From: Lachnospiraceae bacterium
Lineage (GTDB): Bacteria; Bacillota; Clostridia; Lachnospirales; Lachnospiraceae
NCBI GenBank assembly: GCA_024680815.1
Contig: JAILBQ010000009.1
Location: 1 to 62,062 of the forward strand
Direction of reading: 5' to 3'
Length of the DNA: 62,062 bases
Position 1 is the first letter of the stretch. Every line of letters begins with the position of its first letter. Shown piece after piece: positions 1 through 62,062 of the stretch. A program made the position numbers and the translations under genes. Below the pieces are notes generated by a model. It did not search any database. It worked only from the letters and a program-made list of their open reading frames with translations, and was not told where the DNA came from.

Positions 1-83
1 TGATGGTAAAAATAAATATAATTGAAAAAGCGCAGGAAAGAAATCTGTGCAAATCTTACAAACCAATTTAACAGGAGGTAAAC

Positions 84-1121
84 ATGAAAAAGAAGGTAAT
101 CAGTGTAATTCTTTCTTCCGCAATGGTACTTACCCTGCTCGCGGGCTGTACCGGAGAAGCAGCTGCTCCGGCAGCAGAGGCTCCGGCGGCAGAGGCTCCG
201 GCTGCAGAAGAGGCTGCCCCCGCTGAGGCGGCTGCGGAAGAGACTGCAGAAGCTCCGGCTTCTGAAGGCGGCAAGGTATTCGGTTATACCTGCATGGACG
301 GCACAAATCCGTTCTTCGTGGCTCTTGAGGCTGCTATCAAGGAAGTCGTGGAAAGCCACGGCGATACTCTTGTATCCGTGAACCCTCTGAATGATTCCAA
401 TACCCAGATCGACCAGGTGGAAGACCTTATTTCCAAGGGTATCGACTACATGTTTGTTAACCCCGTGGATGCCGACGGCATCATCCCTGCTCTGGATATG
501 CTTAAGGAAGCCAATATTCCGATCTTCGGCTTTGATACCCAGGTTGGCGATATGAGCTATCTTGTATCCTATGCCGGTTCCGATAACTACAACGCAGGTT
601 TCGTCTGCGGCGAAGATCTTGTGAAGAAGCTTCCTGACGGCGGCGACATTCTTGTTCTGGATTCCCCGACAATGCAGTCCGTTACCGACCGTGTAAACGG
701 CTTCATGGATGCCATTGACGGCAAGGGCTTCAACGTAGTAGGCCAGCAGGATGCTGTTGGTAACCTTCAGGTTGCACAGGAGAAATGTACTGACCTCTTA
801 ACAGCTCATCCCGATGTTGTTGCTATCTTCGGCGGAAATGATCCTACGGCTCTCGGCTGCCTTGCAGCTGCCGAAGCGGCAGGCGTAAAGCCCCTCATCT
901 ATGGTGTTGACGGTTCTCCGGACATCAAGGCTGAGTTAAAGAAGCCTGAAAGCTGCATCGAAGGCACCGGCGCACAGTCACCGGTCACTATCGGCAAGAC
1001 CATTGCCGAGACTGCTTATAAGTGGATCGACGGCGAAGACGTAGAGGCCTTCATCCCCATCGAGACCTTCCTTATCACGGCTGACAACGTTGACGAGTAC
1101 GGCACAGACGGCTGGCAGTAA
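84..1121 (+). CDS. Sugar ABC transporter substrate-binding lipoprotein (RbsB/MglB type)
   Basis: Binds a sugar outside the membrane and delivers it to the ATPase/permease encoded next. Residues 1-22 are a lipoprotein signal peptide ending in the lipobox LLAGC, so Cys22 should be lipidated. Residues 23-60 are a low-complexity Ala/Pro/Glu tether. From about residue 64 the protein is a periplasmic-binding-protein type 1 fold (GYTCMDGTNPFF at the start, VNPVDADGI, FGGNDPTALG and YGVDGSP later), typical of ribose/galactose binders. Length of 345 residues is normal. The start is fixed by ACAGGAGGT about 7 bases upstream. It is first in an SBP-ATPase-permease cluster, in the order of mglBAC. The exact sugar cannot be told from sequence. 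Bases 1-83 hold no other gene that can be seen. Confidence 0.93.
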   Translation: MKKKVISVILSSAMVLTLLAGCTGEAAAPAAEAPAAEAPAAEEAAPAEAAAEETAEAPASEGGKVFGYTCMDGTNPFFVALEAAIKEVVESHGDTLVSVNPLNDSNTQIDQVEDLISKGIDYMFVNPVDADGIIPALDMLKEANIPIFGFDTQVGDMSYLVSYAGSDNYNAGFVCGEDLVKKLPDGGDILVLDSPTMQSVTDRVNGFMDAIDGKGFNVVGQQDAVGNLQVAQEKCTDLLTAHPDVVAIFGGNDPTALGCLAAAEAAGVKPLIYGVDGSPDIKAELKKPESCIEGTGAQSPVTIGKTIAETAYKWIDGEDVEAFIPIETFLITADNVDEYGTDGWQ

Positions 1122-1150
1122 GATTTTGTCTTAAAAAAAGCTGATTTTTT

Positions 1151-1180
1151 AAGGGCCTTGCCCCGGCGGGCAGGGCCCTT
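1151..1180 (+). terminator. Intercistronic hairpin between binding protein and ATPase
   Basis: A near-perfect inverted repeat (AAGGGCC..GCCC, loop CGGC, GGGC..GGCCCTT) lies 30 bases after the binding-protein stop. Only a short T run follows, so it may be a partial terminator or a 3-prime stabilising hairpin. Such hairpins often let the binding protein be made in excess over the membrane parts. Confidence 0.65.
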
Positions 1181-1233
1181 TAACGCGAAATATCGGTTAT
1201 TACCGGATTCTGAATTATTTAGGGGTGAACAGA

Positions 1234-2754
1234 GTGAGCGAAAATGCTTTTTTACTTGAAATGAAGGGCGTGAATAAATCCTTCCCGGGTGTCAAGGCAC
1301 TTTCCGACGTAAACTTCGAGCTCAAGGCCGGAGAAATCCATGCCCTGCTCGGCGAGAACGGTGCCGGGAAATCCACGCTGATAAAGGTTCTCGGCGGTAT
1401 TTACATCGCGGAAGCCGGTGAGATATATATCAACGGACAGAAGGTTAATATAGACGGTGTTCTGGCAGCCAGAGAAGCGGGTATTTCCATTGTGCACCAG
1501 GAGCTGGTGCTGGTGCCCTATATGACGGTTGCCGAAAACATATTTTTAGGGCGGGAGCCGGGGACGAAGTGGAATGTTGACCGGCATAAGATGAGTGAGG
1601 ACGCCCAGAAGCTTCTGGACGCTTATGACATGCATATCGATGCGGACAGCCTCGTGGAGCATCTGACCATAGCCCAGAGGCAGATGGTTGAAATAGTCAA
1701 GGCCATTTCCTTTGACGCCAAGATCCTGGTGCTGGATGAGCCCACCTCGTCCATTTCCGACAAGGAGATTAATTTCCTCTTTGAAACCATGAGGAATTTA
1801 ACGAAGCAGGGCGTCGGCATCATTTATATTTCCCATAAGATGAGTGAGCTGGCCGAGATCTGCGACCGGGTTACGGTCATGCGAGACGGCTTTACCGTGG
1901 GAACAAGGGTGGTTAAGGAAACCACAACGGACGAGCTTATCGCCCTTATGGTGGGCAGAGAGCTCACCAATTATTATACCAGGGACTTCACCGAGTCTGA
2001 TGAGGTCGTTTTAAAATGTGAGCATATTTCCGACGGCAAGATGGTAAAGGATGTTTCCTTTGAGCTCAGAAAGGGAGAGATCGTGGGCTTCGCAGGCCTG
2101 GTGGGAGCGGGACGGAGCGAAACCATGAAGGCGGTCTTCGGCCTGACTCCCGGCTCAAAGGGGGAGATTGAGGTCAAGGGCAGAAGGGTTGAAATAAACA
2201 GCCCCATCGACGCCCTGAAAAACGGAATCGCCCTGGTGCCGGAAAGCCGGAAGGATGAGGGGTTGTACGGGGTTCAGAGCGTCCGTTTCAACTCCACGAT
2301 AGAGGTTCTGGATGAGTTTATAAAAAATCTCCGGGTGGATCATGCCAGAGAAGAGGAGATCACCCAGACGTATATTGATAAAATGGCCACCAAGACCCCC
2401 AGCCAGGAGCAGCAGATAAGCAACCTGTCCGGCGGAAACCAGCAGAAGGTCATGATAGGGCGGTGGCTGGCCACAAATCCCGAGATACTGATTCTGGATG
2501 AACCTACCCGCGGCGTGGACGTGGGTGCAAAGGCGGAAATCTATTCCATAATGAATGAGCTGGCAAAGAGCGGGATGTCGATCATCATGATTTCCTCCGA
2601 GCTGCCGGAGATCATCAATATGAGCGACCGGGTCTATGTCATGTATGAGGGTAATGTTACGGGATGTCTCAATCACGTGGATGTGACTCAGGAAAGCATC
2701 ATGCAGAGGGCAGCGCTGTCGGCTGATGCGCAGACAAACGATAAGGAAAGCTAA
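1234..2754 (+). CDS. Sugar ABC transporter ATP-binding protein (RbsA/MglA type)
   Basis: Cytoplasmic ATPase that powers sugar uptake with the flanking binding protein and permease. It has two fused ABC domains. The first has a canonical Walker A (GENGAGKST), a DEPT Walker B and the signature region LTIAQRQMVEI. The second has the altered Walker A GLVGAGRSE usual for this family, the signature LSGGNQQKV and LILDEPTRGVDVGAK. The start is taken as GTG 1234 because AGGGGTG (1221-1227) is correctly spaced for it; an upstream GTG at 1225 lies inside that ribosome site. About 506 residues, normal for the family. The permease begins 15 bases after the stop, behind an AGGAGG site. The sugar is not determined. 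Confidence 0.93.
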   Translation: MSENAFLLEMKGVNKSFPGVKALSDVNFELKAGEIHALLGENGAGKSTLIKVLGGIYIAEAGEIYINGQKVNIDGVLAAREAGISIVHQELVLVPYMTVAENIFLGREPGTKWNVDRHKMSEDAQKLLDAYDMHIDADSLVEHLTIAQRQMVEIVKAISFDAKILVLDEPTSSISDKEINFLFETMRNLTKQGVGIIYISHKMSELAEICDRVTVMRDGFTVGTRVVKETTTDELIALMVGRELTNYYTRDFTESDEVVLKCEHISDGKMVKDVSFELRKGEIVGFAGLVGAGRSETMKAVFGLTPGSKGEIEVKGRRVEINSPIDALKNGIALVPESRKDEGLYGVQSVRFNSTIEVLDEFIKNLRVDHAREEEITQTYIDKMATKTPSQEQQISNLSGGNQQKVMIGRWLATNPEILILDEPTRGVDVGAKAEIYSIMNELAKSGMSIIMISSELPEIINMSDRVYVMYEGNVTGCLNHVDVTQESIMQRAALSADAQTNDKES

Positions 2755-2769
2755 GGAGGTAGTTCTGAA

Positions 2770-3741
2770 ATGGGTTCCAAATTCAAAAAAGGGGTTGTAT
2801 CCTACTTTAAACAAAATCTGGGTATCATTGCCGCGTTTATCGTAATGTGTCTGTTCCTGGTGGTTTTTCCCACGACCAGAACGACATTCGCAACCAGCAA
2901 GAATATTTTCAACATCTTAAGGCAGAATGCTTCCAACCTGTTTCTGGCTACCGGAATGACGATGGTCATTATCCTGGGCGGCATCGAGCTTTCAGTGGGC
3001 TCGGTTATCGCTCTTTCGGGCTGTGTGGCCGCGGGCTGCGTCGTGAACCTGGGGCTTCCGGAGATAATAGGGTTTCTGGCGGCAGTGGTTGTGGGCGGAA
3101 TAGTCGGTCTTTTCAACGCCTTCTTTATTTCAAACACCGACATCCCTCCGTTTATCGTTACTCTTGCTTCGATGAATATCGCAAAGGGCGTGGTGCTGGT
3201 CTTTACCCAGGGCGTGCCGATCCGGTGTCTCACGGACGCGTTTAAATTCCCGGGCGTCGGCTATATCGGGTTCATTCCGGTTCCGGTCATACTGATGCTG
3301 ATTGTTTTCGTGCTTGCCACGATTATCATGAACCGCACACAGCTGGGGCGGCATATCTACGCGGTGGGAGGCAATACCCAGGCGGCCAGATTCTCCGGTA
3401 TCAATGTCAAGAAGGTTAAATTCATCGTATATGTCTATACAGGACTGATGGCGGGACTCGCAGGCGTGGTTGTGGCCTCCAGACTTTATTCCGGACAGCC
3501 CACTGCCGGTGACGGCGCGGAAATGGACGCCATCGCCGCTGTCGTTGTCGGAGGAACCTCCATGAGCGGCGGCTCGGGTACTCTGGGCGGCACCCTGATC
3601 GGAGTGCTCATTATCGGAGTCTTAAATAACGGCCTTAACCTTTTGGGCGTTGACTCCAACTGGCAGTACATTGTAAAGGGGCTGGTTATTCTCCTCGCGG
3701 TCTACATCGACTGGTTAAGAAACAAGAAGGCAGGGAAGTAA
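2770..3741 (+). CDS. Sugar ABC transporter permease (RbsC/MglC type)
   Basis: Integral membrane channel subunit of the first sugar ABC transporter. The 323-residue protein is almost wholly hydrophobic helices and carries the family's conserved ILGGIELSVGSVIAL segment, a GGNTQAARFSGI cytoplasmic loop that contacts the ATPase, and AAVVVGGTSMSGGSGTLGG near the C-terminus. All are standard in BPD_transp_2 permeases. Only one permease gene is present, so the channel is presumably a homodimer as in Mgl and Rbs systems. AAGGAGGTAG lies just before the ATG. No clear terminator follows; a separate promoter for the next gene begins 10 bases after the stop. Confidence 0.93.
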   Translation: MGSKFKKGVVSYFKQNLGIIAAFIVMCLFLVVFPTTRTTFATSKNIFNILRQNASNLFLATGMTMVIILGGIELSVGSVIALSGCVAAGCVVNLGLPEIIGFLAAVVVGGIVGLFNAFFISNTDIPPFIVTLASMNIAKGVVLVFTQGVPIRCLTDAFKFPGVGYIGFIPVPVILMLIVFVLATIIMNRTQLGRHIYAVGGNTQAARFSGINVKKVKFIVYVYTGLMAGLAGVVVASRLYSGQPTAGDGAEMDAIAAVVVGGTSMSGGSGTLGGTLIGVLIIGVLNNGLNLLGVDSNWQYIVKGLVILLAVYIDWLRNKKAGK

Positions 3742-3750
3742 CAAACACTC

Positions 3751-3779
3751 TTGTAATATAAACGTAATTTTAGTAAAAT
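3751..3779 (+). promoter_or_regulatory. Predicted vegetative promoter for the EF-G paralogue
   Basis: TTGTAA (3751-3756), a 17-base spacer and TAAAAT (3774-3779) lie just after the ABC permease stop. The leader of about 50 bases holds a short hairpin (GGTG GAAG CACC near 3795-3806) and then TTGGAGG before the ATG at 3834. Seen by eye, not tested. Confidence 0.55.
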
Positions 3780-3833
3780 CTGAATAAATAATGTTTGGTG
3801 GAAGCACCACACGGAATCATTGGAGGAAAATGA

Positions 3834-5927
3834 ATGAAAGTCTATACAACTGATAAGATTCGTAACATTGCGCTGTTGGGCCACGGTGGAGCGGGAAAGA
3901 CCTCTCTGGCGGAGGCTATGGCAAACCTGGCGGGCCTTACGAATCGGCTGGGAACCGTCAATGACGGCAACACAATAAGCGACTATGACAAGGAAGAGCA
4001 GAAGCGGAAGTTTTCGATTCATACCTCGGTGATTCCAATTGAGTGGGAGGGGATGAAATTCAACTTTCTCGATACTCCCGGATATTTCGACTTTGTAGGA
4101 GAGGTAGAAGAGGCTGTCAGTGCGGCTCAGAGCGCGATTATCGTCGTGAACGGCAAGGCAGGCGTCGAGGCCGGAACAAGGAGGGCCTGGGAGCTGTGCG
4201 AAAAATACAATCTTCCCCGCATGTTCTTTGTTTCCAATATGGATATCGACAATGCCAGCTTTAAAAACGTGCTTGAGCAGCTGACCGAGCTTTACGGCAA
4301 GAAGATAGCGCCTTTCCATTTTCCGGTCCGCGAGGACGAGAAGTTTGTGGGCTATGTTAACGTTGTGGCTGAAAAGGCCTTTAAATGGGACGCCAAGGGC
4401 AAGGCGCAGGAATGCGATATTCCCGATTATTCGAAGGAAAACCTTTCAGCTTACCGCGACGCCATGATGGAGGCGGTGGCCGAGACCAGCGAGGAGTTCA
4501 TGGACCGCTATTTCGGCGGAGATACCTTCTCCGAGGCGGAGATCCGCGCGGCTCTTCATGCCAGCGTCTGCGACAGCACCATAGTTCCTATTTCCTGCGG
4601 ATCCAGCACCCTGATTTACGGGGTCTATACTCTCCTGGATGACTGCGGAAAATATCTGCCGAGTCCCGAGGGCAGGGAATACGCCGGCATCAATATCAAT
4701 ACAAACGAGATATTCGAGGCGAATTACGACTTTTCGAAGCCCAAGTCCGCAATGGTATGGAAGACCATCGTCGATCCCTTCATCGGGAAATATTCACTTA
4801 TCAAGGTGGCCTCCGGCGTCATCAAGAGCGGCGATACCCTCTATAACGAGGATAAGGATACGGAGGAGCGCACCGGCAAGCTCTATGTGATGTGCGGCAA
4901 CAAAGCCACCGAGGTGGAGGAGCTCCATGCCGGAGATATCGGGGCATTCGCGAAGCTGGATAAAACCAGAACCGGAGACACCCTTTCCACAAAAGCCATG
5001 CCGGTTCGCTTTGCAAGACCGCAGATTTCCTCTCCCTATACGGCAATGCGTTACAGAGCCGTCAATAAGGGTGATATCGATAAGATTTCCCAGGCTATCG
5101 CAAAGATAGCCACAGAGGATCTGACTCTTAAGAACGTCAACGATGCCGGAAATTCCCAGACCCTGCTGGTGGGTATCGGCGATCAGCATCTGGAAATCGT
5201 CAAATCCAAGCTGGAAAACGAATATAAGGTTCAGATCGAGCTGGATAAGCCCAAGGTGGCCTACCGTGAGACGATTCGCGGGAAGAGCGATGTGGAAGGG
5301 AAATACAAGAAGCAGACCGGCGGACACGGCCAGTACGGCCATGTAAAGATGACCTTTGAGCCCTCCGGCGATCCGAGCCAGCCTTTCATCTTTGAAGAGA
5401 AGGTTGTGGGCGGCGCCGTGCCGAAGAACTTCTTCCCCGCGGTGGAAAAGGGACTTGCGGAATCTACGGTTCGCGGGCCTTTGGCGGCCTACCCGGTTGT
5501 GGGCGTGAAGGCTACGCTTTACGACGGTTCCTACCACCCTGTGGACTCCTCAGAGCAGTCCTTTAAAATGGCAGCCAGCATGGCGTTTAAGGACGGCTTC
5601 ATGAAGGCTCAGCCCATCCTCCTTGAGCCCATTATGACCCTTAAGGTGACGGTTCCCGACAAGTTCACCGGCGATGTTATGGGCGATCTCAACAAGAGGC
5701 GCGGGCGCGTGCTCGGTATGAATCCCATCGGCGGCGGAAAGCAGACCGTGGAAGCGGAGATTCCGGAGTCCAACCTCTTCGGCTACAACACCGATCTTCG
5801 CTCGATGACGGGTGGTACCGGTGACTATGAATACGAATTTAACCGTTACGAGCCGGCGCCCAGTGATGTTCAGGCCAAGGAGATCGAGGCCAGAAAGGAT
5901 AAGCTCGTTGACATCACCGCTGACTGA
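3834..5927 (+). CDS. Elongation factor G paralogue (EF-G2 type) with altered GTPase motifs
   Basis: A translational GTPase-family protein of 697 residues with the full EF-G domain set. The P-loop GHGGAGKT (16-23) is intact, but other G motifs depart from translocating EF-G. The switch I RGIT motif is absent (KFSIHTS instead). The catalytic His of DTPGH is Tyr (DTPGYFDF, Tyr84). The base-recognition NKMD is SNMD (134-137). Domains II to V look conserved, with a GGHGQYGHVK loop in domain IV and GGTGDYEYEF near the C-terminus. These changes are typical of EF-G2 paralogues, some of which are reported not to hydrolyse GTP. It is therefore probably not the housekeeping fusA, which normally sits with rpsL-rpsG-tuf; none of those is here. 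GGAGG precedes the ATG. Confidence 0.88.
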   Translation: MKVYTTDKIRNIALLGHGGAGKTSLAEAMANLAGLTNRLGTVNDGNTISDYDKEEQKRKFSIHTSVIPIEWEGMKFNFLDTPGYFDFVGEVEEAVSAAQSAIIVVNGKAGVEAGTRRAWELCEKYNLPRMFFVSNMDIDNASFKNVLEQLTELYGKKIAPFHFPVREDEKFVGYVNVVAEKAFKWDAKGKAQECDIPDYSKENLSAYRDAMMEAVAETSEEFMDRYFGGDTFSEAEIRAALHASVCDSTIVPISCGSSTLIYGVYTLLDDCGKYLPSPEGREYAGININTNEIFEANYDFSKPKSAMVWKTIVDPFIGKYSLIKVASGVIKSGDTLYNEDKDTEERTGKLYVMCGNKATEVEELHAGDIGAFAKLDKTRTGDTLSTKAMPVRFARPQISSPYTAMRYRAVNKGDIDKISQAIAKIATEDLTLKNVNDAGNSQTLLVGIGDQHLEIVKSKLENEYKVQIELDKPKVAYRETIRGKSDVEGKYKKQTGGHGQYGHVKMTFEPSGDPSQPFIFEEKVVGGAVPKNFFPAVEKGLAESTVRGPLAAYPVVGVKATLYDGSYHPVDSSEQSFKMAASMAFKDGFMKAQPILLEPIMTLKVTVPDKFTGDVMGDLNKRRGRVLGMNPIGGGKQTVEAEIPESNLFGYNTDLRSMTGGTGDYEYEFNRYEPAPSDVQAKEIEARKDKLVDITAD

Positions 5928-7512
5928 GATATCCGAAAGGAAAAAACTGTTTATTGAGTATGCAGCCGTTCTTTTGAGCGGCTGCATATTTATAATGCTC
6001 GCTTCTTCCTGGACCAGTCCTCTTTTTCCTTATGCCTACGGCTATGACGCCTCCTGGTACGTGATCGCGGGAAGGCTTATTCTGGACGGGCGGGTACCGT
6101 ATGTGGATTTTTTCGATCTGAAGGGGCCGGCCTTTTTTTTCTATGAAGCTCTGGGCCAGCTTTTAATACGGGGAAGGGGAGGGGTATATCTGCTGCAGTG
6201 TATTTCTGTTTCGCTGACGGCTCTTTTCCTTCATAAAACAGCGAGACTCTTTGTGGGCCGGAAAGCCTCGGGTCTTGCCTTTGTACTTTTCTATTTTGTT
6301 TATGTCAGTCCTCTCTGGGGCGGAAACACGGTAGAGGAGCTTTTTATGCCCTTTAACGCCGCGGCCGTTTATTTCGCGTTGAGGGCAGTGACGCAAAAGG
6401 AGAGGGACGTGCGTGCTCCGGCCTTTGTTTTCGGAGTGGGAGCCGCCGCCTTCATGCTCTCCAAGGCCACAGTTGCCATGACCCTGTTTGCTGCCCTTAT
6501 TCTGGTGCTCGTTGTTTTTATCCGGGAAAGGCGTTACAGGGATATCCTGCTGTCGATTGGCTTTTTTCTCTTCGGAATGGCCGCACTCTGGCTTCCGGTG
6601 CTGTTTTATTTTGCCTTTCGGCATGCCCTGAAGGAATTCTTTTACGCTGTATTTGTTTTTGCCTTCAAACGCTCCACCGATTATTATGAAGCCTTTTCCT
6701 TTGATTGGGAAAAGCAGCTTTTTATCTGCCCGGTGTCGCTCCTTTGCGCTGTTATCCTGAGGCCGAAGTATATTTTTACCGGAGAGGAAAAGGAGGAAGA
6801 GCGCCTTAAAGCTCTGCGCATGCTTCTGTTTATTTTTGCACCGGTTTCCTATGCCCTTCTGCATCTCGGAACGCCCTATACCTATTATTTTATTTCCCTG
6901 ATGCCTCTGTTTTTCCTGACTCTTGTGTATATCTTTTCTTTTTACGAAGAGCTTTTAAAGCACCGCACTTTTTCCTCCGCCCGCCATCTGCGTGCAGTTC
7001 TTATATCCACAGCCCTTGTTACCGTGGTGCTCTGCTTCTATTTTGTTCCGACCAGGGATAAGCTCAGGGAAAATATCGGCATAATCCGGGATAAGGTGGA
7101 TATCGAGGAGGTGGAAGGGTATCATGAGTCCCTTAGCCTGGTGCCCGAGTGGGAAAGGCCGGATATATTCAATCTGGAAACCGGTATGATTTTCTATGAC
7201 GTTACGGATACTCTTCCCGCAAACCGGTATCCGGTAAACTGTCCGTACTTCATGCATCTGGACGGGAGGATTGCCGCGTATATCCTGGATGTCCTGACCA
7301 ATGAGAAGCCGAAGTGGATAATGTCGGAGGAAATCGGGGATTTCGACTATGACGAGGTGAGGGACATAGTATTGGAAAATTATGAAATGATCAATTACAA
7401 CGGCTATGAGGAGCTCTGGAGAAGAATTGACGATTTCCGAAGTCGTGAGGAAGCCGAGAATGCCGGGTATGAGGAGATAGATGAATATGAAGAGGTATAT
7501 GAGGACGAATAG
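5908..7512 (+). CDS. GT-C family membrane glycosyltransferase (ArnT/PMT-like)
   Basis: A polytopic membrane protein of about 534 residues. After a first transmembrane helix it has the loop FPYAYGYDASWY followed by GRVPYVDFFDLKGP, the hallmark of GT-C transferases that take sugars from a polyprenyl-phosphate donor; the Asp of GYDASWY is the likely catalytic residue. About ten further hydrophobic helices follow, then a soluble C-terminal part ending in an acidic Glu/Tyr-rich tail. The start is uncertain. TTG 5908 is preferred because GAAAGGA (5893-5899) is well placed, giving a 20-base overlap with the EF-G gene; CTG 5947 or ATT 5953 are alternatives. Translation coupled to the EF-G paralogue is likely. 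The acceptor is unknown. Confidence 0.72.
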   Translation: MTSPLTEISERKKLFIEYAAVLLSGCIFIMLASSWTSPLFPYAYGYDASWYVIAGRLILDGRVPYVDFFDLKGPAFFFYEALGQLLIRGRGGVYLLQCISVSLTALFLHKTARLFVGRKASGLAFVLFYFVYVSPLWGGNTVEELFMPFNAAAVYFALRAVTQKERDVRAPAFVFGVGAAAFMLSKATVAMTLFAALILVLVVFIRERRYRDILLSIGFFLFGMAALWLPVLFYFAFRHALKEFFYAVFVFAFKRSTDYYEAFSFDWEKQLFICPVSLLCAVILRPKYIFTGEEKEEERLKALRMLLFIFAPVSYALLHLGTPYTYYFISLMPLFFLTLVYIFSFYEELLKHRTFSSARHLRAVLISTALVTVVLCFYFVPTRDKLRENIGIIRDKVDIEEVEGYHESLSLVPEWERPDIFNLETGMIFYDVTDTLPANRYPVNCPYFMHLDGRIAAYILDVLTNEKPKWIMSEEIGDFDYDEVRDIVLENYEMINYNGYEELWRRIDDFRSREEAENAGYEEIDEYEEVYEDE

Positions 7513-7529
7513 CTGAAGGGCTTTGGCGT

Positions 7530-7572
7530 CTGCAGGTGTTTTCTTGACAAGCCCTGCAGAGATAATTATCAT
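7530..7572 (+). promoter_or_regulatory. leuS promoter with flanking inverted repeat
   Basis: TTGACA (7544-7549), 17-base spacer, TATCAT (7567-7572). The repeat TCTGCAGG (7530-7537) and CCTGCAGA (7553-7560) flanks the -35 box. It could be a repressor site or a weak terminator stem for the upstream gene. The predicted leader is only about 26 bases, so there is no room for a T-box. Confidence 0.6.
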
Positions 7573-7604
7573 ATGTACACAGATAATTCTTGGAGGGTAA
7601 TGAA

Positions 7605-10016
7605 ATGTCAGAAGCTTATAATCATGCGGAAATTGAAGAGAGATGGACAAAGGAATGGGAGAAGAATCCCGTAAATCCCTATGATGAGACAAAACCCAAG
7701 TATTACTGCCTGGATATGTTTCCCTATCCCAGCGCCAATGGCCTCCACGTGGGGCACTGGAGAGGATATGTGATCTCCGATGTCTGGAGCCGGTATATGC
7801 TGATGAAGGGGCATTACCTGATTCACCCCATGGGCTGGGACGCTTTCGGGCTTCCGGCGGAAAATTACGCCATAAAGATGGGGATTCATCCTGCCGTTTC
7901 CACTGCGGAAAATGTTAAGAATATAAAGAGGCAGATTAACCAGATTGCTGCGATTTATGACTGGGACAGGGAGGTCAACACGACTGATCCGGAATTTTAC
8001 CGCTGGACCCAGTGGATTTTCGTGCAGATGTTTAAAAAGGGTCTGGCCTACGAGAAGGAAATGCCGATTAACTGGTGTCCCTCCTGCAAGACCGGTCTTG
8101 CCAACGAAGAGGTGGTAAACGGCAAGTGTGAACGGTGCGGCGCCGATGTCACAAAAAAGAATTTAAAGCAGTGGATGCTGAAAATTACGGCCTATGCGGA
8201 CAGGCTTTTAGAGGGACTTGACGGCCTTGACTGGCCCGAAAAGGTCAAGAAGATGCAGAGTGACTGGATAGGACGCTCCTACGGCGCCGAGGTGGATTTT
8301 AAGGTCGACGGAAGGGACGAGACCATAACGGTCTATACCACAAGGCCGGACACGCTGTTCGGGGCCACCTTCATGGTGCTGGCGCCCGAGCATGAGCTCT
8401 CCGCAGACCTCGCCACCGAGGAAACAAGGGAGGCGGTAGAGAAATATATTGCGGACGCGGCGAACAAGTCCAATGTGGACAGACTTCAGAACAAGGAAAA
8501 AACCGGAGTCTTTACCGGCAGCTACGCCCTCAATCCCCTGAACGGAGCGAAGATTCCGATCTGGCTCTCCGATTATGTACTTGCGGATTACGGAACAGGA
8601 GCGATTATGTGCGTTCCCGCCCATGACGACCGGGACTTTGAGTTTGCGAAAAAATTTGACATTCCGATTATTCAGGTTATTTCGAAGGACGGGAAGGAAC
8701 ACGGGGAGCTTACGGAGGCCTATACCGCGGCGGAAGGCATCATGATCAATTCCGGAGAATGGAACGGTATGGAGAGCGCGAAGCTGAAGACGGAGGCGCC
8801 CCATATAATAGAGAAAAAGGGCCTCGGTCACGCGAAGAAAAACTATAAGCTCCGGGACTGGGTCTTCTCGAGGCAGCGCTACTGGGGTGAGCCGATACCG
8901 ATTATTCACTGCCCGAAATGCGGCTGTGTGAGCGTACCGGAGGAAGAGCTGCCTCTGTTATTGCCGGATGTTGAAAAATACGAGCCCACAGGTACCGGAG
9001 AGTCTCCTCTTGCTGCCATCGATTCCTGGGTTAACTGCAAATGTCCGGAGTGCGGGGCGGATGCAAAGAGGGAAACCAATACGATGCCCCAGTGGGCCGG
9101 CTCCAGCTGGTATTTCTTAAGATATGTGGACAATAAGAACGACAGGGAGCTGGTTAACAGAGAGCAGGCCGATAAATATCTGCCGGTGGATATGTATATC
9201 GGCGGTGTGGAGCATGCGGTGCTGCATCTGCTCTATTCCCGGTTCTATACAAAGTTCCTCTATGATATAGGAGTCGTAGGCTTTGAAGAACCCTTTAAAA
9301 AGCTCTTTAACCAGGGGATGGTTACCGGAAAGAACGGGGTTAAGATGAGCAAATCCCTGGGCAATGTGATTTCACCCGATGACCTGGTAAGAGATTACGG
9401 CTGTGATTCATTGAGAATGTATGAGCTCTTTGTGGGGCCGCCTGAGCTGGATTCGGAATGGGATGACAGGGGAATCGACGGAGTCTACAGATTTCTTTCA
9501 AAGTTCTGGAACCTCTGCATGGACAATATAGACAGAAATGCTCCGGAAACTCCGGAGCTTAAGACATTGCGAAGCCAGTTAACGGATACGATCACAAAGA
9601 GACTTAACGCTTTCTCTCTGAATACCGTGGTGTCCGGCTTCATGGAATTCAATAACCGCCTCGGGAAAATCTCCGCGGAGAGCGGTGTGGACAGGGAGAC
9701 TTTAAAAACATATGTTTTTTTACTCGCGCCCTTTGCTCCTCATATTGCGGAAGAGCTGTTCCACAGGCTGGGCGGTACCGGTTCGGTATTTTCGCAAAGC
9801 TGGCCGGAGGCGGATGCAGCCGCTCTGGTGGAAGAAACCAGGGAAATTGCGGTGCAGGTGAACGGAAAAATGCGGGGGAAGATTACGATTGCCGTTGACG
9901 CCGACGAGGCGACGGCGATTGCGGCAGCGAAGGAAGCTGCCGGGAAATGGATCACGGATAATATAATAAAACAGATTTACGTGCCGGGTAAGATAGTTAA
10001 TATTGTCTGCAAATAA
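7605..10016 (+). CDS. leuS: Leucyl-tRNA synthetase
   Basis: Charges tRNA-Leu with leucine in the cytoplasm; a class I synthetase. The HIGH signature appears as HVGH in [12 protein letters not shown] near residue 50, and KMSKS appears in [11 protein letters not shown] zinc-type Cys cluster (CPSC and CERC near residues 155-180), the editing domain ([21 protein letters not shown]) and the C-terminal anticodon-binding domain are all present. The 803-residue length is typical of bacterial LeuRS. The start is ATG 7605 because TGGAGGG (7591-7597) is 7 bases upstream; a TTG at 7590 overlaps that site. It is transcribed alone from its own promoter and ends at a strong hairpin. Confidence 0.98.
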
Positions 10017-10032
10017 AAAATAATCATGAAAA

Positions 10033-10055
10033 GGGTGCTGCAGGGCACCCTTTTT
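10033..10055 (+). terminator. leuS terminator
   Basis: GGGTGC (10033-10038) pairs with GCACCC (10045-10050), followed directly by a T run. This is an intrinsic terminator 16 bases after the leuS stop. Confidence 0.85.
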
Positions 10056-10135
10056 AATTGATAACACATGATATACAATCGGTTGGATGCATTCCCTTGT
10101 GGGATTCTTTTGCACATGGATGCAAAAAGGGATTT

Positions 10136-10218
10136 TTGAAGTTAACATAAAATATATTAATAATTCACTTGTAGTATGAGAGCCTGTAAACCACGAAATC
10201 TAGCGGTTGACAGGCTCT
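10136..10218 (+). promoter_or_regulatory. Promoter and leader hairpin upstream of the membrane protein / L,D-transpeptidase pair
   Basis: TTGAAG (10136-10141), 17-base spacer and AATAAT (10159-10164) form a plausible promoter. The predicted leader then folds into a long hairpin: AGAGCCTGT (10179-10187) with ACAGGCTCT (10210-10218), and inside it AACC (10189-10192) with GGTT (10205-10208). A weak T run follows. It may be an attenuator or an mRNA stabiliser. The rest of the 10056-10304 gap shows only a second small stem (TTTTGCA..TGCAAAA near 10108-10127). Confidence 0.5.
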
Positions 10219-10279
10219 TTCAATGTTTTTAAAATGGTTACTTGCAGGAGTGTGAATTTTGGATGGTTCACATAAATTA

Positions 10280-10299
10280 AAAGCGTTGCGATGTGACCA
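10280..10299 (+). repeat. Diverged copy of the AAAGYGTTGCG repeat end
   Basis: Twenty bases matching the left end of the palindrome at 34369-34459 with three differences. It lies across the alternative GTG start of the next gene. No matching right end was found here. Confidence 0.4.
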
Positions 10300-10304
10300 G
10301 TTAT

Positions 10305-10943
10305 ATGTCTACTCCAAAGACATTATTACTTCTTTCGATAAATTACATACCGCTGATTATCTGGATGCTGTTGTTCCGGATGGGGATGCTCTCTCTCTTG
10401 GTGATGCTGCCCGTGACGGTGTTCTGCGTCACTTTGAATTATCTCCTCCTGGAGGGCGGCAGGGCAGTCCGGTTCTGGAGCGTTAATCTGCTGGTAAGTA
10501 CGATTGCCGGAATAAGCCTTTCTACATATCTTTATTTACGGTATGTGGATGCTGACAGAATTAATCTGGTATATGCGTTAATAGGTCTCCTTTTTTGTAC
10601 GGGACTGCTGCTTATAGGAAGTTTAATCGCTTCCGGAATGAATGAAAAGAAAATGAAGCGTCTTCGACGGAGAGGAGCCGCATACGGAAAAGCTTACCGG
10701 GGCGGTGAACCGGACAGGGAACAGGAATATTTCGATTCCGGAAAACCGCTGAAGAGAATGAGGGAAACGGCCGAGGAAGAAGACAAAGAAGAAGAAGACG
10801 AAGACGGCTACGGGGACGAGGGAGAAGAGGCTACAGCGGAACAGTCAGAGGACGGGGATGGCGATCCGAAGTTCCGTGTGATAGTAAAAAGTGGAGAACG
10901 TATAGGAATACTCCGATCAGAGGGGGAGGAGACAGAGTCATGA
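10305..10943 (+). CDS. Four-helix membrane protein with acidic C-terminal tail, unknown function
   Basis: I do not recognise this family. About 212 residues. Four hydrophobic helices fill residues 5 to 110, then a basic stop-transfer stretch (KKMKRLRRRG), then a highly acidic Glu/Asp tail and a final segment FRVIVKSGERIGIL. The topology suggests a membrane anchor with a cytoplasmic tail. Its stop overlaps the L,D-transpeptidase ATG by four bases (ATGA), so the two are co-translated and may act together at the envelope. The start is unclear: ATG 10305 and GTG 10293 are both possible, neither has a good ribosome site, and frame is closed by TAA at 10278. Confidence 0.7.
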   Translation: MSTPKTLLLLSINYIPLIIWMLLFRMGMLSLLVMLPVTVFCVTLNYLLLEGGRAVRFWSVNLLVSTIAGISLSTYLYLRYVDADRINLVYALIGLLFCTGLLLIGSLIASGMNEKKMKRLRRRGAAYGKAYRGGEPDREQEYFDSGKPLKRMRETAEEEDKEEEDEDGYGDEGEEATAEQSEDGDGDPKFRVIVKSGERIGILRSEGEETES

Positions 10944-12271
10944 AAGCACTTAGAGCCATTTTGTTAACAATTGCAGCTGTTATTATTTCCGCAGGGGCCG
11001 GTATGATTCAGGCGGAGACAATTTATGCCGAGCCGGAAATCTACTATGATTTTGTTAATTATTCGGTACCCGACGGTCAGCCGTCTCTTTTGACTGTGGA
11101 TTCGAGTACACTTCAGGCAATTGCGGCGGATCCCTCCAAGGCGCTGGCTTTCGCCCATGCTCTTGCGGATCGGTATAATGTTTCGGGAACTATTATAAAT
11201 GAAGCTGCCGAGGCCGCTTATTTATCGGCAGTGGCTTCCGGAACCCAGGACGGCGGAGTTCATATGGTGGACAATACCGCTTATGCTCTTCAGGCCCAGC
11301 AGGCGGCAGCTCTTGCAGCGCAGCAGAGTGCGGCCGGAAAGACCGGTACGGGGAGTAATACCGTTAAGAATCAGCAAAAGAAGACCACGGCCGTTACAGA
11401 TAAAAAAGCTGAAGAAGCCAAAAAGGCCGAGGAATTAAAGAAAAAAGAAGAAGAAGCCAAAAAGGCCGAAGAATTAAAGAAAAAAGAAGAAGAGGCCAAA
11501 AAGGCTGAGGAATTAAAGAAAAGAGAAGAAGAGGCCAAAAAGGCCGAGGAATTAAAGAAAAAAGAAGAAGAGGCCAAAAAGGCTGAGGAATTAAAGAAAA
11601 AAGAAGAAGAAGCCAAAAAGGCCGAAGAATTAAAGAAGCAGGAAGAAGAGGCTAAAAAGGCCGAGGAATTAAAGAAGCAGGAAGAAGAGGCCCAAAAGAC
11701 AGAAGACGAAGAAGAGGCCCGGGAGACAGAGGACGAAGAAAAGGCCGAAAACAATGCCGCAAAGAAGATACGGACGGAATCCCCGGCCGAGTTGTCGGTC
11801 GCTCTTGCGGCTGCTGCCGCTGAAAACGGCGGAGTTACTGTGGCAACGCCCGAACCCGAGGTTCCGGAGGTTCCTCTTACAGGCGCCGCGGATATGAATA
11901 TCAACGGCGGAACCTATGTGGATGTTAATAAGACTATTCAGAAGCTGACCTTATATGTTGTCGGAACCCCGACCATAGTTACCGATATTGTTACGGGAAG
12001 AAGCGGAGGAAGGGAGACTCCGAGCGGGCTTTACTCCGTATACGGAAAGGCCCAGAACCGGACGCTTAAGGGCGCCAACTATTCAGCCTTTGTGAAATAC
12101 TGGATGCCTTTCTACAGAAATTACGGTATCCATGATGCCAACTGGCGTTCCCAGTTCGGCGGAACCATTTATCAGACCAACGGCTCTCACGGCTGCGTGA
12201 ACATCCCGCCTGAGGTTATGCCGTCAATTTACGCTTCAGTTGAAATAGGAACTCCGGTTCTGGTACATTAA
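10940..12271 (+). CDS. L,D-transpeptidase (YkuD domain) with long E/K helical spacer
   Basis: A secreted peptidoglycan cross-linking enzyme, 443 residues. Residues 1-25 are a signal peptide. Residues 26-155 are an Ala-rich region. Residues 160-250 are seven exact-length 13-residue repeats (consensus AKKAEELKKKEEE), predicted to form a rigid single helix. The YkuD catalytic domain fills the last 125 residues, with His398 in GIHDA and the SHGCVN motif with nucleophile Cys419. Family knowledge: this Cys attacks the diaminopimelate L-centre of a donor tetrapeptide. The start overlaps the upstream gene. No clear terminator follows. Confidence 0.9.
   Translation: MKALRAILLTIAAVIISAGAGMIQAETIYAEPEIYYDFVNYSVPDGQPSLLTVDSSTLQAIAADPSKALAFAHALADRYNVSGTIINEAAEAAYLSAVASGTQDGGVHMVDNTAYALQAQQAAALAAQQSAAGKTGTGSNTVKNQQKKTTAVTDKKAEEAKKAEELKKKEEEAKKAEELKKKEEEAKKAEELKKREEEAKKAEELKKKEEEAKKAEELKKKEEEAKKAEELKKQEEEAKKAEELKKQEEEAQKTEDEEEARETEDEEKAENNAAKKIRTESPAELSVALAAAAAENGGVTVATPEPEVPEVPLTGAADMNINGGTYVDVNKTIQKLTLYVVGTPTIVTDIVTGRSGGRETPSGLYSVYGKAQNRTLKGANYSAFVKYWMPFYRNYGIHDANWRSQFGGTIYQTNGSHGCVNIPPEVMPSIYASVEIGTPVLVH
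11417..11689 (+). repeat. Seven tandem 39-bp units in the L,D-transpeptidase gene
   Basis: Seven contiguous 39-base units, each coding 13 residues rich in Lys and Glu, followed by a partial unit. Units differ at few positions (for example KKK, KKR or KKQ in the middle), suggesting recent expansion. Length variation between strains is likely. Confidence 0.95.
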
Positions 12272-12380
12272 AAACACACTGAAGAAGGACATTTATTGTC
12301 CGGTTTAACTTAAGCAGCAGGAAATTCTGCCCTCTTTGCTTGTTTTTGATTGGATTTTACAAGCGGAGAGGGCCGTTTTC

Positions 12381-12444
12381 TGTTGTTTTCTGTTGTTTTC
12401 GTATTGATTTTTGTGTTGATTTTTACCCGCTTCTTTGTTATTAT
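12381..12444 (+). promoter_or_regulatory. Promoter of the second sugar ABC operon
   Basis: TTGATT (12416-12421), 17-base spacer, TATTAT (12439-12444). The same -35, spacer length, -10 and a shared CCCG in the spacer recur before the binding-protein gene at 18188-18216. Upstream are two direct copies of TGTTGTTTTC (12381-12400), and the inverse of this box (AAAACAACA) occurs near 18127-18135. Joint control of the two transcripts is likely. Confidence 0.6.
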
Positions 12445-12501
12445 TTAACTGTTCAGAACTATCTGACTGTTTGTGCCTTTTTCCGGCGCGGAAAGGAAGC
12501 T

Positions 12502-14013
12502 ATGAGCGATTATATCCTCGAACTGCAGGACGTTGTTAAGACCTTTGGCGGTGTAACGGCCTTAAACGGCGTCCATTTTCAGTTGAAGAAAGGGGAGATC
12601 CACGCACTGATGGGAGAAAACGGCGCGGGGAAATCCACATTTATCAAGGTTATTACCGGAGTTCACCGGCCCAACAGCGGCAGGATGCTGCTTGAGGGAA
12701 AGGAAGTGACGTTTAAATCCACCGATGAATCGGCAAGAATGGGTATAGCGGCCATCTATCAGCATGTTACGGCTTTTCCCGATCTTTCCGTTACGGAAAA
12801 CATATTTATGGGGCAGGAGATTAAAAACGGTCTCGGCATCTATAAATGGGGTGAAATGCAGAAAAAGGCCAGAGAGCTTATAGAGCCCTTAAGCAGGGAT
12901 ATCGACGTGACGAAGGCCATGTCCACTCTTTCGGTGGCCCAGCAGCAGCTTGTGGAAATTGCAAAGGCTCTTTCCAGAAACGCACGGATCCTGATTATGG
13001 ACGAGCCCACGGCCTCCCTCTCGAAAAACGAATGCGAACAGCTCTACCAGATAACGGAGCATCTTCGGGACGAGGGTGTTTCGATCATCTTCATTACCCA
13101 TAAATTTGAAGATATGTACCGTCTTGCCTCCCGGGTAACGGTTTTTCGTGATGCAAAATATATCGGAAACTGGGATGTGGACAAAATTTCCAACAAGGAT
13201 CTAATCAACGCCATGGTGGGCCGGGAGCTCACCGCCATGTATCCCGAAAAGACCGCGAAAATCGGCGACGTGATCATGGAGATCAATAATATTTCAAAGG
13301 AAGGATATTTCAAGAATATTTCCTTTGAGGTAAGAAAGGGTGAGATTCTGGCACTGACCGGCCTTGTGGGTGCGGGAAGAACCGAGGTCTGCCAGAGCAT
13401 CTTCGGCATAATGCCTCCCGATACCGGTTCCATCCGTTTCGAGGGTCGTGAGGTTGAAATAAAAAGTCCGATAGATGCGCTGAAGCTGGGTATAGGCCTG
13501 CTGCCGGAGGACCGGCAGACCCAGGGGCTCATCAATGAGCTTCCGATTTACCAGAACGTTTCCTCGGCCGACATGTCGAAATTCATAAAGGGCGGGGTTA
13601 TCGATACAAAGGAAGAGCAGCGCTCTGCCATAGAGCTGTGCCAGAAGATCCAGCTGAAGGCCTCGGATATTTCCGCTCCGCCTTCATCGCTTTCCGGCGG
13701 AAACCAGCAGAAGGTGGTTTTTGCGAAGCTCTTAAACTGCAGACTCAAGGTCCTGATCCTCGACGAGCCCACAAAGGGAATCGACGTCGGAGCCAAATAT
13801 TCTATCTATGAAATAATGAACGAGCTTGCAGCCAGCGGTTACGCAATCATAATGGTTTCCTCGGAAATGCCCGAGGTGCTGGGAATGGCGGATCGCATAG
13901 TGGTATTGCGTACAGGCCGTAAAGCCGGGGAATTCGACCCCCATGAGGCAACCCAGGAGCAGATACTCAATGCCTCGCTCCAGGTAAAGTCAGAAGGAGG
14001 TGCGAAAGAATGA
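12502..14013 (+). CDS. Sugar ABC transporter ATP-binding protein (RhaT/LsrA-like)
   Basis: Cytoplasmic double-ABC ATPase of 503 residues. The first domain has Walker A GENGAGKST, the signature LSVAQQQLVEI and LIMDEPTASLS. The second has the altered Walker A GLVGAGRTE, then LSGGNQQKVV and LILDEPTKGIDVGAK. The start ATG 12502 follows GGAAAGGAAG; longer forms reaching back to 12340 would run through the promoter. It overlaps the next permease by four bases. With two different permeases and a 415-residue binding protein, this set resembles rhamnose (RhaSTPQ) and AI-2 (LsrACDB) transporters rather than ribose ones. Neighbouring sugar-phosphate epimerases leave a pentose or pentitol as another option. 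Confidence 0.92.
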   Translation: MSDYILELQDVVKTFGGVTALNGVHFQLKKGEIHALMGENGAGKSTFIKVITGVHRPNSGRMLLEGKEVTFKSTDESARMGIAAIYQHVTAFPDLSVTENIFMGQEIKNGLGIYKWGEMQKKARELIEPLSRDIDVTKAMSTLSVAQQQLVEIAKALSRNARILIMDEPTASLSKNECEQLYQITEHLRDEGVSIIFITHKFEDMYRLASRVTVFRDAKYIGNWDVDKISNKDLINAMVGRELTAMYPEKTAKIGDVIMEINNISKEGYFKNISFEVRKGEILALTGLVGAGRTEVCQSIFGIMPPDTGSIRFEGREVEIKSPIDALKLGIGLLPEDRQTQGLINELPIYQNVSSADMSKFIKGGVIDTKEEQRSAIELCQKIQLKASDISAPPSSLSGGNQQKVVFAKLLNCRLKVLILDEPTKGIDVGAKYSIYEIMNELAASGYAIIMVSSEMPEVLGMADRIVVLRTGRKAGEFDPHEATQEQILNASLQVKSEGGAKE

Positions 14014-15011
14014 AGAACGAAAAATCCTTTGTTTCAAGGCTTACCGGCAGCAGGAACTTCGGACTGGTTGTTGTGCTGATTATTATCATCATCATCGCGG
14101 CCATTATCACGCCTTCTATTTTCAAACCCAATACCTTTATCGGAATGATCCAGAATAACGCGGTATACGGGCTTTTAGCCGTGGCAGAAATGCTGGTCAT
14201 AATTACCGGAGGCATCGATATCTCCATCGGGGCGATTTTAGCCTTTGTGGGAGTGGTGACCACCAGATACATGTCGGAAAACATGGATGTCCCCTCTTTC
14301 GTATGGGTGCTTGTGGCTCTGGCGGTGGGGCTTCTCTGCGGTATGGTGAACGGTCTGCTGGTAGGGTATCTCCATATTGTTCCGATGATTGCGACTCTGG
14401 GTACGATGTATATATACCGCGGAATGGCCTTCCTTGTCAGTCAGGGAAAATGGTGGATGCCCCATCAGATAACGGAAAGCTATCAGAACTGGGCAGTGAA
14501 AAAGATTGCAGGTCTGCCCGGAATAATCTGGATTCTGATACTGATGTTCATCATTTTCGGCTTCTTCCTTGCGTATACGACCTACGGAAGAAGAATTTAC
14601 GCCATAGGAACGAGCCGCGAATCCTCAGCCGTTGCCGGTATTAAGGATTCAGTCGTGATCTTTCGCTCAATGGCGCTGTGCGGGATGCTGGCTGGTCTGG
14701 CCGGTATGCTCTATACGGCGAACTACGCGACCTGTGTCTATACCATAGGCAGCAGCTATGAAATGACGGCCATAGCAATCTGCGTTCTGGGCGGGGTTTC
14801 GATTACCGGAGGCCGAGGGAGAATGGACGGCGTGGTCATCGCGTTTATCCTTATGAGCTTCATAACCCAGTTCATAAGCCTGCTGCCCGGACTTTCCGTG
14901 TGGTCCAACGCGATTCAGGGCGCGATTATTATCGGTGCTGTGGGACTTAACTTCTTCACGATACATCAGGCGGAGAAGAGAGCTCTGAAAGAAAGGAGTG
15001 AGTTGATCTGA
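14010..15011 (+). CDS. Sugar ABC transporter permease 1 (RhaP/LsrC-like)
   Basis: BPD_transp_2 family membrane subunit, 333 residues, about nine hydrophobic helices. It shows the conserved IITGGIDISIGAILAF segment, the ATPase-contact loop AIGTSRESSAVAGI, and ICVLGGVSITGGRGRMDG near the C-terminus. It overlaps the ATPase gene by four bases and the second permease by one base (TGATG), so all three are translationally coupled. It presumably forms a heterodimeric channel with the next protein. Confidence 0.92.
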   Translation: MKNEKSFVSRLTGSRNFGLVVVLIIIIIIAAIITPSIFKPNTFIGMIQNNAVYGLLAVAEMLVIITGGIDISIGAILAFVGVVTTRYMSENMDVPSFVWVLVALAVGLLCGMVNGLLVGYLHIVPMIATLGTMYIYRGMAFLVSQGKWWMPHQITESYQNWAVKKIAGLPGIIWILILMFIIFGFFLAYTTYGRRIYAIGTSRESSAVAGIKDSVVIFRSMALCGMLAGLAGMLYTANYATCVYTIGSSYEMTAIAICVLGGVSITGGRGRMDGVVIAFILMSFITQFISLLPGLSVWSNAIQGAIIIGAVGLNFFTIHQAEKRALKERSELI

Positions 15012-16057
15012 TGGCTGAAAATCAGGGAAATGTCAGGGATCTCACCGCTGATGAGGGCTTTAAACTCGGAAGCTTCCTCAAAAGCTGGGAGATGGTGCTG
15101 GTATATATTCTTATCGTTGTAAATATCACTTTGATGGCGGTACGGCCGGATCTTTACTTCACCTCCGGAACCCTTCAGTCCATAATCCAGTCTGGAATGG
15201 ATGTCAGTCCCCTTGTTCTGGGAATGGTGCTGGTGCTGATGCTCGGGGATATAGACGTCTCCTGTGCCTCGGTAATGATTTTCGCTTCAATGTGCACGGG
15301 GCTTTCCATGGATCAAGGCATTCCGATGATTCCGAGCGTGATAATAGGTCTTCTGGGCGGAGTGTTCTGCGGCTTTATAAACGGACTGCTGGTGGCCTAT
15401 GTCGGGATGCCCGCGGTTATAGTGACAATAGCCTCCTCCATGCTGTTCCGCGGAATTGTGGAAATAATCCTTAACGTCAACAGCCTGAAAAATTTTCCGG
15501 CTTTCTATGTCAATATTTCCTGGGACAATCTGGGCGGAGTGTTTCCCTTATCTCTCCTGATTTTCCTGATTATGGGGGCGTTTTTCGTATATCTCCTGCA
15601 GAAGTCCCGCTTCGGGCGGAAGCTCTATATTATCGGCAATAACGCCACCTGCGGGCAGTATTCGGGAATTGACGTAAAAAAGACCAAGCTTATCGTGTTT
15701 ATGATAATGGGGCTGATGTCCGGTATTGCCTCGATCTTTTTCGTGGGGCGCATGGGAGGCTCGGTTTCCTCCTCAATGGGAACCGGCTATGAGATGAACG
15801 CCATTGCCACCTGCGTGCTCGGCGGCGTGTCCACCAACGGAGGCAAGGGAAAAGTGTACGGGCCTATAATCGCCACTCTGATTATGGCATTTTTGACCTA
15901 TACGCTGGGACTTATGAATATCGATGCGAATATCCGCAAGATTGTCACGGGAATTGTCCTGATCATTGCGATTCTGATCTCCAATTTCAGGGATGCCAGC
16001 GACGCAAGGAAAAAATCCCTGGCGGCAGCCTCTGTCAGGACACAGGAAGCGAAGTAA
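15011..16057 (+). CDS. Sugar ABC transporter permease 2 (RhaQ/LsrD-like)
   Basis: Second BPD_transp_2 subunit, 348 residues. Helix motifs parallel those of permease 1 (LMLGDIDVSCASVMIF, IIGNNATCGQYSGI, TCVLGGVSTNGGKGKVYG) but the sequence is clearly different, so the channel is probably a heterodimer. Last gene of the ATPase-permease-permease operon. Only 35 bases separate its stop from that of the convergent epimerase gene at 16093, with no strong hairpin between. Confidence 0.92.
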   Translation: MAENQGNVRDLTADEGFKLGSFLKSWEMVLVYILIVVNITLMAVRPDLYFTSGTLQSIIQSGMDVSPLVLGMVLVLMLGDIDVSCASVMIFASMCTGLSMDQGIPMIPSVIIGLLGGVFCGFINGLLVAYVGMPAVIVTIASSMLFRGIVEIILNVNSLKNFPAFYVNISWDNLGGVFPLSLLIFLIMGAFFVYLLQKSRFGRKLYIIGNNATCGQYSGIDVKKTKLIVFMIMGLMSGIASIFFVGRMGGSVSSSMGTGYEMNAIATCVLGGVSTNGGKGKVYGPIIATLIMAFLTYTLGLMNIDANIRKIVTGIVLIIAILISNFRDASDARKKSLAAASVRTQEAK

Positions 16058-16092
16058 GATCTTCAGCCGGAGATTCGGGTCGGTTTACATAA

Positions 16093-16746
16093 CTATAATG
16101 ATTTGAACAATCTGACAATTTCCGCCGCGTCCGGTGCGTCAAAGACCGCGCTTCCCGCCACAAGGAGATTCGCGCCGGCTTTGATGCATTCCGGGGCGGT
16201 GCTTTCCGCCTTTACGCCGCCGTCCACCGAAAGATAAGGTGTGAGAGAGCGGCGGTCGCATTCATCCCGCAAAATCCGAAGCTTGTTAAGAGTGCCCGGA
16301 ATAAAGGCCTGTCCGCCGTGACCGGGGACAACTCCCATGGAAAGCACGAGAGATAAGTCGTCCAGAAAAGGAAAGACAGCCTCTGCTGGAGTTGAGGGGT
16401 TTATGGCAAGCCCCGCGTCGCATTTAAGAGCCCGGATGGAGGCGAGAGTCGCAGTGAGGGGGCTTTTCGCTTCCACGTGAAAAGTTATGCAGCTTGCGCC
16501 CGCCTCGGCAAATTCACTGACGTAGAGCAGGGGATCGGTAATCATAAGGTGGACGTCAAAATAGACGTCGGGAAAAGCCTTTCTGAGATCCTTAAGCACG
16601 GGAATTCCGAAGCTTATATTGTTCACGAAATGGCCGTCCATCACGTCAAAATGAATCATATCCGCGCCCGCGTCAAGAACGCGCTTTACTTCTTCCCCGA
16701 GCTTTGTAAAATCCGCGCTTAATACCGAAGGACTGAGTTTAGCCAT
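16093..16746 (-). CDS. Ribulose-phosphate 3-epimerase family protein
   Basis: Interconverts D-ribulose 5-phosphate and D-xylulose 5-phosphate, or a related ketose phosphate such as D-allulose 6-phosphate. TIM barrel of 217 residues with the family's LSPSVLSADF start, MIHFDVMDGHFV metal and substrate motif, VHLMITDP, GVVPGHGGQAFIP (MXXXPGXGGQ) and VDGGV phosphate-binding end. Its ATG overlaps the stop of the preceding epimerase gene by one base, so it ends a three-gene minus-strand operon. Placement beside a sugar transporter, away from other pentose-phosphate genes, suggests a sugar-specific copy rather than the housekeeping rpe. Confidence 0.9.
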   Translation of the reverse strand: MAKLSPSVLSADFTKLGEEVKRVLDAGADMIHFDVMDGHFVNNISFGIPVLKDLRKAFPDVYFDVHLMITDPLLYVSEFAEAGASCITFHVEAKSPLTATLASIRALKCDAGLAINPSTPAEAVFPFLDDLSLVLSMGVVPGHGGQAFIPGTLNKLRILRDECDRRSLTPYLSVDGGVKAESTAPECIKAGANLLVAGSAVFDAPDAAEIVRLFKSL

Positions 16747-17621
16747 TATTTCCCTCCATTCGACTCCTGCTGATATTTTTCATAGGAAGCAGCAAGGATT
16801 CTTTTCATTTCGCTTACCGCTGCCTTTATATCTTCCTTCCAGGAAGGAGCTCCAACATCCCACATTTCGGTCACAAAGCGGCGAATCCCCATTGAAAAGG
16901 CCTTTTGAGTTACTGCAGGGAAGTTCACATGTCCGGAGAAGAACGGAATTTCCCTGAATTTTCCGGGAACGGTTTCCTTAAGATGAAGAGCCACGATATG
17001 ACCCCGTCCGGTTTCCAGATCCTTAAGAACATCACCGCCGTCCGAAACCGCAGCATTGGTGAGATTACCGGAATCAGGGTAGACCCCGAGATAGGGACTG
17101 TTAATCAGGTTTACATAATACATGGCTTTCTCGGTGGTATTCATGAACGGAGTTTCCATTGTTTCAAAGCCTAAAAGGATTCCGTGCCTTGCGGCAATCT
17201 GAACGGCTTCCTCCAGATTTTCCCGGAAGAGCCTTTCACTTTCCTCAGTGTGCTCTTCGTAATAAACATCGTAGCCTGCCAGCTGGATTATACGCACTCC
17301 GAGATCATCGGAGAGCTCCACGGCCTTCTTCATTATTTCCATGCTGCGGCGGCGCACCTCGGCATCGGCCGAACCGAAGGGATATTTGCGGTGCCCGGAA
17401 AGACACATGCTGCGGATCGGGAGGCCCGTTTCCCGCATATCCCTGATAAGCAGGGAACGCTCCTCGCCGGACCACTCGAGGCGGGAGAGCTTCGAGTCGG
17501 TTTCATCTATGCTTATTTCCAGAAAATCGTAGCCGCATTCTTTTGCGCATAAAAGCTTATCCCTCCAGGACAGATTATCCCGGAGGGCCTTTTCGTAAAG
17601 CCCGATCACATAATCCTTCAT
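16746..17621 (-). CDS. L-ribulose/L-xylulose-5-phosphate 3-epimerase (UlaE/SgbU family)
   Basis: A 291-residue xylose-isomerase-like TIM barrel. It begins IGLYEKALRDNLSWRDKL and has FLEISIDETDSKLSRLEW, SMCLSGHRKYPFG, IQLAGYDVYYE, FETMETPFMNT, YPDSGNLTN and HLKETVPGKF, which closely follow UlaE/SgbU enzymes, including the metal-binding Glu, Asp, His and Glu positions. These epimerise L-xylulose 5-phosphate to L-ribulose 5-phosphate in ascorbate and related pathways. It lies 17 bases after the FliM-motif gene and overlaps the RPE-family gene. No ascorbate PTS genes are here; the nearby ABC transporter may bring in the substrate. Confidence 0.9.
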   Translation of the reverse strand: MKDYVIGLYEKALRDNLSWRDKLLCAKECGYDFLEISIDETDSKLSRLEWSGEERSLLIRDMRETGLPIRSMCLSGHRKYPFGSADAEVRRRSMEIMKKAVELSDDLGVRIIQLAGYDVYYEEHTEESERLFRENLEEAVQIAARHGILLGFETMETPFMNTTEKAMYYVNLINSPYLGVYPDSGNLTNAAVSDGGDVLKDLETGRGHIVALHLKETVPGKFREIPFFSGHVNFPAVTQKAFSMGIRRFVTEMWDVGAPSWKEDIKAAVSEMKRILAASYEKYQQESNGGK

Positions 17622-17638
17622 GAAAAGCTGATCCTCCT

Positions 17639-18010
17639 TTATTTCAGTTGACTGAGTATCTCGATGAGTCTGTCGATTTCCTTCTGGGAAAGAACGGTCT
17701 GGTTTCTGGCCAGCTCCTCGGAAAAAGCGCCGGTTTCGTCATATTCCTTAATGGCCGTGAGCGCTTCGATCAGTGAGTCGATCTCCGGCTGGCTTAAAAC
17801 CGTGCCAGCATCAGGTGCGGCAAGACCTGGCTTCTCCCCTGTGGAAACGATATTCAAAGATTTGATCAGAGCGTCGATTTCCGGCTGAGTCAGAACGACC
17901 TGATTTTTTAAGAGATCCTCGGAAATCACATCGGAATCGCCGTAGTTTCTGACTGTGTTTAAAGCCTCAATTAGTTCGTCGATTTCTTTCTGGGTAAGAA
18001 TTCTTTCCAT
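17639..18010 (-). CDS. Small protein with four FliM-like LSQxEIDxLI motifs
   Basis: I do not know a named family. The 123-residue protein consists of four copies of L-[ST]-Q-[KP]-E-I-D-x-L-I at residues 5-20, 40-55, 72-87 and 107-122. Linkers 1-2 and 3-4 are related (VISEDLLKNQ against AFSEELARNQ), so an ancestral two-motif unit was duplicated. The motif closely resembles the N-terminal CheY-P-binding peptide of the flagellar switch protein FliM (ILSQAEIDALL in E. coli). No FliM middle or C-terminal domain is present, and no signal peptide or membrane helix. The start is ATG 18010 because GGAGAGG lies 5 bases before it; an upstream ATG at 18055 has no such site. It is first in an operon with two sugar epimerases. 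Confidence 0.85.
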   Translation of the reverse strand: MERILTQKEIDELIEALNTVRNYGDSDVISEDLLKNQVVLTQPEIDALIKSLNIVSTGEKPGLAAPDAGTVLSQPEIDSLIEALTAIKEYDETGAFSEELARNQTVLSQKEIDRLIEILSQLK

Positions 18011-18069
18011 GGCAGCCTCTCCGGTAAAAATCTTTGGTTCTGATGATGCCCGCAAAGGGCTCGCTACTT

Positions 18070-18098
18070 ATTATAGTAGCATATCCCTCAAATGTCCA
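18070..18098 (-). promoter_or_regulatory. Promoter of the FliM-motif/epimerase operon
   Basis: On the minus strand: TGGACA (18098-18093), 17-base spacer, TATAAT (18075-18070). It gives a leader of about 55 bases ending in the GGAGAGG ribosome site. It is divergent from the promoter at 18188. Confidence 0.6.
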
Positions 18099-18187
18099 TT
18101 GATGACGCTTTTATACGAAAGGCACAAAAAACAACACTTTTCTCTATAGGATTACCTTGTTTTTGTTTGAGTTTATGAATATTTTAG

Positions 18188-18216
18188 TTGATTTTTATGC
18201 CCGATTACGTTATTAT
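18188..18216 (+). promoter_or_regulatory. Promoter of the sugar-binding protein gene
   Basis: TTGATT (18188-18193), 17-base spacer containing CCCG, TATTAT (18211-18216). Nearly the same as the promoter at 12416-12444. Together with the minus-strand promoter it accounts for the 300-base gap at 18011-18309. The leader is about 85 bases and ends in AAAGGGAGGA. Confidence 0.65.
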
Positions 18217-18309
18217 TAATAACACATTGATAAGGAACTGTTGCGGAAATTTTTTTTCGTCCGAACAGTTCGGAAACAAAAAATATTTTAAAAGGGAGGA
18301 AACAAATTC

Positions 18310-19557
18310 ATGGTTTTGAAGAAAATCGCGGCAATCGGAATAAGTGCTCTGATGGTTGCAACAATGGTCGGATGCGGTGCCACGGCTTCTACAGGCGCAG
18401 CTGCCGATGCGGCGGGCGAAGCTCAGGCTACCGGCGCTGCAGCGGCTGAGGCGGCTGCTGACGCTGCGGGAGCGGCTGATGCCGGTTCGGGCGAAATCGT
18501 CGATGACGGCCCCGGCGCAGGCGTGCACGTGTTCATGTTCAAGTCCACCGGAAACGCTTTCGGCGATCTGATGTATGAAGGCTTCTCGGAGTATATGCAT
18601 TCCATCGGAGAGAAGACCACCTATCAGAGCCCGGCCGAAACCACAGTTGCGGCACAGGTTCAGATGCTGGACGAGCTGATCACCCAGGGCGTGGCTTCTA
18701 TCACGATCTCCACGAACGGCGATTCCGGTTATGATCAGGTGTTCAAGAAAGCACAGGATGCCGGCATTCCGATTATTTCCATCGACTCCGCGGCCAGCCC
18801 GGACTATCGTATCACCCATGTCAATCAGGCTGAGACCGAGGACATCGGCGCCTATCTTGTACAGGCGGCCGTCCTCATCAAGCTCGGCATTGACTATCCC
18901 GGCGACGGAAAGATGAAGGATACCTTAACTACAGAGCTCGCAAACTACAGCGGCGACCCCATCAAGCTCGGCGTTCTTTCAGCCGGTATCGATACTCCCG
19001 TTCAGAACGGCTGGATCGCAGCCATGGAGAAAGAGCTCTCCGATCCGATTTATTCCGGAAAGGTTGATCCCGAAATCGATAAGAAATACGGTAACGACGA
19101 TCTGACAGAGTCCACTACACAGGCCCAGGCCTTTGTTTCCGAGGGCAAGGTTGACGCGATCATTTCCCCGACCACCATCGGTATCGTTGCTGCAGGCCAG
19201 GTGTTAAAGAGCACCAACAGCCCCATCGTTTTAACCGGTCTCGGACTTCCCAGCGAGATGCAGTCCTTCATGCCCGCAACTGCGGACGACAACGCGTTTG
19301 ACTTTGTCTGCCCGTACATGATGCTGTGGGATGTTATCCATCTCGGCGCTGTTGCCGGCGGTGTGCAGCAGGCAATCAAGGAGAACGGCTTTGACGGTGC
19401 CGTAGGCTCCAAGTTCACAATGAACGCCTTCCGTGACTATCCGGAGCAGGAGTATGAAGGCTACACCTTCGCCAGCGACGGCGGCACGGCTGTTCTTGCC
19501 GGAACTCCTTACGTGTTCTACAAGGACAACATGGCTCAGTGGATTAACGTACTGTAA
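18310..19557 (+). CDS. Sugar ABC transporter substrate-binding lipoprotein (RhaS/LsrB-like)
   Basis: Extracellular binding protein of the second sugar transporter. Residues 1-22 form a lipoprotein signal with lipobox MVGC. An Ala/Gly-rich tether runs to about residue 62, then a periplasmic-binding type 1 fold (FMFKSTGNAFGDLMYEGF, ITISTNGDSGYDQVF, GIPIISIDSAASPDYRITH, IISPTTIGIVAAGQVL). At 415 residues it is longer than ribose binders and matches rhamnose/AI-2 binders in size. It is separated from its ATPase and permeases by the minus-strand epimerase operon but has a near-identical promoter. It ends at a strong bidirectional hairpin. Confidence 0.92.
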   Translation: MVLKKIAAIGISALMVATMVGCGATASTGAAADAAGEAQATGAAAAEAAADAAGAADAGSGEIVDDGPGAGVHVFMFKSTGNAFGDLMYEGFSEYMHSIGEKTTYQSPAETTVAAQVQMLDELITQGVASITISTNGDSGYDQVFKKAQDAGIPIISIDSAASPDYRITHVNQAETEDIGAYLVQAAVLIKLGIDYPGDGKMKDTLTTELANYSGDPIKLGVLSAGIDTPVQNGWIAAMEKELSDPIYSGKVDPEIDKKYGNDDLTESTTQAQAFVSEGKVDAIISPTTIGIVAAGQVLKSTNSPIVLTGLGLPSEMQSFMPATADDNAFDFVCPYMMLWDVIHLGAVAGGVQQAIKENGFDGAVGSKFTMNAFRDYPEQEYEGYTFASDGGTAVLAGTPYVFYKDNMAQWINVL

Positions 19558-19582
19558 AAAGCAGGATAAAAGCTTCAAAGTA

Positions 19583-19621
19583 AAAAGAGGCACAGCCGTG
19601 TAAAGCGGCTGTGCCTCTTTT
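19583..19621 (+). terminator. Bidirectional terminator between binding protein and metA
   Basis: AAAAGAGGCACAGCCG (19583-19598) pairs perfectly with CGGCTGTGCCTCTTTT (19606-19621), leaving a 7-base loop. T runs on both strands serve the two convergent genes. Confidence 0.92.
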
Positions 19622-19641
19622 CCGATAAAGCCTCAGGCGGA

Positions 19642-20550
19642 TCAGGAGATTTCGTAGGGGGTTGCCTGATAGACGTAGTAGTTAAGCCAGTTGGTGTATA
19701 AAATGTTGCAGTGGGAGCGCCACTGAAGCAGGGGACGGGCATTTTCATCATCCCCCGGATAATAGTTTTTCGGAAGAACGGGATCGATGCCCTTATCAAG
19801 ATCCCGCCTGAATTCTTTGTCGAGGGTGATCCGGTCGTACTCCGGGTGGCCCATGACGAAAACCTGGCTTCCGTCCGCCTTCATGCAGAGGTAGACTCCG
19901 GCTTCTTCGGATTCAGCCAGGACAAGAAGGTCTTTCTCCGCGTAGATATCTTCGCTTTTCACGCAGGTATAGCGGCTGTGGGGAGCTGAAAATACATCGT
20001 CAAAGCCCCGCACAAGGGGAATTTTACGGTTTTTCACCCTCTGGGCGTAAATTCCGGAGAGCTTTTCCGGAAGCTCATGCTTCTTCAGGCCGTAGTGGTA
20101 GTAAAGCCCGGCCTGGGCGCCCCAGCAGATATGGAAGGTGCTGGTGACGTTTGTCTTCGACCACTCAAAGATGTCACAGAGCTCCTTCCAGTAATCCACA
20201 TCTTCAAATTCCATCTGCTCCACCGGTGCCCCGGTAATTATAAGGCCGTCAAACTGGTGCATTCTGACCTCGTCCCAGGCAATGTAGAACTGGTTTAAGT
20301 GGTTGGCCGAAACATTTCTGGAAACGTGGTTTTTGACCATCAGAAATTTGATATCGATCTGCAGCGGTGTATTTGAAAGGGCACGTAAGAGCTGGAGCTC
20401 CGTGTCCTCCTTTAAGGGCATGAGGTTTAAGATTCCGACTCTTAAGGGGCGGATATCCTGGTGCAGGGCGCGGAATTCGTCCATCACAAATATGTTTTCT
20501 TCTTCAAGAATCTCCTTGGCCGGAAGATTGCTCTGAACCTTAATCGGCAT
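19642..20550 (-). CDS. metA: Homoserine O-acetyltransferase (MetA family)
   Basis: First committed step of methionine synthesis: acylates the hydroxyl of homoserine. The 302-residue protein carries catalytic Cys142 in FHICWGAQAG, His235 and Glu237 in GHPEYD. Residue 111 is Glu (TGAPVEQMEFEDV), the residue known to give acetyl-CoA rather than succinyl-CoA specificity in this family, so the enzyme is better called an acetyltransferase despite the usual succinyltransferase label. The leader is about 30 bases, with no room for a SAM riboswitch. No other methionine gene is nearby. Confidence 0.95.
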   Translation of the reverse strand: MPIKVQSNLPAKEILEEENIFVMDEFRALHQDIRPLRVGILNLMPLKEDTELQLLRALSNTPLQIDIKFLMVKNHVSRNVSANHLNQFYIAWDEVRMHQFDGLIITGAPVEQMEFEDVDYWKELCDIFEWSKTNVTSTFHICWGAQAGLYYHYGLKKHELPEKLSGIYAQRVKNRKIPLVRGFDDVFSAPHSRYTCVKSEDIYAEKDLLVLAESEEAGVYLCMKADGSQVFVMGHPEYDRITLDKEFRRDLDKGIDPVLPKNYYPGDDENARPLLQWRSHCNILYTNWLNYYVYQATPYEIS

Positions 20551-20582
20551 GGCTCGCTCCTTTTCGTCTGGTTTTTCCGCTA

Positions 20583-20611
20583 ACTATACCATTAGTTCGC
20601 CCATTCTTCAA
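20583..20611 (-). promoter_or_regulatory. metA promoter
   Basis: On the minus strand: TTGAAG (20611-20606), 17-base spacer, TATAGT (20588-20583). It is divergent from the promoter at 20623; the two -35 boxes are only 11 bases apart. Confidence 0.55.
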
Positions 20612-20622
20612 GAACAGATCAA

Positions 20623-20651
20623 TTGTACAGAGGTATTATTTTTGCTATAAT
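20623..20651 (+). promoter_or_regulatory. Promoter of the 817-residue protein gene
   Basis: TTGTAC (20623-20628), 17-base spacer, TATAAT (20646-20651). The ribosome site GAGGAAGGAAG precedes the ATG at 20694. Confidence 0.6.
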
Positions 20652-20693
20652 AATCGCCGGTATAAACAACTGTTGCAGTAGAGGAAGGAAGCC

Positions 20694-23147
20694 ATGGAAT
20701 CAGCCCGGAAAAAACGCTATACGGTCCGGTATGGGGAGGACATCGGAAGACATAAGGATACTCCGGAGGATTTTCTTAAGACAGTGTTCGCCCTGGACGA
20801 AGAGGTCTATAAATGGCATCCTGACTATATCGGGGTGTTGGAAAACCTGGTAGACCGGTACGAAGCCTTTAAAAAGAGCTTTGTCTGCCTCATGGACGGG
20901 GAGGAGCTGGCGGGCTATATCTGTTTCTTTCCGGTGAAGGAAGAGCTGTGGAACCGTATAGTCTGTCCCGTGGATGAGGAAAGCGGGACGGATCTTACGG
21001 TCTGGGGGGATGCCCGTGACGGGGACGGTAAGCCGGTACTTGATAAGGACGGAAGACCGGTAAAGTGGGAGCTCATCCCGGACGACGATATAAAAGGAAC
21101 CGATATTATTCCCGATCCCGCCCCTGGAGACCTGATTCTTACCGGGGAAGACGGAGAGGGTTATATCAGCCGGGAAAAGGGTGATAAAGAGGAGGGGACA
21201 ATAAAGAGGGAAAAGGCCGAAAATGAAGAAAAGCTGAACCTCTTTATTATTTCCATAGCGGTAAGGGAAAAATACCGGAAGGATCATGTGGCTTCGAAGG
21301 AACTGATGGAAGCCTGGATAGAATATCTCAATCTTCTTAAGAAATGCGTTCACCGGGAAATCGGCGCCATATCGGCCGTGACGGTTTCGGAGGGGGGAAG
21401 AAATTTCCTTCGGTCCATGCTGTTTCGTGTGGCCAGGGAATGCTCGGATGAGGAGCGAAACCTCGTATATGTCTGCGACGGCCTCCGCCTCGCCCGGCTT
21501 CTTAACGGCCAGACCTACCGCAAGACCTTCAGGGATGACGTATATATCATGCTGCCCTTTGAAGCAGGCGACGAAGACCCCAGACTTAAGCGGCTTCCTC
21601 CATCTTTTGATACCCTTGAGGACGACTCCGCCCTCCCTCTTTTCAGCCGCTATCTCATGCTGAAGGTCAAGGACAGCCGGGATTTTGAGTGCAGCAACGA
21701 GGTAAGCAAGGAGGTCACGGAGCATTTCCTGGGGGAATTCCTCTTTCTCCATTCCCTGGACGACTATTGCGATGAGAAGGAGGAGGATTACGGGGAAGAG
21801 CCCACGATAATAGGAGAGGAGAAGGTAGAAATCACCCTCCTTATGCACAGACCCACAAGCATGTATCAGGTGCTGCTCTTTTTTCCCGAGAGCCGCTTTT
21901 CCACCTCCCAGATTTTCGACCAATGCAGCAAGAGCTATCTGAAAATCCGGAGTCCGGAGTGGGAGACGGATGATGAGACCGAGCTGGAAATTGACGGTAA
22001 AAAGATTAAGCATTGGCGTATAAATCATTGGAAGGAAAGGGAGGAAGAGCTGCCCGGGGAGGATAGGGCCGGTTTTCTCGAGGATATCAGGGATATCCGC
22101 CTTTCCCACGGGGCTTATCATTATGCTCATTTATTTGATTATCTGGAGGCCTGCTACGGGCTTATTTCGGCAGGAAGCGGGAAGTGCATATCCTGCATGA
22201 CAAAGGAGCCCGAACCCCAGTCGGAAAAGGATATCGTCGAGGTAAACGCAAAGACGACCACCAGGGAGATGATGAATATTCTTTCCGGGGAAACCTATTT
22301 AAGCCTCTTCCAGAATTTCAGGATATATAACGGACCCCTTATAGAAAGTGCCACGACAAATCTTGCGTCCTATGATTACTACACCGCTTATATGTCGGAA
22401 AGGGTGGTGGTGTTCATTCTGACGGAGAAGGTTCTTGAGGATCAGCCTCCCGATGACGACTACATACAGGACTACGAAGTGGAGGAGGGAAGCGGCGAAT
22501 ACCGGGTTTTAACAAGAGTCGGCCTTGCCGCCACTATGCTCTTTATCGTAGAGCTCGTCATGTTCCAGAACACCTCCCTCTTAAAGATGACCACCAGGGT
22601 GTCCAGAGCCCTTACCCAGGCCGGGAACGTCCCCTGGGAATATATCAACCGAGTATACGAGGAATACGGGAAGACGATACAGTTCTGGAAGACCGATAAT
22701 TTCAAATATTACGGTACCCAGTGCGAGGCCAGGCACATCCGGAAGGCCTTTGAAAACGATGAAATGAAGGCGGTCTATAACGAGCAGCAGGAGTATCTCC
22801 AGAAGATCGTGGATTTAAACAACGCGGAGCTGGAGCGCAGGAACAGCACGGTTATCAATATCGTCGGTATCCTTTTAGCGCTCTTCCAGGTCAAGGACTA
22901 CATTGTGGATGAGCTGATCACGAAGTTCTACGCGAATGTTCTTCCCGAAAGCTGGATTTCCGACGCTCAATCGGCTACGGAGGCGAGCAGAACCTTTAAT
23001 ACCCTGGTGTTCGGGGGCTTCCTCCTGGCCTTTATCCTGCTGCATCTGTTAAACCGCAGAAGCTTTTATTACAGGATGCGCAGGCTCCTTCATACTGAAG
23101 ACCAGGAGTTTAATACCCCCGGGAAGAAAAAAAAGAATCCGGCATGA
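20694..23147 (+). CDS. Unrecognised 817-residue protein: GNAT-like N-terminus, coiled coil, two C-terminal membrane helices
   Basis: I cannot assign a family. Residues 1-90 and about 180-270 look like a split acetyltransferase-type (GNAT) fold: KSFVCLMDGEELAGYICFFPV resembles a central strand pair and IISIAVREKYRKDHVASKEL resembles the acyl-CoA-binding segment. A charged insert of about 90 residues separates them. Residues 270-630 are unassigned, with no enzyme motif I can name. A coiled-coil-like stretch (about 655-715) leads to two membrane helices (about 719-735 and 770-787) and a basic tail. The paired C-terminal helices after a coiled coil recall CorA or DUF155 architecture, but no GMN motif is present. 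A ThiT-like membrane protein follows 75 bases later. Confidence 0.75.
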   Translation: MESARKKRYTVRYGEDIGRHKDTPEDFLKTVFALDEEVYKWHPDYIGVLENLVDRYEAFKKSFVCLMDGEELAGYICFFPVKEELWNRIVCPVDEESGTDLTVWGDARDGDGKPVLDKDGRPVKWELIPDDDIKGTDIIPDPAPGDLILTGEDGEGYISREKGDKEEGTIKREKAENEEKLNLFIISIAVREKYRKDHVASKELMEAWIEYLNLLKKCVHREIGAISAVTVSEGGRNFLRSMLFRVARECSDEERNLVYVCDGLRLARLLNGQTYRKTFRDDVYIMLPFEAGDEDPRLKRLPPSFDTLEDDSALPLFSRYLMLKVKDSRDFECSNEVSKEVTEHFLGEFLFLHSLDDYCDEKEEDYGEEPTIIGEEKVEITLLMHRPTSMYQVLLFFPESRFSTSQIFDQCSKSYLKIRSPEWETDDETELEIDGKKIKHWRINHWKEREEELPGEDRAGFLEDIRDIRLSHGAYHYAHLFDYLEACYGLISAGSGKCISCMTKEPEPQSEKDIVEVNAKTTTREMMNILSGETYLSLFQNFRIYNGPLIESATTNLASYDYYTAYMSERVVVFILTEKVLEDQPPDDDYIQDYEVEEGSGEYRVLTRVGLAATMLFIVELVMFQNTSLLKMTTRVSRALTQAGNVPWEYINRVYEEYGKTIQFWKTDNFKYYGTQCEARHIRKAFENDEMKAVYNEQQEYLQKIVDLNNAELERRNSTVINIVGILLALFQVKDYIVDELITKFYANVLPESWISDAQSATEASRTFNTLVFGGFLLAFILLHLLNRRSFYYRMRRLLHTEDQEFNTPGKKKKNPA

Positions 23148-23176
23148 AGTCTGCTGAATCATGATGAGCCGGATAT

Positions 23177-23197
23177 GCAATTCGCTTCGCAAATTGC
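23177..23197 (+). repeat. Small intergenic palindrome
   Basis: GCAATT (23177-23182) pairs with AATTGC (23192-23197) around a CGCTTCGC core. It fills part of the 75-base gap between two co-directional genes. It may be a small mRNA-processing or REP-like element. Confidence 0.4.
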
Positions 23198-23222
23198 CAT
23201 CACGCTATGAAATGGAGAGGAA

Positions 23223-24041
23223 ATGAAGCTCGGGTTGGACAACAAATATGTGGATGAGGAGAACCTTGTAAATAATAAGGTTAAGGAGATGCATCAGAGG
23301 CTCCTTAAGGGCTGGTGGAATAATCCGGTGCGCTGGTTTATTGTCCTCCTTGCCTTAAGCCTCGTCCTTTCCTATATCTATATTCTGAGACTCTCCGAGG
23401 GCGGAGACATAACCTTTTTCAGCATGCTGATTCTCTGCCTCATAGGTTATATCGTAAATCCGAAGGCGGGGCTTCTGGCGGCGTTTCTCTTTGCCCTTAT
23501 CCGCTATGGCATTGACTACGTTTTTTCCGGAAAGATTGCGGATGCGATTACTGCCTATGGAGGGCAGCCGGAGCTTTTCATGGAATACCTTACCATTCTG
23601 GCGAGGGACGGGTATCACGTGCTCCATAAGGTCTTCCTGGATACGGGGAATCCGGATTTTGTCCTGATTCTGGGGGATATTTTCGATTACTTTATCGGCT
23701 ATACCCTGTTAGGGCTGTACGGATTTGCCGAGGCTCTTACAATACAGAAGAAGGGAGAGGGTGAAAAGCCCCGGAAGGTTTTTTCACTTCAGGGAGCCTT
23801 TCTTTTTGTGGTAAGCCTACGGTTCATTGAAAGCGTGGTCAGCACTCTTGTTTTTTATATCGAGCCGCAGGTCTGGTTTATCCAGCTCATTGCGGCCGCC
23901 GCCTACAGCTTTATTTACGTATTCATAGAAGGACTGCTTTCCCTTTTTGTTTTTTCCATACCGCAGGTTGTGAATGTCCTGCTGTTTGTCCGGACCGTGG
24001 CCCATACCGAATACAACGAGCGGATATATAAGGAATATTAA
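23223..24041 (+). CDS. Six-helix membrane protein, ThiT-like (ECF S-component-like)
   Basis: A 272-residue integral membrane protein with about six to seven hydrophobic helices. The pattern GLLAAFLFALIRYGIDYVF, then ILGDIFDYFIGYTLLGLYG, then SLRFIESVVSTLVFY, then AAAYSFIYVFIEG parallels the order of motifs in the thiamine S-component ThiT. The His that follows the Arg-Phe-Ile in ThiT is not seen, so the ligand may differ or be lost. It has an extra C-terminal hydrophobic stretch. GGAGAGG lies just before the ATG. It probably shares a transcript with the 817-residue protein. No ECF ATPase genes are nearby. The ThiT relation is an inference from pattern only. Confidence 0.6.
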   Translation: MKLGLDNKYVDEENLVNNKVKEMHQRLLKGWWNNPVRWFIVLLALSLVLSYIYILRLSEGGDITFFSMLILCLIGYIVNPKAGLLAAFLFALIRYGIDYVFSGKIADAITAYGGQPELFMEYLTILARDGYHVLHKVFLDTGNPDFVLILGDIFDYFIGYTLLGLYGFAEALTIQKKGEGEKPRKVFSLQGAFLFVVSLRFIESVVSTLVFYIEPQVWFIQLIAAAAYSFIYVFIEGLLSLFVFSIPQVVNVLLFVRTVAHTEYNERIYKEY

Positions 24042-24185
24042 AAATACAAATGGCAGCGATGTCATGACTAAAAAACAGCTGAAGTTTTCCGTGGAGTAAA
24101 AAAGCCTTTTCGCATTCTTACGGTTATGATAAAATATCACCTTGGAAAAGCATGATAATTTACTTCTTTTCAGGGGGAGTTATTA

Positions 24186-25931
24186 ATGGACAGAGAAGAT
24201 CAACTGAAACTCGGGCCCAACGACCAGTATTTTCCGGAAAACCTTCCGGGAGGCTTTTTCATCTACAGCGCCGTCGGCTCCGAGGAGCTGCTCTACGCCG
24301 ATGATAACGTCATAAAGCTTTTCGGCTGTGAAAGCATGGCCGAGCTCAGGGAGCTTACGGGAAACAGCTTTCAGGGCATGATCCTTCCCGAGGATCTGGA
24401 CAAAACCCAGGATGACATCCACACCCAGACCATGTACGGCGAGCACCGCCACGACTACGTCCGCTACCGTATAAGGACAAAGCAGGGAGAGATCAAATAT
24501 ATCGAGGATTTCGGGCACCTGATGTTCGGAGAAAACGGCACCAGCTATTTCTATGTTTTCATCCTGGACGTGGACAGAAACGAATACCTTAACCGGAACT
24601 TAAACAGCTTTGCAGAGGCCCAGGTCATGAACCTGCATCAGGACACGGATATGCTGACGGGCCTCATGAACATGGGAAGCTTCTACCACTCAATCCAGAA
24701 CCAGATTTCCCATCCGGTGCGGGATAATTCCACGATGTCCATCATCTATTTCGATGTACGGAATTTCAAGTTCTTCAACGAGCGTTACGGCTTCCAGAAG
24801 GGGGACGAGCTCTTAACCCGGATAGCCAGGCTCCTTTGGAGCGCTTTTGAGGAGCACCTGGTTTCCCGTTTTTCCGAGGATCATTTCGTGGTATGCACCT
24901 TTGCCGATGAGGTGGAGAAAAGGGTGGAGCGGGTTCATAACGAAATCGTGAACATAGAGGAAGGCACCCATGTGGAAATAAAGGCAGGCATCTACCGCTT
25001 AAGCGAGGAATGCAAAGACATCGGCCTGGCCTGCGACCATGCGAGGCTTGCCTGCAACAGCGTCAAGGAATACTATGACAAGCCCTATTCGGTCTATGAC
25101 GAAGCTGTGCGCACGCGCCTGAGGCAGCAGCAGTATATTGTCGATCATATTGATGAGGCGGTGGTGAATGAATACCTTAAGATCTTCTATCAGCCCCATA
25201 TCCGCGTTTCCACCGGCGAAATCTGCGGCTACGAGGCTCTGGCGCGCTGGAAGGATCCCCGCTACGGAATGCTCAACCCCGGAGATTTTATCGAGACCCT
25301 GGAGCAGTTCCACTTAATCCACAAGCTGGATATTTTCATAATCCGGAAGGTCTGCGAGGATCTGCGCGCGACCATGGATGAAGGCTCTTATCCCGTTGTT
25401 CCGATTTCGGTCAATCTCTCCCAGATAGATTTCGATTTAACCAATATCTATGAAGAGGTGGAGGGAATCAGAAAGCATTACGGTATCCCTAAGGAGCTTT
25501 TGGATATCGAGATCACGGAAAGCGCCCTTACGGAAAAATCCGACATCATGAAAACTGAGGTAAAGCGCTTCCACGACAACGGCTACCAGATCTGGATAGA
25601 CGATTTCGGAAGCGGGTATTCCTCCTTGAATGTTCTTGTGGAATTTGAATTTGACGTGCTTAAGCTCGACATGAAGTTCCTCCGCAGCTTCGATAAAAAC
25701 CCGAAGACCGGAAAGCTTATCGACTATATTGTGAGCGCCGCCAACCAGATGAAGGTATATACCCTTCATGAAGGAGTGGAAACCGCGGAACACTTCGAGT
25801 TTCTTAAGAAGATTGGCTGCACAAAAGCCCAGGGGTACTATTTCGGAAAGCCCCAGCCCCTTTCGGAAAGCCGGGAGAGTACGCAGAGCGCGGGCCTTAC
25901 CTGGGAAAAGATCACCCTTCCCGAAGCATAA
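24186..25931 (+). CDS. PAS-like / degenerate GGDEF / EAL cyclic-di-GMP phosphodiesterase
   Basis: A 581-residue soluble signalling protein. Residues 20-135 look like a PAS sensor (YADDNVIKLFGC, RYRIRTKQGEIKYIEDFGH). Residues 145-310 are a GGDEF-type domain in which the signature is SEDHF, so it should not make c-di-GMP. Residues 315-570 are an EAL domain with catalytic elements intact: YEALARW, NLSQIDF, IEITES, IDDFGSGYSSL, LKLDMKFL, EGVET and QGYYFGKP. The expected reaction is c-di-GMP to pGpG, perhaps tuned by the PAS and the inert GGDEF domain. GGGGGAG precedes the ATG. Its end overlaps the convergent arginase-family gene by 20 bases. It fits a flagellated lifestyle. Confidence 0.9.
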   Translation: MDREDQLKLGPNDQYFPENLPGGFFIYSAVGSEELLYADDNVIKLFGCESMAELRELTGNSFQGMILPEDLDKTQDDIHTQTMYGEHRHDYVRYRIRTKQGEIKYIEDFGHLMFGENGTSYFYVFILDVDRNEYLNRNLNSFAEAQVMNLHQDTDMLTGLMNMGSFYHSIQNQISHPVRDNSTMSIIYFDVRNFKFFNERYGFQKGDELLTRIARLLWSAFEEHLVSRFSEDHFVVCTFADEVEKRVERVHNEIVNIEEGTHVEIKAGIYRLSEECKDIGLACDHARLACNSVKEYYDKPYSVYDEAVRTRLRQQQYIVDHIDEAVVNEYLKIFYQPHIRVSTGEICGYEALARWKDPRYGMLNPGDFIETLEQFHLIHKLDIFIIRKVCEDLRATMDEGSYPVVPISVNLSQIDFDLTNIYEEVEGIRKHYGIPKELLDIEITESALTEKSDIMKTEVKRFHDNGYQIWIDDFGSGYSSLNVLVEFEFDVLKLDMKFLRSFDKNPKTGKLIDYIVSAANQMKVYTLHEGVETAEHFEFLKKIGCTKAQGYYFGKPQPLSESRESTQSAGLTWEKITLPEA

Positions 25932-26628
25932 GCTCTTTAAAGAAATTATACAGCTCGACATCCACGAAACGGTTTCTGTCTAAAGCGGAGGCCGTTTCTT
26001 TTGTCTGTGGGTTCTCCGGAAGGCATTCCCCGCAGATATCCGCTCCCAGAAGACGCCGGCCGGAAAGGAGGCGCAGTGCCGTCTCCTTAAGCTCTTCAAG
26101 CCTCATTGAACCCTGATCCCAGTTGACGGAACATTCGCTTTCCGAAAGCACGTCCTTATCCACGGAGCAGTAAACCGGAAGGTCAGGTGCAAGAGTCCCG
26201 GTAAAAAAATTCCGGCCCCTCACGGTCATGACGGATTTCATCAGCCCGCCCGGGATTTCTCCAAGCTCATCCTTCGCGTCCCTTATCCAGGAGCCGCAGG
26301 ATTTAAGCCCTTCAAAGGCAGGAGGCTGTTCGTCGTCATGGTGGTCAAACACCAGCAGACAAAAAGGTGACACGATCTTTCTTAAGAAAAACCGTGTCAC
26401 ATAATGATAGTTTCCGTTATCGAGATAATGAAGGCCGTTATAACCGAAAGGCACAAGAAGCCGGGAGAGCTCCTCCTCCGCCTCCTCGTCCACATACATG
26501 CTGACAGACCTCAAATGCCTTAAATCAAGCTTTTCGCAGGGTATTCCCAGTGCGCGCTCAAGCTCCATATCGGCATAGATGCCGGTAAAATCGAGGATAA
26601 GGGGCTTCGTATCAGTTATCACCGGCAA
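25912..26628 (-). CDS. Arginase/agmatinase-family (ureohydrolase) protein
   Basis: About 238 residues. Ureohydrolase metal motifs are present in order: DNGNYHYVT, LLVFDHHDD (the DHHXD-type metal site) and YCSVDKDVLS (SXDXD). These bind two Mn ions in arginase, agmatinase and formiminoglutamase. The family's substrate-side chain elements are not clear enough to name a substrate. The start is probably TTG 26628 or GTG 26622, which overlaps the aquaporin stop; longer forms would run 70 bases into aqpZ. It is co-transcribed with the aquaporin, which might move a small neutral product such as urea, though that link is an inference. Confidence 0.8.
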   Translation of the reverse strand: MPVITDTKPLILDFTGIYADMELERALGIPCEKLDLRHLRSVSMYVDEEAEEELSRLLVPFGYNGLHYLDNGNYHYVTRFFLRKIVSPFCLLVFDHHDDEQPPAFEGLKSCGSWIRDAKDELGEIPGGLMKSVMTVRGRNFFTGTLAPDLPVYCSVDKDVLSESECSVNWDQGSMRLEELKETALRLLSGRRLLGADICGECLPENPQTKETASALDRNRFVDVELYNFFKELMLREG

Positions 26629-27310
26629 TAATGAACCTGTAGAGCAGGGCTGCGAGAGCCGCTCCGGCGAAAGGCCCAACAATAAAGACCCAGACCTGTA
26701 TCAGGGCTTCCAGCCCGGAAAAAACGGAGAAGACGGCAGGCCCGAGACTTCTGGCCGGATTCACACTGGTTCCCGTAAGAGGAATACCGAGGATATGCAC
26801 GAACATAAGGGAAAGACCGATTACAAGTCCGGCCACGGAGGAATTGTTAAGATTGTCGGTGGCGCCGAGAACCGTGAGGACAAATACGAAAGTGAGGATT
26901 ACCTCAACCACAATCGCTCCGCCCATATTAAGCCCCACATAGGACAGATCCCCGAAACCGTTGGCGCCTAAACCCGAGGATAAATCCCCGAAGCTGTCGG
27001 AGCAGATCAAAATCACGGCCAGCAGACCTGAGCCGGCAAAGCCGCCAAGAAACTGGGCCACGACATAGCCTATAAAATCCGTAAGGGTAATACGCTGGTC
27101 TATAAACATGGCCAGGGAAACCGCCGGATTGATGTGACACCCGGAAATGTCGCCGATGGCGTAGGCCATGGCCACAACGGCAAGGCCGAAAGCCGCCGCG
27201 ATTCCCAGAATGCCCAGAACACCGTCAATTCCGCCTGTCAGCGCCGCTGCTCCGCAGCCGAAAAGAGTAAGAACAAGGGTGCCGATAAACTCAGCAATAT
27301 ACTTCCTCAT
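26612..27310 (-). CDS. Aquaporin (AqpZ/GlpF family)
   Basis: A 232-residue MIP-family channel with six helices and both half-helix NPA motifs (CHINPAVSLAMF and TSVNPARSLGPAV). The Arg after the second NPA (selectivity filter) is present. The second motif, TSVNPARS, is more like AqpZ (water) than GlpF (glycerol), but selectivity is not proven. It is first in a two-gene minus-strand operon with the ureohydrolase-family gene, and has its own promoter and a leader hairpin. Confidence 0.92.
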   Translation of the reverse strand: MRKYIAEFIGTLVLTLFGCGAAALTGGIDGVLGILGIAAAFGLAVVAMAYAIGDISGCHINPAVSLAMFIDQRITLTDFIGYVVAQFLGGFAGSGLLAVILICSDSFGDLSSGLGANGFGDLSYVGLNMGGAIVVEVILTFVFVLTVLGATDNLNNSSVAGLVIGLSLMFVHILGIPLTGTSVNPARSLGPAVFSVFSGLEALIQVWVFIVGPFAGAALAALLYRFIIAGDN

Positions 27311-27341
27311 AACTGCAACATCCTCCCGTAGAGTGTTTCAC

Positions 27342-27429
27342 CCGGACCTGTCCGCAAAGCAGCCGGTCCGGTGTCAGACGAAAACACATTTGTTACAAAT
27401 ATATTAACACAGCGTAATATTTATGACAA
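27342..27429 (-). promoter_or_regulatory. aquaporin promoter and leader hairpin
   Basis: On the minus strand: TTGTCA (27429-27424), 17-base spacer, TAATAT (27406-27401). The leader holds the inverted repeat CCGGACC (27342-27348) / GGTCCGG (27365-27371). This accounts for the 27311-27477 gap. Confidence 0.55.
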
Positions 27430-27477
27430 TACACTCTTTTAAAGGTTTTTTAAAGGTTTTTACACTGAAATTGCTTA

Positions 27478-28176
27478 TTAACTTATGCGGTCCCGGATTA
27501 TGGAATTGAAGATGAGCTCTTCGGGGAAGGAGAGGTCTTTTATAAGCTCTTCGGCGTGCGTGGCCTCCCCTATGCCTTTTCTTCCGTGGGAATCGGAGGA
27601 AATAAGGACCGGGCAGTTATAAAGCATGCAGGCTTTAAGCAGGTTTCTTACGTTTTTCCGGCTGTCCTTCCTGTAGGAGGCGGGGGAGACGGAAATCTCA
27701 TTGAGCTCGGGAACACAGCGGTATTTAAGACACGCCGATACAAAGGCGTTATAATCGACTTCGTAGCGGGAATCATCGGGATGGGCGATGAAGGTGACAA
27801 ACGGATTTTTCATGGCACCTATATAGACGCGAAGGCTCTGCTCCCTGTCAAGGTGCTTAAGAGCCCGGGGATGGATGCCGGCAATGACGTAATCCAGTTC
27901 CTTAAGTATGTGATCCGGCAGATCGAGCTTCCCGTCAATATCCATGATGTTGGCCTCCGCTCCGTAGCGGATAATAAGGCTTCCCTTACGCCGGGGAAGG
28001 AGCTTAAGGCCCAGAAAATATGAGCACGATGCGCCGCCGGGAGTTCCGGGGCCGTGCTCGGAAATCCCGAAAAGGGCCAGACCGCGGCGGAGGGCCTCAT
28101 CGGTCATATCCGTTATCCTGTCCGTACTGCCGTGGCCGCTGGCTATGGAATGGGTGTGAAGATCGACTGAAAGCAT
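27478..28176 (-). CDS. PHP-domain metal-dependent phosphoesterase (YcdX-like)
   Basis: A 232-residue trinuclear-metal phosphoesterase. The PHP metal motifs are all present: DLHTHSIASGHG at the N-terminus, SEHGPG, YGAEANI, AGIHPR, AHPDD and SSDSHGR near the C-terminus. YcdX-type enzymes act as small-molecule phosphatases, but the substrate here is unknown. It is divergent from the microcompartment operon with a 127-base gap that carries the operon's promoter and ACCACA boxes, so it could share regulation. Confidence 0.85.
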   Translation of the reverse strand: MLSVDLHTHSIASGHGSTDRITDMTDEALRRGLALFGISEHGPGTPGGASCSYFLGLKLLPRRKGSLIIRYGAEANIMDIDGKLDLPDHILKELDYVIAGIHPRALKHLDREQSLRVYIGAMKNPFVTFIAHPDDSRYEVDYNAFVSACLKYRCVPELNEISVSPASYRKDSRKNVRNLLKACMLYNCPVLISSDSHGRKGIGEATHAEELIKDLSFPEELIFNSIIRDRIS

Positions 28177-28212
28177 GGTAAGATTGTATCAGAATTCCCG
28201 ACGAAAAGCAAC

Positions 28213-28288
28213 AAAAACCACATAAAAACACAAGGTATTGCCTTGACAAACCACAACATTTTTCGTAAAATAATTCACAAAACCACAA
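28213..28288 (+). promoter_or_regulatory. Promoter of the microcompartment operon with three ACCACA boxes
   Basis: TTGACA (28243-28248), 17-base spacer, TAAAAT (28266-28271). Three direct copies of an AAAMCCACAA-like box lie at 28213-28222, 28248-28256 and 28279-28288. One is in the spacer and one just downstream of the -10. The same word, as an inverted pair, overlaps the second operon promoter at 32851-32885. The DeoR regulator at 39949 is a candidate binder (inference). Confidence 0.6.
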
Positions 28289-28303
28289 TTATTAAGAGGC
28301 GGT

Positions 28304-28663
28304 ATGGAATTTCAGGACAAGCAGAGAATCGTTCAGGAGCTGGTTCCGGGGCGGCAGATCACACTGGCCCACCTGATCGCCAATCCTGATGAGTCTTTAT
28401 TACGAAATCTCGGGCTGGAGTCCGGGGCGGATCCGGAAAAAACGGCTATCGGGGTGCTGACGGTGTCTCCGTCGGAAACCGCGATTATTCTGGGGGATAT
28501 TGCGATCAAATCCGCCGGGGTAAAGCTCGGCTTTTTAAGCCACCTTTCGGGGTCGCTTATAATCACCGGCTCCGTTTCCGAGGTGGAGACCTCTTTTGAG
28601 CATATTCTGGAGTATGTCAGCGAAACTTTGGGCTACGAGGTCTGTCAGGTCACGAGGACCTGA
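28304..28663 (+). CDS. Microcompartment shell protein, PduU/EutS type
   Basis: A 119-residue, circularly permuted BMC-H protein. QELVPGRQITLAHLIANP at the start and GVLTVSPSETAIILGDIA then GFLSHLSGSLIITG are characteristic of EutS and PduU, which form a hexamer with an N-terminal beta-barrel plug on one face of the shell. It is first in the microcompartment operon, 33 bases after the predicted -10 box, with AAGAGGCGG before the ATG. Such proteins are minor shell parts in propanediol and ethanolamine compartments. Confidence 0.92.
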   Translation: MEFQDKQRIVQELVPGRQITLAHLIANPDESLLRNLGLESGADPEKTAIGVLTVSPSETAIILGDIAIKSAGVKLGFLSHLSGSLIITGSVSEVETSFEHILEYVSETLGYEVCQVTRT

Positions 28664-28725
28664 AAAATGTCAGCTGCTGTTGTTTGTAATCCCGAACGTA
28701 AGCGGGGATCTTAAGGAGAAGAGGT

Positions 28726-31257
28726 ATGAAGCCGTTTGACAATACGCCTGTTGCGAAGAGTGACCGAATAAGCGCTCTGGTGCAGGATCTTTTTCGGAAA
28801 ATGCCGGAAATCGAAGCCGCGAGAGCGGAGCTTATTACGGAATCCTTCAGATCCACCGAAGGGCTGCCGGTTGTTACGCGCAAGGCACTGGCCTTCCGTC
28901 ATATCCTGCATAACCTTCCGATTGTGATACGTCCGGGAGAGCTTATTGTGGGGAGCACCACTATTGCGCCGAGGGGGTGTCAGACCTACCCCGAATTTTC
29001 CTACGACTGGCTGGAGGAGGAGTTTGATACCGTAGAGCACCGCTCCGCCGACCCTTTTTATATTTCCGAAGAAACGAAACAGAGGCTCCTTAAGGTCAAT
29101 CCTTACTGGAAGGGGAAGACCACCAGTGAGCTGGCCCGTTCCCTGATGGCTCCGGAGACTCTCCGTGCCATGGATCACAACATGTTTACTCCGGGGAACT
29201 ATTATTATAACGGTGTCGGCCATGTCAACGTCCACTATGACCGTGTGATTTACGAGGGGCTTTCGGGTATTATGCGGCAGGCGGCAAATAAGCTCAAAGA
29301 GGTAAAGTTCTGTGATCCCTCCTACGGTGATAAAAAGCGTTTTCTTGAAGCGGTTATCGTCTCCTGTCAGGCTGTCATTGATTATGCGCACCGCTACGCC
29401 GAACTGGCAAAGCGCGAGGCGGAAAAGGAGAGCGATCCGAAGCGGAGGGCGGAGCTTTTAAAGATTGCCGAAAACTGTTCCCATGTCCCGGAAAATCCGG
29501 CACGGACCTTTGAGGAGGGGCTGCAGGCCTTCTGGTTTGTGCAGCAGACTCTTCAGATCGAATCCTCCGGCCATTCCATTTCGCCGGGACGTTTTGACCA
29601 ATACATGTATCCTCTGTATGAAAAGGATACGGAGGAGGGAAGGCTTACCAGGGAATATGCCCAGGAGCTTATCGACTGCGTCTGGGTTAAATTAAACGAT
29701 CTCAATAAATGCCGTGACGCGGCCAGCGCAGAGGGCTTTGCCGGATATTCCCTCTTCCAGAACCTGATTGTCGGGGGCCAGACAAAGGACGGGAGGGACG
29801 CGACCAACGACCTTTCCTTTATGTGCCTGGATGCGACAAAGCATGTATTTCTCCCCCAGCCCTCAATTTCCATCCGGGTCTGGAACGGCTCGGCGAGGGA
29901 GCTCCTGCTCAGGGCGGCGGAAGTCACCCGTACCGGCATAGGTTTTCCGGCCTACTACAACGACGAAATTATCATTCCCGCCATGGAAAACCGCGGGATA
30001 GGTATAGAGGACGCCAGAAACTACGCGATAATAGGCTGCGTGGAGCCCCATGTGCCCGGTAAGGAGGACGGCTGGCACGATGCCGCGTTCTTCAATATGT
30101 GCAGGCCTCTGGAAATGGTCTTTACCAACGGGATGGACAGAGGCGAAGAGGCCAGTATTAAAACCGGAGATATTTCGACGATTACCACCTATGAGGCTTT
30201 TAAGGAAGCCTACAGGAGACAGATGGAATACAATATCGCCCTGATGGTCAATGCCGACAACGCCATTGACAGGGCCCACGCGGAACTTGCTCCGCTTCCC
30301 TTTGAATCCTGTCTTATAGATGACTGCATAGAAAAGGGTCTGCCCCTTCAGAGAGGAGGAGCCCATTATAATTTCACCGGCCCCCAGGGCTTCGGAATCG
30401 CCAACGTGGCGGATTCCCTCTATGCCGTAAAAAAGCTGGTGTTTGAGGAGCATAAATTTACCCTTTCCGAACTCGCAAGGGCCCTTGAAATGAATTTCGG
30501 GGCGGGCTTTGATGAGATCTTGGCCGGGGAGGCAGCCATGGGTGTGGCGAGAGCCCTTAAGGAAAAAGGAGAGGCGGTTACGCCGGAGATAATCGCTTCA
30601 GCCGTGCGCTCCGTAATGGACTATAAGCTTCCGGAGGAGGAGAAGAGGCGCTTTGAGGAAATCCGGGAAATGATAACGGAGCTCCCCAAATACGGAAACG
30701 ATATTGACGAGGTGGATTCCATCGCGAGGGAGGCGGCTTATTTCTACACAAAACCTCTGCCTGAATACAGAAATCCCCGGGGAGGGATTTTCCAGGCGGG
30801 GCTATATCCGGTATCCGCAAATGTCCCGCTGGGGGCACAGACCGGGGCCACGCCGGACGGCAGACTTGCCCATACTCCGGTAGCGGACGGGGTTTCCCCC
30901 ACCAGCGGCTATGATCTTAACGGCCCCACGGCTTCCTGCAATTCGGTAGCCCGTCTCGATCATGCCGAGGCCTCCAACGGAACGCTTTTCAACATGAAGA
31001 TACATCCCAGCGCCATGACGACGGATAAGGATCTGGAGGACTTTGTCTCCCTTGTCCGGGGCTATTTTGACCAGAAGGGGATGCATATGCAGTTTAATGT
31101 GGTGGATCGTGAAACGCTGCTTGACGCCCAGGCCCATCCCGAAAAATACGCTGGGCTGGTGGTCCGGGTCGCCGGCTATTCCGCCCTCTTTACCACCCTG
31201 TCGAAATCCCTGCAGGACGATATCATCCGCAGGACAGAGCAGGGACTGGGCAGATGA
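28726..31257 (+). CDS. Glycyl-radical diol dehydratase (B12-independent 1,2-propanediol dehydratase type)
   Basis: Dehydrates 1,2-propanediol to propionaldehyde using a protein glycyl radical, probably inside the microcompartment. The 843-residue protein has the active-site loop GCVEP with Cys438 and Glu440, then GWHDAAFFNMCRPLE with Asp452. The Cys-to-Asp spacing matches that of Clostridium butyricum glycerol dehydratase (Cys433, Asp447), which supports a diol over choline. The glycyl-radical motif is RVAGYSALF with Gly817. No obvious encapsulation extension is seen at the N-terminus. The activating enzyme overlaps its end by four bases. AAGGAGAAGAGG precedes the ATG. Glycerol is an alternative substrate; the rhamnose genes nearby favour propanediol. 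Confidence 0.93.
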   Translation: MKPFDNTPVAKSDRISALVQDLFRKMPEIEAARAELITESFRSTEGLPVVTRKALAFRHILHNLPIVIRPGELIVGSTTIAPRGCQTYPEFSYDWLEEEFDTVEHRSADPFYISEETKQRLLKVNPYWKGKTTSELARSLMAPETLRAMDHNMFTPGNYYYNGVGHVNVHYDRVIYEGLSGIMRQAANKLKEVKFCDPSYGDKKRFLEAVIVSCQAVIDYAHRYAELAKREAEKESDPKRRAELLKIAENCSHVPENPARTFEEGLQAFWFVQQTLQIESSGHSISPGRFDQYMYPLYEKDTEEGRLTREYAQELIDCVWVKLNDLNKCRDAASAEGFAGYSLFQNLIVGGQTKDGRDATNDLSFMCLDATKHVFLPQPSISIRVWNGSARELLLRAAEVTRTGIGFPAYYNDEIIIPAMENRGIGIEDARNYAIIGCVEPHVPGKEDGWHDAAFFNMCRPLEMVFTNGMDRGEEASIKTGDISTITTYEAFKEAYRRQMEYNIALMVNADNAIDRAHAELAPLPFESCLIDDCIEKGLPLQRGGAHYNFTGPQGFGIANVADSLYAVKKLVFEEHKFTLSELARALEMNFGAGFDEILAGEAAMGVARALKEKGEAVTPEIIASAVRSVMDYKLPEEEKRRFEEIREMITELPKYGNDIDEVDSIAREAAYFYTKPLPEYRNPRGGIFQAGLYPVSANVPLGAQTGATPDGRLAHTPVADGVSPTSGYDLNGPTASCNSVARLDHAEASNGTLFNMKIHPSAMTTDKDLEDFVSLVRGYFDQKGMHMQFNVVDRETLLDAQAHPEKYAGLVVRVAGYSALFTTLSKSLQDDIIRRTEQGLGR

Positions 31258-32108
31258 GCGCCCCTGCTGACATGAAGGTTCAGGCTGAAATCCGGGAAAG
31301 CTCTATGGATGAATCATTTGATTATCTCAATGTAACGGGAAGAATCTTTGATATACAGCGTTATTCGATTCACGACGGGATCGGGATAAGAACCATCGTG
31401 TTTTTAAAGGGCTGTGCTCTTCGCTGCCGCTGGTGCTGCAATCCCGAATCCCAGAGTCACGATATTGAAACGATGATCATGAACGGAAAGCAGAAAACCT
31501 GCGGAAGGGACGTGACCGTCAGGGAGGTAATTGAAACCGTCCGCCGGGACATGCCCTATTATTCCCGCTCCAAAGGAGGGCTTACCCTTTCCGGAGGCGA
31601 GAGTCTCCTGCAGCCGGAGTTTGCCGCGGCGCTTTTAAAGGCCGGAAAAAAACTGGGAGTCAGCACAGCCATGGAGAGCATGGGCTTCGCGAAATTTGAA
31701 ACCATAGAAAAAATTCTGCCCTGGCTGGATACTTATCTTTATGATATTAAGCATACCGACCCGAAAAAGCATGAGAAGTGGTGCGGCAGGGAAAATACGC
31801 TGATGCTGGAGAACGCCCGGAAAATAGCGGAAAGCGGAGAAGTTAAGCTCATTATCAGAGTTCCGGTTGTTCCGGGCTTTAACGATACGAAGGAGGAACT
31901 TTTATCCATCGCCCGCTTCGCAAAGACTCTTCCGGGGGTTGAGGAAATAGATATTCTGCCCTACCATAATTTCGGAGAAGACAAATACAGAGGGCTGGGG
32001 AGGGACTATCCCATGGGAGACGCCCCCCGTCCCGGAGCGGAAAAAATGAAGGGCTTTAAGGCCGCCATCGAGGGCGAAACGGGGCTTTACTGCCAGATTG
32101 GGGGTTAG
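31254..32108 (+). CDS. Glycyl-radical enzyme activase (radical SAM)
   Basis: Generates the glycyl radical on the dehydratase by reductive cleavage of S-adenosylmethionine. The CX3CX2C cluster motif is Cys54, Cys58 and Cys61 (GCALRCRWC), followed by the GGE motif in TLSGGESLL. At 284 residues it lacks the ferredoxin-like insert with two extra Fe-S clusters that most diol-dehydratase activases carry after the radical SAM motif; only about 20 residues with a single Cys occur there, as in pyruvate-formate-lyase activase. It has an extra N-terminal segment of about 25 residues before the conserved core. Its ATG overlaps the dehydratase stop. Confidence 0.92.
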   Translation: MSAPADMKVQAEIRESSMDESFDYLNVTGRIFDIQRYSIHDGIGIRTIVFLKGCALRCRWCCNPESQSHDIETMIMNGKQKTCGRDVTVREVIETVRRDMPYYSRSKGGLTLSGGESLLQPEFAAALLKAGKKLGVSTAMESMGFAKFETIEKILPWLDTYLYDIKHTDPKKHEKWCGRENTLMLENARKIAESGEVKLIIRVPVVPGFNDTKEELLSIARFAKTLPGVEEIDILPYHNFGEDKYRGLGRDYPMGDAPRPGAEKMKGFKAAIEGETGLYCQIGG

Positions 32109-32109
32109 T

Positions 32110-32445
32110 GTGCAGCCGAGGATTGAAGTCAGGCATAACGTGGAAGGCGGGAAAGGTCAGGCGACCTTTAAATTTTTACGCGAAACGAAGGATATGAACG
32201 GGCTTTGCGGCCTCTATGCCGAGGTGACGCTCTATCCCGGCTCTTCGGTGGGGTGGCACGTTCACCACGGAGAAGAGGAAACCTATTACATTCTTTCGGG
32301 AGCGGGAGAATATAATGATAACGGAAGAATACGCCGGGTCTTTCCGGGGGATGTGACAGTCACTTTCGACGGGCAGGGACACGAGCTGAGACCCGCCGGT
32401 AAAGAGCCGCTGGTTTTCATAGCACTGATCTTAAAAAAAGGATGA
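32110..32445 (+). CDS. Small cupin-domain protein
   Basis: A single-domain cupin of about 111 residues. Metal-binding motif 1 is GWHVHHGEEETYYILSG (two His and a Glu) and motif 2 is FDGQGHELRPAG (one His). A bound metal is likely. The start is taken as GTG 32110 just after the activase stop; TTG 32098 would overlap it. Cupins of this kind can be isomerases, dioxygenases or sugar-binding proteins. Its place between the activase and the peptide gene suggests a role in the diol pathway or in handling a reactive intermediate, but nothing in the sequence fixes a reaction. Confidence 0.85.
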   Translation: MQPRIEVRHNVEGGKGQATFKFLRETKDMNGLCGLYAEVTLYPGSSVGWHVHHGEEETYYILSGAGEYNDNGRIRRVFPGDVTVTFDGQGHELRPAGKEPLVFIALILKKG

Positions 32446-32529
32446 AAAAGATTTTTCTGCCACAGGCCGGAAAGCATCGTATAAAATTTCGAGAGATGAG
32501 AAATCCTGCTGATACGGAAAGGAGATTGA

Positions 32530-32796
32530 ATGAAAGATATGAGTTTTGCGAGGATTGACGACGATGCGCTGGAGAACGTCTCCGGAGGAACCGGAAAATA
32601 CAGCAAAGCGGAATACGGCCAGGCCGGCGTAAACGTAAATAATGATGGCGGAAAGACAATTTATATCGCTGTGCTTTCAAACGGAGAAAAACGTCAGGTA
32701 AGCGAGATTGTGGCAAACAGCATGGTGGACTGCTACAGGCTCAACGGTCAGAAGCTCACGGTGGAGCAGTTTGAGGAGCTTGTGAAACAGTGCTGA
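32530..32796 (+). CDS. Small peptide with double-glycine leader
   Basis: An 88-residue peptide with a strong ribosome site (GGAAAGGAG) before its ATG. Residues 1-20 end in DDDALENVSGG, a clear double-glycine leader of the type cut by C39 peptidase-transporters in bacteriocin and signalling peptides. The remaining 68 residues (TGKYSKAEYG onward) carry two Cys, one as the last residue, and no clear membrane helix. No peptidase-transporter or modification enzyme is within the window. It sits between the cupin and the second microcompartment promoter, so it is probably transcribed with the dehydratase. Function unknown. Confidence 0.85.
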   Translation: MKDMSFARIDDDALENVSGGTGKYSKAEYGQAGVNVNNDGGKTIYIAVLSNGEKRQVSEIVANSMVDCYRLNGQKLTVEQFEELVKQC

Positions 32797-32850
32797 GTCC
32801 GGGATAACAAACCCAACAAAAAGAAACAGAAAAATAACGGAACAATCTTA

Positions 32851-32897
32851 AAAACCACAGGAATTATGTTGACACCTGTGGTTTTTTATTGTATAAT
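32851..32897 (+). promoter_or_regulatory. Second microcompartment promoter with overlapping inverted repeat
   Basis: Consensus-grade promoter: TTGACA (32869-32874), 17-base spacer, TATAAT (32892-32897). The inverted repeat AAAACCACAGG (32851-32861) / CCTGTGGTTTT (32875-32885) straddles the -35 box and enters the spacer, as expected for a repressor operator. It probably drives the aldehyde dehydrogenase and shell genes. Confidence 0.8.
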
Positions 32898-32980
32898 TAG
32901 CGAAAATACAACAAAATTCCACGAATACAGAACGTACATAAAATTCATGTCGGCCGCGAAATCACGGCAGAAAGGGAAAT

Positions 32981-34372
32981 ATGGCAGTAACTGAGAACAT
33001 GGTCCGGGATATAGTCAGGGAGGTTGTCGCGAAAATGACCCTTTCGGAAAGCGCGGCAAAATCACACGGCGTGTTCCGGGACATGAATGAGGCAATAGAG
33101 GCGGCGAAAAAGTCGGAAGAGATAGTACGCCGCCTTTCCATGGATCAGAGGGAAAAGATTATTTCGGTCATACGCCGCAAAATCCGGGAGGACGCCGAAA
33201 TCCTCGCCAGGATGGGCGTTGAGGAAACCGGAATGGGGAATGTGGGCCATAAGATTTTAAAGCACACTCTTGTGGCGGAAAAATGTCCGGGAACCGAGGA
33301 TATAACAACCACGGCCTGGAGCGGCGACCGGGGACTCACTCTTGTGGAAATGGGACCCTTCGGGGTTATCGGCTCCATCACTCCCTGTACCAACCCGTCC
33401 GAAACGGTTTTATGCAATACAATGGGTATGCTGGCCGGCGGGAATACGGTGGTCTTCAATCCCCATCCCCAGGCGGTGAAGACTTCGATATACGCGATGA
33501 ATCTCTGCAACGAGGCCTCTCTTGAGGCGGGAGGGCCGGACAACATCGCGGTGACGGTTGAAAAGCCCACCCTTGATTCCAGCGCGGTCATGATGAAGCA
33601 TAAGGATGTGCCCCTTATTGTGGCCACCGGCGGACCCGGGGTTGTTACGGCCGTGCTTTCCTCGGGCAAGAGAGGGATCGGCGCGGGGGCCGGAAATCCC
33701 CCTGCACTGGTGGATGAAACCGCTGATATCCGTCATGCGGCCGAGGCCATCGTTAACGGCTGCACCTTCGACAACAACCTTCCCTGCATAGCGGAGAAGG
33801 AGGTTGTGGCCGTTCAGAGCGTCTGCGATGAGCTGATGCACTACATGGTGACCGAGCAGGGCTGCTACCTTATTTCCAAAGAGGAGCAGGATAAGCTCAC
33901 GGCTACGGTCATGGATGAAAAGAGAAGGCTTAACCGGAAATGCGTGGGAAGGGACGCGAAAACACTGCTTAAGATGATAGGGGTTGAGGTTCCGGACAAT
34001 ATCCGCTGCATAATCTTTGAAGGGCCGAAGGAGCATCCGCTGATTACGACCGAGCTTATGATGCCGATTCTCGGGATTGTGCGTGTTAATAATTTCGAAG
34101 AAGGGGTGGCGGCCTCTGTCTGGCTTGAGCACGGAAACCGCCACAGCGCCCATATTCATTCAAAATCCATAGACCATATAACGGATTACGCCAGGGCCAT
34201 GGACACGGCGATTCTCGTTAAAAACGCTCCGTCCTATGCCTCTCTGGGCTTCGGCGGGGAGGGGTTCTGCACCTTTACGATTGCAAGCCGCACCGGAGAG
34301 GGGCTGACCAGCGCCAGAACCTTCACGAAGAGGAGAAGGTGTGTGATGGTGGACAGTTTATGCATCCGGTGA
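32981..34372 (+). CDS. pduP: CoA-acylating propionaldehyde dehydrogenase (PduP type)
   Basis: Oxidises propionaldehyde to propionyl-CoA with NAD. The 463-residue protein has the PduP/EutE core: SITPCTNPSETVLCN, VATGGPGVV and the catalytic Cys269 in TFDNNLPC. Residues 4-19 (ENMVRDIVREVVAKM) form an amphipathic helix joined by a short linker, the usual encapsulation peptide that targets cargo into the shell. The gene lies 84 bases after a consensus promoter, with AAAGGG ahead of the ATG. Its stop codon lies within a 91-bp palindrome (34369-34459). Confidence 0.95.
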   Translation: MAVTENMVRDIVREVVAKMTLSESAAKSHGVFRDMNEAIEAAKKSEEIVRRLSMDQREKIISVIRRKIREDAEILARMGVEETGMGNVGHKILKHTLVAEKCPGTEDITTTAWSGDRGLTLVEMGPFGVIGSITPCTNPSETVLCNTMGMLAGGNTVVFNPHPQAVKTSIYAMNLCNEASLEAGGPDNIAVTVEKPTLDSSAVMMKHKDVPLIVATGGPGVVTAVLSSGKRGIGAGAGNPPALVDETADIRHAAEAIVNGCTFDNNLPCIAEKEVVAVQSVCDELMHYMVTEQGCYLISKEEQDKLTATVMDEKRRLNRKCVGRDAKTLLKMIGVEVPDNIRCIIFEGPKEHPLITTELMMPILGIVRVNNFEEGVAASVWLEHGNRHSAHIHSKSIDHITDYARAMDTAILVKNAPSYASLGFGGEGFCTFTIASRTGEGLTSARTFTKRRRCVMVDSLCIR

Positions 34373-34459
34373 AAGTGTTGCGCTGCGACCACCGAGAATC
34401 GTGCTTGCACGAGTTCTCGAGTGGGCATAGCGCAGCCGCGAAGCAATCCGCACTTTCAC
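34369..34459 (+). repeat. 91-bp intergenic palindrome
   Basis: GTGAAAGTG (34369-34377) pairs with CACTTTCAC (34451-34459). Inside, GCGCTGCG pairs with CGCAGC, CCAC with GTGG, CGAGAA with TTCTCG, and CGTGC with GCACG, giving a long imperfect hairpin. It starts on the pduP stop codon and ends 30 bases before the next ATG. Its left end is found again, exact over 19 bases, at 49570-49588. It carries no T run, so it is more like a mobile palindromic unit than a terminator. Confidence 0.8.
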
Positions 34460-34489
34460 CATAGAATTATAAACAGGAAAGGAGAGAAT

Positions 34490-35719
34490 ATGGCGAACTC
34501 ACAGGACATAGAAGCGATTGTCAGGCAGGTGCTTGAGAGTATGGACGCTCGGGGATCGTCCTTCGGGAGCGCTTCGGCCCCGGGCGGATATTCCCAGGCT
34601 TCGGCGGATATCCCGAAAACCGCCCATGTGGCGATGTTAACCGCTATCGGACATTTTGACATAAAGGAATTTCCGATTCCTCCCGTGGGGGATGACGATA
34701 TTCTTGTTAAGGTTGAAGGCTGCGGTATCTGCGGCACTGACGCCCACGAATTCAAGCGTGATCCCTTCGGGCTTATTCCTGTCGCCCTGGGTCATGAGGG
34801 CACGGGAACCATAGTCAAAATGGGAAAGAACGTGACGAAGGATTCCGCAGGCAAGCCCGTTAAGGTCGGAGACAAGATTGTTACCTGCATGATATTTGCC
34901 GACGATCCCGAAATCACGATGTTTGATCTTAATAAAAAGAACATCGGAGGAGCTGATGTCTACGGCCTTGTGCCCGATGACGAATACCACCTGAACGGCT
35001 GGTTTGCGGACTATATTCTTATCCGCCGTCCCGGCTCCACCTTCTTTAACGTAAGCGACCTCGACCTGGATTCCAGGATCTTAATAGAGCCCTGCGCCGT
35101 TCTCGTTCACGCAGTGGAGCGGGCCAAGTCCACCGGAATTCTCCGCTTCAACAGCCGGGTGGTCGTGCAGGGCTGCGGCCCCATAGGGCTTATATGCATT
35201 GCCGTTCTTCATACAATGGGAATAACCCAGATCGTGGCCGTGGACGGAAATGCCCAGAGGCTGGAATTCGCCCGGAAGATGGGAGCCACGGGAACCGTTA
35301 ATTTCAAGGATTATAGCGGCGGGATCGAAGCTCTTGCCGAGGGAGTAAAAGCTCAGTTCGGAGGGCATCTCGCTGATTTTGCCTTCCAGTGCACAGGGTC
35401 TCCGGCGGGGCATTCGAATATATATAAATTTATCCGTAACGGCGGCGGCTTATGCGAACTGGGCTTCTTTATCAACGGCGGCGATGCCACTATTAATCCC
35501 CACTTCGATATCTGCTCCAAGGAAATTACAACTGTGGGCTCCTGGGTCTATACGCTCCGGGACTACGCCACGACCTTTGAGTTCCTGAAGGCGGCGCAGA
35601 AAATCGGGGTTCCGATGAAGGAGCTTATCACACATAAATTTGCCCTGAAGGATATCAATGAGGCCTATGAGGTTAATCTGGCACAGAAGGGCCTGAAGAT
35701 AGCCATCATCAATGATTGA
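34490..35719 (+). CDS. Zinc-dependent alcohol dehydrogenase (MDR) with encapsulation peptide
   Basis: A 409-residue medium-chain dehydrogenase that probably reduces propionaldehyde to propanol and so recycles NADH in the compartment. Residues 4-18 (SQDIEAIVRQVLESM) form an amphipathic helix like those of PduP and PduL, followed by a Gly/Ser/Ala-rich linker. The core has GCGICGTDAHEFKRD and the GHEGTGTIV zinc motif, then GCGPIGLICI for NAD binding. Structural-zinc Cys residues are not obvious. It could also reduce lactaldehyde to 1,2-propanediol, which no other gene here does. The start is ATG 34490 after AAAGGAGAG. Confidence 0.9.
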   Translation: MANSQDIEAIVRQVLESMDARGSSFGSASAPGGYSQASADIPKTAHVAMLTAIGHFDIKEFPIPPVGDDDILVKVEGCGICGTDAHEFKRDPFGLIPVALGHEGTGTIVKMGKNVTKDSAGKPVKVGDKIVTCMIFADDPEITMFDLNKKNIGGADVYGLVPDDEYHLNGWFADYILIRRPGSTFFNVSDLDLDSRILIEPCAVLVHAVERAKSTGILRFNSRVVVQGCGPIGLICIAVLHTMGITQIVAVDGNAQRLEFARKMGATGTVNFKDYSGGIEALAEGVKAQFGGHLADFAFQCTGSPAGHSNIYKFIRNGGGLCELGFFINGGDATINPHFDICSKEITTVGSWVYTLRDYATTFEFLKAAQKIGVPMKELITHKFALKDINEAYEVNLAQKGLKIAIIND

Positions 35720-35736
35720 GAAAAAGGCAGTTCAGT

Positions 35737-36087
35737 ATGGCTGAAGAGGTTATTAAGGGAACGGAGAGTGAATGCGAAGAGGCCGTGGGGCTTTTGGAGG
35801 TGTTCGGCCTGGTCTGCGCCTTTATGGCGGCGGATGCGGGCTGTAAGGCCGGAAATGTATGGCTGGAGCCCTTCGATAAAAACAAGCCGGCCAATGCCGA
35901 GACTCTGCCTGTGCCCCTGCTTGTCACCGTGAAGTTCCGAGGTTCGGTTTCCGATGTGGAAGCGGCCATGGCTGCCGGAGAGGCGGTGGCCCGGAGCATG
36001 ACCGGGGTTGTTCAGAGACACATTATTCCCCGCCCTACGTCGGACACGGTAAAGATGCTTAAACTTAATTGTTTTGATAAGAAATAA
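35737..36087 (+). CDS. BMC-domain shell protein with extended loop
   Basis: A 116-residue hexameric shell protein. The BMC fold is seen from VGLLEVFGLVCAFMAADAG to HIIPRPTSDTV. A loop of about 12 extra residues (EPFDKNKPANAETL) interrupts the usual second strand, and the N-terminus is longer than in PduA. This might give a different pore. Start at ATG 35737. Part of a tightly packed shell-gene run. Confidence 0.88.
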   Translation: MAEEVIKGTESECEEAVGLLEVFGLVCAFMAADAGCKAGNVWLEPFDKNKPANAETLPVPLLVTVKFRGSVSDVEAAMAAGEAVARSMTGVVQRHIIPRPTSDTVKMLKLNCFDKK

Positions 36088-36144
36088 TCAGTATTTTCCG
36101 GTACTGTAACTTTTAAAGGTTTATTCAAGAAAGGAAACGAAAAA

Positions 36145-36423
36145 ATGTCACAGGAAGCTTTGGGAATGATCGAGACAAGAGGCCTTACCGCTGCAATTGA
36201 GGCGGCAGATGCCATGACGAAGGCCGCTGAGGTTACCCTCGTGGGCACCGAGAAAATCGGCTCCGGCCTGGTTACCGTCATGGTTCGCGGAGATGTGGGG
36301 GCTGTTAAGGCGGCTGTGGAGACTGGTGCGGTGCAGGCCGGCCGTCTGGGTGAGCTTGTTGCCCAGCATGTGATTCCGAGACCTCATAACGATGTCGAAA
36401 AGATTCTGCCCGGCATCAGATAA
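36145..36423 (+). CDS. BMC-H shell protein 1 (PduA/PduJ type)
   Basis: A canonical 92-residue hexameric shell protein: [20 protein letters not shown] at the start, [13 protein letters not shown] in the middle and [15 protein letters not shown] at the end. The pore loop reads KIGSGLV. It is about three-quarters identical to the protein at 36792, with almost identical stretches of DNA near the ends, so the two arose by recent duplication. It should be a main facet tile. Confidence 0.95.
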
Positions 36424-36440
36424 ACTCACAGGACTCGAAG

Positions 36441-36764
36441 ATGGGGAAGGCTTACGGACTTGTTGAAATTGTCGGGGTTGTTGCCGCCATGGACGCGCTG
36501 GATAAAATGTGCAAGGCGGCGGATGTGTCCCTGGCAACCTGGGAGCGGCGTCTCGGAGGGAGGCTGGTGACCCTTGTTGTTGAAGGGGATGTGGCGGCCT
36601 GCGAAGAGGCTGTCCGCGCCGCAATGGCTGAACCCATCCTGAAGGTGGTATCCCACGGGATCATCGCCAATCCCCATGAGGAAATCGTAAACCTTGTGGA
36701 AATAAGCGCCAGCCGTTTTAAAAACGAGGACTGGAGTAATTTCCATAATAAAACATATCTATAG
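36441..36764 (+). CDS. BMC-H shell protein 2, divergent with C-terminal extension
   Basis: A 107-residue BMC-domain protein. It begins AYGLVEIVGVVAAMDALDKM and has the usual VEGDVAACEEAV helix, but the pore loop reads RLGGRLV and the C-terminus is extended by about 15 residues ending DWSNFHNKTYL. It lies between two near-identical BMC-H genes, 17 bases after the first. It probably forms mixed facets or gives a distinct pore. Confidence 0.92.
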   Translation: MGKAYGLVEIVGVVAAMDALDKMCKAADVSLATWERRLGGRLVTLVVEGDVAACEEAVRAAMAEPILKVVSHGIIANPHEEIVNLVEISASRFKNEDWSNFHNKTYL

Positions 36765-36791
36765 TTTTTTAGACTACGAGGAGGTAGAAAA

Positions 36792-37070
36792 ATGTCAATG
36801 GAAGCGTTGGGTATGGTGGAAACAAGAGGTCTGGTGGCGTCGATTGAGGCTGCGGATGCCATGTGCAAGGCAGCGAACGTGACCCTGATCGGCACGGAGA
36901 AAATCGGTTCCGGGCTTGTTACGGTTATGGTTCGCGGCGATGTTGGCGCTGTGAAGAGCTCCGTGGAAGCCGGTGCGGCGAACGCCGCAAAGCTGGGCGA
37001 GCTTATTGCGACCCATGTGATTCCGAGACCTCATAACGATGTGGAAATGATTCTTCCTAAGATCCAGTAA
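36792..37070 (+). CDS. BMC-H shell protein 3 (PduA/PduJ type)
   Basis: A 92-residue canonical hexameric shell protein, closely related to the one at 36145 (same [19 protein letters not shown] core). Differences cluster in the second helix ([15 protein letters not shown]). ACGAGGAGG precedes the ATG. PduL starts 10 bases after the stop. Confidence 0.95.
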
Positions 37071-37080
37071 ATTTCAGACC

Positions 37081-37734
37081 ATGGATCAGGCAGGCATTGA
37101 AGCCATCACCAGAATGGTGCTGGAAACTCTTAACCGAAGGGAAGAGGCAAAAAGCAACGGGGGCTTCCCGGTTCCCGTAGGCGTCTCGGCCAGACACATC
37201 CATCTGACGCAGAAAAGCGTGGAAGAGCTCTTTGGAGAGGGATATCACCTTACAAAGAAAAAGGAATTGATGGGCGGCCAGTTCGCTGCGAACGAGACGG
37301 TGACCATTGTGGGGCTTAAACTCCGCGCAATCGAGAATGTCAGGATTCTGGGGCCCGTGCGTTCTTTCAATCAGGTGGAGGTTTCCGCCACGGATGCCGT
37401 GAAGCTTGGCGTGAAGGTTCCGGTACGCGCTTCGGGGGACATCGCCGGAAGCGCTCCGATAGCGATTGTGGGGCCGAAGGGTGCGCTTTATCTTAAGGAG
37501 GGCTGTATAGTTGCAGCCAGGCATATCCACATGTCTCCGGAGGATGCGCGTCAGGGCGGTTTTCATGACGGGGACATTGTATCTGTCCTTTCGGAAAATG
37601 AGCGTGCCACAACCTTCGAAAATGTTCTGATTCGTGTGGATCCCTCTTTTACGCTGGAAATGCACATCGACACCGATGAGGCAAACGCGGCGGAGATAAA
37701 GACCGGGGATAGTGTGCGTATAATCAGAGCCTGA
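37081..37734 (+). CDS. pduL: Phosphate propanoyltransferase
   Basis: Converts propionyl-CoA and phosphate to propionyl-phosphate and CoA, freeing CoA within the compartment for PduP. The 217-residue protein has the two PduL zinc-site motifs (VSARHIHLT and AARHIHMS) and the repeated beta-barrel halves typical of the family. Residues 2-19 (DQAGIEAITRMVLETL) form an amphipathic encapsulation helix. Propionate kinase, needed to make ATP from the product, is not in the window. Confidence 0.95.
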   Translation: MDQAGIEAITRMVLETLNRREEAKSNGGFPVPVGVSARHIHLTQKSVEELFGEGYHLTKKKELMGGQFAANETVTIVGLKLRAIENVRILGPVRSFNQVEVSATDAVKLGVKVPVRASGDIAGSAPIAIVGPKGALYLKEGCIVAARHIHMSPEDARQGGFHDGDIVSVLSENERATTFENVLIRVDPSFTLEMHIDTDEANAAEIKTGDSVRIIRA

Positions 37735-37747
37735 CGGGAGGGGAAGA

Positions 37748-38020
37748 GTGATCATCGGAAAAGTTCTGGGGAACGTGGTTTCCACCCGAAAAAGCGATAA
37801 GCTCATCGGCAATAAGTTCATGATCGTTGAACCCGTCAGAGGTATGAGCGCGGATAAGGGGCGGATTGTGGCCATTGACAATATAGGTGCGGGCATCGGG
37901 GAACTGGTGCTTATTGCCCTTGGAAGCGCCGCCAGAGTGGGAACGGACAACGAAAACGCGCCGGTGGATGCCGCCATCGTGGGTATTATCGATGAGGGGC
38001 AGGATATCGTTGGCGTATGA
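37748..38020 (+). CDS. BMC-P pentameric vertex protein (PduN/EutN/CcmL type)
   Basis: A 90-residue shell protein that caps icosahedral vertices as pentamers. It begins IIGKVLGNVVSTRKSDKL and contains KFMIVEP, IVAIDNIGAGIGE and VLIALGSAAR, all standard in EutN/CcmL. The start is GTG 37748 after GGGAGGGGAAGA. Its stop overlaps the next ATG by four bases. It is the only vertex protein in the locus. Confidence 0.95.
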   Translation: MIIGKVLGNVVSTRKSDKLIGNKFMIVEPVRGMSADKGRIVAIDNIGAGIGELVLIALGSAARVGTDNENAPVDAAIVGIIDEGQDIVGV

Positions 38021-39351
38021 CCATTGATGAGATAAAAAATAAATTGAGAAATGCCGGGGTCGTCGGTGCAGGCGGCGCCGGCTTTCCGACGTATGCGAAG
38101 CTTAATGAACAGGCGGAGACCATAATTTTAAACTGCGCCGAATGTGAGCCTCTGCTCAGACTCCATCGTCAGCTTTTAAAGCTCCATGCCCCGGAGATTC
38201 TGAAGGCTTTTTCCCTGATTAAGGAAACCGTCGGGGCAGACAGGGCCGTGGTGGGCATAAAGGAGGAATACCGTTCAACGGTCAAAGCGGTAAAGGAAGT
38301 CCTGCCACGCTTTCCGGGAATAACCCTTAAGACTCTTTCCTCCAGTTATCCGATGGGGGACGAGGTGGTTTTAATCTATGAGACTACCGGGAAGGTAATA
38401 CGTCCCGGAGGCCTCCCTATAGACGAGGGCGTTGCGGTCTTTAACGTGGAGACAATGTTCAATGCCTACAGGGCTCTTTTTTTAAACATTCCGGTGACGG
38501 AAAAGTTTCTTACCCTGGTTGGAGAGGTAAGGAATCCGGTAACGGTGAGAGTCCCCATCGGAACACCGATAGGCGAAGCTGTTGAAATGGCGGGAGGAGC
38601 AAGTACGCCGGATCCGGTTTATTTCACCGGCGGACCGATGATGGGACAGCTTGCAGACCCTGAAGACGTGGTTACCAAAACCACTAATGCCGTTCTTGTG
38701 CTTCCTTCTGACCATAAGCTTGTGCTTAAAAAGAAAGCCGATCCTTCCGTTCAGTTAAACCGTGCGGCGTCAATCTGCTGTCAGTGCCGGATGTGCACCG
38801 AGCTGTGTCCCAGGCACCTTCTGGGACATCCTATAGAGCCTCATCTTTTCATGCGCGCTGCTGCAAACCGGGATTTTCAGAAGCTCAATCCTTTTCTGAA
38901 TACCTGGTTCTGCTCCGGCTGCGGTCTCTGTGAGCTGTATTCCTGTCCCCAGGGTTTACAGCCCAGAACACTGATTACGCTGTATAAAAACGGCCTGAGG
39001 CAGAGAAGGATAAAGGCTCCCTCCGAGCCGGAGACCGGCAGGGTATCGGCGGCGAGAGCCTTAAGGAAGGCGCCTGAGGAGAGGCTGGCTGCAAGGCTTA
39101 ACCTTTCCGGCTATGTACACCCGGCGCCGATAGATGAAAGCTCCCGGGGGGTGGGGAGAGTGCGAATCCCATTTTCACAGCATATAGGGGTCTATGCCCA
39201 TCCGATCGTCATTGTGGGTAACAGGGTGGCAAAGGGAGAGGTGGTGGCGGCGGCGCCGGAAAAAACCCTGAGCGTCAACATCCATTCATCCATAGACGGA
39301 ATTGTGGAGGAAATAAATGAAAAGCAGGTTGTCATCCGGATTCGCGGTTGA
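38017..39351 (+). CDS. PduS/RnfC-like iron-sulfur flavoprotein
   Basis: A 444-residue electron-transfer protein. The N-terminal part has the RnfC/Nqo1-like NAD and FMN region (GVVGAGGAGFPTYAKL, ILNCAECEPLL, YPMGDEVVLIYETTG, TGGPMMG). Two Fe-S sites follow: CCQCRMCTELCP and CSGCGLCELYSCP. A barrel-sandwich C-terminal segment ends it. In B12-dependent compartments PduS reduces cobalamin; in glycyl-radical compartments it is more likely to move electrons across the shell or to the activase, perhaps with the PduT-like protein. The second Cys motif has CX2CX2CX4C spacing rather than CX2CX2CX3C. Confidence 0.88.
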   Translation: MTIDEIKNKLRNAGVVGAGGAGFPTYAKLNEQAETIILNCAECEPLLRLHRQLLKLHAPEILKAFSLIKETVGADRAVVGIKEEYRSTVKAVKEVLPRFPGITLKTLSSSYPMGDEVVLIYETTGKVIRPGGLPIDEGVAVFNVETMFNAYRALFLNIPVTEKFLTLVGEVRNPVTVRVPIGTPIGEAVEMAGGASTPDPVYFTGGPMMGQLADPEDVVTKTTNAVLVLPSDHKLVLKKKADPSVQLNRAASICCQCRMCTELCPRHLLGHPIEPHLFMRAAANRDFQKLNPFLNTWFCSGCGLCELYSCPQGLQPRTLITLYKNGLRQRRIKAPSEPETGRVSAARALRKAPEERLAARLNLSGYVHPAPIDESSRGVGRVRIPFSQHIGVYAHPIVIVGNRVAKGEVVAAAPEKTLSVNIHSSIDGIVEEINEKQVVIRIRG

Positions 39352-39381
39352 TGAGCCTGCAGGGTTTTCAGGGAGGACAGC

Positions 39382-39930
39382 TTGAACAGAGCAATAGGAA
39401 TGATAGAATTCAGTACGGTTTCAACCGGTGTTACCGCGGCGGATAAAATGGTCAAGACCTCCGACGTGGAGCTTATCGAGGCGGAAACTGTCTGTCCGGG
39501 TAAGTATATAGCAATAATCGCCGGTTCTTTAAGTGCGGTTCAGGCAGCTGTGGAAGCGGCTGCTACGGGATATCCCGGGGAGCTTATAGATTCACTGGTT
39601 CTGGGAAATCCTCATGAAAGCATTTTCCCCGCGATTTACGGCACCTCCGCTGTTCAGGACATAAGCGCCCTCGGGATTCTGGAAACCTTTGATGTGGCGG
39701 CAATTCTGAAGGCTGCGGATACGGCGGCCAAGACCGCGGTGGTGGAGCTTATAGAGCTCAGGCTCGCCAAGGGAATGTGCGGGAAATCCTATATGTTCTT
39801 AACCGGAGAGGTGGCGGCGGTTTCTGCCGCAATAGAAAAGGCCAGGGAAGCGATTGCTGACAGAGGCATGTTTCTTGATTCTTCAGTTATTGCCCATCCG
39901 GATGAACAGATAATAAGATCGGTACTTTAA
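39382..39930 (+). CDS. BMC-T tandem-domain shell protein (PduT type)
   Basis: A 182-residue shell protein with two BMC domains (GMIEFSTVSTGVTAADKM and GILETFDVAAILKAADTA), forming trimers that look like hexamers. Cys38, in TVCPGKYIAII, falls at the position of the PduT residue that holds a [4Fe-4S] cluster in the central pore, so the protein probably conducts electrons through the shell. It follows the PduS-like gene. The start is TTG 39382 behind GGGAGGAC. Confidence 0.93.
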   Translation: MNRAIGMIEFSTVSTGVTAADKMVKTSDVELIEAETVCPGKYIAIIAGSLSAVQAAVEAAATGYPGELIDSLVLGNPHESIFPAIYGTSAVQDISALGILETFDVAAILKAADTAAKTAVVELIELRLAKGMCGKSYMFLTGEVAAVSAAIEKAREAIADRGMFLDSSVIAHPDEQIIRSVL

Positions 39931-39948
39931 TCAGAAAAGAGGGAGAGT

Positions 39949-40719
39949 ATGCTGGCAGTTGAACGGCGGAATCTGATCCTGGAGGAACTGCAGAAAAACA
40001 AAAAGGTCATCGTCAGCGATCTGGCGAAGAGCTTTGATGTCTCGGAGGAGACCATAAGGCGGGATCTTGACAGGCTGGACCGGGACGGACTTGCCATAAA
40101 AAGCTACGGAGGAGCGGTCATAAACGAAAACACGAATATCGACATGCCCTTCAACGTCCGGAAAAAGAAGAACACCGTGGGGAAGCAGCGGATCGCCGAA
40201 ATCATAAATACCCTTATCGATGACGGGGATCATATTATTCTGGATCCGTCCACAACGGCCGTGTTTATCGCCAGAGCCCTTAAGGAAAAGAACAGACTCA
40301 CGGTCATTACAAACTCCATAGAGGTCATAATCGAGCTGGCGGATGTTTCAGACTGGAATATAATTGCCTCGGGAGGCAGCGTGAAGGAAGGGTATCTGGC
40401 TCTGGTGGGACCTCAGGCCGTGAAGGGGCTGGGGGCTTATAATGTTGAAAAGACGATAATAAGCTGCAAAGGGCTGGACATCAACAAGGGAGTGACCGAC
40501 GGAAACGAGCTCTTTTCAGAAGCCAAGCAGGCCATGATACGTTCGGCCAGACAGAGGATCCTCGCGGCGGATCACACCAAATTCGATACCCTTGCGTTTT
40601 CAAAGATCTGCGATGTGTCCGATCTCGATATAGTGGTGACGGATATCCGTCCGGAGGAGAGATGGATAGAATTTTTTGAGTCCAAAAATATCAGACTGCT
40701 TTATCCGGACAGTCCGTAA
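39949..40719 (+). CDS. DeoR-family transcriptional regulator
   Basis: A 256-residue repressor-type protein. Residues 5-57 are the DeoR helix-turn-helix (RRNLILEELQ, VSDLAKSFDVSEETIRRDLDRL). The C-terminal DeoRC domain follows, with DDGDHIILDPSTTAVFIA, ITNSIEVI and DHTKFDTLAFSKI, which binds a phosphorylated sugar. Genes of this type usually answer to the product of a neighbouring kinase, here rhamnulose-1-phosphate. Candidate operators are the ACCACA boxes at 28213-28288 and 32851-32885. AAAGAGGGAGAG precedes the ATG. Confidence 0.92.
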   Translation: MLAVERRNLILEELQKNKKVIVSDLAKSFDVSEETIRRDLDRLDRDGLAIKSYGGAVINENTNIDMPFNVRKKKNTVGKQRIAEIINTLIDDGDHIILDPSTTAVFIARALKEKNRLTVITNSIEVIIELADVSDWNIIASGGSVKEGYLALVGPQAVKGLGAYNVEKTIISCKGLDINKGVTDGNELFSEAKQAMIRSARQRILAADHTKFDTLAFSKICDVSDLDIVVTDIRPEERWIEFFESKNIRLLYPDSP

Positions 40720-40745
40720 TAATTCAGAACGGAAAGGAATAGAAA

Positions 40746-42182
40746 ATGGCGAACAAATATCTGGCAATCGATTTCGGCGCGTCCAGCGGGCGCCTGATAA
40801 TCAGCAGCGTCGTAAACGGGAAAATCGTGTTAAAGGAGATGCACCGCTTCGACAACGGGCCGAAAAAGGTAAACGGACATCTGTGCTGGGATATTGATGC
40901 TTTGTTTAACGAGGTGAAGACCGGTCTTAAAAAATGCGGGGAGGCCGGAGAAATTCCCGACTATCTGGGGGTGGATACCTGGGGAGTGGATTATGTGCTT
41001 CTGGACAAAGAGGGAAAGATCCTGGGCCCCACCTATTCCTACAGGGACCACAGAACCAAAGGGATGGATGAAGAGGTTTATAAGATCATTCCCGAAAAGG
41101 AGCTCTATGCGCGCACCGGAATTCAGAAGGCCATATTCAATACCGTTTATCAGCTGATGGCGGTAAAGCTTCAGGAACCTGAAAATATGGAGAAGGCCGA
41201 GACTTTCCTGCATCTTCCCGATTATTTTGAATACCTTCTTACCGGTATCGCCAAAAACGAATATACCGAGGCCACAACCGGGAATCTTGTGAATCCGAAA
41301 ACCCACGACTGGGACTATGAGCTCATAGAAATGCTGGGCTTCAACAAGGCGATGTTCAAGCCCCTGCAGAAGCCCGGAACGGTGCTGGGACATTTTAAGC
41401 AGGAGCTTATCGACGAGGTGGGCTTCGACTGCGAGGTGGTTATGGTGGGCTCCCACGATACAGCCTCCGCCGTCCTTTCTGTGCCCATTTTGGAGGATCT
41501 CGATAATCTCTATATAAGCTCCGGAACCTGGTCTCTTATGGGAATTGAAAATAAGGAGGCTATTCTTACGCCGGAGAGTCAGAGGTTCAATCTCACCAAT
41601 GAGGGGGGCTACGACTACCGTTTCCGTTATCTGAAAAATATTATGGGACTCTGGATGATACAGCAGGTGCGGCACGAGACAGGGGATGCCTACACCTGGG
41701 ATCAGCTTGCAAAGGAAGCCTGCAGGAATCTCGATTTCCCTTCCAGGGTCAATGTGGACGATGACTGTTTCCTGGCTCCGGACAACATGACGAAAGCCAT
41801 TCAGGATTATTGCCGCGACCGGGCCATGCAGGTGCCGGAGAGTATAGGAGAGATCGCGAGCGTGGTCTATCAGAGCCTGGTGGAGGATTACAGCCGGACC
41901 GTGGATGTGCTGGAGGAAATGGCGGGACGGAGATTCAATACGATTCATATTGTGGGCGGCGGCTCCATGAATCCCTTTATAAACGGGCTCACCGCAAGGC
42001 GCACGGGACGCACGGTTGTTGCCGGACCCGGGGAGGCCACCGCCATAGGAAATGTGGCGGCCCAGATGATTTACGCAGGGGAGTTTGAGGGGCTTAAGGA
42101 AGTCAGGAAGTGTATTTATGAGAGCTTCGGGGTACGGGAGTATAAGCCGGAGGATGAGCTGATTGCGGCAGGCAAACTGTAA
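40746..42182 (+). CDS. rhaB: Rhamnulokinase
   Basis: Phosphorylates L-rhamnulose to L-rhamnulose 1-phosphate with ATP. A FGGY-family kinase of 478 residues: AIDFGASSGRLIIS phosphate motif at the N-terminus, HRFDNGP, WGVDYVLLD, GSHDTASAV in the middle and IHIVGGGSMNPFINGLTA near the C-terminus, matching RhaB. The start follows CGGAAAGGAA. It lies 26 bases after the regulator gene and 26 bases before rhaA. Confidence 0.95.
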   Translation: MANKYLAIDFGASSGRLIISSVVNGKIVLKEMHRFDNGPKKVNGHLCWDIDALFNEVKTGLKKCGEAGEIPDYLGVDTWGVDYVLLDKEGKILGPTYSYRDHRTKGMDEEVYKIIPEKELYARTGIQKAIFNTVYQLMAVKLQEPENMEKAETFLHLPDYFEYLLTGIAKNEYTEATTGNLVNPKTHDWDYELIEMLGFNKAMFKPLQKPGTVLGHFKQELIDEVGFDCEVVMVGSHDTASAVLSVPILEDLDNLYISSGTWSLMGIENKEAILTPESQRFNLTNEGGYDYRFRYLKNIMGLWMIQQVRHETGDAYTWDQLAKEACRNLDFPSRVNVDDDCFLAPDNMTKAIQDYCRDRAMQVPESIGEIASVVYQSLVEDYSRTVDVLEEMAGRRFNTIHIVGGGSMNPFINGLTARRTGRTVVAGPGEATAIGNVAAQMIYAGEFEGLKEVRKCIYESFGVREYKPEDELIAAGKL

Positions 42183-42208
42183 GCGGACAAGAGAAAGGAG
42201 GAGGAGTG

Positions 42209-43468
42209 ATGAGTGTGGATTCGAATTATGAGGTGGCGAGGGAGTTTTATAAAAAGCAGGGAGTGGATACGGATGAGGCCTTAAAGAAGCTTGGTCAGTT
42301 CAGCATTTCCATGCATTGCTGGCAGGGTGATGATGTGGTGGGCTTTGACCAGGACGGCCCCCTGTCCGGAGGAATTCAGACAACCGGCAATTATCCGGGA
42401 AGGGCGAGGAATCCGGAGGAGCTTATGGCTGATATAGAGAAGGCCCTGTCCCTGATTCCGGGAGAGCACCGCCTTAACCTTCACGCCTGCTACGCGATTT
42501 TTGAGGATGGCGAAAAAGCGGACAGGGACAGGATAGAGCCGAAGCATTTTAAGAAATGGGTGGAATTCGGCAAGCGCATCGGCTTAAAGGGGATCGATTT
42601 TAATCCCACGATTTTCTCCCATTCCATGATGGTGGACGGCCTGTCCCTTACAAGTCCCAAAAAGGAGGTGCGGGATTTCTGGATCAACCACTGCAAAGCC
42701 TGCATCAGGATTTCGGAATATCTGGCGGAGGAATTCAATACCCACTGCGAGATGAACATCTGGATTCCGGACGGCTTAAAGGACGTTCCGGCGGATCGAA
42801 TGGGGCCCAGGAAGCGCTATGCGGAAAGTCTGGATGAGATTCTTTCGATGCCCTATGATAAGACTAAGGTGCTGATTACCCTGGAATCCAAGGTCTTCGG
42901 TATCGGTCTTGAGAGCTATACGGCGGGCAGCGCGGAATTTACCGCGGGCTATGCCTATACCCGTCATATTCTCCCGCTCATGGATAACGGTCATTACCAT
43001 CCGACCGAGGTGGTGAGCGATAAAATTTCGTCGATGCTGCTTTTTAACGAGAAGCTGGCGCTCCATGTGACCCGTGGAGTAAGGTGGGATTCAGACCATG
43101 TGGTGCTGCTGGATGATGAGACGAAGGAGATCGCGAAGGAGATCGTACGCAACGATGCCATGGACCGCGTTATGGTGGGGCTCGATTTCTTTGATGCCTC
43201 CATCAACCGGATCAGTGCCTGGACAGTCGGGATGCGCAATTTCCAGAAGGCCATGCTTTCCGCTCTGCTTACACCCTTCGATAAATTAAAGACCCTTCAG
43301 GAGGAGTCGCGCTTCACCGAGCTCATGGCCCTTCAGGAGGAGCTTAAAACCTATCCCCTGGGACTTGTGTGGGATAAGTTCTGTGCGGACAAAGGTGCCC
43401 CTGTGGGTGAAAACTGGATTGACGAAATGCTCGCCTATGAAAAGGACGTGCTCTTAAAGAGAGGCTGA
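42209..43468 (+). CDS. rhaA: L-rhamnose isomerase
   Basis: Converts L-rhamnose to L-rhamnulose; a Mn-dependent TIM-barrel enzyme of 419 residues. Typical RhaA segments are FSISMHCWQGDDVVGFD near the start, NLHACYAI, GIDFNPTIFSHSM (metal region), NIWIPDGLKD, LESKVFGIGLESY and VRWDSDHVV. The start is ATG 42209 after AAAGGAGGAGG. It closes the microcompartment operon at a bidirectional terminator. A rhamnulose-1-phosphate aldolase does not follow. Confidence 0.96.
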   Translation: MSVDSNYEVAREFYKKQGVDTDEALKKLGQFSISMHCWQGDDVVGFDQDGPLSGGIQTTGNYPGRARNPEELMADIEKALSLIPGEHRLNLHACYAIFEDGEKADRDRIEPKHFKKWVEFGKRIGLKGIDFNPTIFSHSMMVDGLSLTSPKKEVRDFWINHCKACIRISEYLAEEFNTHCEMNIWIPDGLKDVPADRMGPRKRYAESLDEILSMPYDKTKVLITLESKVFGIGLESYTAGSAEFTAGYAYTRHILPLMDNGHYHPTEVVSDKISSMLLFNEKLALHVTRGVRWDSDHVVLLDDETKEIAKEIVRNDAMDRVMVGLDFFDASINRISAWTVGMRNFQKAMLSALLTPFDKLKTLQEESRFTELMALQEELKTYPLGLVWDKFCADKGAPVGENWIDEMLAYEKDVLLKRG

Positions 43469-43477
43469 ATATTTAAA

Positions 43478-43509
43478 GAAAAAGGGCTGCGCTTTGACGC
43501 AGCCCTTTT
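43478..43509 (+). terminator. Bidirectional terminator after rhaA
   Basis: GGGCTGCG (43484-43491) pairs with CGCAGCCC (43498-43505) around a CTTTGA loop, flanked by A and T runs. It serves rhaA and the convergent lipoprotein gene. Confidence 0.9.
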
Positions 43510-43522
43510 CTGATGCGGTTTT

Positions 43523-46216
43523 TTATTTCCAGGGGCTCTTTCCGTAGCTGCCGGGTTTTTTGCCGGTGTCTTTCAAGAAGCGGTAGCGGTAGCCGTCCTG
43601 CTCTATATTATCCGTGTCATAGAGCATCATGGATTCGCCGTAGGGCTCCAGCACATGGAAGAACTGTTCCACGTAATCTCCGTCCTTAATATAGAGTACC
43701 CGGGCATCTATGCCGTGTTCACGGGATTTTCCGTCCCAACGGCAGCCTGTAGTGTCACGGGTCTCCCTGGCTGCAACAAAACCATGGAAGCTTGCACAGG
43801 CTTTTTCGTCCGAGGAGCAGCAGGTAAGGGTTCCGGCGTTGCTGCACCAGCTGACATTGGAATGGAAGCCGTACCACTCCAGCTCTCCTGTACCGTCCAT
43901 GTTGAGCTTTATCCAGGCGTCATTCTTTCCGTCGGTATTTTCAGGGAGAGTCACCTTTCCGTTTTCATCTATGCCGTCATAGAGCTTATAGGTTCCGCTG
44001 TCATCAAGGACATGGTCAAAGGAGGACCAGTCAGGAAGTTCACCCTTTGCAATGGCTTTATTCTTATAGTCAAGCTGCATATCGTATACTTCCTTATAGT
44101 ACTCCTGTCTGTCCACGTGGTCGAAGTTCTCCCCGTCCACCTCCAGGATCTGGAACCTGAGGAAAAGACCGTTGGGACCGATTCCCTTTCCGAGATCCAC
44201 CAGGCCGTCCCCGTCTATTAAGTGCCAGGAACCGTCGGCATATGCGAGATTATAAACATAACACATAGGAGCGGCATTCATCACGGCATCGATCTTCTCC
44301 TGAGTGTCATCATCTATCTCATCATTTGCGTAGTCGTCCGCATGCCTGCTCTTCGTAGGCTCTACATAATTCTTGTCAAAGAAGTCCTGATAGGATTTGT
44401 ATACGTCTCCGTATACATCCGAAATCCCGAGAATAGCAGTGACACAGGGGATTCCTGAAGCTACCAGCATATCCCTCATAAGGTATGCCCTGCCCTCGTT
44501 ATAAAGCCCGTGGCCTTTAAGGGATTTTCTGATCTCTTCCTTCTTTGCTACCTGTTTTTCGTCCGCGTGCTTCGTATCATATCTGTCGGTCTCATAATCG
44601 TAGATATAGTCGGCTCTGGCAAATTTTCCCACACGCTCCAGCTTCCTGACCTCATCCTTGTCGGTATCAAGAACGTAGTCGCTGAGAGCCTTGATCTCTT
44701 TATCCTTTCCGCTCTTCAGCTTATAGTCTTTTATATCCGTGCTGAGGGAGGAAAGCAATTTATTAAGGTCTCCCAGGTTTGCATTCAGGAAGGCGGGACC
44801 GTATTCAAAATATTCAATGCTTCCCAGGGAATCGGTAGCCTGGGACTCATCAAAGGAACAGAACATTGCATGACCCAAAGCCGCACAGCCGAAGCCTGCA
44901 TGAGAGCAGTAAATGTCCTGCTCATACTTTCCGGTTTTTTTATCCAGCGTTACAGGGAACATATCCGGTGCGCAATGGAATATCTTCAGGTTCTTTGCGT
45001 CATATATACCCGTTTTGATCTCCCACAGGCCGATTCCCTCAAAGCCTCTGGGATAATCGATTTCCGTTACGGAAGGCTCTATATACTTTACGTGGCCGTT
45101 TACCGGATCAAAGTAGAGATTCCCGCCTTTCATAGGGTACTTCTTGTCCCTGGGGGTGGGAGCATAGCCCGTAAGACCGTCCCGGACCTCACCGCTCTTT
45201 ATCTTAAGTGTCGGGAAATCCCCGGCTTTCTTCATGGCAGCCTCTGCGTCCGCTCCGTCCCGGGCAAGTATCATGTTATTTCCTTTGACCTTTACGAAGA
45301 TAATATCCCCGTCTGCCGCGACCTTGTATGGATACAGAGGATCGGTATCGTTAGTATATTTTGTGATGGCAGAGTACAGATCATCCATGTAATAATCACC
45401 GTCATGGAGGTCATTCGAGCCGAGGTTAAAGTCGATCCTGCCGCCTTCCTTCGACTGCAGCCAGTACTCATCATAGCCCCATTTTTTAAGGTCAGCTCCT
45501 TTGATAAGCTTGCCCATATCCTCTACGGCGCAGACCCTGTACATGCAGTCGGAGAGAACCGGGATATCCGTATCGGAATCCTCATCGTAATCTGAAGCTT
45601 CAGCGTCAGTACTGCCTGCGTCGCTGCCGTCAGCTACCACGGTGCTGTTCTTTTTGCTGCCCTTTTTAAAATCGGCAAAGGCTTTTGCTCCGTCCACGCC
45701 GTCCCTGACGTAATAGTACTGAAGGGAGCCTTCTCCCATGTTCAGAATAAGAACGTCCCCCTTTACCTCAAAGGTATAAATCGGATTGCCGAACATAGAG
45801 ATATTGCCCTTATCATCCCATTCGAGCTCGTTGTCCGCAGCGTCGGTTCCGGAGGAATTCATGTTCATCCGGCCTGTATGATCCTTTTCCAGAAAGATAA
45901 AGCCGTTCATTGCCACTTCGTCATGATCGAGCTCCATCCAGGTGTCCCCGTTATTTATGGCATAGGTCCACATATCATAGTGCCCGGGGATTTCGGAGGA
46001 GTCAGCCTTTTCCTCCGTCGTGGCATCCTCTTATTTTTCGGCGTCCTTCGTCTTGTCCTTTTTACCGAAGACCTTGGAAAAAAGACCGCCCTTTTCAGAG
46101 AATTCCGTTTTTTCCTTTCTTTCCGCAGCTTCCGCTTTTTTGCCGCAGCCTGCCGTCATGGACATAATCAGTGCCGCAACCAGCAAAATACTCAAAAGCT
46201 TTTTTGTGATCCTCAT
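43523..46216 (-). pseudogene. Large transglutaminase-like lipoprotein, interrupted by one in-frame TAA
   Basis: One reading frame of 898 codons runs from ATG 46216 to 43523, broken only by TAA at 46033-46031. Residues 1-24 are a lipoprotein signal with lipobox MTAGC. A Lys/Glu-rich tether follows, and the stop falls in that tether (AEK-stop-EDATTEEK). Downstream, without a good ribosome site, the frame holds 816 residues from ATG 45973 on: repeated WMELD/WIKLNMDGTG-type beta modules and a middle part like a transglutaminase core (YLMRDMLVASGIPCVTAILG, NLAYADGSWHLIDGD). The expected catalytic Cys and His are not evident, so the core may be non-catalytic. It may be a recent pseudogene, a readthrough case, or a sequencing error. 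The family is not recognised by name. Confidence 0.75.
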
Positions 46217-46540
46217 AAAATCCTCCTTTGAATTCTTAATAATGGAATTATCTCACAATGCCTGAAAAAAATCCACTGATGAAAACAGGCATTATACGGC
46301 CTTAAACGGCATAAAGGGACTCTCACAGGTGACAAAATAAGGATTTTAAAAAAAAATATTTGTTTTACCCTTAATTTTTCCTGCCTGCCTCCGATATATA
46401 TAGCAGAAAGACAAATACAAATACAACAATTCTTTTTCATGTTCACTCCTGATTGACGAACAAGCCTCCCGGACGGAATGCCGCACCTCCCGGAGGCTTT
46501 CGTCATTGTGATTGTTATTTTCCTTTTTTTCAACTATAAT
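46217..46540 (+). promoter_or_regulatory. Divergent intergenic region with sortase promoter
   Basis: The 332-base gap has no gene that I can see. AGGAGG lies next to the lipoprotein start (minus strand, 46217-46226). A GC-rich stretch with GCCTCC (46470-46475) and GGAGGC may form a weak hairpin. TTGTTA (46512-46517), 17-base spacer and TATAAT (46535-46540) form a good plus-strand promoter. Its -10 box is only 8 bases before the sortase ATG. Confidence 0.55.
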
Positions 46541-46548
46541 TACTCTCT

Positions 46549-47367
46549 ATGAAAAGAAATGTGGTTCGGACAGTCTGTATTCTTATAGCTCTTTGCTGCT
46601 TCGGATATCTGGGGTTTTACTATTACCAGATGAAGCGGAATGCCGAGGACGCCGCGGCAATGGAGGAGCTGTCAAAACGCTCGGATCATTCCATGACAGT
46701 ATATACTCCGCCTGAGCCTGAGGAAGATAAGGCTCAGGAGGAAGAGGAAGGCGGCAAGGAGGAGCCGAAGGAGCGCAGGCTCTATGTTCTGGGGCAGTAT
46801 CAGTCCCTCTATGAAAAAAACAAAAACTTCATCGGCTGGATAGCCATTGACGGAACAAATATTAACTATCCGGTCATGAAGTCCATTTACGGCAACGGGG
46901 AATTCTATCTGGATCATAATTTCGACGGGGAAGAGGATAAGAACGGAACCCTCTTTATGGATGATGACTGTGATATAATCCGTCCCAGCGAGAACTGGAT
47001 AATCTACGGCCACAACATGAAATCCGGGAAGATGTTCGGGGATCTTACGGATTATAAATCAGAGGCGTTTTACCGGGAGCATCCGGTGGTAAAATTTGAT
47101 ACCATATACGAGCAGGGCATCTATGACGTGATGTATGCCTTTGAGTCCAGAGTCTATCAGGAAAGCACGATAGCTTTTAAATATTATCAGTTCATAGATC
47201 CGGCCTCCGAGGCGGAGTTCGATTCCGCCATGAGGGAAATGGCTGCGGATTCATTCTATGATACAGGCGTTACCGCACAGTATGGCGACAGGCTCCTGCT
47301 TCTCTCAACCTGTGACTACAACGAGGATAACGGGCGCTTTGTAGTAGTCTGCCGCAGAAGAGACTGA
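46549..47367 (+). CDS. srtB: Class B sortase
   Basis: A membrane-anchored cysteine transpeptidase of 272 residues that links surface proteins to peptidoglycan or to each other. Residues 7-27 are an uncleaved signal anchor; a charged Glu-rich stalk runs to about residue 75. The catalytic domain has GWIAIDGTNINYPVM, the His in IIYGHNMKSG, the Cys in LLLSTCDY and the Arg in NGRFVVVCRR, all as in sortase B. No protein with a recognisable sorting signal is in the window. The ATG has no ribosome site and sits 8 bases after a -10 box, so the mRNA may be leaderless; GTG 46561 is an alternative. Confidence 0.92.
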   Translation: MKRNVVRTVCILIALCCFGYLGFYYYQMKRNAEDAAAMEELSKRSDHSMTVYTPPEPEEDKAQEEEEGGKEEPKERRLYVLGQYQSLYEKNKNFIGWIAIDGTNINYPVMKSIYGNGEFYLDHNFDGEEDKNGTLFMDDDCDIIRPSENWIIYGHNMKSGKMFGDLTDYKSEAFYREHPVVKFDTIYEQGIYDVMYAFESRVYQESTIAFKYYQFIDPASEAEFDSAMREMAADSFYDTGVTAQYGDRLLLLSTCDYNEDNGRFVVVCRRRD

Positions 47368-47399
47368 TTCGGCGGAAGATAAAATGAAAGGCTAAAAAT

Positions 47400-49031
47400 A
47401 TGAACGGAGCTGAGGCAATTGTAAAATGTCTTAAAAGCGAGGGGGTTGAAATCGTCTTCGGCTATTCCGGAGTCGCCATCGACCCTTTCTGGAACGCGCT
47501 TAAAGACAGCGGAATAAAGGGTGTGCTGGTCCGCACCGAGCAGAACGCGGGCCATGCTGCCAGCGGCTATGCCAGGGTAAGCGAAAAAGTCGGAGTCTGC
47601 GCCGTAACAAGCGGACCCGGGGCAACGAATCTTTTAACCGGTATCGCCACCGCCTATGCCGATTCGATTCCGCTGGTGTGCATAACGGGTCAGGTGGAAA
47701 CCTCCCAGATAGGCTCCGATGTCTTTCAGGAGGCCGATGTTATAGGCGCGGCGGAATCCTTTGTCAAATACAGCTTTCTTGTAAAGGATGTGCGCGACCT
47801 TCCCCGTGTCTTTCATGAGGCATTTTATATCGCCGGAAGCGGGAGAAAGGGACCGGTTCTTATCGATGTGCCCCAGGACGTACAGGAGGCCTCGATCCGT
47901 GATTTTACTTATCCGGAGTCCGATCCAGCGCTCCGCACCTACAAGCCCACGGTCAGGGGCCACATCGTGCAGATAAGAAAGGTGGCCAAAGAGCTTGAAA
48001 AGGCTAAACGCCCCCTTGTCTGCTGCGGCGGAGGGATTCATTTAAGCGGGGCTGGCGAGGAATTCAGGGCCTTTGTGGAAAAGTTCCGGCTTCCGGTGGT
48101 CTGGACCATGATGGGACTTGGAGTGCTTCCGACAGAGCATGAAATGGGGCTCGGGATGGTGGGAAACAACGGTCATTCCAATGCCAACCGGGCCATGCGG
48201 GAATGCGATCTTCTGATTATGATGGGAGCCAGGGTGGCGGACAGGGCCGTGGCTGATCCCGATCTGACCTTTGACGGAAAGGTTCTGGTGCATATAGATG
48301 TGGATCCTGCGGAAATCGGGAAAAACGTGGGCCCGACGATCCCGATTGTGGGGGATGTGAAGCATATCCTCGCTGATCTTCTGGATATGGATATAAAATG
48401 CCGGCCCCATGAGGACTGGATTGCCGCGCTGTATGAATACCGCTCGGAGAGGCGTACACTTTCCCAGGCGGCAAAGGGAAAGAGCGGTTTTGTGGACGCG
48501 CCGAAATTTGTCGCTCTCTTAAGCTCCATGCTAAAGGAGGACGCAGTGTATGTGGCGGATGTAGGGCAGAACCAGATTATAAGCTGCCTGAACTGTGAGA
48601 TAAGGAAAGGGAGATTTTTAACCTCCGGAGGAATGGGAACCATGGGCTATTCGATTCCCGCGGCTCTGGGCGCGAAGAAAGCCGACCCGGAGAGGCAGGT
48701 GGTTGCTGTCTGCGGGGACGGAGCCTTCCAGATGTCCATGATGGAGCTGGCCCTGATTCATCAGGAGAAGCTGCCGATTAAAATCGTGGTGGTTAAAAAC
48801 AGCTATCTCGGCCTTGTCAGAGAGCATCAGAAAAAAACATATCCCGGAGATTATACTATGGTGGCTTTGGGAGACGAGCCTGATTTAAAGCATATTGCGG
48901 CGGCCTACGGAATAGACTGGTTCCTGGCGTCGGAGATGAAGGGGCTTAAGGAGAGGATAAAGAAGTTTCTGGACTCGGAAGACGGAGCGCTCCTGGAGGT
49001 GCGCATTGATCCGATGGTTGACATAAAGTAA
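47400..49031 (+). CDS. ilvB: Acetolactate synthase large (catalytic) subunit
   Basis: First common step of valine, leucine and isoleucine synthesis: joins two pyruvates, or pyruvate and 2-oxobutyrate, using thiamine diphosphate and FAD. The 543-residue protein has the catalytic Glu in RTEQNAGHAASGYAR, TSGPGATNLLTGIATAY, and the ThDP motif GDGAFQMSMMELA ending in KNSYLGL. Length is slightly short for the family but complete. It starts 32 bases after the sortase gene with no visible promoter, leader peptide or T-box between, so it may rely on readthrough from srtB or an unseen promoter. Two small-subunit genes follow. Confidence 0.95.
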   Translation: MNGAEAIVKCLKSEGVEIVFGYSGVAIDPFWNALKDSGIKGVLVRTEQNAGHAASGYARVSEKVGVCAVTSGPGATNLLTGIATAYADSIPLVCITGQVETSQIGSDVFQEADVIGAAESFVKYSFLVKDVRDLPRVFHEAFYIAGSGRKGPVLIDVPQDVQEASIRDFTYPESDPALRTYKPTVRGHIVQIRKVAKELEKAKRPLVCCGGGIHLSGAGEEFRAFVEKFRLPVVWTMMGLGVLPTEHEMGLGMVGNNGHSNANRAMRECDLLIMMGARVADRAVADPDLTFDGKVLVHIDVDPAEIGKNVGPTIPIVGDVKHILADLLDMDIKCRPHEDWIAALYEYRSERRTLSQAAKGKSGFVDAPKFVALLSSMLKEDAVYVADVGQNQIISCLNCEIRKGRFLTSGGMGTMGYSIPAALGAKKADPERQVVAVCGDGAFQMSMMELALIHQEKLPIKIVVVKNSYLGLVREHQKKTYPGDYTMVALGDEPDLKHIAAAYGIDWFLASEMKGLKERIKKFLDSEDGALLEVRIDPMVDIK

Positions 49032-49045
49032 AGAAAAGGAGAAGT

Positions 49046-49528
49046 ATGAAAAAAATATATTCCGTACTGGTGGAGAACCGCTCCGGCGTGCTTTCAAAGG
49101 TGTCGGGCCTGTTCGCCAGAAGAAGCTTCAATATTGATTCCCTCGCGGTGGGGGAGACCGAGGATTCGGCGGTTTCCTGCATGACCATCGTCTCCAGCGG
49201 CGACAGGCATACCATCGAGCAGATTGAAAAGCAGCTCAATAAAAAGATCGACGTCATAAAGATCAAGACCTTTGAGGAGGAGGAATCCGTAAGCCGGGAG
49301 CTGATGCTCGTAAAGGTCAGGTACAACAAGTCGAACCGCAAGGAAATCATGGAGATCTGCGAGGCTATGAAAGCCGATATCGTGGATATGTCCGAAAATC
49401 TTATGATGATCCAGCTCTGCGACAGACCGGAGCGCACTGCCATGATGATCCGCCTCTTATCCGGAATCAGCATAGTGGAAATGGCCCGGACCGGGACCCT
49501 GGCCCTTCCGAAATGCCGGATGAGCTGA
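49046..49528 (+). CDS. ilvN: Acetolactate synthase small subunit, copy 1
   Basis: Regulatory subunit that activates IlvB and gives valine feedback. The 160-residue protein has the N-terminal ACT domain (YSVLVENRSGVLSKVSGLF, RRSFNIDSLAVGET) and the C-terminal half with MARTGTLAL. It begins 14 bases after ilvB behind AAAAGGAGAAG. A second, related but distinct small subunit is encoded just downstream. Confidence 0.95.
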   Translation: MKKIYSVLVENRSGVLSKVSGLFARRSFNIDSLAVGETEDSAVSCMTIVSSGDRHTIEQIEKQLNKKIDVIKIKTFEEEESVSRELMLVKVRYNKSNRKEIMEICEAMKADIVDMSENLMMIQLCDRPERTAMMIRLLSGISIVEMARTGTLALPKCRMS

Positions 49529-49533
49529 CAGGT

Positions 49534-49562
49534 TTGACAATCCCCCGAAAGAGAGATACACT
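49534..49562 (+). promoter_or_regulatory. Promoter before the second small-subunit gene
   Basis: TTGACA (49534-49539), 17-base spacer, TACACT (49557-49562). It lies between the two small-subunit genes. The predicted transcript would begin near 49569 and so starts with the shared 19-base repeat. Confidence 0.55.
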
Positions 49563-49569
49563 TACGATT

Positions 49570-49588
49570 TGAAAGTGTTGCGCTGCGA
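49570..49588 (+). repeat. Copy of the left end of the 34369 palindrome
   Basis: TGAAAGTGTTGCGCTGCGA is identical to 34370-34388. The rest of the palindrome is absent. It lies in the leader of the second small-subunit gene. Confidence 0.85.
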
Positions 49589-49601
49589 TAAGAGGTTTCA
49601 G

Positions 49602-50108
49602 ATGCATACCAGAGTTTTTCAGCTTCTGGTGGACAACACCTCCGGCGTCTTAAGCCGGATTTCGGGGCTGTTTTCCAGAAGAGGCTATAATATCGAAAGT
49701 ATAACGGCAGGTGTAACGGCCGATCCGCGTTTTACGCGTATAACGATTGTCACCAGCGGAGACGACGACATTCTCGAGCAGATCGAAAAGCAGCTGGCAA
49801 AGCTCATTGATGTGCGTTCCGTGAAGGAGCTGAAGCCGGAAAATTCGGTGTACCGGGAGCTCTGTCTGATAAAAGTTGAGGTTGAGCCCGAAAAGATGCA
49901 GAATGTCATCGCGCTGGCCGGGATTTACCACGCCACCATCGAGGATCTGACCGAGAATTCCCTTATGATCGTCATTACGGAAAATCAGAGCAAGATCGAC
50001 ACCTTCATAAACGTCCTCACAAAGTCGGAATATAAGATACTGGAAATCGCCCGCACCGGCATAGCCGGCCTCCAGCGCGGAACCGACGGTGTTATCTGGT
50101 TCGACTGA
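49602..50108 (+). CDS. ilvN: Acetolactate synthase small subunit, copy 2
   Basis: A second ACT-domain regulatory subunit, 168 residues: VFQLLVDNTSGVLSRISGLF, RRGYNIESITAG, then LEIARTGIAGLQRGTDG at the end. It is closer to the standard IlvH/IlvN length than copy 1 and differs from it widely, so this is not a recent duplicate. The ATG 49602 follows AAGAGG; a TTG at 49569 would read through the repeat and is less likely. The two might pair with different large subunits or make one mixed regulatory unit as in enzymes with doubled ACT domains. Confidence 0.93.
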   Translation: MHTRVFQLLVDNTSGVLSRISGLFSRRGYNIESITAGVTADPRFTRITIVTSGDDDILEQIEKQLAKLIDVRSVKELKPENSVYRELCLIKVEVEPEKMQNVIALAGIYHATIEDLTENSLMIVITENQSKIDTFINVLTKSEYKILEIARTGIAGLQRGTDGVIWFD

Positions 50109-51221
<1,113 letters not shown>

Positions 51222-51256
51222 CGTTTTTAAGTCTCCTGTAAAGAGGAACGTATGGG

Positions 51257-51302
51257 ACGCGTTGCGATTCGCCGGCCGGAAGGCCGGTGAATTGTAACGC
51301 GT
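51257..51302 (+). repeat. Intergenic palindrome between ilvC and leuC
   Basis: ACGCGTT (51257-51263) / AACGCGT (51296-51302), ATTC / GAAT and CCGGCC / GGCCGG with loop GGAA make a 46-base hairpin. A few T residues follow. It shares GCGTTGCGAT with the element at 10280. It may act as the ilvC terminator. A TATACT about 30 bases on could be the leuC -10 box. Confidence 0.7.
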
Positions 51303-51376
51303 TGTATTTTGTAGAGAATTGTGATATAGTATACTACATCTTGCGCTTTTGAAAAGAAAAGGGGGTTTATCATACC

Positions 51377-52642
51377 ATGGGAATGACAATGACCCAGAAG
51401 ATACTGGCCGCCGCAGCCGGTCTTTCCGAAGTAAAGGCCGGGCAGCTCATAGAGGCTGATCTGGATCTGGTGCTGGGCAACGATATCACTACTCCGGTGG
51501 CTGTAAACGTCATGGAGGGACTCGAGAATAAAAAGGTCTTTGACAGGAATAAAATCGCTCTGGTCATGGATCACTTTATTCCGAACAAGGATATAAAATC
51601 CGCAGAAAACTGCAAGTGCTGCCGGGATTTCGCCAGAGAGCACGGGATCACAAATTACTTCGATGTGGGACAGATGGGTATAGAGCATGCCCTGCTTCCG
51701 GAGCAGGGGCTTGTTGTGGCGGGGGACTGCGTTATAGGCGCGGATTCCCACACCTGCACCTACGGCGCGCTGGGAGCCTTTTCCACCGGTGTGGGTTCTA
51801 CCGACATGGCCGCCGGGATGGCCACGGGAAAGGCCTGGTTCAAGGTGCCCTCCGCAATCCGCTTTAATCTTAAGGGTTCACTTCCTCCTTTCGTTTCCGG
51901 CAAGGATGTGATTCTCCATATTATCGGCATGATAGGAGTGGACGGGGCGCTCTACCGTTCCATGGAATTTGTCGGAGAGGGAGTGGCGGCCCTTTCCATG
52001 GATGACCGCTTCACAATCGCTAATATGGCTATAGAAGCCGGGGGAAAGAACGGAATCTTCCCTGTTGATGAAAAGACAAAGGAATACATGAAGGCTCATT
52101 CGGAGCGGAGCTTCAGGGTGTTTGAAGCCGATTCCGACGCCGTATACGACGAGGAATATACGATTGACCTTTCATCCCTTAAAAGCACGGTTGCCTGTCC
52201 TCATCTTCCGGGCAATACGAAGACCATAGACGAGATTGAGGCGGAGCATATCGAAATAGACCAGGTCGTAATCGGCTCCTGTACAAACGGAAGGATATCC
52301 GACCTGCGCGCGGCCGCTGAGATTATCTCCCGGGGGCAGGTTTCGAAGGGAGTGCGCTGTATCATTATCCCCGCGACCCAGAAAATCTATCTTCAGGCCC
52401 TGGAGGAAGGCCTCCTTAAAACCTTTGTGGAGGCGGGAGCCATTGTGTCCACTCCGACCTGCGGGCCGTGCCTGGGGGGCTATATGGGGATTCTCGCCGC
52501 CGGGGAGCGCTGTGTTTCCACGACGAACCGGAATTTTGTGGGCCGGATGGGACATGTGGACTCGGAGGTATATCTCGCCAGCCCCGCCGTTGCCGCAATG
52601 AGTGCGTTAAAAGGGTACATAGCTGCGCCTGCCCAATCCTAA
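51377..52642 (+). CDS. leuC: 3-Isopropylmalate dehydratase large subunit
   Basis: Aconitase-family subunit that isomerises 2-isopropylmalate to 3-isopropylmalate in leucine synthesis (or citramalate in the threonine-free isoleucine route). The 421-residue length is that of the shorter clostridial/archaeal type. Fe-S ligands are in [13 protein letters not shown] and [10 protein letters not shown]; substrate and active-site elements include [12 protein letters not shown] and [20 protein letters not shown] lies about 10 bases before the ATG. leuD follows 18 bases later. leuA and leuB are not in the window. Confidence 0.94.
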
Positions 52643-52660
52643 ATCGGAAAGGAAAAAGAA

Positions 52661-53155
52661 ATGAAAGCAAAAGGAAAAGTATTTCTTTACGGGGACAATG
52701 TGGATACGGATGTTATAATCCCCGCAAGATACCTTAATATTCAGGACAAAAAGGAGCTCGCCTCCCACGCCATGGAGGATATTGATAAAGACTTCGCCTC
52801 CCGGGTGAAGCCCGGAGACCTTGTTGTGGCAGGAAAGAATTTCGGCTGCGGCTCATCCAGGGAGCACGCCCCTCTGGTGCTCAAAGAAGCCGGTGTGGGC
52901 TGCGTCATCGCCGAAACCTTTGCCCGGATTTTTTACCGGAATGCGATAAATATCGGGCTCCCCATCATAGAATGCCCCGAAGCCGCCGGGAAAATCGAGG
53001 CCGGGGATGAGCTCGAAGTGGACTTTGATACAGGAAGGATTACTGACCTGACAAAAGGAACCTCCTTCACGGGGCAGGCCTTCCCGGAATTCATGCAGAA
53101 GCTCATAGAAAGCGGCGGTCTGGTGCCGTATATTAATTCCGGAACGAAAGGATAA
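52661..53155 (+). CDS. leuD: 3-Isopropylmalate dehydratase small subunit
   Basis: Swivel-domain partner of LeuC, 164 residues. [12 protein letters not shown] at the N-terminus and [19 protein letters not shown] in the middle are diagnostic. The latter holds the substrate-binding Ser and Arg. GGAAAGGAAAAAG precedes the ATG. The uppP ATG begins two bases after its stop. Confidence 0.95.
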
Positions 53156-53157
53156 CC

Positions 53158-54012
53158 ATGACAATAATTCAGGCTGTACTCCTGGGGCTCCTTCAGGGTT
53201 TGACGGAGTTCCTGCCGGTTTCCTCATCGGGACATCTGGCAATATTCCAGAATCTTTTTTCCATAGGCAAGGGAGTGGAGGATTTGTTTTTATTTGATAT
53301 TCTCCTGCATCTGGGCACCCTTATTTCCATCTTCGTGGTGTTTTACCGGGAAATAGGGAAGCTCATTTCCGAGTTTTTCGGAATCGTAGTGGATTTCTTC
53401 CGCAATATTCCCGCCTGGCTCCACAGGGAAAAGGGACGGAAGATTCTGCGCTCTCCCTACCGGCGCTTCGCGATGATGATTATAATTTCCACGATTCCTA
53501 CCGGGATTCTGGGGATTCTTCTTAAAAACATAGTCAAGGCGGCTTCCGCCACCCTGATTATGCCCGGAATCTGCCTTCTTATTAATGCCGGGCTGCTCTT
53601 TTTTGCGGAGCGGATGCCCGAGGGGTATAAAACTCCGAGGGACGCAAGCTTTTTAGACGCGGTTCTCGTGGGAATCGCCCAGGGTTTCGCCACCCTTCCG
53701 GGGATTTCCCGCTCCGGAAGCACAATAACCACAGGTCTTATGTGCGGCTTTGATTCCAAATTCGTGATCCGCTATTCCTTTATCATGTCAATTCCCGCCG
53801 TGCTCGGTGCGGTGGTGCTGGAAATAAAGGATGCCATCGGAACGCACTTTGAGATTTCCTACCTTGTGGGCACCCTTGTGGCGGCCGTAGTGGGTTATAT
53901 TGCCATCAGGGTAATGCTTATGATTGTCAGAAAGAGACGGTATCTTTTCTTCTCGATTTACTGTCTGGTAATCGGATTAGTGGCAATTGCAGGGCATTTC
54001 ATCAAAAAGTAG
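53158..54012 (+). CDS. uppP: Undecaprenyl-diphosphatase
   Basis: Membrane enzyme (BacA family) that recycles the lipid carrier of cell-wall synthesis; excess gives bacitracin tolerance. The 284-residue protein has the catalytic motifs GLTEFLPVSSSGHL and PGISRSGSTITTGL and about eight hydrophobic helices. The start is close behind leuD, which suggests co-transcription, though the pathways are unrelated. AACGAAAGGATAACC lies before the ATG. Confidence 0.96.
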   Translation: MTIIQAVLLGLLQGLTEFLPVSSSGHLAIFQNLFSIGKGVEDLFLFDILLHLGTLISIFVVFYREIGKLISEFFGIVVDFFRNIPAWLHREKGRKILRSPYRRFAMMIIISTIPTGILGILLKNIVKAASATLIMPGICLLINAGLLFFAERMPEGYKTPRDASFLDAVLVGIAQGFATLPGISRSGSTITTGLMCGFDSKFVIRYSFIMSIPAVLGAVVLEIKDAIGTHFEISYLVGTLVAAVVGYIAIRVMLMIVRKRRYLFFSIYCLVIGLVAIAGHFIKK

Positions 54013-54026
54013 GGTTTTTAAGAAAA

Positions 54027-56918
54027 ATGGCGGAAAAACGCAGGAAGAATCAGGGAAATACCGGAACGCGAAGCAGGAAGAGCTCCTCCGGAAATTCCCG
54101 TTCTCAGAATGAAGAAATAAAAACCGGGGAAGATGGAGCACTCATAAAAGAAGCGGGAATGCTTCTTATCTTTGCTTTCTCGGTGATACTGTTCATAGGC
54201 AATTTCGGCCTCACAGGCGGTTTCGGACGTGTTGTAAACACGTTCCTTTTTGGGTTGTTCGGTTTTACCCAATATCTTTTTCCCGTGGTTCTGTGTGTTC
54301 AGGTCTGGTTTTTTCTGGCAAATCAGAATAATCCCCACGCAACGGTGCGGCTTGCCTTATCCGCCGTGCTGTTCACAGATCTGGGGATGCTTTTTCAGCT
54401 GTTTTTCAACAGGGAATATGAACGGGAAAAATATGAAAGCTACTACACATTCGGCGCGGAGACCCACCATGGCGGGGGTCTTCTGGGCGGAGGTTTCTTC
54501 GGTCTCCTTAAAAAAGGACTGGGCACTACGGGGCTTGTGATTCTCATCCTTGTTCTGGCCATTATCTGCCTGGTGCTTATTACGGGAAAAAGCTTTTTCG
54601 GAGGAGTGAAAAAGGGCTCCAGGAAAGTGGCCGATACGGCTAAGCTCACACGCGAGAGATATCTTGAGGAAAGAGCCAGAAGGGAAGAAGAGCGGGAAAA
54701 AGCCTTTTCAGCCCAGGAAACTTACGAAGATGACGCTCTGCGGGACAGGCTTGTCAGCGTGGATCTGAAAAAAGCGGCAGAGGGGGAGAAGCCGCTTTCC
54801 GAGCGCATAGAGGAGGCCGCCCTCTCCGAAGTCATGCCCGAAGAGGCTGCAGAAACGGCTGAAAAGCCGGAAAAGGTGCCTGTCTTCAAACTGCACCACT
54901 CTCACGGGGCAGCTCCGGCGGAAAATGTCCTTACGGAAAAGGTCGTGCGCATGCCGGGAGAAATATCAATTTCCGAAGTTGATTTTGCCTCCGAGGCAAG
55001 GGATATTTTTGATCTTGAAAAAGTTGCCCCCGAGACCTATGAGGAAGAGCTCCTTCCCGCGGAAGAGTCTGAGAAACCGGTTCCCGCGGAAGAGCCTTTT
55101 GAGCCGGCTTACGCTGAAGAGCTTTATGAACCTGTTCCCGAGCCTTATGCGCCCGTATCCGCACAGGAAATGAATTCCGATGAGCTTCCCGAGACGGTTC
55201 CCGACCTGAGTGAACTTGTCTCTCCCGAGGTTCCTCCGGAAGAGGAGGCCGGGTATCTCGACGAAGACGATTTTGAGGGAACGGGAGAGTTTGTCCGGCC
55301 CGGTGAAAGTACGGATAAGGGCAGCGACGACGGGGAAGAGATTGACGAAAATACAGACGATGAAAATCTGATCGGGGAGGAAATTGAGGCCTTTGACGAA
55401 GAGGAGGCGGAAAAGGAATATGTCCTTCCTCCGGCCTCACTTCTGACAAAGGGAAAGGAAGAGAGCGGTGATTCGGAGGAGAAGCTTAAGGAGACCGCCG
55501 AAAAGCTGACGGATACTCTGGCCAGCTTCGGCGTCAACGTGACTCTTACCGACTTCAGCCGCGGCCCCACGGTTACCCGCTACGAAATCCAGCCGGAACA
55601 GGGCGTCAAGGTAAACAGGATACTTTCGCTCTCGGACGATATAAAGCTCAACCTTGCCGCCGCGGATATAAGAATCGAGGCTCCGATCCCCGGGAAGGCC
55701 GCCGTGGGAATCGAGGTGCCCAACAGGACAAATACTCCGGTTATGCTTCGGGATCTCATCGACAGCGCGGAATTTGCGGCCGCGAAATCGAAGCTTACCT
55801 TTGCGGTGGGAAAGGATATCGCGGGAAAGCCGGTGGTCTTCGACATTGATAAAATGCCCCATCTTCTTATTGCGGGCGCCACCGGCTCGGGAAAGTCCGT
55901 CTGTATAAACACCATCATCATGAGCCTGCTTTTCAAGGCCCGTCCCGATGAGGTAAAGATGATAATGGTGGATCCCAAGGTTGTGGAGCTTTCAGTTTAC
56001 AACGGTCTGCCCCATCTCCTGACTCCCGTGGTGACCGATCCCCAGAAGGCTGCCGGCGCCCTGCACTGGGGGCTCGCGGAGATGCAGAGGCGCTACAGGC
56101 TCTTTGCCGACGAGCGGGTCAGGGATATTGTGGGCTATAACGATAAGATTTCAAGGGTGTATCCCGACGAAAAGCCTCTGCCCCGGATAGTGATAATCGT
56201 CGACGAGCTGGCCGATCTTATGATGGTTGCGAAATCCGAGGTGGAGATTTCCATCTGCCGTCTGGCCCAGCTTGCCAGGGCCGCGGGCATACATCTGGTA
56301 ATTGCCACCCAGCGTCCCTCGGTGGACGTGATTACCGGGCTCATAAAGGCCAATATGCCCAGCCGGATTGCCTTCGCGGTTTCCTCAGGCGTGGATTCAA
56401 GGACGATTCTTGACATGTACGGCGCGGAAAAGCTCCTGGGGAAGGGCGATATGCTCTTTTACCCCCAGGGACATACAAAGCCGGAACGCCTTCAGGGAGC
56501 CTTTGTGTCGGATTCCGAGGTGGAAAGCGTCGTAAACTTTATTCTGGAGCACACTCCTTCGGCGGGGGCGGATGGCGACGCAGAAGATATTTCCTCCGAA
56601 ATCGAAGAACATGCCTCTGCCGGACACAGCTCTGCCTTAAGCCAGACACCGTCTGCGGAGCTTTCCGAGGATGACGGGCGGGATCAGTATTTCGCTGATG
56701 CCGGCAGATTTATCATAGAAAAACAGAAGGCTTCCATCGGCAACCTTCAGCGAAATTTCCGCATCGGCTTCAACCGGGCCGCCCGGATTATGGATCAGCT
56801 TTCGGATGCCGGAGTGGTAAGCCATGAGGACGGTACAAAGGCCAGGCAGATTCTGATGGATATGGATGAGTTTAACGCGTTGCTGAACGGGGTCAGACAG
56901 GAAGAGGAGGATCAGTAA
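54027..56918 (+). CDS. FtsK/SpoIIIE DNA translocase
   Basis: A 963-residue septal DNA pump that clears chromosome from the division site or into the forespore. After a basic N-terminus, four membrane helices fill residues 35-190. A long acidic, Pro/Glu-rich linker follows (about 210-480). The motor domain has Walker A GATGSGKSVC and Walker B IVIIVDELADLMM. The C-terminal gamma winged-helix (DAGRFIIEKQKASIGNLQR to KARQILMD) reads KOPS/SRS-type sites. The sequence does not tell FtsK from SpoIIIE. The Fhs gene starts 3 bases after the stop. Confidence 0.96.
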   Translation: MAEKRRKNQGNTGTRSRKSSSGNSRSQNEEIKTGEDGALIKEAGMLLIFAFSVILFIGNFGLTGGFGRVVNTFLFGLFGFTQYLFPVVLCVQVWFFLANQNNPHATVRLALSAVLFTDLGMLFQLFFNREYEREKYESYYTFGAETHHGGGLLGGGFFGLLKKGLGTTGLVILILVLAIICLVLITGKSFFGGVKKGSRKVADTAKLTRERYLEERARREEEREKAFSAQETYEDDALRDRLVSVDLKKAAEGEKPLSERIEEAALSEVMPEEAAETAEKPEKVPVFKLHHSHGAAPAENVLTEKVVRMPGEISISEVDFASEARDIFDLEKVAPETYEEELLPAEESEKPVPAEEPFEPAYAEELYEPVPEPYAPVSAQEMNSDELPETVPDLSELVSPEVPPEEEAGYLDEDDFEGTGEFVRPGESTDKGSDDGEEIDENTDDENLIGEEIEAFDEEEAEKEYVLPPASLLTKGKEESGDSEEKLKETAEKLTDTLASFGVNVTLTDFSRGPTVTRYEIQPEQGVKVNRILSLSDDIKLNLAAADIRIEAPIPGKAAVGIEVPNRTNTPVMLRDLIDSAEFAAAKSKLTFAVGKDIAGKPVVFDIDKMPHLLIAGATGSGKSVCINTIIMSLLFKARPDEVKMIMVDPKVVELSVYNGLPHLLTPVVTDPQKAAGALHWGLAEMQRRYRLFADERVRDIVGYNDKISRVYPDEKPLPRIVIIVDELADLMMVAKSEVEISICRLAQLARAAGIHLVIATQRPSVDVITGLIKANMPSRIAFAVSSGVDSRTILDMYGAEKLLGKGDMLFYPQGHTKPERLQGAFVSDSEVESVVNFILEHTPSAGADGDAEDISSEIEEHASAGHSSALSQTPSAELSEDDGRDQYFADAGRFIIEKQKASIGNLQRNFRIGFNRAARIMDQLSDAGVVSHEDGTKARQILMDMDEFNALLNGVRQEEEDQ

Positions 56919-56921
56919 AGT

Positions 56922-58592
56922 ATGAAGACCGATATTGAAATTGCAAGAGAAGCCTCTCTTATGCCCATCGGGGAGGTGGCAGCAAGTCTTGACATTCCCT
57001 CTGAGGCGCTGGAGCTCTACGGAAACACCAAGGCCAAGCTTTCCGAGGAGTATCTTTCGGGTCTTGACGGGAAAAAGAGGGGGAAGCTCGTTTTAGTGAC
57101 CGCGATAAATCCCACCCCCGCGGGAGAGGGAAAAACCACGACGACGGTGGGGCTGGGAGAGGCCTTCGGCATCCTTAAGAAAAAGGCTGTCATCGCCCTC
57201 CGTGAGCCTTCCCTGGGCCCCTGCTTCGGAGTCAAGGGAGGAGCGGCGGGAGGAGGCTACGCCCAGGTTGTGCCCATGGATGAGCTCAATCTCCATTTTA
57301 CCGGGGATTTCCATGCCATAACCACGGCCAACAACCTCTGCGCGGCTATGCTGGACAACCATATCCAGCAGGGTAACGAACTTGATATCGATCCGAGGCG
57401 CATAGTCTTAAAGAGGTGTCTCGACATCAACGACCGGGTCCTGCGAAATGTGGTTGTGGGACTTGGCGGAAAGTCGGACGGCTATGTCAGGGAGGATCAT
57501 TTTACAATAACCGTGGCCAGCGAGGTTATGGCGATTTTCTGTCTGGCCTCCGATCTGCCTGATTTAAAGAAGAGGCTCTCGGAGATGATAGTGGCCTACG
57601 ATACCTCCGGCAAACCGGTTACCGCCGGGGATATAAAGGCGGTGGGAGCCATGACCGCGCTTCTTAAGGAGGCTTTTAAGCCCAATCTGATCCAGACTCT
57701 GGAGCATACTCCGGCCCTGGTTCACGGCGGGCCTTTCGCGAATATTGCTCATGGCTGCAACTCGGTCCGGGCCACCCTTGCAGCCCTTTCAATGGCGGAT
57801 ATCGTGATTACCGAGGCAGGCTTCGGCGCGGATCTGGGAGCGGAGAAGTTTTTTGATATAAAGTGCCGCTCGGCCGGACTTTCTCCGGACGCGGCCGTGC
57901 TGGTGGCCACGATCCGGGCGCTTAAGTACCACGGGGGAGTGAAGAAGGACGCCCTTGGGGAAGAGAATACGGAGGCTCTTTCAAAGGGACTCTGCAATCT
58001 CGGAAAGCACATCGACAATCTTAAAAAGTTCGGAGTGCCTATTGTGGTGGCCTTAAACGCCTTTACCACGGATACCCCGAAGGAACGCTCTCTTGTTGAG
58101 GAGTACGTTTCCGGCAGGGGCTGCGTCTGCGCCTTCAGCGAGGTCTGGGGAAAGGGCGGAGAGGGAGGCCTGGAGCTTGCGAAGAAGCTGCTCGACACGC
58201 TTGAAAACGAAAGCTCCTGTTTCCATACCCTCTATGAGGATTCCATGCCTCTCGATAAAAAAATCGAAACCGTGGCGAAGGAGATCTACGGCGCAGGGAG
58301 CGTGGTCTTTTCGAAGGCGGCCGGGAAGGCCTTAAAGGAGCTGACGGAGCTGGGCTTCGGAGAATTACCCGTCTGTATGGCAAAGACACAGTATTCGCTC
58401 TCGGACGATCCTTCTCTTCTCGGGGCGCCGGAGGGCTTTGCTCTGTCGGTGCGCGATGTCTACGTCTCCTCCGGGGCGGGCTTTGTCGTGGCCCTGACCG
58501 GATCGGTTATGACAATGCCGGGACTCCCCAAAACCCCGGCTGCCTTCTCGATTGATGTGGACGAAAACGGAAATATAACAGGGCTGTTTTGA
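56922..58592 (+). CDS. fhs: Formate-tetrahydrofolate ligase
   Basis: ATP-dependent formation of 10-formyl-tetrahydrofolate from formate. The 556-residue protein has the P-loop [46 protein letters not shown] and [10 protein letters not shown] at the end, all standard in the family. AGAGGAGGATCAG before the ATG overlaps the ftsK end. With folD next, it makes a one-carbon pair supplying purine and serine pathways; in acetogens the same pair belongs to the Wood-Ljungdahl methyl branch, but no other gene of that path is here. Confidence 0.97.
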
Positions 58593-58604
58593 GGGAGGCT
58601 CCTT

Positions 58605-59510
58605 ATGCGGTTAATAGACGGAAAAGCCATTGCGCAGGAAATAAAGGAAGAGGTGAGGGACCGGATAGCCTCCGAGGGGATAAAGGCCGCTCTTGCGGTT
58701 ATCCTGGTGGGGAACGATCCGGCTTCGCAAGTTTATGTCGGGAACAAGAAAAAAGCCTGTGAATTCTGCGGAATAAGGTCGATTTCCCATGAGCTTCCCG
58801 CGGAAACGACGGAGGAGGAGGTTACGGAGCTTATACGCAAGCTCAACAACGATCCGGAGGTTTCCGGGATTCTCTGCCAGCTGCCGCTTCCGGAGGGGAT
58901 AAACGAAAAGCGGGTTATAGAGACGATAGCCCCCGAAAAGGATGTGGACGGCTTCACGGTAAGAAGCGCCGGAGCCCTTTTTGCCGGAGAGGAGGGCTTC
59001 CTGCCCTGCACTCCCGCCGGCATAATTGAGCTTCTTAAGCGTTCAGGCGTGGAACTCGAGGGAAAAAACTGCGTGGTCATGGGACGAAGCAACATCGTGG
59101 GAAAGCCCATGGCCCAGCTCCTGCTCAGGGAAAACGCCACGGTTACCGTGACCCATTCCAGGACAAAAAACATAAGGGAAATCACCTCCCGGGCTGATAT
59201 TCTCGTTGTGGCAGTGGGAAAGCCCATGATGGTAGATGCCGGCTATATCCGGGAGGGGGCGGTGGTTATAGACGTGGGGATTCACCGCCTGAATCCCGAT
59301 GAGAACGGCGGAAGAAAGCTTTGCGGAGATGTGGATTTTGAGTCGGTAAAGGAGAAAGCGGGCCTCATAACTCCGGTTCCCGGCGGAGTGGGCCCTATGA
59401 CCATAGCCATGCTGATGGCAAACACCTTAAAAGCGGCGGCTGCCTCGTGTGATTCCAACCGGAGAAAATTTAGAAATGCTCTGTCCGAAATGCGGAGAAG
59501 TCTTTCCTGA
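58605..59510 (+). CDS. folD: Methylenetetrahydrofolate dehydrogenase/cyclohydrolase
   Basis: Bifunctional enzyme linking methylene-, methenyl- and formyl-tetrahydrofolate. The 301-residue protein has the active-site [14 protein letters not shown] (Tyr and Lys), [18 protein letters not shown], the nucleotide motif [17 protein letters not shown] and [15 protein letters not shown]. The C-terminus runs about 15 residues past the usual end because it overlaps the next gene by 35 bases. GGGAGG lies before the ATG. Confidence 0.97.
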
Positions 59511-60933
59511 TAAATACATGTATTGCCCGAAATGCGGGCATTCCATACAGATTGTCCCTGACTACGACCCGGAAATAGAGGAGAATATTCTTAAATCCGG
59601 AGAGGATATTTCCGACAGTCTTGAGGCCCTTTTTACTCCCGAAGGGGAGCGCAGGGTCTCCGAGGACACCGTTGAGCTTCCGGCGGTCAACGAAAAGGTG
59701 AAGTTTATCCGGCGCACCTCGCTGGTGACCGGTATTCTTTTTGTGCTTATCGCGGCTGCTGTGCTGGGCGGACTTTCTGTTGTGGAAATAAGGCGCACCT
59801 CTTTCAACGGCATCATTACACGGGCAGAAGAGGCCTATTCGGACGGAGAGTACGAAAACGCAGCGAAGCTCTATTCACAGGCCCTCGACAAACAGCTGGA
59901 GGACGCTCCCCTTTTTGAGCGGGTCAATCTCGAAATGAAGCTTGCCGAGACCTGGCGTCTGGCCGGGGACAGGGAGAGGGCACTTGCGGTGTATGAAACC
60001 GTGATAGGACAGGACAGCGGGAATACCGACGCCTATCTGGCTCTCGTGGAGCTGTATTACGAAAACGAGGATTACGGGATGCTTGACCGTACCATCTCCT
60101 CCATAACCGACGAGGCGGTGCGCGACCGGCTTTCCTCATATCTTACCGGAGAAGTGGAGTTTTCCGTCAAAAGCGGTTCCTACGACAGGGAATTCGACCT
60201 TGAGCTCTCCTCGGACAAGATGGGAAGCATATATTATACCCTGGACGGAACGGATCCCACGGTCAATTCGGAGGAATATGCCGCGCCGATCCGTATCGGT
60301 GAGGGGGAGAGCACGGTGCGGGCCGTTTTTGTCAATATTCACGGTATAGCCGGCTCAGTACGGGAGGAGCGCTATGAGGTGAGCTTCGCCGTACCCGACG
60401 CTCCCGTCGTCACCCCGGATTCCGGGCAGTATTCCATCCCCGAATACATTATCGTGGACGTACCGGACGGAGTGAACGCCTACTATACCACCGACGGAAG
60501 CGACCCGGACGCGGATTCCGAGCTCTACGGAAAGGCGCTCACGATGGAGCTTGGAAAGAGCACTCTGAAGTTTGTTTATATTTCGGATAAAGGAGTGGCC
60601 TCTCCGGTCAGTGAGGTGAACTACAGCCTTAATATCGTGGGAAACTGTACGCCGGAGGACGCGGTTAATTATCTGATTTATTCCCTGGCGACCACCGGAG
60701 AGCTGCTTGACTTATTCGGCAACGCGCCGGGCGGAAAGCATTTCAGCTTTGTCTGCAACCGGGCCGCGAGGGAGGGGAGCCGGACCTACTACATCATCGA
60801 TGAGTATGAGGATTCTTCCGGAGGCACGAAGACTCTGACCGAAAACACCTACGCCATGGATGTGACGGGGCTGCAGCTTTACCGGGCCGAGGAAAACGCG
60901 GACGGAAAGTACAGGTTCAAACTGTTTTATTAA
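59476..60933 (+). CDS. Zinc-ribbon, TPR and chitobiase-C-domain membrane protein
   Basis: A 485-residue protein of unknown function. Residues 1-25 form a double CXXC zinc ribbon ([19 protein letters not shown]). One membrane helix lies near residues 79-100. Outside, TPR-like helices (about 105-215) lead to two tandem beta-sandwich repeats with the [16 protein letters not shown] and [16 protein letters not shown] motifs of CHB_HEX_C domains, followed by a C-terminal domain ([11 protein letters not shown] onward). The zinc ribbon is in the cytoplasm and the repeats outside. The start is ATG 59476 behind CCGGAGAA, inside the end of folD. Confidence 0.85.
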
Positions 60934-60957
60934 AATTGTTGCGGCTATGGAGAATAT

Positions 60958-60986
60958 TTGATACGATTGTACACGTGTATTATAAG
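60958..60986 (+). promoter_or_regulatory. Promoter of the nfnA-nfnB operon
   Basis: TTGATA (60958-60963), 17-base spacer, TATAAG (60981-60986). The spacer carries the 10-base perfect palindrome TACACGTGTA (60970-60979), a possible operator. AGGAGAGGAGAG precedes the ATG at 61010. Confidence 0.55.
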
Positions 60987-61009
60987 CTACATAGGAGAGG
61001 AGAGAGTAA

Positions 61010-61903
61010 ATGTTCAAAATTCTGGAAGCACGTAAGCTGGTGGAGAAGATCTATTACATGGAAATAGAGGCTCCACGGGTTGCCGCAAGCTGTGAGCCCG
61101 GGCAGTTTCTTATTATCCGGACGGATGAAAAGGGAGAACGCGTCCCGCTGACAATCGCGGATTTCGACCGTGAAAAGGGAAGCGTTACCGTGGTATTTCA
61201 GGTACTGGGTGTCGCAACCATGAAAATGGCGCTGCTCAAAACAGGAGACGCCTTCGCGGATGTGACCGGCCCTCTGGGAGAGCCCTCGGATTTCGTGAAA
61301 GAGGACATCGAAGAGGTGAAAAAACGCAGCTATGTATTTGTGGCGGGAGGACTGGGAACCGCTCCCGTATATCCACAGGTTAAGTGGATGGCCGAACACG
61401 GCATCAAGGTCGATGTCATCATCGGTACAAAAAGCCATGATACTTTGATATACGAAGAGGAAATGAAGGCCATAGCCGGGGAGGATCATGTATATATCAC
61501 AACCGACGACGGCTCCTATATAAGAAAGGGCATGGGTACGGACGTCCTTCGGGATCTTGTGGAAAACGAGGGAAAGAAATACGATATCTGCGTCGCAATA
61601 GGCCCGATGATAATGATGAAATTTGTCTGCAAGCTCACAAAGGAGCTGGGGATTCCCACGATTGTTTCGATGAATCCGATTATGGTGGACGGCACGGGCA
61701 TGTGCGGCGCCTGCAGGCTTTTAGTGGACGGCAAGGTAAAGTTCGCCTGTGTGGACGGCCCTGAATTTGACGGCTTCAAGGTGGATTTCGAGCAGGCCAT
61801 GAGGCGTATGTCCTTATATAAGACCGAGGAAGGCAGAGCCATTCTCAAGTATGAGGAAGGCGATACCCACAGCGGCGGCTGCGAGCTGGACGAAAAGAAA
61901 TAA
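61010..61903 (+). CDS. NfnA-type ferredoxin-NADP reductase subunit alpha (FAD/NAD-binding)
   Basis: A 297-residue flavoprotein related to dihydroorotate dehydrogenase electron-transfer subunits. It has FAD motif ERVPLTIADFD, VFVAGGLGTAPVYPQVK for NAD, and a C-terminal 2Fe-2S Cys set (MCGACRLLV and FACVDGPEFD). With the glutamate-synthase-like subunit encoded next, it forms the electron-bifurcating NADH-dependent ferredoxin:NADP oxidoreductase. Sulfide dehydrogenase is an older name for close relatives. GAGAGGAGAG before the ATG. Confidence 0.9.
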   Translation: MFKILEARKLVEKIYYMEIEAPRVAASCEPGQFLIIRTDEKGERVPLTIADFDREKGSVTVVFQVLGVATMKMALLKTGDAFADVTGPLGEPSDFVKEDIEEVKKRSYVFVAGGLGTAPVYPQVKWMAEHGIKVDVIIGTKSHDTLIYEEEMKAIAGEDHVYITTDDGSYIRKGMGTDVLRDLVENEGKKYDICVAIGPMIMMKFVCKLTKELGIPTIVSMNPIMVDGTGMCGACRLLVDGKVKFACVDGPEFDGFKVDFEQAMRRMSLYKTEEGRAILKYEEGDTHSGGCELDEKK

Positions 61904-61921
61904 GGGGGAAGGAGAAAATAA

Positions 61922-62062
61922 ATGGCTATTACAGTAGATATGATGAAAAAAGTACCGGTGCGGGAGCAGGATCCCAAGGTTCGTGCCACCAATTTCGGGG
62001 AGGTGTGCCTGGGCTATAACCAGGAGGAAGCCATGGCAGAGGCTACACGCTGCTTAAACTGC
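61922..62062 (+). CDS. Glutamate synthase small subunit-like protein NfnB, partial at window end
   Basis: The first 47 codons only. The start MAITVDMMKKVPVREQDP and NQEEAMAEATRCLNC, the start of the N-terminal Fe-S motif, match NfnB/GltD proteins. GGGGGAAGGAG precedes the ATG 18 bases after the nfnA stop. The gene continues beyond the window. Confidence 0.88.
   Translation, partial: MAITVDMMKKVPVREQDPKVRATNFGEVCLGYNQEEAMAEATRCLNC

Follow-up and report, generated by a model that had tools for sequence, protein, structure and literature searches.

The window, which is the whole 62,062-nucleotide stretch of Lachnospiraceae bacterium DNA analysed here, carries a conserved gene for a stand-alone protein with four FliM-type docking motifs. 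On the basis of sequence comparisons, we slightly favour the reading that this protein, hereafter called the array, is a soluble multivalent decoy or buffer for phosphorylated CheY (CheY-P), which would compete with FliM and FliY at the flagellar motor.

The four-motif array gene

The array gene (17639..18010, minus strand), recognised as an ORF and through its homologues, encodes 123 amino acids. Its motifs, likewise on the minus strand, are LTQKEIDELI at residues 5-14 (17969..17998), LTQPEIDALI at residues 40-49 (17864..17893), LSQPEIDSLI at residues 72-81 (17768..17797) and LSQKEIDRLI at residues 107-116 (17663..17692). A Shine-Dalgarno-like GGAGAGG read from the sequence (18016..18022, minus strand) precedes the ATG, and a sigmaA-type promoter-like site, TGGACA-17-TATAAT (18070..18098, minus strand), was assigned by consensus match only. 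The initial annotation had reported four L[ST]QxEIDxLI copies in the 123-residue ORF. This was correct, and the same number was found in 50 of the 52 array homologues collected by sequence search (E ≤ 1e-3), the remaining two having three and two motifs.

Distribution and co-occurrence with flagellar genes

Genomes of 84,980 species were scanned by peptide patterns, an approach that misses distant relatives, and 35 loci were obtained, all titled Lachnospiraceae. All but one of them (34/35) are titled as MAGs. The rumen, omasum or reticulum is named in 12 of the locus titles, and many others are labelled RUG or RUI, which we take to mean rumen. The 35 loci lie in 34 genomes because two of them (L036 and L038) share one genome. 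One locus (L039) is a fusion rather than a stand-alone array. Among 397 genomes of the family, only two carry the array, namely the window's genome and G135, which is also the genome of locus L005. Two genomes of the same genus as the window's genome (G079 and G380) have FliM and lack the array. Therefore, the array is an accessory gene.

Of the 34 genomes that carry the related loci, 33 have FliM (32 of 33 without the fusion genome). The one genome with no FliM match, that of L031, has FlhA (E = 7e-269), and CheA was found in all 35 genomes when the window's genome is included. Array homologues are thus not common in genomes without flagellar and chemotaxis genes, in keeping with the link to CheY-P drawn in the initial annotation. 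Across the family, FliM was present in 209 of 397 genomes (206 over the cut-off). The difference from the carriers (33/34 versus 209/397; Fisher’s exact test: p = 3e-8) needs care, because the carriers are kin and the genome of L005 sits in both sets. More generally, the co-occurrence counts are not independent, since the carriers are related metagenome assemblies.

In the window's genome, fliM (LSQSEIDSLL), fliY (LSQDEINALL) and cheY lie side by side on contig C114, the cheY directly behind fliM and fliY being named by eye. FliM has kept its own motif in all 31 frames fetched, which were drawn from the 35 genomes and include one from the fusion genome. Distances between arrays track those between the FliM proteins (Mantel rho = 0.68, n = 28; none of 2000 permutations reached this rho). 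From this motif retention and distance tracking, it seems that array and motor have been inherited together and that the array has not taken the place of FliM's own site.

Identity and specificity of the motif

The assignment of the motif to the FliM type, also made in the initial annotation, was supported by the FliM model TIGR01397, which is the best NCBIfam match of the array. The match is confined to model residues 2-24, with E-values of 1.5e-6 for the window protein and 1e-11 for a relative (L028); the score of the window protein, 27.6 bits, is far under the whole-protein cut-off of 219.6. We searched 37 FliM-bearing genomes, seven with an array or the fusion and 30 with neither, for the strict pattern LSQxEIDxL and obtained 72 matches, while the reversed-pattern control gave none in all 37. 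Of these matches, 37 lie beside their genome's FliM match (places compared by eye), 24 are in six arrays, five in small C-terminal-motif proteins, two in a GH3 fusion and one in a 31-residue ORF. Only three fall in unrelated proteins, two methylase-like and one pseudouridine-synthase-like (named by eye). Judging from these matches, the strict motif appears to be nearly FliM-specific in the 37 genomes. A looser pattern gave ten matches in the window's genome: four in the array, one each in FliM, FliY and a small C-terminal-motif protein, and three in unrelated proteins.

These results bear on the idea that the array has an unrelated role and that its resemblance to FliM is a convergence of short amphipathic helices. 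The motif is just ten residues long and the window's array gene sits among metabolic genes, as this idea would allow. However, the near specificity of the motif for FliM, the conservation of each of the four copies and the flagellar genes of the carriers all argue against convergence, which we consider quite improbable.

Conservation and spacing of the motifs

By the expression used, four motifs were counted in 31 of 32 complete array loci (31 and the window). The exception is L013, in which the first copy is a variant, LDQREIDTLV, that was not counted as a motif. Six loci omitted from the motif table (L022, L030, L031, L036, L038 and L039) were each read separately: the arrays of L022 and L030 have four motifs, those of L031 and L036 run into contig ends, and L036 and L038, from one genome, look like two unjoined ends of one split gene.

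In the 50 four-motif homologues, the spacing between motifs 3 and 4 is always 35, and that between motifs 1 and 2 is 35 in 37 proteins and 36 in the other 13, whereas the spacing between the two pairs (motifs 2 and 3) varies from 29 to 34. Slightly wider ranges were seen in the genome loci (34 to 36 for motifs 1-2 and 29 to 35 for motifs 2-3), with motifs 3-4 again always at 35. The motif columns exceed the remainder of the array in conservation (3.67 versus 2.64 bits, p = 3.6e-7, computed on 33 of the 35 rows of alignment A1). In the linkers, A16, L17, Y23, Q37, L52, A83, L84 and Q104 vary little or not at all in the 33 rows, Y23, Q37 and Q104 being fully invariant. The dN/dS ratios of the four array pairs close enough to compare were 0.064, 0.05 (with dS saturated), 0.007 and 0.103. 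A plain sponge would need neither the conserved linker residues nor the nearly constant distances within pairs, and both hint that the array has a structured role.

The near-fixed spacing within pairs, as read from the alignments, favours a two-site module and leaves a scaffold role possible. As a scaffold rather than a sink, the array would hold CheY-P molecules together on two two-site modules or, in another form of the same idea, bring CheY-P to a phosphatase (FliY or CheC) or to the receptor array for faster turnover. The variable linker between the pairs and the three invariant linker residues would suit such a scaffold, and so would the supply of phosphatases, which seems to differ in carriers. 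Strong CheX matches (E < 1e-12, a threshold picked after the list was seen) occurred in three of 34 array genomes and in 13 of 30 non-carriers with FliM (p = 0.003, uncorrected for kinship), in an exploratory comparison in which the array genomes comprised the window's, 32 with a stand-alone array and the fusion genome, L031 being left out. However, each of the 64 genomes has at least one match that passes the CheX cut-off, counting frames of CheC or FliY size, so that no genome lacks the phosphatase fold. In addition, the array has no phosphatase or other second domain, and no conserved partner gene was seen near the arrays. Taken in either form, the scaffold is an unlikely explanation in our estimation. 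The scarcity of strong CheX matches in array genomes would also fit, in the same exploratory sense, a decoy that compensates in part for an absent phosphatase.

Domains and predicted structure

Against Pfam, the array protein gave 14 weak matches, none of them over the cut-off. The Pfam search thus placed in it neither the CheC-like middle domain of FliM (PF02154) nor the C-terminal SpoA domain of FliM, FliN and FliY (PF01052), nor the CheC and CheX phosphatase domains (PF04509 and PF13690), nor a receiver domain (PF00072). A relative of known structure was sought by a sequence search of the PDB, in which the best match had E = 0.34. The suggestion that the protein belongs to no described family holds for Pfam, NCBIfam and the open-access PMC literature; in the latter, where most subscription papers are missing, no paper on stand-alone EIDAL arrays was found.

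An AlphaFold2 model based on a 35-row alignment had a mean pLDDT of 62.8 and a pTM of 0.22, with no compact fold. Helices were predicted at residues 7-24, 27-35, 42-57, 74-92, 95-103 and 109-122. Therefore, each motif begins a helix in the model. Such a low-confidence model would be expected of peptides strung together by flexible linkers, and a fold that the model missed would fit it too.

Gene context and regulation

Two genes follow the array on the minus strand. A xylose-isomerase-like TIM barrel gene (PF01261; 16746..17621) starts 17 bases after the array and is a possible operon partner, and a ribulose-phosphate 3-epimerase gene (PF00834; 16093..16746) comes next in the same possible operon. 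The initial annotation had connected the array with sugar use. By BLASTP (E ≤ 1e-8, half the length covered), however, no homologue of either gene turned up among the called genes of the 35 related loci, which extend at most 8 kb on each side, many of them less. The annotated neighbours of the arrays vary by lineage and include FAD oxidoreductases, DUF624 proteins, an SSF symporter, GH10 and sortase-like proteins, among others. We therefore rejected a sugar-linked role as a general reading. Since the context is not conserved, it gives no support to a sugar link and points to no partner gene.

No flagellar or chemotaxis gene was found among the annotated immediate neighbours of the arrays. A gene cluster upstream of the array is common to six loci, and the member tested is a DUF624 protein. 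Six loci, which form three syntenic groups in our reading, have a cluster near the array whose one annotated member is an MCP; this was judged near chance, and a chemoreceptor link was rejected. In one locus (L037) a GGDEF gene adjoins the array, and the window encodes a PAS-GGDEF-EAL protein (24186-25931) 6 kb off the array.

The 32 upstream regions of arrays were scored for promoters with a crude consensus and mononucleotide shuffles. The sigma28-like score was 8.19 versus 8.26 in shuffles, and membership of the flagellar sigma28 regulon was rejected for want of enrichment. The sigmaA-like score was 9.31 versus 8.51.

Other proteins with FliM-type motifs

The array profile search also gave six proteins of 178-199 amino acids that combine two motifs with a C-terminal domain (at L041, about 1492-2061, and at L042, L043, L046, L049 and L054). 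They belong to a family of their own, with 184 proteins (E ≤ 1e-3), in which the motifs are spaced by 23-26 residues and two motifs were counted by the expression used in 63 of 64 aligned members. Their C-terminal domain, of the alpha/beta type and about 120 residues long, was predicted with fair to high confidence. It had no match in the PDB (Foldseek best E = 0.25) and none in Pfam over the cut-off in the four proteins tested, with two weak matches in that of L054. The family is present in 20 of the 397 family genomes, 19 of which have FliM (hypergeometric p = 3.5e-5); the other carrier (G393, 75% complete) showed neither FliM nor FlhA.

A third family, known from six examples of 66-118 amino acids, ends in LSQxEIDAL[IF]A after an Ala/Pro-rich linker. 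It was found in four of the 397 genomes, including the window's, and all four have FliM. The examples are at L063 (1318-1545; contig C133 of the window's genome), L105, L106, L107, L109 and L110. Their C-terminal motif is LSQAEIDALIASM-like, and an N-terminal AEQQALLASIM-like stretch resembles a worn EIDAL motif. Two additional matches fall in long frames of 471 and 494 amino acids.

The fusion (L039:8001-10478) is an 825-residue GH3 glycosidase with two FliM-type motifs in its N-terminus. As a widespread architecture it was rejected: a single protein cluster was found, which is probably the same gene as the query because the two are 99% identical. Elsewhere, a 31-residue ORF on the plus strand of L104 (frame from base 920) consists of hardly anything besides one motif, MAETNNDNVMLSQAEIDKLI..., and a FliY-like protein of 491 amino acids (L048:820-2295), with CheC, CheX-type and SpoA matches over the cut-off, contains three [LM]SQEEIQAML linker repeats. 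The occurrence of several kinds of motif proteins suggests that Lachnospiraceae have put the FliM peptide to further use as a portable tag.

Proposed function

PMC9126983 and PMC6946799 describe how CheY-P binds the EIDALL peptide of FliM and FliY in a groove between helices alpha4 and alpha5 of CheY. The array is predicted to carry its docking motifs on separate helices joined by flexible linkers. With four such peptides on one soluble molecule, it might bind up to four CheY-P, which would then be withdrawn from the motor rather than delivered to it. Provided that the array is present in sufficient amounts, switching would then require more CheY-P, and fluctuations of CheY-P would be buffered. 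Arguing against this reading are the absence of flagellar and chemotaxis genes from the annotated immediate neighbours, the unenriched sigma28-like score and the accessory distribution of the array, along with the kinship of the carriers and the hints of a structured role.

CheY-P need not be the target, because in some bacteria the N-terminus of FliM is also bound by FlhG (PMC12826062). This MinD-like ATPase is the chief rival target of the array, which would compete for it with FliM and FliY and thereby adjust how many flagella are made or the assembly of the C-ring. On this reading too, the array would be confined to genomes with flagellar genes, and PMC12826062 describes contacts of FlhG with the FliM N-terminus in monotrichous bacteria and with FliY in B. 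subtilis. However, according to that same paper, FlhG of the peritrichous B. subtilis binds FliY and not FliM. We regard FlhG as a rather improbable target.

Returning to the decoy for CheY-P, we also put forward a broader proposal, tentatively and short of calling it probable: that a so far unrecognised group of small cytosolic proteins bearing the FliM EIDAL peptide titrates CheY-P in flagellated Lachnospiraceae and forms a layer of chemotaxis control distinct from kinases, phosphatases and phosphate sinks. The set of decoys would comprise the four-site arrays, the two-site proteins with their own domain, the C-terminally tagged proteins and the tagged GH3 glycosidase. The steep response of the motor to CheY-P is a classic question. 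To our knowledge, the known ways to lower CheY-P are dephosphorylation and phosphate drain. If the decoy reading is true, a natural four-site soluble competitor would set the switching threshold in a different manner, by direct molecular titration, and the array, as a conserved set of peptides, would offer a ready-made tool with which to trap CheY-P.

Comparison with known systems

The array shares its ten-residue motif with the N-terminal EIDAL peptide of FliM, and each copy begins a predicted helix. FliM, as described in PMC6946799, has one motif followed by the CheC-like middle and SpoA domains and resides in the C-ring, whereas the array carries four motifs and lacks both domains. FliY in the window's genome likewise shows the motif, and it differs from the array in its CheC-type and SpoA domains.

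The CheY-P phosphatases CheZ, CheC and CheX would, like the proposed decoy, lower free CheY-P, but the array lacks a phosphatase domain. The C-terminal peptide of CheZ uses a similar short helix on CheY. Phosphate-sink CheYs (e.g. Sinorhizobium CheY1) are receiver-domain proteins that drain phosphoryl groups. They too would be sinks upstream of the motor; the array has no receiver domain and would instead hold CheY-P itself. Finally, the stand-alone two-motif proteins (alignment A3) resemble the array in having FliM-type motifs, two of them at the N-terminus and 23-26 residues apart, but they continue into an alpha/beta domain of about 120 residues that is absent from the array.
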